From positions 1 to 47,929 of the forward strand of contig CAKZPT010000072.1 in the NCBI GenBank assembly GCA_937139365.1: a stretch of 47,929 nucleotides of DNA, read 5' to 3'. Below the pieces are notes generated by a model, which saw only the letters and a program-made list of their open reading frames with translations, did not search any database and was not told the origin of the DNA. Position 1 is the first letter of the stretch, and every line of letters begins with the position of its first letter. The DNA is from an uncultured bacterium. Lineage in GTDB: Bacteria; Verrucomicrobiota; Kiritimatiellia; PWTM01. The translations under genes and the position numbers were made by a program. Positions 1 through 47,929 of this stretch are shown here, in pieces.

Positions 1-1
1 T

Positions 2-616
2 GTGGTGTTGGTGCGCGTGCCGGCCTACGCCATTCACTCGCACCCCGAAGCCAAAGACGTGGCGATCAACGCCATCTTAAAGCGCTACGCCCCTGCCCAG
101 CGCATGGAGACGACCGAGGCCGGCGTGGAGAGGCCCCTCACCTACGACGGCAGCAACGCCGACGACCTGGCCGACTACCGGCCGGGCGCCCGCGCCGCCG
201 CGGAGCGCGGCGTACGCTCGCCGCTGCAGGAGGCGGGCCTCACGAAGGCGGAGATCCGCGAGGCTTCCCGCGCGCTCGGGCTGCCGACCGCCGACCGGCC
301 GGCCTCGGCCTGCCTGGCCTCCCGGATCCCGTACGGAACCGCGGTGACGGAGGAGATCCTTGGGCAAATCGAGCGGGCCGAGGCCGTCCTCGACGACGCG
401 GGCTTCCGGCAGGTTCGCGTGCGCGCGCACGGGGACGTGGCCCGCATCGAGGTGGCGGAGGTCGAGATCCCGCGGCTTCTCGATCCGGCCTTGCGCGCGG
501 ACGTAGCGGCCAAGGTCCGCGCCTGCGGGTTTCGCCACGTCGCCCTCGACCTGCTGGGATACCGCAGCGGCAGTCTCAACGAGGGCATCGTTCCGGGTCG
601 TGGCGGGAGCCGGTAA
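2..616 (+). CDS. larE: LarE-like ATP-dependent sulfur transferase, 5'-truncated
   Basis: The C-terminal ~155 residues match LarE, the PP-loop-type enzyme that puts sulfur into the nickel-pincer nucleotide cofactor of lactate racemase and related enzymes. Visible motifs are DGSNADD (residues 49-55 of the open frame), DYRPG (58-62), SACLASRIPYG (102-112, with Cys104) and the C-terminal GYRSG. From memory, a Cys in ACLASR is typical of the three-cysteine, iron-sulfur form of LarE. The frame is open to the window edge, so the true start and the ATP-binding SGGxDS loop lie outside. Oddly, the ~48 residues before DGSN contain no Cys and do not resemble the CYxCK segment expected there. No lar partner genes are visible. 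It ends at a TAA that lies inside the T-tract of a terminator serving the opposite strand. Confidence 0.75.
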   Translation: MVLVRVPAYAIHSHPEAKDVAINAILKRYAPAQRMETTEAGVERPLTYDGSNADDLADYRPGARAAAERGVRSPLQEAGLTKAEIREASRALGLPTADRPASACLASRIPYGTAVTEEILGQIERAEAVLDDAGFRQVRVRAHGDVARIEVAEVEIPRLLDPALRADVAAKVRACGFRHVALDLLGYRSGSLNEGIVPGRGGSR

Positions 617-652
617 AAAGCCACAGGCCCGGCGGAGCCGGTCCGCCGGGCC
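614..652 (-). terminator. Rho-independent terminator of the PEP-CTERM gene
   Basis: A perfect 11-bp stem (626-636 with 642-652) with a 5-nt GCCGG loop is followed, on the minus strand, by a CTTTTTA tract at 614-620. It lies 26 nt past the stop of the PEP-CTERM gene. larE converges from the left, so the hairpin may also act on larE transcripts, but it has no T-run on the plus side. Confidence 0.75.
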
Positions 653-677
653 CGAACGCCGTACGATCCGGTGTCGG

Positions 678-1319
678 TCAGTCCTTGAGATTTGCGAGCC
701 GCCGACGGCGCGCCCACCCCACCGCCGCCAGCCCGAACAGCCCGAGCACCGCCGTCCCAGGCTCCGGAATGATGCTCGAGGACAACACGTAGGTCAGCCC
801 CCGGTAATCGACAACATCGGGAGGCGGGGGCGGGCCCGAAGGCGGCCACGCATCGCTCAACCCGCCCTGCGGCGCCACCGGAATGCCCGGGGCCAGCGTG
901 TACAAGGTGCCGGGTACGATGCTGGACGGCCCGGTGTAGGAGGCAAAGGGCATATTGATCACCGCGATGTACACATATCCGCTCTGCAACGTGTCGGGTG
1001 GCAACCCGTACGTGCTCTCGTTCAACTCGTCACCGCCGCCGTACCCTGTGATGCGCGCAACGCTCGTCCCGCCTATCGGGTGACTGTTGCGCGCCCCCAG
1101 GAAGATGTCCCCTCCCACTGGTACGGTCGGGTTGGCCGGATCGAATCCCGCGGTGGCGTCCGGCGACCAGAACGCCAGAAACAGGCTCGAGTTGGGCCAG
1201 GGAACCCCTCCCGGCAGAAAGAAAGTGCTGCCCGGGCTGTTCCACGAGATCCGGATCTCGGCGTTCGCCGCGGGGATGCACACGGCGACGCCAGCGAGAG
1301 CGCCCCAGAACCTTTTCAT
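678..1319 (-). CDS. PEP-CTERM sorting domain protein
   Basis: A small exported protein of 213 aa. It starts with a signal peptide (MKRFWGALAGVAVCIPAANA, likely cleavage after residue 20) and ends with a PEP-CTERM signal: PEPGTA, a hydrophobic helix, then an RRRR cluster. PEP-CTERM tails are known to be processed by an exosortase; none is in this window. The middle is a Gly/Pro/Ser-rich, probably beta-rich region with a PPPPP run near the C-terminus, and no catalytic motif is recognised. The chosen ATG has AAGAGG 6-8 nt upstream. A second ATG five codons earlier (1334) overlaps the upstream stop as ATGA but lacks a ribosome binding site. Either way it is coupled to the upstream secreted protein. 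Function unknown; surface or matrix protein by inference. Confidence 0.8.
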   Translation of the reverse strand: MKRFWGALAGVAVCIPAANAEIRISWNSPGSTFFLPGGVPWPNSSLFLAFWSPDATAGFDPANPTVPVGGDIFLGARNSHPIGGTSVARITGYGGGDELNESTYGLPPDTLQSGYVYIAVINMPFASYTGPSSIVPGTLYTLAPGIPVAPQGGLSDAWPPSGPPPPPDVVDYRGLTYVLSSSIIPEPGTAVLGLFGLAAVGWARRRRLANLKD

Positions 1320-1330
1320 CAGAGACCTCT

Positions 1331-1981
1331 TCATGGATACGTGTAGTGCGCGTTCTTGGGCTCGTTCCAAACCTTGTTGGCCATGGAGCGGTACCAATAG
1401 GCCTCACCCACCTTGAGCTTGAAGTTCGGCGGGAGCCACCCGTCGCCCTCAACATACTCGGCAGATACGTAATTTGTTCCGGTGAACCGCAGGATGGTGT
1501 CCCCGTCGCTGGCGACGGTGTTCAACACGCTGTTGGTGATGTCCACCTCGACCGGATACGGAAACGAAACCAAGCGGTATCCGGCCGGCAGGTTGACCTG
1601 GGTATTCGTCGCCGAGGGGACTTCCCCGGTCAGATACAAATCGAATCCCACGGGGCTTCGCACCCAGAACCCCGCGCCGCGCCGGTAGAGATTGGTTCCC
1701 GGCAGCCAGCCGTCGCCCTCGACATATTCCTCGGCCTGGTAACTGGTACCGCTGAACAACAGCGCCACAGTCCCATCCGGGATGCCGTTCGTCCCGAGGA
1801 TGTCCGCCACCCGGTTGGAGGTGTTCAGCGGCTCCAACTGGTAGCCGACCAGCGTCCATCGGTTGGCCGGAATGGCGACCTTGATCACGCCGACCGCGTT
1901 TCTGCTGAAGACGTTGGTCTGGGCCTCCGCCGCCGATAGGACGGCCGCCGCGATCATCGCCGCGATCGAGAGCTTTTTCAT
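1331..1981 (-). CDS. Secreted protein with two tandem copies of a YVEGDGWLP domain
   Basis: 216 aa with a clear signal peptide (MKKLSIAAMIAAAVLSAAEA). The mature part is an internal duplication. Each half runs from an LVGY or LVSF strand, through a GT-rich segment with L-FSGT or L-FTGT, to the identical YVEGDGWLP, then a Gly/aromatic stretch (AGFWVRS and EAYWYRS). I know similar repeats from secreted proteins of Verrucomicrobia-type genomes but cannot name the family. It has no PEP-CTERM tail of its own. The ATG is supported by GGAGG 11 nt upstream. Its stop overlaps an alternative start of the PEP-CTERM gene, so the two form an operon. Function unknown; an extracellular binding or structural role is an inference. 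Confidence 0.75.
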   Translation of the reverse strand: MKKLSIAAMIAAAVLSAAEAQTNVFSRNAVGVIKVAIPANRWTLVGYQLEPLNTSNRVADILGTNGIPDGTVALLFSGTSYQAEEYVEGDGWLPGTNLYRRGAGFWVRSPVGFDLYLTGEVPSATNTQVNLPAGYRLVSFPYPVEVDITNSVLNTVASDGDTILRFTGTNYVSAEYVEGDGWLPPNFKLKVGEAYWYRSMANKVWNEPKNAHYTYP

Positions 1982-1999
1982 CCGCTCGATCCTCCGCTT

Positions 2000-2037
2000 T
2001 CTATACACATACTGGAGCAAGACTCTCGTCATGTCAA
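2000..2037 (-). promoter_or_regulatory. Possible promoter of the two-gene secreted protein operon
   Basis: A perfect TTGACA lies at 2032-2037 (minus strand). No good -10 sits at the right distance: CAGTAT is 17 nt away but weak, and TATAGA (2000-2005) is too far. Kept only as a candidate because the gap between the stop at 2130 and the start at 1981 must hold whatever drives the operon, if it is not read through from upstream. Confidence 0.25.
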
Positions 2038-2129
2038 CATGGCGTCCCGCGGTCCACACTCTACCTCGCCATGCTCCGACCTCGCAAGCTCTCGGGGCCG
2101 GATTTTTCTGGCCCATCGCCGGGCCCGCG

Positions 2130-5100
2130 TCAGCAGCGCCGGCGACGGCGGGGGAGGCCCGCCGCAAGCAGGGCCAGCCCGACAAGCCCCAACGTTCCGG
2201 GTTCGGGCACCACGGTCAGCGTCACGTCGTCCTCGTAACCTGACAGCGTGCCGTAGTTGATTTGGAACAAGTTGGCTCCCGCCGCGAAGGTCGTGTTGTC
2301 CGGCAGGCCGCCGAACGTCGAGGCGTCGATCGTCCCCCATCCGCTGATGATCGGGATGACCGCCCCCAGCGTCAGGGGGGTCGGCGCCAGCACCGACAAC
2401 GTCGCCCCGTTCAGCTCCAGCTCGTACAACGGGCCCATCAGCAACTGGTCATACTGGCCCGCCAGCGTTCCCAGCACCTCCGCCACGTACGTCGCCCCAG
2501 ATTGGAACGTCACGTCGCCCACCACCGTCAGCGCCCCCGGGCTGGTCCCCGGCTTCACGAACGACCCGCTCTCCGCGATCAGCCCGCCCGTCAGCGTGCC
2601 GTTCCCCTGCAGCGTCTGCCCCGCCGCCAGCCGCAGCGTCTGGTCTACCCGCGGGTTCACATTCAGCGTCGCCCCCGCGTCGATCTGGATCGTGTGGGCG
2701 TTGCGGATCGAGCCGGTGCCCGACAGCGCCAGCGTGCCGCTCATTACCCGCGCCAGCCCGCTGAAGCTGTTGCTCGCCAGCAGCGTCAGGGTCGCCGGGC
2801 CATCCTTCAGGATGCTCAGCGCCGCCGCCGGCGCGTCCGCCTCCGTCGGCGACCAGTACGTCCCATCCCGGATCGTCGCCGAGACCGTCGCGTTGGTGAA
2901 CTGGCAGATCCGGAAGCTGCCCGGCTGCGTGCCCGCGTTCTCGATGAACGAGTTCGTCGTCAGGTCGCTGCCGAAGTAATCGCTCGTCACGTTGTCGGCC
3001 TTGCCGTCGGTGAACAGCGTGCCGATCGTCACCTGGCTGCCGAACGCCTGCAGGTGGGCGTCGTGCCGCAGTACGACCACCACGTTGGACGAGATCGCCG
3101 CCGTCGGCAGCCCGTCGTTATTTCCGAAGCGGACGAAGTGCTCCTTGTCGAAGTCCGGGCCCTGAGCGCCGGCGGACGTCCCCTGGCGGTTGCCGAGTTC
3201 GAGCGTGCCGGTCCATCCGGAGTTGTTGCCGCCGAGCGTCCACAGGACGTGCAAGTCGAGCTCCGGCGGCGCCTGCGCGCCCTTGTCCTGCGTATTCGGG
3301 CTGCCGCCCTGTTCGATCAGCGTGCGGATGCGCTTGTTGATGCCCGTGATACTGCCCTCCAGCCAAATGAACGTCCGTTCGTCGAACGTGTCGCCACCGT
3401 CCCCGCCCCGGTGAGTCAAGCTGTCGTCGCTGCGATGGAGCTGGAACTCGCGGTGGTTGCCGAAATTGTCGAAGCCCGTCAGATCGATATTGCCGGTGAA
3501 ACGAATCGAGTCGTTGTGGTCGCTGCGGAACACCGACAGCCGGGTCGCGTCCGACTCGCCCAGCACCCTGATGTTCTGCGGAACGATCGTCGTCTTGGCG
3601 AGACTATCTTGCTCCGGCCGGACGCGGAACGCCACAAGGCCCCGGTTCGTGTTCGCGGCGATGCCGATGACGATATTCGACGCGTTCGGCGTGGGGAACG
3701 GGCCGCTGGTGACCATGTCCACGACGCCATCCTGCACGCGGATCTCGCCGGTGAACTCGGGGCTGAACTGGCGGATCAGCAAGGCGCCGTCGCCTTCTTT
3801 CACGATGCTGCCGGGGCCGAGTATGTAGCCGGCGTCCGTGTTGAGGTTGAAATCTTCGGCCTCCACAAACACCGTCGCGTCGCCGAGGAACCGAATGGGC
3901 GCATTCCACCGGCGGCTTTGGAAGTTGTCGTCGGGATTGAGGACCGCCAGCATCGCGCCGTGTTCCAGCGTCAGCCACTCGCGGATGTCCGCCGAGGAGT
4001 TCTCGCCCAGCCCGTTGGTGGGAATGTTGATGATCAGGCTGGCGCCGGAGCGCACGATGGTGCCGTCGAAGAACGAGCGCGATGTGCCGAAGACCTCGTT
4101 TGTCAGGTTGAAGCGGTCCACCTTCAGCACGCCGCCGCGGATGTCGATCGCGCCCTGGATCCAGTTACTGACCGAGGGCGTCCCGATCGTGAGGCTCGCC
4201 CCCACCTGAGTGCCCGGCCCGCTCTTGATGTAGTCGCCATGGCCGAGGTTCGGGAGGACCGCGCCGAAGAGATTCGTCTCGCTGTCGATGCGCCCGAAGT
4301 TGGTCACGGTCCGGCCGGCGTCCACCCAGATCTGGCCGCCGTCGCCGCCGACGACGATGTTGTTGCTGAACGACATGGTCTGCGTCAACCGCAGCACGCC
4401 GCCCCGCAGTTCGAACTGGTTGGTGGACTGCCCGAGCCGGGCGGGATCGTCGACCACCAGCACGCCGCCGTTCAGGAACACCCGGCCCGCAAACGGGTTG
4501 GCCCCGCTGAGCGTCGTGGTCGAGACGCCCGAATGCGTGAAGCTCACGGGTCCGGTGATCGCGGCCGAGATGTTGAACCCGTACGGAGAATAGTTGTGGA
4601 GGATCACCTCTCCCGACTGGCTGCCGAGGAAGCCGTTGGCGATGCCCTGCGGCCCGCCCAAGCCGTCCTCCGAACCCCGGGTCACCAAAATGCCGCCGTC
4701 GGCGACATTCAGCTGGTTGCCCCTGAGATTGAGGTTCATGAAGAGGTTCGTGTCGAACCGCAACGACCCGACCACGTCGGCGGGCCACAGCGTCGGGGAG
4801 CCATTCCGCACGTCCGTGTGATACCCGATTTTACCGTAGGCATCGATCGAGTAGCCCGTGAACGGCTCGATATGGACGCTGCCGCTTTGCGTCCTGGCCC
4901 ACGTGAGCGACTCGAACGTCGTATTGCTGCTGAAGACGGCCCACGAACCGAGGCGGATGTTGGGCGTTTGGCCGAAGAGGAGCCCCGCCCCCCCGCCGAG
5001 CGTGGTGCCGTAGATCACGTGCACCGTGCCGCCGGTTTGGCGGGTCACGGTCGAGCCGGCGAAGTTGGCCACGTGCAACAAATTGGACTGGGTCGCGCCG

Positions 5101-5312
5101 GCGGGCCGCACGCGGAGCACGGAGTCGCCGGCCATGATCACGAGGTTGCTGTTGAGCATCTCCGTGGCAACCGATCCGTTCGCGCTGCCGTGGAACGTCA
5201 GGTCGCCGCCGGCCAGCACAAGTTGCGCACCGTTGTCGCGCGTGCGCCGCTGCGTGAGGTTGGCGGAGGAGCCGGGGCTGCGGTCGAGCACTAGTTCGCC
5301 GCCGAAGAGCAT
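2130..5312 (-). CDS. C-terminal open segment of the giant repeat protein
   Basis: A 1,060-codon open stretch carrying the last half of the disrupted gene. It contains repeated motifs in which a hydrophobic strand, a G-G-L or SGA turn and a V-N-G-G strand alternate, as in autotransporter passenger repeats. The final ~200 residues hold the clearest copies, followed by a VPEPGT sorting motif, a hydrophobic helix and an RRRRR end. The ATG at 5312 has no ribosome binding site, and the frame continues upstream with sensible sequence (EANDIFGF), so it is a fragment, not a separate gene. Automated annotation would probably call it as its own CDS. Confidence 0.6.
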   Translation of the reverse strand: MLFGGELVLDRSPGSSANLTQRRTRDNGAQLVLAGGDLTFHGSANGSVATEMLNSNLVIMAGDSVLRVRPAGATQSNLLHVANFAGSTVTRQTGGTVHVIYGTTLGGGAGLLFGQTPNIRLGSWAVFSSNTTFESLTWARTQSGSVHIEPFTGYSIDAYGKIGYHTDVRNGSPTLWPADVVGSLRFDTNLFMNLNLRGNQLNVADGGILVTRGSEDGLGGPQGIANGFLGSQSGEVILHNYSPYGFNISAAITGPVSFTHSGVSTTTLSGANPFAGRVFLNGGVLVVDDPARLGQSTNQFELRGGVLRLTQTMSFSNNIVVGGDGGQIWVDAGRTVTNFGRIDSETNLFGAVLPNLGHGDYIKSGPGTQVGASLTIGTPSVSNWIQGAIDIRGGVLKVDRFNLTNEVFGTSRSFFDGTIVRSGASLIINIPTNGLGENSSADIREWLTLEHGAMLAVLNPDDNFQSRRWNAPIRFLGDATVFVEAEDFNLNTDAGYILGPGSIVKEGDGALLIRQFSPEFTGEIRVQDGVVDMVTSGPFPTPNASNIVIGIAANTNRGLVAFRVRPEQDSLAKTTIVPQNIRVLGESDATRLSVFRSDHNDSIRFTGNIDLTGFDNFGNHREFQLHRSDDSLTHRGGDGGDTFDERTFIWLEGSITGINKRIRTLIEQGGSPNTQDKGAQAPPELDLHVLWTLGGNNSGWTGTLELGNRQGTSAGAQGPDFDKEHFVRFGNNDGLPTAAISSNVVVVLRHDAHLQAFGSQVTIGTLFTDGKADNVTSDYFGSDLTTNSFIENAGTQPGSFRICQFTNATVSATIRDGTYWSPTEADAPAAALSILKDGPATLTLLASNSFSGLARVMSGTLALSGTGSIRNAHTIQIDAGATLNVNPRVDQTLRLAAGQTLQGNGTLTGGLIAESGSFVKPGTSPGALTVVGDVTFQSGATYVAEVLGTLAGQYDQLLMGPLYELELNGATLSVLAPTPLTLGAVIPIISGWGTIDASTFGGLPDNTTFAAGANLFQINYGTLSGYEDDVTLTVVPEPGTLGLVGLALLAAGLPRRRRRC

Positions 5313-5338
5313 GAACCCGAAAATGTCGTTCGCCTCGC

Positions 5339-7475
5339 TTAGGAGGCATGGTCCGGCCCCTGAAGCCAGACCTGCCCGTCGCCGATTTTCACGAACCGCG
5401 AGGCGGCGTCACCGCGCAGCGACTGCACGATGTTTACCCGGCCGACGCTGGCGGTGCCGGCGGCCGAATTGTAGCCGTTGTGCGCGAAGAACCGGACGGC
5501 CCGATTCATCGTGATCCAGTTGTCCTCGGTTGAGGGACTCGGGTCGTTGAAGCTGTTGCCGATCGTCACCGTGGAGTCGAGGGGTCCGAAGTGCTCCAGG
5601 CCGATCGTCAGGGTGCTGTTCGTCTGGTCGGTCGTGGCCGTCCAGCGCTCGGCGTTGAACGACTGCCCGTTCCTCGTCAGCAGCAGCGTGACGCTGCCGC
5701 CGGCGTCGGTGCCGGGCCCGCCGAGCTGGAATCCGCTGTGGCCGTTGGCGAAGTTGGCGTTGGTCAGCGTCTCGGCGTCCCAAAACTCGCCCTTGCCCTG
5801 AGCCGGATCGCCGAGGAAGCGGATCGTGCCCTGCTCCGCGAAGAGCCGGCCGGTCGCCTTCCACGGGTTGTAGATGTTCACGGCCAGTTCGTCGCCGTAG
5901 CTGGCGAGGGCGGGGCCGTCGATCCGGACGCGCAGGATGGCGTTCTCGGTCGAGATGCGGTTGGTGATGTCGCCGACGGAGACGGCGTTGTGGGTGGCGC
6001 CGGTGGAGAGGAAGGGGCGCGCCTGGCCGCCGACGAAGATGTCGCCGACCGTGCCGCGGAGGTTCAGGATGCCGGCCGAGCTGCCCAGCGTCAGGCGGCT
6101 GGGATCGTTGAGCCAGATGTCCGCCGACGGCGTTGGCCCGTCCAGCGCGATGTCCCCGTTCATCGTCAGCGTGGGGTTCTGGCTGGCTTCGCCGACGACG
6201 AGCTGCGGCTCGTGGTGCGTCAGGCCGGTCGGGTCGGCCAGCCAGAGGCGGAGGTTTCCGTTCCAGACGTTGTGGTGGGACTCCGAGACCAGCGGGGCTC
6301 CTCCGCCGAACAACGGCATCACGACGATATCGGCGGGGTTATAGGAACCGCCCCCGTGGAGCCGGAGCCACCCGGTGCCGGTCAGGACGATCTCCGTGGC
6401 CGAGCCGAGCGCGGCGGGATCGCGCAGATACAGGGGCCCCTGCGGCACCGTCACGGCGCCCGCGATGTCGTTGGCCACGTCCAGCCACAACCCCGAGTCG
6501 CCGCTCTTGGTCAGCCCGTTCGCGGCCTCGATCCGACTGCGGATCAAGAGCGAATGACCGGATGCCAGATGCACGATCGCCTCGCGGTCGTTGTTCGCTC
6601 CGTCGAGGTCGAGGATGCCCCGCCACAGGTAGATGGCCCCGCCGGGATTGTCGTCGCCGGTGGCGCTCTGAGTGTCGCGGCCAACCAGCAGCATGCCGGA
6701 CTCGAGCGTCAGCCGGCGGCCGCGGTCCAGCAGTATCGTCCGGCCCATCTCGTTGGCGGTGGCGCCGGTGAAGTTCGTGGCGATGCCGATACGCAGGGCG
6801 TTCCACGTCACGTCGCCGAGGATCCGGTTCTTGACCATGTTGAGGGAGCCCCCTGGCCCGTTGGTTGAGGCGTTGATAACCACCGTCGTCGCGCGGAACT
6901 GGATGTTGACGTTCGCGTCGGCCTGCGCGTCGGCCTGCGTGATGTTGAGGAAGTTGGTCGCGCGGCCGCCGAAATGGACCATCTCGTCGTCCCGCAGCGT
7001 CCGCAGCCGATTGCCCTCCATCGTCATGAATTCGTCGGCGCGGTTGGGGGCGATGGTGAGGGCGTCGGTGCCGCCGGAGGTCCACGGCGGCGAGGCGATG
7101 TCCCCCGCGTCGCCGCCGAACACGCCCAGGACCAGTTTCCGGTTGACCGCCCCGACCCCGCCCGAGCCGCCGACCTGCGCCAGCGAGGCGCCGCCGTCCA
7201 GCAGCGTGACCGTCAGCATGTTCGGTCCGGCGTTGGTCGCCAGCGCGCCCTGCCCGACGTTGCTGGCGTGAAAACTGACCACGCTGCCGGGATCGCGCAC
7301 CAGCCGCGCCAGGCTCAGGGCGATCGGCTGGGGCGAGGTGTCGTCGGCGTCCAATTCGATCGCCAGCCAGCCGGCGCGGCCGGTCACGCTGCCGATCGTC
7401 TCCGAGGCGGGCTGGCTCGAATGGCCGCGGATTTCGAACCGGCCGTAGTTCTCGTTCAGGATCCACGCGGCGTCG
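5339..7475 (-). CDS. Middle open segment of the giant repeat protein
   Basis: About 710 codons in the same frame as the N-terminal segment. The first ~28 codons upstream of the first ATG (7387) are also convincing protein (DAAWILNENYGRF), which shows that the segment continues from the preceding one and is not an independent start. The composition is G/N/T/S rich with beta-helix-like periodicity, for example GSVTGRAGWLAIELD and repeated LTLGSSAGILNLRG-type turns. It ends at TAA 5339-5341; the next frame picks up the same style of sequence within a few codons. No catalytic motif is seen. Confidence 0.55.
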
Positions 7476-7478
7476 TTT

Positions 7479-7939
7479 GATCCGGTCGGGCAGGTTCGTG
7501 AAGCTGTTGTCGAGGTAGATGCCGCCGTCGCGCAGGATACGAAACCCCTCCACCTGCGGCAACTGTCCGGCCATGCGCAGGCCGATGCTGCCGTAGCCGC
7601 CGCGGCCGGCGTCGAGCGCGCGGGCCAGCCAGATCTGGCCGCTGAAATCGTTGGTCGGGTTCACCAGCTTCGCTTCGGACGAACCGACCTTCGTGAAGCC
7701 GCCGGTGCCCGAGAACGGGCCGGCGAAGACGTGCTGCCGGACCGACGAGGTCAAGCCGGCGAACGCGCCGGTCTCGTTCCACAGGAACGATTCGTTCGCG
7801 CCGCCGTTGAACGTGAACGAGCCGGTGAAGAGGGCCTGATGATTGGTCCAGTTGGCGCGGAGGGCGGAGGGGGTGGCGCCCAGCGCGCGCGAGAAGGTCT
7901 GGAACGCGCCGCGGTTGACGACGACGTTGAAGGTCTGGT
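7479..7939 (-). CDS. Short out-of-frame segment of the giant repeat protein
   Basis: About 150 codons that only make sense in the frame shifted relative to both neighbours: it runs from TFNVVVNRGAF through GTGGFTKVGSSEAKLV to NSFTNLPDRI. GGFTKVGSSEAKL is a typical autotransporter-associated repeat start. The frames on either side of it agree with each other, so the two bounding lesions are a one-base loss followed by a one-base gain. A caller would report it, if at all, as part of a longer ORF whose remainder is nonsense. Confidence 0.55.
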
Positions 7940-8848
7940 GATCACGCCGGCCGCGTTGGTGTTGTTGTCGCCGATGATCTGGAAAAAGGGCCACTGCGTG
8001 CGGTCCCTGACCGTCCCCTCGCCGATGTTGGTCGTCGCCCAGCCGGGATTGAGCGGATGCGCTTCCCCGCGGTCAACGACGCCCGGCGCCACCCCGATGA
8101 CGATGGTGCCGATCGAGGGGCGGACGAGGGGGTTCCCCTCGCGGACAGTGCCGCTGTCCATGTACAGCTCCACGACGCCGTCGCGCACGATGAAGTTGTT
8201 CACGTTGGTGACGATCCGGCGCAATATCAGATTGCCGTCCTCGGCCTTGACGACGTCGTAGCCGCGGCCGTCCAGTTCCCGGCTGCCGCCGGTGAAGGCC
8301 TGGTTGGTCGCCCCACCATGGAACGTCAAGCTATGGAAGCTGTCGATGTACAGCCCATCAGGATCCGTCACCCGGATGCCCACGTTGATCGTGTCGCTGC
8401 CGGTGCCGATGTTGAAGTTGTTCGTCGTCTGGCGAATGTGGTTGTCGCCGGAACCGTGCGAGAGGAGAGCCATCCGTCCGTCGCCGGTGTCGAACGTCAG
8501 CCACCGGCTGACCGTGTCGCTCGGTCCGCGGATGTGCGTTGCCGTCCCGCGGTCGGTGTCGCCGAAAAACAGGAAGCCGAGCGCCACGTCCACGTCCTGC
8601 GTGAAGACCGCCGACGAGCCCGTCAGTCCGCCGCCAAGGTTGTTGTTGCCGGTCAGCCACGCCCAGTGGCCGACGCCGTTGGCAATGGCGTTGTTGCTCC
8701 ACATGGAAGCGATGCTCCACACGCCGCCAAAGGTGGTGGCCCAGTAGCCGGTGACCTGCGCGCCGGCGGTCGCGGCGCACAACCCGAGCAGGATCGCGGA
8801 AACGCGAAGCGGCCCTTCGCTTCACCTGAAGCCGATCGTTGTTCTCAT
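7940..8848 (-). CDS. N-terminal segment of the giant repeat protein, with in-frame TGA
   Basis: About 300 codons. ATG 8848 is followed by MRTTIGFR, a TGA at 8822-8824, then SEGPLRV and the hydrophobic core of a signal peptide (SAILLGLCAATAGAQ), all in one frame. Without the TGA this is a normal signal peptide. The mature part begins VTGYWATTFGGVWS, an N-terminal pattern common in large secreted repeat proteins. The segment ends in frame at IGDNNTNAAGVIT before the first frameshift. No ATG or GTG gives a good alternative start between the TGA and the hydrophobic core; only CTG or TTG codons occur. Confidence 0.55.
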
Positions 8849-9186
8849 CGCATCGTCTCCATAGTGCTGTCACCACTGTAGACGTATTATGGACGGCACA
8901 AAAGATTGGTCAATAGGCTTTCCGAAAAATTCAGAGAGATTTTTTACACACTCGCTTGATGACAAATCGATTACGTATCGCATGCACCGTCGGATCGATG
9001 TTCCGTCTGGGAAAAACGGCTGGAACGAGCTCGAGCCCGACTGGTCTTTCGGTGCCTCGTGCAGGAGGTGACCTTACAGCGAACAGCCAGCGGCATCAAC
9101 GGCGGCTTACAACGGGCGCGCGGTTGCCCCAGCGCCGCAGCGCGGGTATTAATGGAGCCGCGCGGCGCATCCGCGCGATAACCACC
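8849..9186. other. Divergent intergenic region, AT-rich on the left
   Basis: 338 nt between two divergent starts. The left 100 nt are AT-rich and hold the minus-strand promoter. The right part is GC-rich and should contain the cysS promoter, but no convincing plus-strand -35/-10 pair was found. Short open frames here (for example 8889-9071) lack start signals and protein-like composition. No T-box-like structure was recognised. Confidence 0.5.
8886..8913 (-). promoter_or_regulatory. Sigma70-like promoter of the giant secreted gene
   Basis: On the minus strand, TTGACC (8908-8913) is followed after 16 nt by CATAAT (8886-8891); each box matches five of six consensus bases. The predicted start is about 30 nt before ATG 8848. 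The stretch just upstream (8915-8950) is AT-rich, unlike the surrounding genome, and could act as an UP element. The promoter still looks intact although the gene is broken. Confidence 0.6.
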
Positions 9187-10590
9187 ATGGCAACAACGCC
9201 CAGGTTCTTCAACACGCTGACCCGCGCGACGGAGCCGTTCGAGCCCTCCGACGGCCGCACCGTGCGGATGTACACCTGCGGCCCGACGGTGCACGACTTC
9301 GCCCACATCGGGAACTTCCGCGCCTACGTGTTCGAGGACCTGCTGCGCCGGTTCCTCCGGTTTCACGGGTGGGCGGTGCGGCAGGTGATGAACCTGACGG
9401 ACGTGGACGACAAGACGATCCGCAAGTCGCGCGCGGCGGGCGTGCCACTGCGGGAATACACGCGGCGTTTCGCAGACGCGTTCTTTGCCGACCTCGACGC
9501 GCTGCGGATCGAACGGGCCGAGCACTATCCGGCGGCGACGGAGCACGTGCCGGAGATGATCGCGCTGATCGCGCGGCTGATGGAGAAGGGGTTCGCCTAT
9601 CGCTCGGACGATGGCTCCGTCTACTTCCGGATCGAACGGTTTCCGGCCTACGGACGGCTGTCGCGGCTGGACCTGGCGGGGCTGAAGCCCGGAGCCCGGG
9701 TCGCGCAGGACGAGTACGAGAAAGAACACGTGGGCGACTTCGCCCTGTGGAAGGCGTGGGATGAGGCGGACGGGGAGGTCGCGTGGGACTCGCCCTGGGG
9801 GCGAGGCCGGCCGGGGTGGCACATCGAGTGCTCGGCGATGAGCATGCGCTACCTGGGCGAGAGCTTCGACATCCACACCGGCGGCCAGGACAACATCTTC
9901 CCGCACCACGAGGACGAGATCGCCCAGAGCGAGGCGGCGACGGGCCGCCCGCTCGCGCGCTTCTGGCTGCACTGCGCGCACCTGGTGGTGGAGGGGCAGA
10001 AGATGTCGAAGACGCTGGGCAATTTTTACACGCTGCGCGACGTGCTGGAGCGGGGCTGGACGGGGAGGGAGACGCGGTACGTGCTGCTGGCAACGCACTA
10101 CCGGCAGAACCTGAACTTCACATTCGAGTCATTGGGAGCGGCGAGGTCGGCGCTGGAGCGGCTGGACGGGTTCCGGGAGCGGCTGGAGGAGGTGGCCGGC
10201 GGAGCGGCGGCGGGGGCGCCGCCGGCGTGGGCGGCGGAAGCGCAGAAGGCGTTCCACGACGCGCTGGCGGACGACCTGAACATCTCTGGGGCGCTGGCCG
10301 CGTTGTTCGATCTGGTGCGGGACGGCCACCGGGCGATGGATGCCGGCCGGCTGGCGCCGCCGGAGGCGGGCGCAGTGCTGGCCATGCTGCGGGAGTGGGA
10401 CCGGGTGTTGGCCGTGCTGACGCCGGAGACGGACGGACCGCCGACGGAGGTCGTGGACATGGCGCGGCTGCGGGAGGAGGCGCGGCGCGCACGCAACTGG
10501 GGCGAGGCGGACCGGCTGCGCGCCGGGATCGCGGCGCTCGGCTGGGAGGTGCAGGACACGCCAGGCGGGCCGAAGCTGCGGAGGAAATGA
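9187..10590 (+). CDS. cysS: Cysteine--tRNA ligase
   Basis: Charges tRNA-Cys with cysteine in the cytoplasm (class I synthetase). 467 aa, the normal length. The catalytic core shows TCGPTVHDFAHIGN (residues 30-43), where HIGN is the HIGH signature. Likely zinc ligands are Cys31, Cys215 (WHIECSAMS) and His240 (FPHHEDE), and KMSKT is at 272-276. The C-terminal half carries the helical anticodon-binding region. ATG 9187 was chosen because MATTPRFFNTLTR directly precedes the family's conserved start; the frame is open further upstream but without synthetase-like sequence. The ribosome binding site is weak. It is the first gene of a plus-strand operon with tmk (7-nt gap) and holB. Confidence 0.97.
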   Translation: MATTPRFFNTLTRATEPFEPSDGRTVRMYTCGPTVHDFAHIGNFRAYVFEDLLRRFLRFHGWAVRQVMNLTDVDDKTIRKSRAAGVPLREYTRRFADAFFADLDALRIERAEHYPAATEHVPEMIALIARLMEKGFAYRSDDGSVYFRIERFPAYGRLSRLDLAGLKPGARVAQDEYEKEHVGDFALWKAWDEADGEVAWDSPWGRGRPGWHIECSAMSMRYLGESFDIHTGGQDNIFPHHEDEIAQSEAATGRPLARFWLHCAHLVVEGQKMSKTLGNFYTLRDVLERGWTGRETRYVLLATHYRQNLNFTFESLGAARSALERLDGFRERLEEVAGGAAAGAPPAWAAEAQKAFHDALADDLNISGALAALFDLVRDGHRAMDAGRLAPPEAGAVLAMLREWDRVLAVLTPETDGPPTEVVDMARLREEARRARNWGEADRLRAGIAALGWEVQDTPGGPKLRRK

Positions 10591-10597
10591 GGGCGCC

Positions 10598-11239
10598 ATG
10601 CGCGGCCGGCTCATCAGCTTCGAGGGCCCCGATGGGGGGGGCAAGACGACGCAGGCGCGCCGGCTCGTCGCGCGGTTGGAACGGCGGGGGCTCGGGGTCG
10701 TGTACACCCGGGAGCCCGGCGGGACGGCGGCGGGCGAGGCGATCCGGCGAATTTTGCAGCACGAGGAATTCCCCGAGCCGCTGTGCGCGGAAGCGGAGGT
10801 GTTGCTGTTCGCCGCCAGCCGGGCGCAGCTAGTTCGCCGCGTGATCCGCCCCGCGCTCGAGGGGGGGCTGTGGGTCGTCGCCGACCGCTTTCTCGATTCG
10901 ACGACGGTCTACCAGGGCCACGCCCGAGGCCTCGGAGTGGAGGCGGTGGAGGCACTGCACCGAATCGCGGTTGGCGACACGCGGCCGGACCTGACGCTGA
11001 TCCTTGACTCGGGTCCGTTCGAGGCGGCGCTGCGGCTGCGCCGACGGCAGGCCGGAGGCGGGGAGGCGCCCGACCGGCTCGAGCGCGAAGACGCCGCGTT
11101 TCACGAGCGGGTGCGGGAGGGGTACCGGGAGCTGGCGCGGCGGGAGCCGCAGCGCTGCCGGTGGATCGACACCTCGGCGCCGGCGGAGACGGTCGAGGCG
11201 GCGATCTGGGCGGAGGTGGAGCGTGCCGGCTGGCTCTGA
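10598..11239 (+). CDS. tmk: Thymidylate kinase
   Basis: Phosphorylates dTMP to dTDP with ATP, the last dedicated step towards dTTP. 213 aa, the usual length. The P-loop is GPDGGGKTT (residues 10-18), the substrate loop REPGG (38-42), and the DR motif ADRFLDST (95-102). The lid region around RRRQAGGG (about 148-155) is basic. It starts 7 nt after cysS, with GAGGG as a possible ribosome binding site, and its end overlaps the start of holB by 17 nt. The tmk-holB pair is common in bacteria and joins precursor supply with the replicative clamp loader. Confidence 0.97.
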   Translation: MRGRLISFEGPDGGGKTTQARRLVARLERRGLGVVYTREPGGTAAGEAIRRILQHEEFPEPLCAEAEVLLFAASRAQLVRRVIRPALEGGLWVVADRFLDSTTVYQGHARGLGVEAVEALHRIAVGDTRPDLTLILDSGPFEAALRLRRRQAGGGEAPDRLEREDAAFHERVREGYRELARREPQRCRWIDTSAPAETVEAAIWAEVERAGWL

Positions 11240-12242
11240 GGCGGCGGCCGCGCAGGCGGTGGAGCCACTGCGGCGGGCCGCGGCGGCCGGACGGCTGGCG
11301 CACGCGTTGCTCATCGTTGGACCGCCCCGCGGCCAGGGGCTGGCGGCGGCGGAACGCATTCTCCAGATGGTCTTTTGCCAGACACCGGCCGGCGCCTGCG
11401 GCGAGTGCCGCGGATGCCGGCTGGTGCAGCGGCATGTTCATCCGGACGTGCGCTGGCTGGAGCCGACCAGCGTCAGCCGGCAGATCACGATCGGCGACGC
11501 CGCCAATCCGGAGGGCGACCCCGGCATCCGGTTCGGCCTTCTTCAACCGCTGAACAGATCGGCCATCGAGGGCGGATGGAAGGCGGGTGTACTCCTGGCC
11601 GCGGATCGTTTGACGCCGGCGGCCGCCAACGCGTTGTTGAAGACGCTGGAGGAGCCGCCGCCCCAGACGCTGCTGGTATTGGTCACCGATGAACCCCAAC
11701 GGCTGCCGGCGACGATCCGCTCGCGCTGCCAAGAAATCGTCGTGCGCCGCGGCGTGGAGTCGGCCCCCGAACCCTGGCGCTCGCGCTGGCTGGACTTGCT
11801 GGCCGCCGCGGACGACGCCGGCGGGCCGCTGGGCGGGCTGGCCGCCGCCGCGCGTCTGTCCGCCCTGTGGGACGAGATCGAAACGGCGGCCCCGGAGTCG
11901 GAGGAAGGACCGGAACCGGCCGACGCGGACGTAGTCCGGGCGCGTCGCCGGGCGGCCTTTCTTGAGATCCGCCGGCTGCTGATCCAGGAGTGGCTGGGGT
12001 GGGAGCGGGACGTGCTCGCCGTGAGTCTCGGCGCGCCGACGGAGATGCTGCGCAACGCCGACCGTCTCGACGCGTTGCGCCGCGCCGCCGCCGTCCGCCC
12101 CCCCGCCGCCGTGTTCGACCGCATCCGCCGGATCGGGCGGATGGAGCGGAGGCTGGCGCTCAACTTCCCGCACGCCTCAGCCTTGGCGGCGGCGCTTCGC
12201 GGCGGCGCGGACGAAACCGGCCCGCGCACCTCAGGCGATTGA
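11223..12242 (+). CDS. holB: DNA polymerase III delta' subunit (clamp loader)
   Basis: 339 aa. Delta' is a structural AAA+ subunit of the clamp loader that opens and loads the sliding clamp. Seen: a degenerate P-loop GPPRGQGL (residues 33-40) lacking the GKT lysine, as expected for delta', which does not hydrolyse ATP; a zinc module with Cys52, Cys59, Cys62 and Cys65; the conserved LLKTLEEPP (139-147); and the SRC motif (167-169). The start is GTG at 11223, preceded by GGAGG and overlapping tmk, which implies translational coupling. The frame is open upstream, but that part is the antiparallel product of tmk. It converges on rplQ across a 209-nt gap in which I see no clear terminator. Confidence 0.93.
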   Translation: MPAGSEAAAAQAVEPLRRAAAAGRLAHALLIVGPPRGQGLAAAERILQMVFCQTPAGACGECRGCRLVQRHVHPDVRWLEPTSVSRQITIGDAANPEGDPGIRFGLLQPLNRSAIEGGWKAGVLLAADRLTPAAANALLKTLEEPPPQTLLVLVTDEPQRLPATIRSRCQEIVVRRGVESAPEPWRSRWLDLLAAADDAGGPLGGLAAAARLSALWDEIETAAPESEEGPEPADADVVRARRRAAFLEIRRLLIQEWLGWERDVLAVSLGAPTEMLRNADRLDALRRAAAVRPPAAVFDRIRRIGRMERRLALNFPHASALAAALRGGADETGPRTSGD

Positions 12243-12451
12243 CCCGAACTCGAAAGCGCAGGGGTTCAACGCAACGCAGGACTGGCGCAAGCCGAAGGGC
12301 GGGGCATGCAGCGCCTCCCAGGCCGCGGTTCAGACCCAGAACGGCCGCTCCCCTCCCCGCGGCGTCTGACCTCGCATCCTGCCGCCTTCGTGGCCGTTGG
12401 TCGGAGGCCCCATCCCGCCGACGCGCCGCCGGGACCGGAATCGCGCGCGGT

Positions 12452-12868
12452 TCAGCCGGAGGACGAGGAGGGACGCGCTTCCTCGGCGGATGCGGGGGTG
12501 GCCGGAGCGGGCTGCTGGACCCACTCGAGGATCGCCATCGGTGCGCCGTCGGAACCGCGTTTTCCGGGGAGCTTAACGATCCGCGTGTAGCCGCCGGGCC
12601 GCGCCGCCATGGCCGGGGCAATGCGCTGGAAGAGGTCGCGGACCGGCTCCTTCTGCCGCAAAACCGCCAAGGCGTGCCGCCGGGCGGCGAGGGTCCCCTC
12701 CCTGGCCAACGTGACCATGCGCTCGGCCAGCCGCCGGGAGGCGCGCGCCTTCGCCAGCGTCGTGCGAATGCGCCCGTGGCGGATCAAGCTGCACACCTGG
12801 GCGGACAGCATCGCATTGCGGTGCGCCATGGTGCGCCCGAGCTTGACCGTGGTCTTTCGGTGGCGCAT
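12452..12868 (-). CDS. rplQ: 50S ribosomal protein L17
   Basis: L17 of the large subunit, near the peptide exit tunnel; 138 aa. The N-terminus MRHRKTTVKLGRT is diagnostic, and the core runs to about residue 117 (GAPMAILEWV). The last ~20 residues are a Pro/Ala/Ser/Glu low-complexity tail beyond the family core. It starts 4 nt after the rpoA stop and is the final gene of the alpha operon and of the whole minus-strand cluster. No convincing terminator was found in the 209 nt before the convergent holB. Confidence 0.98.
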   Translation of the reverse strand: MRHRKTTVKLGRTMAHRNAMLSAQVCSLIRHGRIRTTLAKARASRRLAERMVTLAREGTLAARRHALAVLRQKEPVRDLFQRIAPAMAARPGGYTRIVKLPGKRGSDGAPMAILEWVQQPAPATPASAEEARPSSSSG

Positions 12869-12872
12869 GGGA

Positions 12873-13931
12873 TCAACCCTCCGACCCGGCCTTTGTGTCC
12901 GGCCCGACCGCCCGGGCCTTCTCGGCGGCGGCGCGCTCCTCCGGCGTCGGCAGCAGATCGGGGTCGAACGACATGCCGAGCGACAGCCCCAGCTCCTGAA
13001 GCTTCTGCTTGATCTCGTTCAGCGACTTCTTGCCGAAGTTGCGGAACTTCAGCAGCTCGGCCTCGCTGCGCTGGACGAGGTCGCCGACGGTCGTGATGTT
13101 CGCGTTGTTGAGGCAGTTGACGGCGCGGACGCTCATCTCGATGTCGTTGACGCTGGTGGCCAGCTTGCGGCGCAGCTCCTCGCGCTGGGCATCCACCTGT
13201 CTCTCCGCCTGCTCGAACTGGATCAAGTCGCGGTCGTAATGGACGAAGACATCCAGGTGGTGCCGGAGGATGGCGGCGCTGGTCGTGAGAGCCTCCTCGG
13301 GCTCAACGCGTCCGTCGGTCCAGATCTCGATCACCAGTCGGTCGTAATCCGTACGCCGGCCGACGCGACAGTTTTCGACGGAGTATTTGACGCGGCGGAC
13401 GGGGGAGAAGAGGCAGTCCATCGGGATCACGCCGATCTCCTGGTCCGGCTTCTTGTTCCACTCGGCCGGCCGGTAGCCGCGACCGATGCAGACCTCCATC
13501 TCCAGCTCCAGCTTGCCGTCGGGGGCGAGGGTGGCGATGTGGTGGTCGCGGTTGAGGATCTCCACCATCGCATCGCCGGCAATGTCGCCAGCGGTGACCT
13601 CGCCGGGCCCCTTCTTCGACAGCCGGAGACGGCGGGGTTCGCGGCTGAACATCTTCAGCCGGACGCCCTTGAGGTTGAGCACGATGTCGGTCACGTCTTC
13701 GACGATGCCGGGCAGGCTGCAGAATTCGTGCATGGCGCCCTCGATGCGGACCGACGAGATCGCGGCCCCCTCAATGGACGACAGCAGCACGCGGCGCAGC
13801 GAATTGCCCAACGTGCGGCCGTACCCGGCCTCGAAGGGTTCGGCGACGTAGCGGGCGTAATGTTGGGACGGGTCCGTCTCGACGGCCGTCACCGCCTTCG
13901 GCATCTCGAATCTCGCCATTCGGATCGGCAT
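12873..13931 (-). CDS. rpoA: DNA-directed RNA polymerase alpha subunit
   Basis: 352 aa from ATG 13931, which has GGGAG 8 nt upstream; an in-frame GTG five codons earlier overlaps that ribosome binding site and is less likely. The N-terminal domain (to about residue 230) dimerises and nucleates core polymerase assembly; it contains GYGRTLGNSLRRVLLSS. The C-terminal domain (from about 245) shows helix-hairpin-helix sequence (LNNANITTVGDLV, FRNFGKKSLNEIKQKL) that contacts UP-element DNA and activators. A short Ala/Lys tail follows. It is downstream of rpsD across a 75-nt gap that holds a GC hairpin, and 4 nt before rplQ, as in the alpha operon. Confidence 0.98.
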   Translation of the reverse strand: MPIRMARFEMPKAVTAVETDPSQHYARYVAEPFEAGYGRTLGNSLRRVLLSSIEGAAISSVRIEGAMHEFCSLPGIVEDVTDIVLNLKGVRLKMFSREPRRLRLSKKGPGEVTAGDIAGDAMVEILNRDHHIATLAPDGKLELEMEVCIGRGYRPAEWNKKPDQEIGVIPMDCLFSPVRRVKYSVENCRVGRRTDYDRLVIEIWTDGRVEPEEALTTSAAILRHHLDVFVHYDRDLIQFEQAERQVDAQREELRRKLATSVNDIEMSVRAVNCLNNANITTVGDLVQRSEAELLKFRNFGKKSLNEIKQKLQELGLSLGMSFDPDLLPTPEERAAAEKARAVGPDTKAGSEG

Positions 13932-13977
13932 GGTCGGATCTCCCACGGCCGGACGTCACCCGGCCCGTATGGTGGGG

Positions 13978-13997
13978 GCCGCCGGCGGGCCGGCGGC
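13978..13997 (-). other. GC hairpin between rpsD and rpoA
   Basis: A perfect 8-bp stem (13978-13985 with 13990-13997) around a 4-nt loop, in the 75-nt rpsD-rpoA gap. No T-tract follows, so it is not an intrinsic terminator. It could be a processing site, an mRNA stabiliser or a partial attenuator. In E. coli S4 regulates the alpha operon at a different position. Confidence 0.45.
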
Positions 13998-14006
13998 CGC
14001 CGCGGA

Positions 14007-14645
14007 TCACTTCGAATACAACTCCACGACCTGCTGCTCGTTGACGACGGGGGCGATTTCCTCCCGGCTCGGCACCGCCAGCACCTCGCCGCGCAGCCCC
14101 TCCCGGTCCAGCTTCAACCACGGGGACACCGGCGCGCCGCGGGACATCTCGTCGGCCCGCTCGAGTTGGAATTTGGCCAGATCTCGGCTGGAGGGTCGGT
14201 CGCGGACCTGGACGACGTCGCCGGGGCGCAGTTGCATGGAAGGGATGTTGACGACACGACCGTTGACCGTGACGTGCCCGTGGGTGACGAACTGGCGGGC
14301 GGCGCGCTGGGAGGTGGCGAAGCCGAGGCGCCGGACGACGGTGTCGAGGCGCAGCTCGAGGCGCTGAAGGAGGGCCACGCCGGTCTCGCCGCGTTTCTTC
14401 CGCGCCTTCTGGAAAAAGACGCGGAACTGCTCCTCCTGCATGCCGTACATCGAGCGCAGCCGCTGCTTTTCCCGGAGCTGCGTGCCGTAGTCCGATAGCT
14501 TGCGGCGCCGGGCGCCGTGCATCCCGGGCGGGTTGGTGCCCTTTTGAACGGGGCACTTGGCCATGAAGCATCGGGCGCCCTTGAGAAAGAGCTGCATGCC
14601 CTCGCGCCGGCACCGCCGGCACACCGGACCCAGGTATCTGCCCAT
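14007..14645 (-). CDS. rpsD: 30S ribosomal protein S4, zinc-binding form
   Basis: A primary binder of the 16S 5' domain, also involved in decoding fidelity and, in enterobacteria, repression of the alpha operon. 212 aa. Cys9, Cys12, Cys26 and Cys31 form the zinc site of the C+ type of S4. The S4 RNA-binding domain spans roughly residues 95-160 (RLDTVVRRLGFATSQRAARQ). It lies 21 nt after rpsK. Zinc-type S4 together with zinc-type S14 and L36 indicates a genome that keeps the zinc forms in its main operons. Confidence 0.98.
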   Translation of the reverse strand: MGRYLGPVCRRCRREGMQLFLKGARCFMAKCPVQKGTNPPGMHGARRRKLSDYGTQLREKQRLRSMYGMQEEQFRVFFQKARKKRGETGVALLQRLELRLDTVVRRLGFATSQRAARQFVTHGHVTVNGRVVNIPSMQLRPGDVVQVRDRPSSRDLAKFQLERADEMSRGAPVSPWLKLDREGLRGEVLAVPSREEIAPVVNEQQVVELYSK

Positions 14646-14666
14646 CGTGCCTTCTCCCTCGGCGCG

Positions 14667-15152
14667 TCAGACGCGGCGCCGCTTCGGCGGGCGGCAGCCG
14701 TTGTGGGGAATCGGGGTGACATCGCGGATCGCGGTCACCATCAAGCCCGCCGCCTGGACGGCCCGGATGGCCGACTCCCGACCGGCGCCGGGGCCCTGCA
14801 CGCAGATTTCGACCTCGCGCATGCCGACGTTGGCCATCGCCGCGCGCGCCGCCTCCTGCGCAACGACGGTGGCGGCGTAGGCGGTGCTCTTGCGGGAGCC
14901 CTTGAAGCCGCAGCGGCCTGCGGAGCTCCACGCGACGACGGCGCCGCGCGGATCGGTGATGGTCACGATCGTGTTGTTGAAGGACGCCCGGATGTACACG
15001 ATGCCCACCGGGACATGGCGGCCGCCCTTGGCACGGCCCTTGCGGACCTTGGGGGCCTCGGCCTCCTCGCCCGCAGCGGGGGCGGCGGTCGTTTCGGCGG
15101 CGTCGGGGGCCGGTCCGGGCGGGGTGTCCTTCCTGGTCTTGTCGTCAACCAT
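14667..15152 (-). CDS. rpsK: 30S ribosomal protein S11 with N-terminal extension
   Basis: S11 sits on the 30S platform near the E site. 161 aa, about 30 longer than the E. coli protein because of an acidic, Pro/Ala-rich leader (residues 1-38). The core starts near [18 protein letters not shown] and contains the usual [13 protein letters not shown] and [17 protein letters not shown] end. The ATG is supported by AGGAGG 11 nt upstream, which fixes the extension as real. It lies between rpsM (40-nt gap) and rpsD. Confidence 0.98.
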
Positions 15153-15192
15153 GTCTGCGATGTCCTCCTGTGGCGGAACGCCGGGTGGCCGC

Positions 15193-15591
15193 CTACTTGG
15201 CGGCCTTCAGCGAGGCCCTGGCCTCCTTGCTCCGGACGGCGCCGACCGTTTTGCGCGGCCCCTTCCTGGTGCGGGCGTTGGTCTTCGTGCGTTGCCCGCG
15301 CACCGGCAGACCGCGCCGGTGGCGCTGGCCGCGGTACGAGTTGATCGCAATCAGCCGCCGGATGTTCTGCTGAACGTCGCGACGCAGGTCGCCCTCCAGG
15401 CGGTAGGCCTGGAGCGCCTCGGAAATGCGCGTAATCTCCTGGTCGGTCAGCGCGTCGGCCTTCTTGCCGACGTCCACCCCGGCCTTCGCGCACACCTCGC
15501 AGGCCCGCGTCGGCCCGATCCCGTGGATGTATCTCAACGCGTATTCGATCCGCTTGCGCCCCGGGAGGTCCACCCCGATCACTCGTGGCAT
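15193..15591 (-). CDS. rpsM: 30S ribosomal protein S13
   Basis: 132 aa. S13 is in the 30S head and contacts the P-site tRNA and L5 through intersubunit bridge B1. The N-terminus [18 protein letters not shown], the helix-two-turn-helix region and the basic tail with [19 protein letters not shown] are all present. It follows rpmJ by 16 nt, the canonical infA-rpmJ-rpsM order. Confidence 0.98.
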
Positions 15592-15607
15592 CGCCGCGCC
15601 TCCTTTC

Positions 15608-15721
15608 TCATCCCTGCCGCTGCTTGTGCCGCGGGTTGATGCAGATCACGCGGACCACGCCGCGCCGGCGGACCACCTTGCACCGCTCGCAAATCTTCCG
15701 CACCGAACTGCGCACCTTCAT
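15608..15721 (-). CDS. rpmJ: 50S ribosomal protein L36, zinc-binding
   Basis: 37 aa, too small for many gene callers. [14 protein letters not shown] starts the family. Zinc ligands are Cys11, Cys14, Cys27 and His32, so this is the C+ form. L36 binds 23S rRNA helices near the L7/L12 stalk base. Its ATG overlaps the infA stop as ATGA, indicating translational coupling. It sits between infA and rpsM as in most bacteria. Confidence 0.96.
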
Positions 15722-15939
15722 GATTGCACCGCCTCGCCGGCCGGCCGGATCCGGCCCTTCGACATGTCGCACGGCGACATCTCGACCCGGATGCGCTCCC
15801 CCGGACACAGGGGCCGCGCATCGGCCGCGCACGCGAAGAAGGCCACGAACTCGTGGCCGTTCCGGAGCCGCGCCCGGAAAGCCCGCGAGCTTATCACATC
15901 CACCACCTCGGCGTCCAGTTCAAACCACGTCGGGTCCAT
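15718..15939 (-). CDS. infA: Translation initiation factor IF-1, divergent
   Basis: 73 aa, an S1-like OB fold that occupies the 30S A site during initiation. The family is clear from LRNGHEFVA (residues 25-33), [11 protein letters not shown] (46-56) and DMSKGRIRP (58-66). In E. coli the loop SGKMRK carries basic residues that insert into 16S helix 44; here the corresponding ACAADAR (36-42) lacks that pattern, and the segment is about two residues shorter. The start ATG lies inside the end of map (20-nt overlap) with GGAG upstream. The stop overlaps rpmJ. Identification rests on position plus motifs. Confidence 0.9.
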
Positions 15940-16687
15940 CGCGCTCCGTCAACACCTCGGCCGCGTCGCGGCCGACGACCAACGTATGCTCCGCGTGGGC
16001 GGACCGGCCGCCGTCGCAGGTCCGGACGGTCCACCCGTCGGGGTCCACGCGCACCTCCGAGCCGCGCTCGTTCACCATCGGCTCGATCGCCAGCGTCATC
16101 CCCGCGCACAGCCGCGGCCCCTGCCCCGGTTCGCCGAAGTTAGGCACCTGCGGCTCCTCGTGCAGACCGCGGCCGATGCCGTGGCCCACAAACTCCCGCA
16201 CGACCGAAAATCCGGCCGCCTCGACCGTCCGCTGTACCGCCGCGGACAGGTCGCCGACATGCGCGCCCTCGACCGCTCGGGCGACGGCCGCCGCCAGGGC
16301 GTCCTCCGCCGCGCGGATCAGGCGCAGCGCCGTCGGGTCGCCGGCGCCGGCGACGACCGTGCGGGCCGTGTCGCCGTACCAGCCGCCCAGCAGCACGCCG
16401 CAGTCGATGCTCACGACGTCGCCGGCCGCGATCGTCCGGTCCCCAGGAATGCCGTGGACGACCTCGTCGTTGACCGACACGCAGATGTGCGCCGGGTAGC
16501 CGCGGTAGCCGAAAAACGCGCTCACGGCACCGGCCCGCGCCATCTCTTCGCGGGCCGCCTCCTCCAGCTCACGGGTGGTCGCCCCCGGCCGCACGCGCCG
16601 ACAGACGGCCTCGAGCACCCGCGCCGCCACCCGGCCGCTGGTCCGCATCGCCGCGATCTCCGCCGCCGTCTTGATGGCGATCTTCAC
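15920..16687 (-). CDS. map: Type I methionine aminopeptidase
   Basis: Removes the N-terminal Met from nascent proteins. 255 aa. The five metal ligands are in place: Asp95, Asp106, His169, Glu202 and Glu233; His78 is the conserved substrate-side histidine. It starts with GTG at 16687, overlapping the adk stop (GTGA), which gives a family-typical start VKIAIKTAAEIAAMR. The frame is open far upstream, but only as an antiparallel or shifted reading of adk and secY. The adk-map-infA order is standard for the end of the spc region. Confidence 0.97.
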   Translation of the reverse strand: MKIAIKTAAEIAAMRTSGRVAARVLEAVCRRVRPGATTRELEEAAREEMARAGAVSAFFGYRGYPAHICVSVNDEVVHGIPGDRTIAAGDVVSIDCGVLLGGWYGDTARTVVAGAGDPTALRLIRAAEDALAAAVARAVEGAHVGDLSAAVQRTVEAAGFSVVREFVGHGIGRGLHEEPQVPNFGEPGQGPRLCAGMTLAIEPMVNERGSEVRVDPDGWTVRTCDGGRSAHAEHTLVVGRDAAEVLTERDGPDVV

Positions 16688-17334
16688 ATCGCCGCCGGCA
16701 GGTGGGCCGCGATCTGGTCGCGGGTGGCCTCGACGGCGCCGGCCGCGTCCACCACGTGCAGCAGCCCGCGCGCGCGGTAGAAGCCGATCAGCTCCTCGGT
16801 CTGCCGCTGGTAGACGTCCAGGCGGTTGGCGACCGTCGCCTCGTTGTCGTCGGGCCGTTGATAGGTCGGCCCGCCGCAGCGGTCGCAGACGCCCTCGACC
16901 CGCGTGGGCATGTTGCGCACATGGAACACGGCCCCGCACTGCCGGCAAACCCGCCGGCCGGCCAGCCGGTCGATCAGCACCTCGCGCGGCACCTCGAGCA
17001 GGAAGACGCCGTCCACGCGCGCGCCAAAGGCGGCCAGCAGCCGGTCCAGGCCCTCGGCCTGGGCGCGGGTGCGCGGGAACCCGTCGAAGAGGTAGCGGAC
17101 GTCCCCGTCGGCGGCCAGCCGCTCGCGGACGAGCCCGAGGATGACGTCGTCGGGGACCAGCTCGCCCTTTTCCATGTAGGCCTTGGCCTGGAGCCCGACA
17201 GGCGAGCCGGCCTTGACCGCCTCGCGGAGCATGTCGCCCGTCGAGACGTGGCGCCAGCCGTTGGCGCCGGTCAGCAGCGCCGCGACGGTGCCCTTGCCCG
17301 CCCCCGGCGCGCCCAGCAGGATGATCATGTTCAT
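16684..17334 (-). CDS. adk: Adenylate kinase with zinc LID
   Basis: Interconverts ATP + AMP and 2 ADP. 216 aa. The P-loop GAPGAGKGT spans residues 8-16, the AMP-binding region includes STGDMLR (31-37), and DGFPRT is at 84-89. The LID carries four cysteines (Cys130, Cys133, Cys150, Cys153), a zinc-stabilised LID. Two ATGs are possible two codons apart (17334, 17328); GAGG lies 3 and 9 nt upstream respectively, so the second may be the true start. It follows secY by 21 nt and overlaps map. Confidence 0.97.
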   Translation of the reverse strand: MNMIILLGAPGAGKGTVAALLTGANGWRHVSTGDMLREAVKAGSPVGLQAKAYMEKGELVPDDVILGLVRERLAADGDVRYLFDGFPRTRAQAEGLDRLLAAFGARVDGVFLLEVPREVLIDRLAGRRVCRQCGAVFHVRNMPTRVEGVCDRCGGPTYQRPDDNEATVANRLDVYQRQTEELIGFYRARGLLHVVDAAGAVEATRDQIAAHLPAAM

Positions 17335-17355
17335 CGGCCTCGGAACCTCCGTCGC

Positions 17356-18705
17356 TCACCGCCGCCCGCGCAGCTTGCCCTTCTTCAGGAACCCGTCGTA
17401 GTGGCGCGTCAACAGGTGCGCCTCGACCTGGCGCATCGTGTCGAGCATCACCCCGACGACGATCAGCAGGCTCGTGCCGCCGAAAAAGGAAGCGACGATC
17501 CACGGGATGCCCAAATGCTTCTGCATGATCGTCGGCAGCACCGCGATCGCCGTCAGAAACACCGCCCCCGCCAGCGTGATGCGGCTCATCGTGTGATCCA
17601 GGAACTCGGCCGTCGGCGTGCCGGGCCGGATGCCGGGCACGTAGCCGCCGTACTTCTTCAGGTCGTCGGCGATGCGGACGGGGTTGAATTGGGTCGCGAC
17701 CCAGAAATAGGAGAAGAACAGGATCATCAGCGCGTACAGGATCATGTACGGGCCGGTGCCGTAGTCGATCGAGGCGCCGAGGTCGCGGGCCCACTGCCAG
17801 GGGACCGCCTTCAGGAGGCGCGGCGGGAAGAGGAGAATGGACTGGGCGAAGATGATCGGCATTACGCCCGCGTAGTTGACCCGCAGCGGCATGTAGGTGC
17901 TCTGGCCGCCGTAGACCTTGCGGCCGACGACGCGCTTGGCGTACTGGACCGGCACTTTCCGCTGCGCCTGGGTCACGGCCACCGTGCCGGCGATCACCAG
18001 GAAGATCATCACCAGCATCAGCAGCAGGTGAAACGGCGTGAACTGGCGCTCGTCCCCGATCGGCTGGAACATCCGCATCGTCTGCGCGACCGCGCCGGGC
18101 AGCCGACTGATGATGTTGATCGTGATGATCAGCGAGATCCCGTTCCCGATGCCCCGCGCCGTGATCTGCTCGCCCAGCCACATCTGGATCATCGTGCCGG
18201 TCATCATCGTCAGCACCGCCAGCGCCACGAACCCGAAGTGGGACTCCATATGGACGATCGGCCGGCTGAGGCCCAACGCACCGGGGTGCAGCAGCGCCCC
18301 CGCCAAGGCCCCGCCCTGAACAACGCAGAGCGCGACGGTGAGGTACCGGGTGTACTGGGTCAGCTTCTGGCGGCCGGCCTCGCCCTCCCGAACTAGCCGT
18401 TCCAGGGCCGGGATGACGGCGGTCATGAGTTGGAGAATGATCGAGGCGCTGATGTAGGGCATGATGCCCAACGCCCCGACGGCGCAGCGGTCCATCGCGC
18501 CGCCGGTGAACAGGTCGTAGAGGCCGAGGAACCCGCCGCCCGCCTGGCGCTGGACCTCGGCGATCACCTCGCGCAGCGCGTTGTAGTCGACGCCGGGAAC
18601 CGGCACGCTCGCGGTGATCCGAACCGCGAAGATCAGCCCGAGCGTGAAGAGGATGCGCTCCCGCAGCTCCTGGATCTTGAACGAGTTGACGAAGGCCGAC
18701 AGCAT
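17356..18705 (-). CDS. secY: Protein translocase channel SecY
   Basis: 449 aa integral membrane protein, the pore of the SecYEG translocon. Ten hydrophobic helices are expected and can be followed along the sequence. The first is ILFTLGLIFAVRITA after the cytoplasmic start; the PGVDY periplasmic turn and the plug region GGAMDRCAVGALGIMPYISASI follow. The basic C-terminal tail ends KGKLRGRR. It works with SecE, which is encoded in the same cluster at 41714-41920. It lies 12 nt after rplO. Confidence 0.98.
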   Translation of the reverse strand: MLSAFVNSFKIQELRERILFTLGLIFAVRITASVPVPGVDYNALREVIAEVQRQAGGGFLGLYDLFTGGAMDRCAVGALGIMPYISASIILQLMTAVIPALERLVREGEAGRQKLTQYTRYLTVALCVVQGGALAGALLHPGALGLSRPIVHMESHFGFVALAVLTMMTGTMIQMWLGEQITARGIGNGISLIITINIISRLPGAVAQTMRMFQPIGDERQFTPFHLLLMLVMIFLVIAGTVAVTQAQRKVPVQYAKRVVGRKVYGGQSTYMPLRVNYAGVMPIIFAQSILLFPPRLLKAVPWQWARDLGASIDYGTGPYMILYALMILFFSYFWVATQFNPVRIADDLKKYGGYVPGIRPGTPTAEFLDHTMSRITLAGAVFLTAIAVLPTIMQKHLGIPWIVASFFGGTSLLIVVGVMLDTMRQVEAHLLTRHYDGFLKKGKLRGRR

Positions 18706-18717
18706 GCGCCGGCTCCC

Positions 18718-19164
18718 TCAGCCCAGAAGCTCCGCCACGCCGCCGGCGGCCTCGATCTTGGCCTTCGCGGCCACGCTGAAGGCGTGGGCGCGCACAGTCA
18801 ACCGGCGGGCCAGTTCGCCGCCGCCGAGGACTTTCACGCGCAAGTCGGCCGGACCGCGGACGAGCCTGCGCTCGCGCATCGCGGCCACGTCCGCCACCGC
18901 CCCGTCCTCGAACACCGAGAGGGCCCCGACGTTGACGGGCCGGTACTCGACGCGCGTCGGAGAGTTGAACCCGACCTTGGGCAGACGGCGGATCAGCGGC
19001 ATCTGCCCCCCCTCGAAGCGGAGTCGGCGGCCGCTGCCGGCGCGCGAATGCTGCCCTTTGTGCCCGCGTCCGGAGGTTTTCCCGAGGCCGGAGGATTCCC
19101 CGCGCCCGACGCGGGTTCGGCGGGTCTTCGATCCCGGGGTGTTCCGAAGTTCGTGGAGTCTCAT
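18718..19164 (-). CDS. rplO: 50S ribosomal protein L15
   Basis: 148 aa. L15 is a late-assembling large-subunit protein that runs through 23S domain [18 protein letters not shown] and the Gly-rich [19 protein letters not shown] are diagnostic. Its ATG overlaps the rpsE stop (ATGA at 19161-19164). In many bacteria rpmD (L30) lies between rpsE and rplO; here there is no space for it. Confidence 0.98.
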
Positions 19165-19691
19165 GGCGTCACCGCCTCGAGCTCCGTCCCGCTCCGCAGG
19201 CGGCGGAGTTCCTCGGGGGTCTGGAGCTGTTTGAGGGCCTCGATCGCGGCTCGCGTCACGTTGAGCGCACTGTCGCTGCCGAGCGACTTGGCCAGCGCGT
19301 CGCGCACGCCGGCCAGCTCGAGCACCGCGCGCACGGCGCCGCCGGCGATGATGCCGGTGCCGGGCGAGGCGGGCTTGAGCAGGACATGGGCGCCGGCGAA
19401 CCGGCCCTCGACCTCGTGAGGGATCGTACGTTCGCGCAGCGGCACGGTCATCATCGACCGCCGGGCCGCCTCGCCGCCCTTGCGGATGGCGTCGGCCACC
19501 TCGTTGGCCTTGCCCAGCGCGAAGCCGACTCGACCCTCGCGGTCGCCGACCACCACCAGCGCGCTGAAACTGAAGCGGCGGCCCCCCTTGACGACCTTGG
19601 CGCACCGGTTGATGAAGACCACCCGTTCACCGAGGCTGTCGCCCTCATCCTGTCGGAGCCCCTTTTCGCTCTCATAGCGTCGTGCGCTCAT
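19161..19691 (-). CDS. rpsE: 30S ribosomal protein S5
   Basis: 176 aa. S5 takes part in mRNA unwinding and decoding fidelity at the 30S entry site. The core includes [19 protein letters not shown] (double-stranded RNA-binding-like domain, about 28-47), [17 protein letters not shown] and the C-terminal domain with [18 protein letters not shown]. The start at 19691 was chosen because [11 protein letters not shown] fits the family; the longer open frame upstream is the shadow of rplR. It lies 10 nt after rplR and overlaps rplO by 4 nt. Confidence 0.98.
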
Positions 19692-19701
19692 CGGATCCCT
19701 C

Positions 19702-20064
19702 CTACAATTCCAGCCCGGCCTCGCGCGCCGCGTCGGCGAGGGCGCGGACCCGGCCGCCGTAGCGGAATCCGCCGCGGTCGAAGACCACTCGGGTGATCCC
19801 CGCCGCCCGCGCGGCCTCGGCGGCGGCCCGGCCGATCCGCCGCGCCGCCTCGACCGTGACGCGGCCCGCCAACGCGGCCAGCTCGCCGCCCAACGTCGAG
19901 ACGGCGGCCAGGGTGCGGCCGAGGTCGTCGTCGATGAACTGCACCGTCGCATGCCGATGGCTGAAGTGCACCGCCATCCGCGGGCGCTCCGCGGTGCCGG
20001 CGACGCGCTGGCGCAGCCGGCGGTGCCGGCGCGCCCGATAATCCGCCCGTGTCTTCAATTTCAT
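19702..20064 (-). CDS. rplR: 50S ribosomal protein L18
   Basis: 120 aa. L18 binds 5S rRNA together with L5 (and L25 where present) in the central protuberance. The basic N-terminus [18 protein letters not shown] and the C-terminal [26 protein letters not shown] are typical. It lies 8 nt after rplF and 10 nt before rpsE. Confidence 0.97.
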
Positions 20065-20072
20065 GCCCGTTC

Positions 20073-20609
20073 CTACGCCACGGTCTTGCCGGCCTTCCTG
20101 CGCACGACCTCGCCCTTATAGCGCAGGCCCTTGCCCTTGTACGGCTCGGCCCGGTAGAAGTCGCGCAGGCGTGCGGCCACGTCCCCGACCAGACTCTTGG
20201 AGCAGCCGCTGATCTTCAGGGTCGTCGCGTCCGGCGCCTCGACCTTCACACCCGCGGGCACCTCGAACCGCACGGGGTGCGAATAGCCCAGGGTCAGGAT
20301 CACCGTCTGCCCCTGCACCACGGCCTTGTAGCCGACGCCCTGGATCTCCAGTTCCTTCATGTAGCCCTGGCTGACGCCGACGACCATGCCGCGCAGCAAC
20401 GACCAGGTGGTCCCCTGCAGGCGCCGCTGCGCCGCGCTGTCGTCCCGCCGGTGGACGACCAGGCCTCCGGGCGCCAGTTCCGCGCGCATTCCGTCGGCCA
20501 TCCCCCAGGCCAGCTCCCCGCGGGGGCCTTTCACCGCCACGCGCGCACCGTCGATGACGACGGTCACGCCAGCGGGAACGGGAATCGGTTTCTTGGCCAG
20601 TCGCGACAT
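20073..20609 (-). CDS. rplF: 50S ribosomal protein L6
   Basis: 178 aa with the duplicated L6 fold; binds near the sarcin-ricin loop and the factor-binding site. The N-terminus MSRLAKKPIPVPAGVTV, the central GYMKELEIQGVGYKA and the C-terminal EPYKGKGLRYKGEVVRRKAGK are all conserved. It lies 19 nt after rpsH and 8 nt before rplR. Confidence 0.98.
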   Translation of the reverse strand: MSRLAKKPIPVPAGVTVVIDGARVAVKGPRGELAWGMADGMRAELAPGGLVVHRRDDSAAQRRLQGTTWSLLRGMVVGVSQGYMKELEIQGVGYKAVVQGQTVILTLGYSHPVRFEVPAGVKVEAPDATTLKISGCSKSLVGDVAARLRDFYRAEPYKGKGLRYKGEVVRRKAGKTVA

Positions 20610-20628
20610 GGTTGCACTCCTGTGGGGG

Positions 20629-21039
20629 TCACCAGACGTGGCAGATGACTTCGCCGCCCACCCGCCGGCGGCGGGCCTCCCGGTCGGTCATCAGCCCCTG
20701 GGACGTGGTGAGGATCGCCACCCCTGTGCCGCTGCGGACGCGGCGCAGCGCGTCCTCGGCAACGTAGCGCCGGCAGCCGGGCTTGCTGACGCGGCGCAGG
20801 CCGCGGATCACCGGCTGGCGGTCCGGGCCGGCGGGCCGGTCGTATTTCAGCCCAACGCGGAGGAGGCGGCGGGGTGGATCGCCTTCGACCGCCACGCCGG
20901 CCAGAAACCCCTCGCGCACGAGCACACGGCAGAGCTTCTCCTTCATCCGAGAATACGGCACGTCCACCGCGTCGAGACGCGCATGGAGGCCGTTGCGGAT
21001 CCGGGTGAGCAGGTCGGCCAGGGGGTCGTTCAAGCTCAT
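20629..21039 (-). CDS. rpsH: 30S ribosomal protein S8
   Basis: 136 aa. S8 binds helix 21 of 16S rRNA and in E. coli represses the spc operon at rplE. Family motifs: NDPLADLLTRIRNGL at the N-terminus and GTGVAILTTSQGLMTDREARRRRVGGEVIC at the C-terminus, which together span both S8 domains. A somewhat Pro/Asp-rich loop (about 67-75) is unusual but small. It follows rpsN by 19 nt. Confidence 0.98.
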   Translation of the reverse strand: MSLNDPLADLLTRIRNGLHARLDAVDVPYSRMKEKLCRVLVREGFLAGVAVEGDPPRRLLRVGLKYDRPAGPDRQPVIRGLRRVSKPGCRRYVAEDALRRVRSGTGVAILTTSQGLMTDREARRRRVGGEVICHVW

Positions 21040-21058
21040 CTTCGTCCTCCGCTCCGCC

Positions 21059-21244
21059 TCACCAGCTGGCCTTGATCACACCCGGCAGCCGCCCGGCCTG
21101 GGCGAGTTCGCGCACGCAGATGCGGCACATCCGGAACCGGCGCATGTAGGCGTGCCGGCGCCCGCAACGCTCGCAGCGGTGGTAGGCGCGCGCCGAGAAT
21201 TTCGGCTTCCGTTTCTGTTTGGCTTCCCATGCCTTGGTCGCCAC
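21059..21244 (-). CDS. rpsN: 30S ribosomal protein S14, short zinc type
   Basis: 61 aa, the short zinc form of S14 with Cys24, Cys27, Cys40 and Cys43, and the C-terminus [12 protein letters not shown]14 is a late-binding 30S head protein. Some bacteria carry a second, zinc-independent long S14 elsewhere; nothing about that can be said from this window. It lies between rplE (13-nt gap) and rpsH. Confidence 0.98.
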
Positions 21245-21257
21245 GACCGTCCCTTTC

Positions 21258-21797
21258 CTATTTCGCGAACGGCATGCCGAGCCGCGTCAGCAGGTCCCGC
21301 GCCTCGTCGTCGCGGCCGGCGTTCGTGACCACGGTGACGTCCATGCCCTGGACCTTCTTCACGTGGTCGGGGTTGATCTCGGGAAAGATGGTCTGCTCGC
21401 GCAGCCCCAACGAGAAGTTGCCGCGCCCGTCGAAGCTGCGCGGGGAAACGCCGCGGAAATCGCGAATGCGCGGTAGCCCGGCGAAAATCAAGCGGTGGAG
21501 AAACTCGTACATCCGGTCGCCGCGCAACGTGACCTTGGCCCCGATCGGCATGCCGGCGCGCAACCGGAAGTTCGAGATGCTCTTCCGGGCGTGGGTGACC
21601 ATCGGCCGCTGGCCCGTGATGCGGGCCAGGTCCTCGGCGAGGGCCTTCATCGTGTCGCGATCGGTGTCGGCGTCGAACCCCATGTTGACGACGATCTTCA
21701 CCAGCCGCGGCACCCGCAACGGATTGGCGATGCCCCGCTCCTTCTGGATCTCGGGCACAATCCGCGTCCGGTACAATTCCTTTAGATAAGCCGGCAT
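21258..21797 (-). CDS. rplE: 50S ribosomal protein L5
   Basis: 179 aa from ATG 21797. L5 binds 5S rRNA and contacts S13 and P-site tRNA. The start [17 protein letters not shown] matches the family and has GGAGG close upstream. An in-frame GTG at 21812 would overlap the rplX stop as GTGA and add five residues. Conserved segments: [28 protein letters not shown] and [19 protein letters not shown]. It lies 11 nt after rplX. Confidence 0.98.
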
Positions 21798-21808
21798 GGC
21801 GCCTCCGC

Positions 21809-22096
21809 TCACTTCGCCCCGGCGGGCCGCTTGCGCGCCGGATCATGGCGCCGGAGCTTGCACAACGGCACCGGCGCCTCGACGGTGGCGATGATGCCCT
21901 GCGGATGCTCTTGCGACCTCCGGCGGTGCCGCTTAACCAGGTTGATCCCCTCCACCACGGCCCGCCCTTCGTCGGGCATGACCCGGAGGACCTTTCCCGT
22001 CCGCCCCTTGTCGTCGCCGGAGATCACGTAGACGACGTCGCCCCGCTTGAACGGCGGGCGGACCCGGACGGTCGGCTGTTTGCGCCGTCGCTTCAT
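21809..22096 (-). CDS. rplX: 50S ribosomal protein L24
   Basis: 95 aa with a KOW domain ([21 protein letters not shown], roughly residues 19-39). L24 is an assembly initiator at the 5' end of 23S rRNA. The protein is very basic at both ends. It starts one base after the rplN stop, and its end lies 11 nt before the ATG of rplE. Confidence 0.97.
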
Positions 22097-22097
22097 C

Positions 22098-22463
22098 TCA
22101 CACCACCTCCGGGGCCAGCGACACGATCTTCATGAAGTTCTTTTCCCGCAGCTCCCGCGCCACCGGGCCGAAGATCCGCGTGCCGCGGGGGTTGAGCTGG
22201 TCGTCGACGAGGACAACGGCGTTGGCGTCGAACCGCACCGACGAGCCGTCGGGCCGGCGGATCGGCTGGCGCGTCCGCACGACGACCGCCTTGACGACCT
22301 CGCCCTTGCGCACCATGCTGCCCGGCGACGCCTCCTTGATGGTGACGCGGATCAGGTCCCCGACGCGGGCGTAGTCCCGCACGTGACCGAGCACCCGGAT
22401 GCACTGCGCGCGCTGCGCGCCCGTGTTGTCGGCCACCTCCATCGTCGTTCGAAGTCCGATCAT
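22098..22463 (-). CDS. rplN: 50S ribosomal protein L14
   Basis: 121 aa. L14 is a five-stranded barrel at the subunit interface. [17 protein letters not shown], the [13 protein letters not shown] segment and [15 protein letters not shown] are diagnostic. The ATG overlaps the rpsQ stop as ATGA. The frame is open further upstream but reads only the complement of rpsQ. Confidence 0.98.
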
Positions 22464-22759
22464 GTCCCGCCTCCCGGAGCCCCGGGCGCGCGGCGGACGA
22501 TCTCCACCAGCCGCCAGCGTTTCAGCCGACTCAGCGGTCGGGCTTCGACGATCCGCACCCAATCGCCCACCCGCGCATCGTTCCGTTCGTCGTGCGCGTA
22601 GAACTTCGTATACGCCCGCAGCTCCTTGCCGTAGCGCGGATGGCGGTAGCGGCGCTCGACGCGGACCACGACGGTCTTGTCCATCCGATCGCTGACGACC
22701 TCGCCGATCCGAACCTTCCGACGCCCGCGGACGGGCTTCTGCAACGCCGTGTCCGTCAT
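22460..22759 (-). CDS. rpsQ: 30S ribosomal protein S17
   Basis: 99 aa, an OB-fold protein that binds 16S helices 7 and 11 early in assembly. Conserved: [21 protein letters not shown], then [19 protein letters not shown]. The C-terminal ~12 residues ([11 protein letters not shown]) extend past the usual end. The start overlaps the rpmC stop and the end overlaps the rplN start, both ATGA, so rpmC-rpsQ-rplN are translationally chained. Confidence 0.98.
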
Positions 22760-22953
22760 GCTTTCGCGATCCTCCGCTCCGTTTGAACCGTCAGCATCCG
22801 CGCGATGTCGCGGCGAAGCTGCCGCACGCGCGCCGGGTTCTCCAGGTGCCCGACGGACTGCTGCACCCGCAGCTGGAACAGTTCCCGGCGCGCCTGGTCG
22901 AGTTGCGCCCGCAGCTCGTCATCCGTCCACTCCCGAACGTCCCGCGCTTTCAT
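22756..22953 (-). CDS. rpmC: 50S ribosomal protein L29
   Basis: 65 aa, a two-helix protein beside the exit tunnel that helps dock trigger factor and [23 protein letters not shown] and the [20 protein letters not shown] core are typical. It starts 15 nt after rplP and overlaps rpsQ by 4 nt. Confidence 0.97.
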
Positions 22954-22968
22954 CGACGTCCCCCTCCC

Positions 22969-23391
22969 TTAGCCCGCCAGCCGGGGGCGGGCGACGAACT
23001 TCGAGCGGACCGGCAGCTTGAACGCCGCCAGCCGCAGCGCCTCGCGCGCCACGTCCTCAGGAATCCCATCCATTTCAAAGACCATCGTACCGGGGCGCAC
23101 CACGGCGACCCATCCCTCGACCGCGCCCTTGCCCTTGCCCATGCGGGTCTCGAGGGGTTTCTTGGTGACCGGCTTATCCGGGAAAACCCGCAGCCAGACG
23201 CGGCCCTTGCGCTTGATGAAGCGGTTGATCGCCACGCGGCAGGCCTCGAGCTGGGTGTTGGTCAGCCAGCCGCGGCCCAACGACTGCAGCCCGTACTCCC
23301 CGAACGCCAGTGTGTTGCCCGACTGAGCCACCCCGCGGCGGGAACCGCGTTGCTGCTTGCGGTACTTCACCCGCTTAGGCATAAGCGGCAT
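22969..23391 (-). CDS. rplP: 50S ribosomal protein L16
   Basis: 140 aa. L16 helps form the A-site region and organises the aminoacyl-tRNA elbow. [16 protein letters not shown] opens the family; [20 protein letters not shown] and [21 protein letters not shown] follow. ATG 23391 has GGGAG 7 nt upstream and overlaps the end of rpsC by 17 nt; a second ATG three codons on is possible. Confidence 0.98.
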
Positions 23392-24055
23392 GGCTGCGCT
23401 CCCTTCGTCCGAACGACGGCGTCGCCTTCTCGTCCGCCTTGTGGCAGATCCACACCTTCACGCCGATGCGGCCGGCCACGGTGGCGGCCTCGGCGAAGCC
23501 GTAATCGATCCTCTCCCGCAACGTGTGCAGCGGCACCTTGCCCATCCGCAGCCCCTCGCGCCGCGCCAGCTCAGCGCCGCCGAGACGGCCGGAGACGTGA
23601 ATCCGGATACCCTCGACCCCGGCCTCCATGGCCATCTGCGCGGCCCGCTTCATCGCGCGGCGGAAGGAGACCCGCCGCTCCAGTTGCGTCGCAATCCCCT
23701 CCGCCACCAGCTGGGCGTTCCGGTCTGGGTCGCGCACCTCCTGGACCTCGACGAACACATCCCGCCCCGTCTTTCGCGCCAGCTCCCGGCGGAGCTGCTC
23801 GGTCTTCTCCTCCCCCTTGCGTCCGACGACGAGGCCGGGACGCGCGGTGTGCAGCGTCACTCGCACCCGGTCCGAATGGCGCTCGATCACCATGTCGGCG
23901 ATGGCCGCATCCTTCAGGCGTTCCTTCAGCCACTGACGGATCGCATCGTCCTCCACCGCGAACCGCCCGTAGGTTCGCTTATCGGCGAACCAGCGCGACC
24001 GCCAGTCCTTCGTGACCGTGACGCGCATGCCGATCGGATTGACTTTCTGGCCCAC
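23375..24055 (-). CDS. rpsC: 30S ribosomal protein S3
   Basis: 226 aa. S3 is on the 30S head at the mRNA entry channel and has mRNA helicase activity with S4 and S5. It starts [20 protein letters not shown]. The KH domain carries the GRKG loop at residues 78-81, and the C-terminal domain includes [26 protein letters not shown]. It lies 27 nt after rplV; its 3' end overlaps rplP. Confidence 0.98.
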
Positions 24056-24082
24056 CGGGGACTCCTTTCTTGATCCGCTCCG

Positions 24083-24421
24083 TCAGGCCGGCGGCTCGGC
24101 CAGCACGATCCGGATGTGGCTGTAGCGGTGCTGGATCGGGTGCGCCGCCCCGCGCGCCACCGCCATCCAACGCTTCAGCCGCGGCCCCTCCTCCACCACC
24201 GCCTCTTTCACCACCAGCCGCTCGGCGTCGAGCTTGTGGTTGTTCTCCGCGTTGGCCACCGCCGAGCGCAACGTCTTGCCCAGCCAGAAGGCCGCCTTGC
24301 GCTCGCTGAAGCGCACCATCGCCAGCGCGACCGGCACGGGTCGTCCCTTGAGCTCCCGCGCCAGATCCCGCGCCTTTCTCGGCGACAGGCGCACGTACCG
24401 TGATGTCGCGACAATCTCCAT
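24083..24421 (-). CDS. rplV: 50S ribosomal protein L22
   Basis: 112 aa. L22 lines the exit tunnel with a beta hairpin and contacts all 23S domains. ATG 24421 gives MEIVATSRYVRLSPRKAR, which aligns with the family start; GTG 24433 with GGAG upstream is an alternative that adds four residues. The tunnel hairpin region GPRLKRWMAVARGAAHPIQHRYSHI is present. It follows an 87-nt gap, the largest in the S10 group, with a hairpin and a promoter-like site. Confidence 0.97.
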   Translation of the reverse strand: MEIVATSRYVRLSPRKARDLARELKGRPVPVALAMVRFSERKAAFWLGKTLRSAVANAENNHKLDAERLVVKEAVVEEGPRLKRWMAVARGAAHPIQHRYSHIRIVLAEPPA

Positions 24422-24467
24422 CGTGTGTTCCACCGTCGCTCCGCCTCCGTCGCGCGGCGGACCGCCC

Positions 24468-24496
24468 ATTGTACGGGGTCCGCCCCGGCCGGGCAA
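24468..24496 (-). promoter_or_regulatory. Candidate internal promoter upstream of rplV
   Basis: On the minus strand, TTGCCC (24491-24496) and TACAAT (24468-24473) are separated by exactly 17 nt. The -10 matches five of six bases, the -35 four. The predicted start is about 40 nt before rplV. It coincides with a hairpin, so the two interpretations compete. Confidence 0.35.
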
Positions 24497-24503
24497 GCGG
24501 ACC
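24477..24503 (-). other. Hairpin in the rpsS-rplV gap
   Basis: Seven-base arms (24477-24483 and 24497-24503) are perfectly complementary and enclose a smaller CCCGG/CCGGG palindrome. There is no T-tract. The position, an unusually long gap inside the S10 group, suggests mRNA processing or fine control. Confidence 0.4.
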
Positions 24504-24508
24504 GCACA

Positions 24509-24793
24509 TCATTTCTGGGCGACCGCCTTGTCCGTGGCCACGCCGTGCTTGCGGAACGTCCGCGTTGCCGCGAACTCGCCGAGACGGTGGCCCACCATGT
24601 TTTCCGTGACGTACACCGAGACGAACGTCTTGCCGTTGTGGACGAGAAAGGTGTGGCCGACGAACTCCGGGATGATCATCGAGCGGCGGGACCACGTCTT
24701 GATCTGCCGGCGCTCGCCGGCGGCGTTGAGGCGGTCCACCTTCCGGCGGAGGTGCTCGTCCACGAAGGGTCCCTTGTGCACCGATCTGGCCAT
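24509..24793 (-). CDS. rpsS: 30S ribosomal protein S19
   Basis: 94 aa. S19 is in the 30S head near S13 and the A-site finger contact. [38 protein letters not shown] and [19 protein letters not shown] are standard. It starts 3 nt after rplB. An 87-nt gap separates it from rplV. Confidence 0.98.
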
Positions 24794-24796
24794 GGT

Positions 24797-25621
24797 CTAT
24801 TTCCTCCGCTGCAGGATGAGCCGCGCGCCCGGCTTGCGCCGTTTGCGGGTCTTCTTGCCCTTGGTCTGCACGCCCCACGGCGACACCGGATGACCGCCGC
24901 CGGACGTGCGCCCCTCGCCGCCGCCCATCGGGTGATCGATCGGATTCATCGCCACCCCGCGCACGGTCGGCCGGATGCCGAGCCAGCGCCGGCGCCCCGC
25001 CTTGCCGAGCGAGACGTTCTCGTGTTCGAGGTTGCCGACCTGGCCGATCGTCGCCGTGCAGGCCTCCGGCACCTTGCGGATCTCGCCCGACGATAGCCGC
25101 AGGTGCGCGTAGCCGCCCTCGCGCGCCATCACCTGGGCCGACTGCCCCGCCGCGCGCGCCAACTGTCCGCCTGCGCCCGGCCGCAGTTCGACGTTGTGGA
25201 CCGGCATGCCGAGCGGCACCTGACTGAGCGGAAGCGCGTTCCCCACGACAGGCTCCGCGCCGGGGCCGCTGACGACCGTCGCGCCCGGCCGCAACCCCTC
25301 GGGGGCCAAGATGTACCGTTTCTCGCCGTCACGGTAGTGCAGCAACGCGAGCCGCGCCGAGCGGTTCGGATCGTACTCGATCGCCGCGACCGTCGCCGGC
25401 ACGCCGTGCTTGTCGCGGCGGAAATCCACGATCCGCAGCCGCCGCTTGTGCCCCCCCCCACGGTGCCGGACCGTGATCCGCCCGTACATGTTGCGCCCCC
25501 CCGTCGACCGGCGCGGGCGCAACAGGGACTTCTCGGGCCGTCGCTTCGTGATCTCGTCGAAGGCCGGCAGCTCGGCAAACCTTCGGCCGGGAGTGATGGG
25601 CTTGCTTTTCTTCAGTGCCAT
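24797..25621 (-). CDS. rplB: 50S ribosomal protein L2
   Basis: 274 aa. L2 is needed for subunit association and peptidyl transfer. Conserved blocks: [20 protein letters not shown] in the N-terminal OB region, SH3-like middle, and the C-terminal [14 protein letters not shown], in which E. coli has HPHGGG. Methionine at that position is, to my memory, also common in Bacteroidota and related groups. It lies 10 nt after rplW. Confidence 0.98.
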
Positions 25622-25631
25622 GGGCGTTGCC

Positions 25632-25916
25632 TCAGGTGAACTCGATCGTCTCGCCGTCCTTGAGGGTCACGATCGCGCGCTTGCGGTCGGCTGTCCGGCC
25701 GGGGCGGCGGGTGCGGCCGAGGGTCCACTGGCCGCGCCGCCACAGCGTGCGGACATCGACGACGTGCACGCGGAACAACTGCTCCACGGCGCGGCGGATC
25801 TCGAGCTTGTTCGCGTCGGGCGCCACTTCGAAGATGTATTGACGATGCCGCTCGCGCAGCCGCGTGCCCTTCTCCGTGATCAGCGCACGCCGGATGATCT
25901 GCTCCGCCGGTTTCAT
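25632..25916 (-). CDS. rplW: 50S ribosomal protein L23
   Basis: 94 aa. L23 is the docking site for trigger factor and SRP at the tunnel exit. It starts [20 protein letters not shown]; the [20 protein letters not shown] core is the family signature. The ATG overlaps the rplD stop as ATGA. The longer open frame upstream is a shadow of rplD. Confidence 0.97.
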
Positions 25917-26554
25917 TCCGCGCCTCCCGCCGCGAACACCCGGGCGGCCATGACCTCGAGCGCCGCACGGGTCGCCGCGATCCGCGGATAACGAAGGATC
26001 GTGGTCACGTCCACCTCCGAGGCCGTCGCCACCGCCACACGAGGCAGGTTCCGCGCCGCCATCGCCAGGCGCCGGTCGGGACGATCGGTTAACACCAGCA
26101 ACCCGCCGTCCGCCCCCAGCGCCTTCTGCAGCGCGGCGACGTGCCGGGTCTTCGGGTCCGGCAGATCGACGGCCTCCAGCACCACGACCTCGCCATCCGC
26201 AACCCGCGAACTCCACGCGCGGGCCACCGCTAGCCGCACGACCTTGCGCGGCAGGCGCGCCGCATGCGACCTGGGATGCGGCCCGTGCGCCACCCCGCCG
26301 CCGCGCCACAGCGGCGACTGCCGGTAGCCAGCGCGGGCGCGGCCGGTCCCCTTCTGCCGCCAGGGCTTCCGGTTGCTGCCGGCGACCTCGCCCTTGCCCC
26401 TCGTGTTGGCCGTCCCGGCGCGCAGCGCGGCCGCGTGGGCCACGACCGCGTCGCGGACCGCCTGGTCGCCGCGATCGAGCACCAGCCGGTCGTCGGGCCA
26501 CTCCACCTCGCCGACCGTCTCGCCCTTCCAGTTACGAACCGCCAGCTTGCTCAT
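25913..26554 (-). CDS. rplD: 50S ribosomal protein L4
   Basis: 213 aa. L4 has a globular domain and an extended loop that lines the exit tunnel; in E. coli it also represses the S10 operon. The loop is visible as TRGKGEVAGSNRKPWRQKGT followed by GRARAGYRQSPLWRGGGVAHGP. Start and stop both form ATGA overlaps, with rplC and rplW respectively. Confidence 0.97.
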   Translation of the reverse strand: MSKLAVRNWKGETVGEVEWPDDRLVLDRGDQAVRDAVVAHAAALRAGTANTRGKGEVAGSNRKPWRQKGTGRARAGYRQSPLWRGGGVAHGPHPRSHAARLPRKVVRLAVARAWSSRVADGEVVVLEAVDLPDPKTRHVAALQKALGADGGLLVLTDRPDRRLAMAARNLPRVAVATASEVDVTTILRYPRIAATRAALEVMAARVFAAGGAE

Positions 26555-27204
26555 GATTGTTTCGCCGCCTTGGCCGGCGCCTTCTTGATCGACCTCCGGA
26601 TCAGGACCAGCCCGCCCACGGGCCCCGGCACCGCGCCGTGCACCAACAGCAGGTGGTCTTCGGGCCGCACGTCCACCGCCTCGAGGTTCTGGACGGTGAC
26701 GCGCACGCGCCCCATGTGGCCCGGCATCCGCTTGTTCTTCAGGATGTGGCCCGGCAGCTCGCGCATGCCCACCGAGCCCGGACGCCGGTGCATCGTGTGG
26801 CCGTGCGAGTCGGGCTGGCCGCCCATGCCGTGGCGCTTCATCACACCCTGAAAGCCGCGGCCCTTCGTCACGGCGGTCACGTCCACCCAGTCCCCTTTCG
26901 CGAAGATCGAGACCGTCACCTCGTCGCCGGGCTTCGGGTCGTCGCCCTCGTCCAGCGGCACCTCCCGCAGGATTCGGAACGGCCCCGCCGCGCACGCCTT
27001 CATATGCCCGACGAGGGCCCGGGGCAACCGCAACGGCTTTTGCGGCTCGAACCCGATCTGGGCGGCCTCGTAGCCGTCCCGCTCCGTGTGCTTGCGCTGG
27101 ACCACCCAGCAGGGCCCCGCCTGGAGCACGGTCACCGCCCGCTGCCGCCCGTCGGCGTCGAAGACGCGCGACATTCCGATCTTCCGTCCCAGAAGCGCCT
27201 TCAT
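26551..27204 (-). CDS. rplC: 50S ribosomal protein L3
   Basis: 217 aa. L3 initiates 50S assembly and reaches towards the peptidyl transferase centre. [16 protein letters not shown] opens the family. The central [12 protein letters not shown] and the [21 protein letters not shown] loop follow; the Gln methylated by PrmB in E. coli appears to be Met here. The C-terminus is a Lys/Ala tail. It starts 3 nt after rpsJ and overlaps rplD. Confidence 0.97.
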
Positions 27205-27207
27205 CCG

Positions 27208-27516
27208 TCACACCTTGATCGTGATGTCCACGCCGGCGGGGAGGTTGAGCTTCTTGAGCTCGTCCACCGTCTTCGCCGTCGGGCTGATGATGTCCAGGAT
27301 CCTTTTGTGGGTCCGGATCTCGAACTGGTCCATGGATTTCTTGTCGGCGTGTGGGCTGCGGTTGACCGAGAAGCGCTCCCGGCGCGTCGGCAAGGGGATC
27401 GGGCCCGCGACGCGCGCCCCCGTGCGCTTGGCGGTCTCGACGATGTCCGCGGCCGACTGGTCGAGCACGCGGTGGTCGTAGCCCCGCAGCCGGATCCGTA
27501 TGCGTTGTTGTGTCAT
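27208..27516 (-). CDS. rpsJ: 30S ribosomal protein S10 (NusE)
   Basis: 102 aa. S10 is a 30S head protein that also acts, with NusB, in transcription antitermination at boxA sites such as the one at 46961-46971. [36 protein letters not shown] and [12 protein letters not shown] are diagnostic. Only 13 nt separate it from fusA, so no long S10 leader exists. Confidence 0.98.
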
Positions 27517-27529
27517 GTCGCGTCCTCGC

Positions 27530-29659
27530 TCAACGTTGGATGATCGTGGCCTGCAGCGCCGACGGCACCGGCTCGAAGCTCCTCGGTTCCATGCTATGGG
27601 AGGCGCGACCCTTCGTCAGCGACCGCAGCGCGGTCGCGTATCCGAACAGCTCGACCAGCGGGGCCTCGGCCCGGATCGTCTGGGCCCCCTCGCGCGCCTC
27701 CATCTGCCGCACCCGGCCTCGGCGCGAGGTGAGGTCGGCGAGCACCTCGCCGAGGTGTTCGTCCGGCGTAACGATCTCCAGCGCCATGACCGGCTCCAGC
27801 AGAAGCGGCCCGCCGGCCGCCAACGCCTCGCGCGTCGCCAACAGCGCCGCCGTGCGAAAGGCCGTCTCGGTCGAATCGCCCTCGCGCCACGCCCCGCCGC
27901 CCACCCGGACCCCGACGTCGGTCATCGCGTAGCTGGCCAGCACGCCGGTGGCCAGCGCATCCGCGATCCCACCCTCCACCGCCTCGTGGAACTCGGACGG
28001 GATCTCGCGCGGCCCGGCCTCGACCCTCACCTCGTTGCCGCTCCCGCGCGGCCGCGGCGCGACCTCGACGGCCACCTCCGCAAACTGCACGGTGCCGCCG
28101 ATCTCGCGCTGGAAGCGGTGACGCGCCGCCGCCGGCCGGGAGATTGTCTCCCGGTAGGAGACCATGGGCCGGCCCGCGTTGGCCGGGACGCGGAACTCCC
28201 GCAGAAGCCGGTCGCGCAGGATCTCGAGATGCAGCTCCCCCATTCCCGAGATGATCACCTGGCCGGTCTCCGGGTCGGTCGAGACGCGGAAGGTCGGGTC
28301 CTCGTCCGCCAGCGCCGCCAGCGCCTCGGCCAGTGCCGGCCGATCGGCCTGCGTACGCGGCTCGATCGCCATGGACACGACCGGTTCGGGAAAGGTGATG
28401 CGCTCCAGAAGAATGGGGTGCGACTCCGCACAGATGGTGTCGCCGGTGGCCAACTGCCGCATCCCCGGCACCCCGCCGATGTCCCCGGCGCGCAGCTCCT
28501 CGATCTCCTCGCGCTGGTTCGCGTGCAGCCGGACCAGCTTCGGCACGCGCTCGCGCCGCCGGGTGCGCGGCTGATAGATGTTCTGGCCCCGCTTCAGGAC
28601 GCCGGAGTACACGCGGACGTAGGCGAGACGGCCGACGTACGGATCGGCGGCGATCTTGAACACCAGCGCCGCCAGCGGCTCGGTGTCGGCGGCCGCCCGG
28701 GTCACCTCCGCGCCGGTCTTCGGATGGCGACCGCGCGCCGGCGGGATGTCGGTCGGCGAGGGCAACAGGGCGACGACGGCGTCCAGAAGGGGCTGGATGC
28801 CCTTGTTGCGGAGCGCACTGCCGCAAAGCACGGGCAACAGGTGGCCGGCGATCGTCGCGCGACGCAGCCCCGCCCAGAGGAGGTCGGCGGGCAGGTCGGG
28901 TCCGGCCAGGTAGACCTCGAGCACGGCCTCGTCGGCCTCGGCGACCATTTCGCACAGCCGGGCCCTCGCCTCCGCCGCGATGGCGGCCAGCTCCGCGGGG
29001 ATGGGGTGCTCGTGGACTCGGGCGCCCTGGCTGGCCTCGTCGAACTCGAGCGCGCGGCGGCCGATTATGTCCACCACGCCCCGAAACTGCTCCTCGGCAC
29101 CCCAGGGAAGTTGGATCGGAGCCGGCACGGCCCCCAGCCGCTCGCGCAGGCTCCGCACCACGGACGCGAAGTCCGCCCCCTTGCGGTCCATCTTGTTGAT
29201 GAACGCGAGGCAGGGCACGCCAAACCCCCGCGCCTGCCGCCAGACGGTTTCCGACTGCGGTTGCACGCCGGCGACGCCACAGAACACACCGATGGCGCCG
29301 TCCAGGACGCGCAGGGAGCGCTGCACCTCGGCGGTGAAGTCCACGTGACCGGGGGTGTCGATCAAGTTGATTTGATGGCCGCCCCAGAGGAAGGTGGTCG
29401 CCGCGCTGGTGATGGTGATACCGCGCTCCTGTTCCTGCACCATCCAGTCCATGACGGTGGTCCCGTCATGGACCTCCCCCATGCGGTGCACCCGGCCCGA
29501 GTAGAACAGGATGCGCTCGGAGACGGTCGTCTTGCCGGCGTCGATGTGGGCGACGATCCCGATGTTGCGGACGCGGTCGAGCGGGACGGCGCGGCCGACA
29601 TCCGCCGGCGAGCTGCCGGCGGCATTCCGCGATGGACGTTGTTCCAACACCGGGACCAT
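27530..29659 (-). CDS. fusA: Elongation factor G
   Basis: 709 aa translocation GTPase. G motifs: AHIDAGKTT (37-45), RGITI in switch I (79-83), DTPGHVDF (101-108) and NKMD (155-158). Domains II to V follow at normal length. The only upstream ATG in reach (29659) gives an extra ~20 residues before the usual [12 protein letters not shown]; there is no ribosome binding site next to it, so initiation may be coupled to rpsG, whose stop is 7 nt away. EF-G keeps RGITI, in contrast to EF-Tu in this window. Unlike in E. coli, tuf does not follow; rpsJ does. Confidence 0.97.
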
Positions 29660-29666
29660 GCGGGGG

Positions 29667-30140
29667 TTACCAGCGATAGTGGGCGAACGCCTTGTTCGCC
29701 TGGGCCATTTTGTGGGTGTCGTCGCGCTTCTTGATGGCGTTGCCCGTGTTGTTGAAGGCGTCGAGGATCTCGTAGGCGAGGGCCTGCTGCATGGGCACGC
29801 CACGACGGGCCTGCGCGAAGGTGCGCAGCCAGCGAAGCGCCAACGCGCGCTGCCGGTCCTCCGCCACCTCGACCGGCACCTGGTAGGTCGCGCCGCCGAC
29901 GCGGCGGGATTTGACCTCGAGGCGCGGCTTGACGTTCTCCATCGCGCGGGCGAGGACCTCCACCGGCGGCGTGTCGGGGACCTTTTGCCGGAGGTGATCG
30001 AGGGCGCCGTAGACGATGCTTTTCGCAACGGACTTTTTGCCGCGCTGCATCACGGCATTGATCAGGTGCGCCACCAGCTCGCTGTTGTGCTTCACGTCCG
30101 GGGTCACCGGACGCCGTTCCGCTCGCCGCCGTCGTGCCAT
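29667..30140 (-). CDS. rpsG: 30S ribosomal protein S7
   Basis: 157 aa. S7 nucleates 30S head assembly and lies at the E site. [20 protein letters not shown], then [20 protein letters not shown] and the C-terminal [21 protein letters not shown]. It is 15 nt after rpsL and 7 nt before fusA. In E. coli S7 represses the str operon from the rpsL-rpsG gap, which is only 15 nt here. Confidence 0.98.
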
Positions 30141-30155
30141 GGCCGTCTCGCCGCC

Positions 30156-30545
30156 CTATTTCTTCGGTTCTGCCGCCTTCGGCCGCTTCGCGCCGTACTT
30201 CGAGCGCCCGCGCCGCCGGTTTTCCACGCCCAGTGCGTCCAGCGTCCCCCGGAGGATGTGGTAACGGACACCGGGCAGGTCCTTCACGCGACCGCCGCGG
30301 ACCAGGACCATGCTGTGCTCCTGAAGGTTGTGGCCCTCGCCGGGAATGTAGGCGGTCACCTCGTAGCCGTTGGTCAGCCGCACCCGCGCGATCTTGCGGA
30401 GGGCCGAGTTCGGCTTTTTCGGGGTCATCGTTTTGACCACGAGGCAAACGCCGCGGCGCTGCGGGCAGCCGGTCAGCGCCGGCGACTTGCTCTTCGATCT
30501 GGCGGCGGGCCGTCCCGCGCGCGCCAGTTGGTTGATGGTCGGCAT
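30156..30545 (-). CDS. rpsL: 30S ribosomal protein S12
   Basis: 129 aa. S12 is at the decoding centre. [11 protein letters not shown] (residues 41-51) keeps the lysines whose replacement gives streptomycin resistance, and [13 protein letters not shown] keeps Lys88 and Asp89. The N-terminus has a short Ala/Ser/Lys difference (residues 11-22). AAGGAAG before the ATG is a good ribosome binding site. A 63-nt gap after rpoC holds a hairpin and a promoter-like site. Confidence 0.98.
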
Positions 30546-30560
30546 CGATAGTCTTCCTTC

Positions 30561-30574
30561 GGCGGAAAACCGCC
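30561..30574 (-). other. Hairpin in the rpoC-rpsL gap
   Basis: GGCGG (30570-30574 on the minus strand) pairs with CCGCC (30561-30565) around a TTTT loop, immediately upstream of the rpsL ribosome binding site. It is short and lacks a T-tract after it, so it is more likely a leader element than a terminator. Confidence 0.35.
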
Positions 30575-30603
30575 ATTCTATCCGGCCGGCGCGGCCCCCG
30601 CAA
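30575..30603 (-). promoter_or_regulatory. Candidate promoter upstream of rpsL (str group)
   Basis: On the minus strand, TTGCGG (30598-30603) and TAGAAT (30575-30580) are 17 nt apart. The -10 matches five of six bases, the -35 only three. The predicted start is about 23 nt before rpsL. This is where the str operon promoter would be expected if the cluster is subdivided. Confidence 0.4.
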
Positions 30604-30608
30604 GCCGC

Positions 30609-33600
30609 CTACGGCTCGATGTCCTCCTCCGGAATCGCCGAGGCCAGCATCGCCGCGTCCGGCGCGGCGGTTTGCAGCCGATCGCCCAGCAGCTCCTCCA
30701 CCGGGATCGGCTCGCCCAGCGGAACCAGCTTGACGTTCCGGTTCATCGGGAACCCGGTCCCCGCAGGGATCAGGTGGCCGAGGATCACGTTCTCCTTGAA
30801 GCCGTGCAGGGGATCCCTTCGGCCCAGCGTGGCGGCGTCGGCCAACACGCGCGTCGTGTCCTGGAACGAGGCCGCCGAGATGAAGCTCTCCGTCTCCAAC
30901 GCCGCCTTGGTGATGCCCAGCAGCACCGGCTGTGCCTCGGCCGGCCGCTTGCCCTCCGCGATCGCGCGCTGGTTGACCTCCTGGAAGTGGTACTTCTCGA
31001 CCAGCTCGCTCCAGAGGAAGTCGGTGTCGCCGGGGTCCGTGATCCGGACCTTGCGGAGCATCTGCCGGACGATGATCTCGATGTGTTTGTCGTTGATCTC
31101 AACCCCTTGTAGGCGGTAGACTTCCTGGATCTCGTTGAGCAGGTACTCCTGCAGCTCCTTCGGGCCACAGACGTCGAGGATCTCCTGGGGCACGACCGGC
31201 CCCTCGGTCAGCTGCTGGCCCTTGCGCACGCGGTCGTTTCGAAACACGACGATGTGCTTGCCGGTCGGGATCAGGTGCTCCTCCTCGTCGCCGGTGACTG
31301 GGTCTCGCACGATGAGCTTGCGGCGTCCCTTGACGGTGCCGCCGAACTCGACGACCCCGTCGATCTTTGCAATTTCGGCGGCGTCCTTCGGCTTGCGCGC
31401 CTCGAACAACTCGGCGACGCGCGGCAGGCCGCCAGTGATGTCCTTGGTCTTGACCAGCTTGCGGGGTGTCTTGGCCATCATCGCGCCCGCGGTGACGCGC
31501 TGGTGCTGCGCGACCGTGACGTGGGCGCCGGCCGGGATCGGATAGCTGCCAAGGATCTCGGCGTTCTTGTCGGCGGAGGCCCGGATCAAGATCTGCGGGT
31601 GCAGGTCCTCCCGGTGCTCCATGACCACCGTCTCCTCGGCGTTGGTGGTCTCGTTCCTCTCCCGGCGCACCGTGACGCCCTCGATGAAGTCACGGAACTC
31701 GACCACGCCGCTATGTTCGGAGAGGATCGGCACGCTGTAGGGGTCCCATTTGACGAAGCTCTGCCCCTTGCGCACTCGGCCGCCATCCGGGACGCTGATC
31801 ACCGCCCCGATCACCGGGGTGTGGTGCTCCAGTTCGCGGCCGTCGTGGTCGTAGAGCACGATCGAACCGTTCTTGTTCAGCACCACGAACCGCGGCTCCT
31901 CGCGGCCGTCCACGACCTCCACGGTCGGCACCGTCCGGAGGTCCTGGTACCGCACGACCGCGTCGTGCTTGGCCAAGATCTGGGGCTGCTTGAACACCGA
32001 GCTGGCCGTGCCGCCAATGTGGAAGGTGCGCATCGTCAGCTGCGTGCCGGGCTCGCCGATGGACTGCGCGGCGATGATGCCGACCGCCTCGCCGAGCGCT
32101 ACGGGCCGGTTCGTCGCGAGGTTGCGTCCGTAACAGCGGGCGCAGACGCCGCGAACGGACTCGCAGGTCAGCACGCTTCGGATGCGGACCTTTTCAATGC
32201 CGGCCTGAACGATCCGGCGGGCGGCAAACTCGTCGATCTCCTGCCCGGCCGCGACCAGGGTCTCGCCCGTGTGGGGGTGGCGGACGTCCTCGAGCGCCGT
32301 CCGGCCGTCGATCCGCTGCTGCAACGGCACCAGCTCGTCCTCGCCCTCGATGATCGCGCTGACCTCGATGCCGTTCAGCGTGCCGCAGTCCTCCTCCACT
32401 ACGATGATGTCGTGGGCGACGTCCACCAGCCGGCGGGTTAGGTAGCCGGCGTCCGCGGTCTTGAGCGCGGTGTCGGCCAATCCCTTGCGGGCGCCGTGCG
32501 TGCTGATGAAGTACTCCAGCACGCTGAGGCCCTCGCGGAAGTTGGAGGTGATCGGCCGCTCGATGATCTCGCCCGACGGCTTGGCCATCAGGCCGCGCAT
32601 CCCCGAAAGCTGACGGATCTGCTGGCGGCTGCCGCGGGCGCCGGAGTCCACCATCATGAACACGGGGTTGATCTCGTCCGGCCCGCCGGCCGGCCCCTCG
32701 CGGAGGTTGCGGTCCAGCGCGCTGTACATCACGTTCGAGATCTCTTCGGTCGCGTGGGTCCAGATGTCGATGATCTTGTTGTACCGCTCGCCGTCGGTGA
32801 TCACGCCGCGGGTGTACTGGCGGTGCACCTCGTCGATCTGCTGGCGGGCCCGCTCGAGGATCCTCGTTTTCTCGGCGGGGATGATCATGTCGACCATCCC
32901 GATCGAGATGCCGGCGCGAGTGGCGTACTCGAATCCGAGCGCCTTCACGCGGTCGAGGGCGCGGACGGTCTCCTGGTGGCCGGCGACCCGATAGCAGTTG
33001 CGGATGATCTCGCCCAGATCCTTCTTCTTCACGACCGTGTTCACGAAGCCGAGCTGGGCCGGCCAGACCTCGTTGAAAAAGACCCGGCCGACGGTCGTCG
33101 TGATCACGCGGCAGGTGGGATCGCCGTAGACCGTCTGGCGCCCGAAGCACGGGTTGCGCAGCCGGATGCGGTCGTGGATCCGGACCGCGCCTTCGTCGAA
33201 CGCGGTGTGGACCTCGTCGGCGTCGGCCATCAGCGGCAGGTGCTCGGGGGCGCCGGCGGTCGCCGACTGGCGTTGGCGGATTCGCTCGCGCTGGGAGTCG
33301 CTGGTCAGGTAATAGCATCCGAGCGCGATGTCCTGGGTCGGCGTCGTGATCGGCTTGCCGCTGGACGGCGAAAAAATGTTGTTCGGCGCCAGCATGAGCA
33401 GGCGCGACTCCATCTGCGCCTCGACGGACAACGGCACGTGCACGGCCATCTGGTCGCCGTCGAAGTCCGCGTTGTATGCGGTGCAGACCAGCGGATGGAT
33501 CCGGATCGCCTCGCCCTCGATCAGCACCGGTTCGAACGACTGGATCGACAGCCGGTGCAGCGTCGGAGCGCGGTTCAGCAACACGGTGTGGCCGCGCGTG

Positions 33601-34859
33601 ACCTCCTCCAGGATGTCCCAGACCTCGTTCGCCTCGCGCTCGATCAGTTTTTTTGCGCTGCGCACCGTGTGGACGATGCCCATCTCCTTGAGCCGGCGGA
33701 TGATGAAGGGTTCGAAGAGCACCAGGGCCATCTTCTTCGGCAGCCCGCACTGGTTCATCTGGAGGTCGGGCCCGACGACGATCACCGCGCGACCCGAATA
33801 GTCCACCCGCTTGCCGAGCAGGTTCTGCCGGAAGCGCCCCTGCTTGCCGCGAAGCATGTCCGATAGCGATTTCAGCGGCCGGTTCCCGGCCCCGGTGACC
33901 GGCCGGCCGTGGCGACCGTTGTCGAACAACGCGTCCACCGCCTCCTGCAGCATGCGTTTCTCGTTCCGGATGATGACGTCCGGCGTTTTGAGCTGCAGCA
34001 GGTTGCGCAGGCGGTTGTTCCGGTTGATCACCCGGCGGTACAAGTCGTTGAGGTCCGAGGTCGCGAACCGCCCACCCTCCAGCGGCACCAGCGGCCGCAG
34101 GTCCGGTGGGATGACCGGCAGAACCTCCATGATCATCCACTCCGGCCGCGATCCGCTGCGCAGAAAACCCTCGAGCAGTTTGATCCGCTTGGTCAGCTTC
34201 TTGCGGGTCGGCTTGCTGCGGGTCATCTCCATCTCTTCGGTGAGGAGCGCGATCTCCTTTTCGAGGTCGATCTGCCGCAGCAATTCGCGGATACCCTCGG
34301 CGCCCATCAGGGCGCGGAACGTCCCCTCGCCGAACGCCTCCTGGGCCTCACGGTATTCCATTTCGCTCAACAACTGCTTCGGCCGCAGGGAGGTGTCGCC
34401 CGCGTCGACCACGATGTAATCCTCGTAGTACAGGACCCGCTCGAGCTGGTTGGCCGTCAGGTCGAGGACCAGCCCCATACGGCTGGGCGTGCACTTGTAG
34501 AACCAAATGTGCGAGACCGGCACCGCCAACTCGATGTGACCCATGCGCTCGCGGCGAACGCGCTGCTCGGTCACCTCGACGCCGCAGCGGTCGCAGATCA
34601 CCCCCTTGTGCTTGATCCGCTTGTATTTGCCGCACGCGCACTCCCAGTCCTTCGTCGGGCCGAAGATGCGTTCACAGAACAGGCCGCCCTTCTCCGGCTT
34701 GAAGGTTCGGTAGTTGATCGTCTCCGGGTTCTTCACCTCGCCCTTGCTCCAGGATCGGATCGTCTCGGGCGAGGCCAGCGTGATGCTGACCGAATCGAAG
34801 TCCAGTTCGTGCGTCAGGCCGAGGGCCTGCTGCGCTATGCTGGTCACTGTGTCAACCAT
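30609..34859 (-). CDS. rpoC: DNA-directed RNA polymerase beta' subunit
   Basis: 1,416 aa, close to the E. coli length. The N-terminal zinc site is Cys74, Cys76, Cys89 and Cys92. The catalytic NADFDGDQM is at residues 463-471, with the three Asp that hold Mg. The second zinc site includes [11 protein letters not shown] towards the C-terminal third. The bridge helix and trigger loop regions are intact, with no large lineage insertion noticed. The ATG follows GGAGAG. It lies 37 nt after rpoB. Confidence 0.98.
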
Positions 34860-34896
34860 GGTCTCTCCATTCGGCCGGATGGACGCGGCCGGTCCG

Positions 34897-37800
34897 TCAC
34901 CCTTTCGCCGAGCGATGGACCTTGATGTCCAGCCCCAGGCTCTGCAGCTCCTTCATCAGCACGTTGAACGATTCGGGCGTACCCGCCTCGAGCACGTTGT
35001 CGCCCTTGACGATCGCCTCGTAGATGGCGGTGCGGCCGCGGATGTCGTCGCTCTTGACGGTGAGCAGCTCCTGCAGCGAGTAGGCGGCGCCGTAGGCCTC
35101 CATGGCCCAGACCTCCATCTCGCCGAACCGCTGGCCGCCGTACTGGGCCTTGCCGCCGAGCGGCTGCTGGGTCACCAGCGAATACGGGCCCACCGCGCGC
35201 GCGTGGATCTTGTCCGTGGCCAGGTGGTGCAGCTTGAGCATGTAGATCACGCCGACCACGACGCTCTGCTCGAACGGCTCCCCCGTGCCGCCGTCGTACA
35301 GCCTCGCTTTGCCGTCGGGGCCCACCGCCGGGGTCCCCTCGCCGCGCTCCTTCGCGACGTCCTGGCAGAGGTTCAGCAGGTCCCAGATGCGGCCCTCCGG
35401 CGCGCCGTCGAAGACGGGTGACGCGAACCGCACGCCCTTCCGGAACAGCTCGGTCGTGGCCCGCACTTCCTCGTCGCTCATCCGGCCCACCGCGTCCGGC
35501 TGGCCGGCCGCCATGTAGATGCGGTCCAGGAACGCCCGCAGGTCCTCGGTCTTCGCGCCGACCCTGATGCGGCGATCGGCCTCCATCCCGAGGTAGCGCG
35601 CCGCCCAGCCCAGGTGCGTTTCCAGGACCTGGCCCACGTTCATGCGCGAGGGAACCCCCAGCGGATTGAGCACGATGTCCACCGGCGTGCCGTCCTCCAG
35701 AAACGGCATGTCCTCCTCCGACACGATCCGGGCGATCACGCCTTTGTTGCCGTGCCGACCCGCCATCTTGTCGCCGACGCCGATCTTCTTCTTCGTGGCG
35801 ATGTACACCTTGACCTGCTTCAGCACGCCCGGCTCGATCTCGTCGCCGCTCTCCACCCGGTCCAGGGCCGCGGCCTCCTCCATGTCGAGGTCCGAGAACT
35901 TCCGGTTGTATTCGGCGAGGATGCCGTAGATCATCGACTGCACCGGCCCGGCGTCGATCTCGATGTGTTCGCGGGCGCCGGCCAGTTTTCGCAGCAGCGT
36001 TTTGGTGATCTTCCGGTTCGCCGGGATGATGACCTCGCCGGTTTCGACGTTCACGACGTCCATCGGGATCTTCTCGCCCAGCAGCTTGTTGCTGAGCGCC
36101 TCGATCAAGTTCTCGAGCAGGTTCTGGCGCCGCTCGCGGTACTCGTCCTGCAACTGCTTGGCCTGCTGTCGCCGGTCGCGCGAGGTCACCTTCGTCCGCT
36201 TGACGGGGTTGCGCGCCGAGGCCTTGACGTCCATCACGATGCCGTAGGTCCCGCTGGGCACGCGCAGCGAGGTGTCGCGCACGTCCGCCGCCTTCTCGCC
36301 GAAGATCGCGCGCAGCAGGCGCTCCTCCGGCGCCAGCTCGGTCTCCGTCTTGGGGGTCACCTTGCCCACCAGGATGTCGCCCGGCTTGACCTCCGCGCCG
36401 ATGCGGATCGTCCCGTCGCGCGTCAGGTTCTTCAGCGCCTCCTCGCCGACGTTCGGAATGTCCCGCGTGATCTCCTCGGGGCCGAGCTTCGTGTCGCGGG
36501 CGCCGCACTCGAACTCCTCGATGTGGATCGAGGTGTAGACGTCGTCCCGGACCAGGCGCTCGCTGATGACGATCGCGTCCTCAAAGTTGTTGCCGTGCCA
36601 CGGCATGAACGCCACCAGCACATTTCGACCCAGCGCCAGCTCGCCGTCGGCCGTGGACGGGCCGTCGGCCAGCACGTCGCCCTTGCGGACGCGCTGCCCG
36701 ACCCGCACCAATGGCCGCTGGTTGAAGCAGGTGCCGGCGTTCGTGCGCATGAACTTGCGCAATTCGTAGATCTGGACGCCCGACGCGTGGGCCGAGCGCT
36801 TGTCGGGCATCTTCCCGTCCGACGTCACGATGATCTTCGACGCAGACACGTATGCCACCCGCCCCGCCTCGCGGGCGGTCACCAGGACGCGGGAATCGTG
36901 TGCGATACGCTCTTCGTTGCCGGTGGCGATCAGCGGCCGTTCGCTGTCCAGCAGTGGCACTGCCTGCCGCTGCATGTTCGAGCCCATCAACGCGCGGTTC
37001 GCGTCGTCGTGCTCGAGGAACGGGATCAGGGCCGCGGCCACGCTGACCACCTGCCGCGGCGACACATCCATGTATTGAACCGACTCCCGCGGCACCTCCT
37101 TAAACTCGCCGCCTTTGCGAACCATCACCAGCTCGTTGGCGAACCGTCCGTGCTCGTCCAGCGCGGCGTTCGCCTGCGCGATGACGTACTTCTCCTCCTC
37201 GTCGGCGGTCAGGTAGTCCACCTCGTCCGTCACCCGACCGCCCACCACGCGGCGGTACGGGCTCTCGATGAAGCCGAAGGCGTTGACCTTCGCGTACATG
37301 CTTAGCGACGAGATCAGTCCGATGTTCGGTCCCTCGGGCGTCTCGATCGGACAGATCCGGCCGTAGTGGCTGGAGTGCACGTCGCGGACCTCGAAACCGG
37401 CCCGCTCCCGGTTGAGCCCGCCGGGGCCCAGGGCGCTCAGGCGGCGTTTGTGCGCCAGCTCGGAGAGCGGATTGGTCTGGTCCATGAACTGGCTCAGCTG
37501 GCTGCGGCCGAAGAAGTCCCGAATCACCGTGGACAGCGCCTTCGGGTTGATCAGGCGCTGCGGCGTCGGCTTGTCCGTCTGGGGGTCGAGGATCGTCATG
37601 CGCTCCCGGACCAGCCGCTCCATCCGCGCCAGGCCGACCCGGCACTGGCTCTCCAGCAGCTCGCCCACCGTCCGCACACGCCGGCTGCCGAGGTGGTCAA
37701 TGTCGTCCACCGTGCCCTCGCCCCGCCGGAGGTTGATCAGGTACCGGATGCCTTCGATGATGTCCTCCTTGCAGAGGACCACGCAGTCCTCGCGCCCGAC

Positions 37801-38871
37801 GTGCGTGCCGAGCTTCTGGTGGATCTTGTAGCGGCCGACCCGCGTGATGTTGTAGCGGTTCTCATCGAAGAAGAGCCGCTTGAGAAGCTGGCGGGCGTTC
37901 GAGAGCGTGGGAGGGTCTCCGGGGCGCAGCTTGGAGTAGATGTCCTTCAGGGCGTCCTCGGCGGTCCGGTTCTGCGCGTCCCGGCGCACATTGTTCAGGA
38001 AGACGCCCTCGTCCCACGCGACGTTGACCACGTCCACCGACCGATGGCCGGCGGCGCGGATCTGCCGCACCAACTCGGGAGTGAGCGGGTCGAACGCCCG
38101 CGCCAGGATCAGCTGGTTGTCGGGGTCAATCACCTCGTGCAGCAGCACGCGGTGCGCGGTCTCGACCTCGCCGGAGAGCGTCAGCGTCTCGATCGGGTAG
38201 TAGAGGCGCAGCAGCTCCTCGTCGGTCCCTTTGCCCGCCCGTTCGCCGTTGCCGTGGTCTCCCATCCCGATCAGCGCTCGAAGGAACGCGACGGCCAGGA
38301 ACTTCCGCCGGCGGCGGCGGCTGTCCATGTAGACGTAGAGCAGGTCGGCGGTGTCGAACTGCACCTCCAGCCACGACCCCCGGTCCGGGATCACGCGGAA
38401 CGAGTACAGCACCGATCCGTTCGGGTGGTCCTCGCTTTCGAAGCAGATGCCCGGCGAGCGGTGGAGCTGGCTGACGACGACCCGTTCGGCCCCGTTGATC
38501 ACGAACGTGCCGGAGTCGGTCATCAGCGGGATCTCCCCCATGTAGACCTCCTCCTCGCGGACCTCCTTGGCGTCCTTCACGCGGAAGGTCACGTACAGGG
38601 GGGCGGTGTAGGACTGGCCCTCGCGAAGGCATTCGATCGGCCCCATCTTCGGCTCGCGGATCTCGTAGTGCACGAAATCCAGCACGCACTGGCCGTCGTA
38701 GCTTTCGATCGGGAACACCTCGCGGAAGACGGCCTGCAGGCCGATCTTTCGCCGCTTTGCGGGGGGAACGTCCCGCTGCAGGAACTCCCGGTAGGACTCC
38801 GTCTGGATCTCGATGAGATCCGGCGGAGCCAGGACATCCACCAGTTTGCCAAAGTTGATTCGCTTGGCCAT
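34897..38871 (-). CDS. rpoB: DNA-directed RNA polymerase beta subunit
   Basis: 1,324 aa from ATG 38871 (GGAGG 8 nt upstream); the open frame continues 14 codons further without a start signal. The rifampicin pocket (residues ~457-486, SQLSQFMDQ then [12 protein letters not shown]) keeps the wild-type Asp, His and Ser equivalents of D516, H526 and S531 in E. coli, so susceptibility is expected. The C-terminal clamp-contact region is present ([20 protein letters not shown]). It is separated from rplL by 91 nt containing a GC hairpin. Confidence 0.98.
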
Positions 38872-38921
38872 TCCACACCCTCCGACGACGCCGCCGATGC
38901 TTCGGTCCGCCACCCGCCCCG

Positions 38922-38937
38922 CCGCCGCCGGCGGCGG
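38922..38937 (-). other. GC palindrome in the rplL-rpoB gap
   Basis: A perfect 16-nt palindrome (CCGCCGCC followed by GGCGGCGG) that folds to a 6-bp stem with a 4-nt loop. In E. coli this gap holds an attenuator and an RNase III site that adjust rpoBC relative to ribosomal proteins; this could be an analogous element. No T-tract. Confidence 0.4.
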
Positions 38938-38962
38938 TCCGGGGCCGTCGCCCGCCGCCGGA

Positions 38963-39379
38963 TTACTTGATTTCGACCTTCGCGCCGGCCGCCTCGAGCT
39001 TCGCCTTGAATTCCTCGGCCTCCTTCTTCGGCACGGCTTCCTTGATCGTTTTCGGCGCGCCGTCGACGAGGTCTTTGGCCTCCTTGAGGCCGAGGTTCGT
39101 CAGCGCACGTAGTTCCTTGATCACCGCGATCTTGTTCGTGCCGGCCGACGCCAGCACGACCGTGAACTCCGTCTTCTCCTCGGCCGGAGCCGCCGCGGCG
39201 GCCGCCGCGGGTGCCGCCGCCACCGCCACCGGCGCCGACGCCGAGACGCCGAACCGCGCGCCGAGCGCCTTGACCAGCTTGGACAGCTCCAGCACGCTGA
39301 TCGATTCGAGCCACTCCACGAATTCCGCCGCCTTGCCGTCCAACTTCACCTGCTCTGTCGCCTGCGTTGTTTCGCTCAT
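38963..39379 (-). CDS. rplL: 50S ribosomal protein L7/L12
   Basis: 138 aa, the multicopy stalk protein that recruits GTPase factors. An N-terminal dimerisation helix pair (about 12-47) is followed by a flexible Ala/Pro hinge (49-68) and the C-terminal factor-binding domain ([19 protein letters not shown] onward, with [15 protein letters not shown]). GAGGAA precedes the ATG. A hairpin lies upstream in the 60-nt gap after rplJ. Confidence 0.98.
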
Positions 39380-39414
39380 CTCTGGTTCCTCGCTCTTCGC
39401 TCTGGGTTGACTTC

Positions 39415-39429
39415 CGGGACGAGGTCCCG
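39415..39429 (-). other. Hairpin in the rplJ-rplL gap
   Basis: Six-base arms CGGGAC/GTCCCG (39415-39420 and 39424-39429) around a 3-nt loop, about 35 nt before rplL. It may help the higher translation of rplL relative to rplJ; that is an inference. Confidence 0.35.
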
Positions 39430-39439
39430 AAACCGCTTG

Positions 39440-40000
39440 TCAGGCCGGCACCGCCGACCCCTTTTTCTCCTCGATCGCCTTCAGGACCCTCACCAGGCCC
39501 GCCGGAAGCTGATGGAGCACCGTGACCAGCCCCCGCAGCGGCGCGGCCAGCACCCCCACTAGCATCCCGCGCAGCTCGGCCTTGCCCGGCAGGGCCGCGA
39601 TCGCTGCCAGATCCGTCGCCGTCATCACCTGTCCGCCGACCTCGGCCAGTTTCACCGTCGGCAACTTCGTCTCCTTCTGGTACTGCGCCAGAGCGCGGGC
39701 CACCTCCGTGATGTCACCGCCGCCGAGGATCACCGCCGTCGGCCCGCGCAGGGCCGGGGCCAGGCGTTCCGCCGGCGCCCCGACCGCCTCCCGAAACATC
39801 CGGTTGGGCACCACCTGCATGCGCGCCCCGGCCTGCCGCAACCGGTTGCGCAGATCGGTGGTTTTCGCCGAATCCAGGCCGGTGAAATCCACAAGGATCA
39901 AATACGCCGCCGACTCGACCCGCCGGCGGATCTCCTCCCCGATCGACTCTTTTTCCGGGCGCAACGGGCGTTGCCGGGCCGTCGTCGCTGTCGTCGTCAT
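39440..40000 (-). CDS. rplJ: 50S ribosomal protein L10
   Basis: 186 aa. L10 anchors L7/L12 dimers through its C-terminal helix (about 160-180) and binds 23S rRNA with L11. Core: YLILVDFTGLDSAKTTDLRNRL, then VVPNRMFREAV and LRGPTAVILGGGD. ATG 40000 has GAGGT upstream; the open frame further up is a shadow. It starts 7 nt after rplA, so there is no room for the L10-binding leader seen in E. coli. Confidence 0.97.
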   Translation of the reverse strand: MTTTATTARQRPLRPEKESIGEEIRRRVESAAYLILVDFTGLDSAKTTDLRNRLRQAGARMQVVPNRMFREAVGAPAERLAPALRGPTAVILGGGDITEVARALAQYQKETKLPTVKLAEVGGQVMTATDLAAIAALPGKAELRGMLVGVLAAPLRGLVTVLHQLPAGLVRVLKAIEEKKGSAVPA

Positions 40001-40007
40001 GTCCACC

Positions 40008-40700
40008 TCACTCGCTGTCCCGCACGTTGACGTGCAGCCCCGGCCCCATCGTCGAACTGACCGTGCATCGCCGGATGTAGACGCCCTTGGCCGACGCGGG
40101 CCGCGCCGCACGGATCGCGTCGATCACGGCCTGGCAGTTCTCGACAAGGGCCTGGACGGGAAACGACCGTTTGCCGAAGGGCACCATCGCGTTGCCGGTC
40201 TTGTCCATCCGAAATTCGACGCGGCCGGCCAGAAACTGACGCACCGCCGCCGCGGTGTCCGTGACCACGGTGCCAGTTTTCGGGTTGGGCATCAGGCCGC
40301 GCGGGCCCAGCACCTTGCCAAGCTTGCGAACTTCCTTCATCGCGTCCGGTGTGGCGATGGCGACGTCGAAGTCCGTCCATCCCTCCTGGACTTTCTCGAC
40401 GAGGTCCTGCAAACCGGCCGCGTCGGCGCCGGCCGCGCGAGCGGCCTCGGCGGCCGGACCGTCCGCAAAGACGATCACGCGAACTTTTTTGCCCGTGCCG
40501 TGCGGCAGGGACACGACGCCGCGCAGGGTTTGGTCCGACTTGGCGGGATCCAACCCCATCCGGAACGCGACCTCGAGGGTCTCATCGAAGTCGGCCGCCG
40601 GGTGGTCCTTGATGAACTGGATCGCCTCGGCCAGCTCGTAAGTCCGGCCGCGGTCCATGAGGGCCGCCACCTTTTGGTATCGCTTGCCGCGTCGCGCCAT
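40008..40700 (-). CDS. rplA: 50S ribosomal protein L1
   Basis: 230 aa, the mobile L1 stalk protein that helps eject E-site tRNA; in E. coli it represses its own operon. MARRGKRYQKVAAL, the conserved LGKVLGPRGLMPNPKTGTV and the C-terminal STMGPGLHVNV are present. It starts one base after rplK. Confidence 0.98.
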   Translation of the reverse strand: MARRGKRYQKVAALMDRGRTYELAEAIQFIKDHPAADFDETLEVAFRMGLDPAKSDQTLRGVVSLPHGTGKKVRVIVFADGPAAEAARAAGADAAGLQDLVEKVQEGWTDFDVAIATPDAMKEVRKLGKVLGPRGLMPNPKTGTVVTDTAAAVRQFLAGRVEFRMDKTGNAMVPFGKRSFPVQALVENCQAVIDAIRAARPASAKGVYIRRCTVSSTMGPGLHVNVRDSE

Positions 40701-40701
40701 G

Positions 40702-41124
40702 TCACACCACCTCGATCCCCATGCTGCGCGCCGTACCCTCGATCATACGCACCGCCTGCGCGAGGTCCGACGCGTTGAGGTCCTTCGCCTTGATCTTTGC
40801 GATCTCCGCCACCTGCGCCCGGGTCACCTTGCCGACCTTCTCGCGGTTTGGCGTGCCGGAGCCCTTGGCGATCCCCGCGGCCCGCTTCAGCAGCACGGAC
40901 GCCGGCGGGCTCTTGGTCACGAACGTGAACGACTTGTCCTGGTAGACGGTGATGACCACCGGAATGACGAGGCCGGCCTGCGAAGCCGTCGCCGCGTTGA
41001 ACTGCTTGCAGAACTCCATGATATTCACGCCCTGCTGGCCAAGGGCGGGGCCGACGGGCGGGGCGGGGTTCGCCTGCCCGGCGGGAATCTGCAAACGGAT
41101 CACACCCGTGACTTTTTTCGCCAT
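40702..41124 (-). CDS. rplK: 50S ribosomal protein L11
   Basis: 140 aa. L11 binds the GTPase centre of 23S rRNA and is the thiostrepton site together with that RNA. Pro-rich N-terminal [24 protein letters not shown] and C-terminal RNA-binding domain with [30 protein letters not shown]. It follows nusG by 19 nt, which leaves no room for a long L1-binding leader. Confidence 0.98.
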
Positions 41125-41143
41125 GTCTACGCTCCGGACGGGC

Positions 41144-41692
41144 TCAAGCCCGCTCCACCTGCGAGTACTCCAACTCCACCGGCGTGGCCCGGCCGAAGAT
41201 GGAGACCGATACCTTCAGCTTGCCGTGCGCCGGGTCCACCTCCTCCACGACGCCGGTGAAGTTTTGGAACGGCCCCTCGGTGATCGTCACCGACTCGCCC
41301 GGTTCGAAGGTCACCTTGGGCCGGACCTTGTCCTTCTTTTCCTCGACCTGCGCCAGGATGCTCTCGATCTCCTCCGGCCTGAGCGGCAACGGCCGGTCGC
41401 CGCCGACGAAGCGGATCACGCCCTGTGTCTCCTGGATGAACCGCCAGGCGGGCTCGTTCAGCTTCCTCTCGTCGTTGTAGAGGGCCAGCTCGACCAGCAC
41501 GTAGCCCGGGAAGAACTTCCGCACGGTCGTCGCACGGCGCTGGCCGCGGGTTTCGGCCACGCGCTCGGTCGGCACGAGCACCTCGCCGACGTAGTCGGTC
41601 ATTCCCTCGAGCTTCGCCCGCCGCTCGATGCTCTCCTTGACGCGGTTCTCCTGGCCCGACAACGTGTGCAACACAAACCACTGCTTGTTCAT
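41144..41692 (-). CDS. nusG: Transcription elongation/antitermination factor NusG
   Basis: 182 aa. The N-terminal NGN domain ([31 protein letters not shown]) binds the polymerase clamp; the C-terminal KOW domain (from about 128; [21 protein letters not shown]) binds Rho or S10. Normal length. It follows secE by 21 nt, the usual secE-nusG pair. Confidence 0.98.
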
Positions 41693-41713
41693 ACGCGCCC
41701 GCGCCCCCGCCGG

Positions 41714-41920
41714 CTACCGTGGCAGGATGGCCTGCAACGCCAGGATCACAGCCCCGTCGCACAGCGCGACGTAGGCCGCCAGCAGAACCACCGAAACGAT
41801 GACCACGACCGTGGACTCGAACAGCTCGCCGCGGGTCGGCCAGCTGCACTTCTTGAGTTCGGCCTGGACATCCTCCACAAAGCCCCGGCCTCGCTGCAGC
41901 CATGTTCGAACCTTGTCCAT
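41714..41920 (-). CDS. secE: Protein translocase subunit SecE
   Basis: 68 aa, one-helix form of SecE. An amphipathic N-terminal part with the conserved ELKKCSWPTRGEL (21-33) is followed by a single transmembrane helix (about 36-58). It clamps SecY, encoded at 17356-18705. The start at 41920 was chosen from the family; a longer open frame runs into the tRNA-Trp gene. Confidence 0.95.
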   Translation of the reverse strand: MDKVRTWLQRGRGFVEDVQAELKKCSWPTRGELFESTVVVIVSVVLLAAYVALCDGAVILALQAILPR

Positions 41921-41943
41921 CGGATCTCCGCGGCGCTCAAGCC

Positions 41944-42019
41944 TGGCAGGCCAGGAGGGACTTGAACCCCCAACAACCGGTTTTGGAGACCGGTGCTCTG
42001 CCAATTGAGCTACTGGCCT
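41944..42019 (-). tRNA. tRNA-Trp(CCA)
   Basis: A 76-nt cloverleaf including an encoded 3' CCA. The acceptor stem is AGGCCAG with CTGGCCT, discriminator G. The anticodon loop CTCCAAA gives anticodon CCA, read as Trp. It lies between rpmG and secE, the classical trnW position, and must be cut out of the operon transcript. Confidence 0.97.
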
Positions 42020-42037
42020 GCCGCCAAATCCGGCCGC

Positions 42038-42190
42038 TCACTTCGTCTCCCGGTGCAGCGTATGCCTCCGCTCCGCCGGGCAGAACTTGCGCAGCTCCAG
42101 CCGCTCGGTCTGCGTGCGCTTGTTGCGCGTCGCCGTGTAGTTGCGGCGCTTGCACTCGGTGCACGCCAGCGTGACGATTTCTCTCGGCAT
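42038..42190 (-). CDS. rpmG: 50S ribosomal protein L33
   Basis: 50 aa, easily missed because of its size. [13 protein letters not shown] starts the family; [20 protein letters not shown] and [13 protein letters not shown] complete it. Zinc-type L33 has two CxxC pairs; here the first (Cys10, Cys13) is intact, but the second retains only Cys37, with Glu40 where the fourth Cys should be. Tight spacing to tRNA-Trp (18 nt) and tuf (55 nt). The tuf-rpmG-trnW-secE-nusG order is common in bacteria. Confidence 0.95.
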
Positions 42191-42245
42191 GGCCGGTCCG
42201 TTGCTCCGGCGCCCGCGGCGGTTGCCCCGCCGGACGCCTGTTGGC

Positions 42246-43454
42246 CTACTCCAGAATCTCCGTCACCCGGCCGGCCCCGACAGTCCGACCGCCCTCGCGG
42301 ATCGCGAACCGCATGTAGCGCTCCATCGCGATCGGCGTGATCAGCCTGACCAGCATGCTGACGTTGTCGCCCGGCATCACCATCTCGACGCCCTCAGGCA
42401 GCGTGATGTCGCCGGTGACGTCCGTCGTCCGGAAATAGAACTGGGGACGGTACCCCTTGAAGAAGGGGGTATGGCGGCCGCCTTCTTCCTTCGACAGCAC
42501 GTAGACCTCGGCCTTGAACGTCGTGTGCGGCGTGATCGTTCCCGGCTTGGCCAGGACCTGGCCGCGCTCGACCTCCTCCTTCTTGGTGCCGCGCAGCAGC
42601 ACGCCGATGTTGTCGCCGGCGCGCCCCTCGTCGAGCAGCTTTCGGAACATCTCGACGCCGGTCGCGGTGGTCTTTTGGGTGTCGCGCAGCCCGACGATCT
42701 CCACCTCGTCGCCGACCTTAATCAAGCCGCGCTCGACGCGACCGGTGACCACCGTTCCGCGGCCTTCGATCGAGAACACGTCCTCGATCGGCATCAGGAA
42801 CGGCTGGTCGATCGGCCGCTCGGGCTCCTTGATGTAGGAGTCCAGCGCGTCCATGAGCTGCGTGATGCAGGCGGCGTCCGGGTGGTCCGGCGTAGGCGCC
42901 TGCAGGGCCTTCAAGGCCGAGCCGCGAATGATCGGCGTTTCGTCGCCGGGGAACTCGTACTTCGAGAGGAGGTCGCGGATCTCCATCTCAACCAGGTCGA
43001 GCAGCTCCGGGTCGTCCACCGTGTCCACCTTGTTCAGGAAGACGACGATCGCGGGCACGCCGACCTGACGCGCCAGCAGGATGTGCTCGCGCGTCTGGGG
43101 CATGGGGCCGTCGGAGGCGCTGACCACGAGGATCGCGCCGTCCATCTGCGCCGCGCCGGTGATCATGTTTTTCACGTAGTCGGCGTGGCCGGGGCAGTCC
43201 ACGTGGGCGTAGTGCCGCGCCGACGATTCGTACTCGACGTGGGCGGTCGCGATGGTCAGGATCTTCGTCGCGTCGCGACGCCCGTGGGCCTCGGAGGCCT
43301 TGGCGACCTGGTCGTATGTGATGAAGCGGGCCAGCCCCTTGGCCTCCTGGACCTTGGTGATGGCCGACGTCAGCGTCGTCTTGCCGTGGTCGACGTGACC
43401 GATGGTGCCGACGTTGACATGCGGCTTTGTCCGTTCAAACTTTTCCTTCGCCAT
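42246..43454 (-). CDS. tuf: Elongation factor Tu with variant switch I
   Basis: 402 aa. Delivers aminoacyl-tRNA to the ribosome. GHVDHGKT (19-26), DCPGH (86-90, with His90 equal to the catalytic His84 of E. coli) and NKVD (141-144) are normal. Switch I is not: where most bacteria have ARGITINTSHVEY, this protein has [17 protein letters not shown], about five residues longer, with RG replaced but the Mg-coordinating Thr kept (Thr67). From memory, similar RDATK-type loops occur in Verrucomicrobia and Planctomycetes, so it is probably a lineage trait. Domains 2 and 3 are ordinary. The ATG has GGGAG 7 nt upstream, with a 6-bp hairpin before it. It is downstream of tRNA-Thr and not of fusA. Confidence 0.97.
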
Positions 43455-43471
43455 GACTGTCTCCCTTTCTT

Positions 43472-43487
43472 GCGGCCGTCCGGCCGC
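43472..43487 (-). other. Hairpin in the tRNA-Thr-tuf leader
   Basis: GCGGCC/GGCCGC arms (43472-43477 and 43482-43487) with a 4-nt loop, between tRNA-Thr and the tuf ribosome binding site. No T-tract. It may protect the 5' end of the tuf mRNA after the tRNA is cut away. Confidence 0.35.
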
Positions 43488-43515
43488 CTCAATCGTCCGG
43501 CCCGCCCGCGCGGGC

Positions 43516-43591
<76 letters not shown>

Positions 43592-43655
43592 CATCCCGCC
43601 CCCGCCGGCCCCAGGCGGGGCGCGCGTGCGATTCCCGCGCCAAGGGCGAACTAGT

Positions 43656-43683
43656 AGTCTAGCAGACCGGTTCGGGCCGTCAA
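43656..43683 (-). promoter_or_regulatory. Promoter of the tRNA-Thr-tuf-ribosomal cluster
   Basis: On the minus strand, TTGACG (43678-43683, five of six) and TAGACT (43656-43661, four of six) are separated by 16 nt. It lies just past the rRNA terminator and about 65 nt before tRNA-Thr, the only space where the giant cluster could have its own start. Confidence 0.6.
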
Positions 43684-43710
43684 CCTCGACAGAGGACGAC
43701 GGTCCTCTCA

Positions 43711-43751
43711 CCTAAACGAAACGCGCCGCCGGCCGTGAGGCCGGCGGCGCG
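43711..43751 (-). terminator. Rho-independent terminator of the rRNA operon
   Basis: A perfect 13-bp GC stem (43722-43734 with 43739-43751), TCAC loop, then TTTCGTTT on the minus strand (43714-43721). It lies about 15 nt after the 5S gene. It separates the rRNA operon from the tuf cluster. Confidence 0.85.
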
Positions 43752-43766
43752 CGTCGTCAAAGCGAT

Positions 43767-43882
43767 CCCCGGCAACGCGCTACTCTCCCGCGGCCACCGC
43801 CGCAGTACCATCGCCGCTGAGAGTCTTAACGACCGTGTTCGGAATGGGAACGGGTGTTGTCCTCCCGCCATGGTCACCGGGG
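43767..43882 (-). rRNA. 5S ribosomal RNA
   Basis: About 116 nt. Ends are mutually complementary (CCCGGTGACCATGG at the 5' side, TTGCCGGG at the 3' side), and the internal CCCGTTCCCATTCCGAACACGG and GGGAGAGTAG segments are universal 5S features. Exact ends are estimated from the terminal helix. Confidence 0.95.
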
Positions 43883-43935
43883 AAAAAACTCCGCGCAGGA
43901 ATGGGGAAGCCGGTCGCCGAGCGAACGGGCACCGG

Positions 43936-46892
<2,957 letters not shown>

Positions 46893-46960
46893 AACAATGT
46901 CTCGGTGTCCCGTCCCCGCCCGAACGGGCGGGTCGGGCTTCCCCAATTCCTGCGCGTCGA

Positions 46961-46971
46961 TGTCAAAGAAC
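46961..46971 (-). promoter_or_regulatory. boxA antitermination element before 23S
   Basis: GTTCTTTGACA on the minus strand, in the tRNA-Ile to 23S spacer about 70 nt before 23S. It matches the boxA pattern bound by NusB-S10 in rRNA antitermination. Identified by sequence resemblance only. Confidence 0.55.
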
Positions 46972-47016
46972 CACCCCGTTGCCGGGGAAATTCACGTCGG
47001 CGACGGACCAGCCGCC

Positions 47017-47093
47017 TGGTGGGCGTGACTGGAGTCGAACCAGTGACCTCGTCCTTATCAGGGACGCGCTCTAACCAACTGAGCTACACGCCC
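47017..47093 (-). tRNA. tRNA-Ile(GAT)
   Basis: 77 nt with encoded CCA. Acceptor GGGCGTG/CACGCCC; anticodon loop CTGATAA gives GAT. It lies in the 16S-23S spacer on the 23S side, the usual partner of tRNA-Ala there. Confidence 0.98.
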
Positions 47094-47197
47094 TACTTCG
47101 CGCGTCGGCTTCGCCTTGCGCTTCGTAGGGCAAGCCCGCGGTCGGCGGCTTGCCATCCGCAGCCCAAGCCCGCCCCTCGCGAACGCGGAGCGAAGGA

Positions 47198-47273
47198 TGG
47201 TGGAGGCAACCGGGTTCGAACCGGTGACCCCAAGCTTGCAAAGCTTGTGCTCTGCCAACTGAGCTATGCCCCC
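47198..47273 (-). tRNA. tRNA-Ala(TGC)
   Basis: 76 nt with encoded CCA. Acceptor GGGGGCA/TGCCTCC includes the G3-U70 wobble that marks Ala identity. Anticodon loop TTTGCAA gives TGC. It is on the 16S side of the spacer; the Ala-then-Ile order is the reverse of the Ile-Ala order found in E. coli rrn operons. Confidence 0.98.
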
Positions 47274-47380
47274 GCCCTTCGGCGACAACACAGCCACCGG
47301 CCGATCAATCGGTCCGTCCTGCCGTCGATGACGTACGACCCGCTTCGGATCAGAAACGGTGCGGCGTGCGCGAGCTCGAT

Positions 47381-47398
47381 CGCGCGCGTGCGCGCGCG
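47381..47398. repeat. Alternating CG/TG tract in the 16S-tRNA-Ala spacer
   Basis: 18 nt of strict pyrimidine-purine alternation (CGCGCGCGTG then CGCGCGCG), also nearly self-complementary. Such sequence can adopt Z-DNA or a hairpin in the rRNA precursor. No function can be assigned. Confidence 0.5.
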
Positions 47399-47435
47399 GT
47401 TATACTCTCCCGACCCGCTCTCGCGGGCCTGGATG

Positions 47436-47929
<494 letters not shown>

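Follow-up and report, generated by a model that had tools for sequence, protein, structure and literature searches.

A candidate very young pseudogene of a giant PEP-CTERM repeat protein in the draft genome of an uncultured Kiritimatiellia bacterium

Analysis of an entire contig (C72; the window, 47,929 nucleotides) from a 97% complete draft genome (2.82 Mb, 117 contigs) reveals, on the minus strand between positions 8848 and 2130, a single gene with a product of about 2,240 residues, which according to three-frame translation is split across two alternating frames. Within this one gene we found three frame changes, together with a TGA close to its start, and we found unbroken orthologues in relatives and undiminished past constraint. 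Most likely, we are dealing with an ordinary pseudogene that is very young and derives from a known kind of protein, or else with a draft-genome artefact resembling one. To the former reading, i.e. a gene inactivated very recently by small mutations, we would give, from the sequence evidence, a probability of roughly 0.55.

The gene opens with an ATG at 8848 and closes with a stop codon at 2132-2130, and its long open stretches switch between the two frames. In tblastn searches three intact orthologues cover 8806-2136 as four colinear pieces, each in its expected frame, with 54-68% identity, which bears out the preliminary description of one coherent secreted repeat protein. Piece 1 (7940-8848, like all the others on the minus strand) comprises the start codon, the signal-peptide codons and the N-terminal part; it is 55-58% identical to the three orthologues, whose alignments begin at 8806, 8761 or 8533 and run downward. 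Piece 2 (7478-7945) lies in the second frame (54-55% identity to the three orthologues) and piece 3 (5342-7477) again in the first (59-63%), and piece 4 (2130-5340) encodes strand repeats (TIGR02601/PF12951) and a PEP-CTERM tail, and ends with the stop codon. The combination of frame alternation, orthologue cover and codon-position signal is far beyond chance. Upstream of the gene we found a sigma-70-like promoter match (8886-8913, minus strand), a match to the consensus only (10/12, compared with 0.3 expected in shuffled sequences), and a scan for promoters and terminators returned nothing besides this one promoter-like site. The 1010-codon open reading frame that runs antisense to piece 4 (2262-5294, plus strand) is probably a side effect of G+C-rich codon usage. 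Elsewhere in the window, a small second PEP-CTERM protein is encoded in an open frame near the broken gene (678-1397), and the other end (43767-47929) carries genes for 5S and 23S rRNA, tRNA-Ile, tRNA-Ala and the 3' part of 16S rRNA, within which the contig terminates.

The three internal frame changes were located by tblastn with the three orthologues and by local comparison, which gave a net shift of one base at each, in the order -1, +1, -1: the first at 7931-7952, the second at 7474-7479 and the third at 5339-5342, where it creates a TAA (5341-5339), all on the minus strand. A Viterbi analysis of codon usage recovered the first two at 7935 and 7478 without any input from orthologues, and the third at 5349 at the lowest penalty only. 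The in-frame TGA (8822-8824, minus strand) is codon 9 after the ATG and falls among the signal-peptide codons. It may be a nonsense codon or the sign of another frame change, as the orthologues do not align there. Thus, three of the four small lesions reported earlier are confirmed by comparison with orthologues, at positions within or touching the intervals then proposed, and the fourth may equally well be a further frame change. The putative signal peptide itself was assigned by eye from a hydrophobic stretch ahead of the aligned start, and it is interrupted by this first lesion.

Profile searches assign piece 4 to a known kind of protein. TIGR02601 matches it in two stretches with 56.5 bits (cut-off 19.85, E-value 1.7e-15), and PF12951, likewise in two stretches, with 29.4 bits (cut-off 27, E-value 8.5e-7). 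The PEP-CTERM tail scores above the cut-off of TIGR02595 (17.3 bits, cut-off 16) and slightly below that of PF07589 (18.9 bits, cut-off 20.7), and its P-E-P residues are common to the four aligned copies. Pieces 1 and 3 gave no family match, and no known enzymatic domain was found by profile search in pieces 1, 3 or 4. The fold model of piece 4 consists mostly of short strands and has low confidence (mean pLDDT 51); the best PDB matches of this model are mostly beta-helices, e.g. the passenger of antigen 43, none of which reaches an E-value of 0.001, and a sequence search of the PDB returned no match. We also found that the last ~230 residues including the PEP-CTERM tail (window 2139-2830) recur with 43-61% identity in numerous proteins of the family that are otherwise dissimilar, i.e. 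they constitute a shared C-terminal module. An exosortase gene (PF09721, E-value 1.9e-52) is present, with its frame open, both here and in the three other genomes of the genus; therefore, the sorting system itself has not been lost.

Orthologues of the gene were identified with piece 3 in all three other genomes of the genus (60-65% identity), each in a single open frame, with lengths of 2413, 2304 and 2122 residues, the last copy being cut by a contig end. A search of nine genomes of the same family with piece 4 revealed one more, of 2467 residues, also in a single open frame (genome G008), and four of the nine family genomes gave no match at 1e-30. The comparison with relatives proposed in the preliminary description has therefore yielded a single unbroken frame in 4/4 genomes holding the gene and no shared split. 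Five neighbouring proteins found no match in the sampled sequence of the relatives, where the locus is either non-syntenic or these genes lie outside the sample.

In all four pieces, divergence in pairs that include the window copy is greater at third codon positions (0.45-0.54) than at second positions (0.19-0.29). A relative-rate test on piece 4 with G008 as the outgroup counted 67, 80 and 81 residues unique to the window copy vs 123, 142 and 129 unique to G003, G001 and G002, respectively, and a test on part of piece 3 pointed in the same direction. As there is no excess in the window copy, amino-acid constraint lasted until very recently, or else the gene is unbroken in the living cell; this test leads us to reject long-term relaxed constraint. 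In an unrooted comparison the branch leading to the window copy was longer, a pattern that RpoB shows even more strongly because the window genome lies farther from the rest of the genus than any other. The earlier argument that inactivation would be very recent, since no other nonsense codon was seen, holds in its conclusion, which the relative-rate test supports if the lesions are real. The absence of stops is by itself weak evidence because only ~2.5% of point changes make a stop (a figure computed under an assumed mutation bias), and about one stop is to be expected alongside three to four indels.

The scenario that we favour would then read as follows. One gene would have encoded a PEP-CTERM protein of giant size, secreted, sorted by exosortase and built with autotransporter-type beta-strand repeats; in this lineage it would very recently have been inactivated by three one-base frame changes, the last of which terminates the frame at 5341, and by a lesion among the signal-peptide codons. 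In the sequence as it is, none of the pieces combines an export signal with the PEP-CTERM anchor, so that a functional surface protein would not be produced. Other accessory genes of this genome are broken as well. The lesions would presumably reside in the DNA of the living cell and reflect neutral decay of a dispensable surface protein.

The main alternative, possible if somewhat less likely, is that the organism has an unbroken gene and that the draft contains local small errors, caused e.g. by low coverage or mixed strains near contig ends. Comparison with orthologues (excluding pairs below 50% identity or 70% coverage and query genes shorter than 120 residues) revealed lesions in 5/131 genes of this genome (148.5 kb), namely 10 frame changes and 4 stops, 14 lesions altogether, and the reverse control in the relatives revealed one gene of 140 (148.7 kb) with a stop and no frame change. 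Such a genome-wide excess of frame changes is what errors would produce, and the Viterbi analysis indicates it likewise. With a strong frame-change penalty, it flagged 9 internal signals across the PEP-CTERM-bearing contigs (290 kb, to which the window belongs) and 11 across 20 others of this genome (265 kb), vs 0 in 235 kb (G001), 2 in 200 kb (G003) and 0 in 20 kb (G002) of the relatives. These signals include false ones: among the 11 from the 20 other contigs, a random sample, two correspond to neighbouring genes according to Pfam (TrmD/L19; an ExbD gene), and three (on C15, C17 and C19) are unconfirmed, as are those on C66, C115 and C34 near 1300-1880, which gave no Pfam hit. A further candidate signal lies at 5516 on C34. 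Others were corroborated by Pfam, with one domain continuous across the change on C3, C6, C10 (at 2411) and C14, and with successive parts of one enzyme on the two sides of the change on C5 (two changes) and C18; the broken domains so confirmed include a fucosidase, a sulfatase, a rhamnosidase and an FAD oxidoreductase.

Two further lesioned loci are on contig C75. A second giant PEP-CTERM repeat gene (8.5 kb, 17311-8746) has two frame changes and three nonsense codons, all three at positions where the orthologue has tryptophan; the orthologue in G001 is whole (2876 residues). Nonsense codons of this sort are not expected from indel-type read errors, and their presence in the mix of lesions speaks against a purely erroneous consensus. 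On the same contig, a gene beside the contig end (249-1723) contains three frame changes and one stop in 1.5 kb, its middle part being 82% identical to its relative in G003, a concentration that favours errors. We also noticed a PEP-CTERM repeat gene on C46 (2182-5107) with the repeats and the tail in different frames and a change near 2704; a search for a full-length orthologue that would confirm this change found none.

Several further features of the lesions are those expected of consensus errors. All cleanly measured frame changes (three in the window gene, those on C6 and part of those at C75:249-1723) are one-base shifts, which also counts against decay; no larger deletion was seen, although such deletions were possibly missed through the 70% coverage filter. 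Lesioned sites are somewhat closer to contig ends (p 0.03-0.04), and the broken copy evolves no faster than the others, as expected if it is in fact unbroken. Runs of at least six identical bases occur within 30 bases of 5/21 putative frame-change sites vs 3.7% of random windows, and such runs are described in PMC9262707 as giving rise to frame errors in draft assemblies from long reads. The three sites in the window, however, have neither a run of at least five bases nor a simple repeat within 30 bases. Errors at methylation motifs were considered and rejected, as GATC is found near 8/21 putative sites (38%) and in 36% of random windows, i.e. without enrichment.

The distribution of lesions, on the other hand, argues for decay. 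They are strongly clustered in few genes: a null model with even spread put the 14 lesions in at least 8 genes in all 20,000 draws, compared with 5 observed, a test biased by the fact that the window and C75 were chosen for their lesions. None of the 32 genes with at least 80% identity is lesioned, which by itself is not significant. Natural mutation yields 10 to 20 substitutions per indel; at this ratio 2.5-5 stops are predicted, and the observed 10 frame changes and 4 stops match this expectation. Among 29 genes compared in the window, the broken gene is the sole lesioned one, the other 28 of 28 being clean, and open frames lie within 0.4 kb on both sides of it. It had been proposed that such clean neighbours argue against assembly error. 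The observation stands for all neighbours compared, but the argument is weakened by similar lesions on other contigs, where they hit ordinary enzymes and the second giant gene. Clean neighbours are also insufficient because small lesions cluster gene by gene.

The two remaining alternatives fare poorly. Large beta-repeat passenger proteins of the surface are often phase-variable, and the window gene encodes a protein of this type, so that switching by frame changes at repeat tracts was suggested at the outset. This is very improbable, and we reject it for want of any slippage tract at the lesion sites; moreover, several independent lesions would have to revert simultaneously, and four relatives have the gene in one unbroken frame. 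Just as improbable is a protein naturally split into separately expressed genes, for which an ATG at 5312 close behind the TAA at 5341-5339 could be cited, as the downstream pieces lack an export signal and all four orthologues are single frames, which led us to reject separate genes.

If the preferred reading of recent inactivation is correct, the gene can serve as a case study of a giant surface-protein pseudogene at a very young stage. The analysis also carries a caution, namely that clean neighbours on one contig are no proof of a lesion-free draft genome. A broader interpretation, which we consider doubtful, is that the lineage has just lost its largest exosortase-sorted surface proteins jointly (the window gene, the 8.5-kb gene on C75 and one on C46) and has retained the exosortase along with several PEP-CTERM repeat proteins of smaller size, so that surface remodelling would be in progress. 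Such joint loss, if true, would show the speed at which giant surface proteins are given up, the sorting machinery staying.

Our literature searches returned no paper joining PEP-CTERM, Kiritimatiell- and sulfatase, and none matching three of four terms for giant beta-helix PEP-CTERM proteins. The locus can be compared with three known systems. It resembles ordinary bacterial pseudogenes in its several small lesions, in the existence of intact orthologues and in a coding signal that is mostly kept, and differs from them in that its recency and the draft state of the genome leave room for consensus error. With the autotransporter-associated beta-strand repeat proteins (TIGR02601, PF12951 PATR) it shares two repeat stretches above the cut-offs; the fold model, itself of low confidence, gives weak matches to beta-helix passengers, and a PEP-CTERM tail takes the place of the barrel: no family of the C-terminal translocator barrel of classical type V autotransporters was found in piece 4. 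Compared with the PEP-CTERM/exosortase (EpsH) proteins, as described in PMC1569441, the window copy is unusual in being broken and in having its signal peptide interrupted, but it agrees with them in the absence of a known enzymatic domain, in the C-terminal PEP-CTERM tail and in the presence of an exosortase in the genome.
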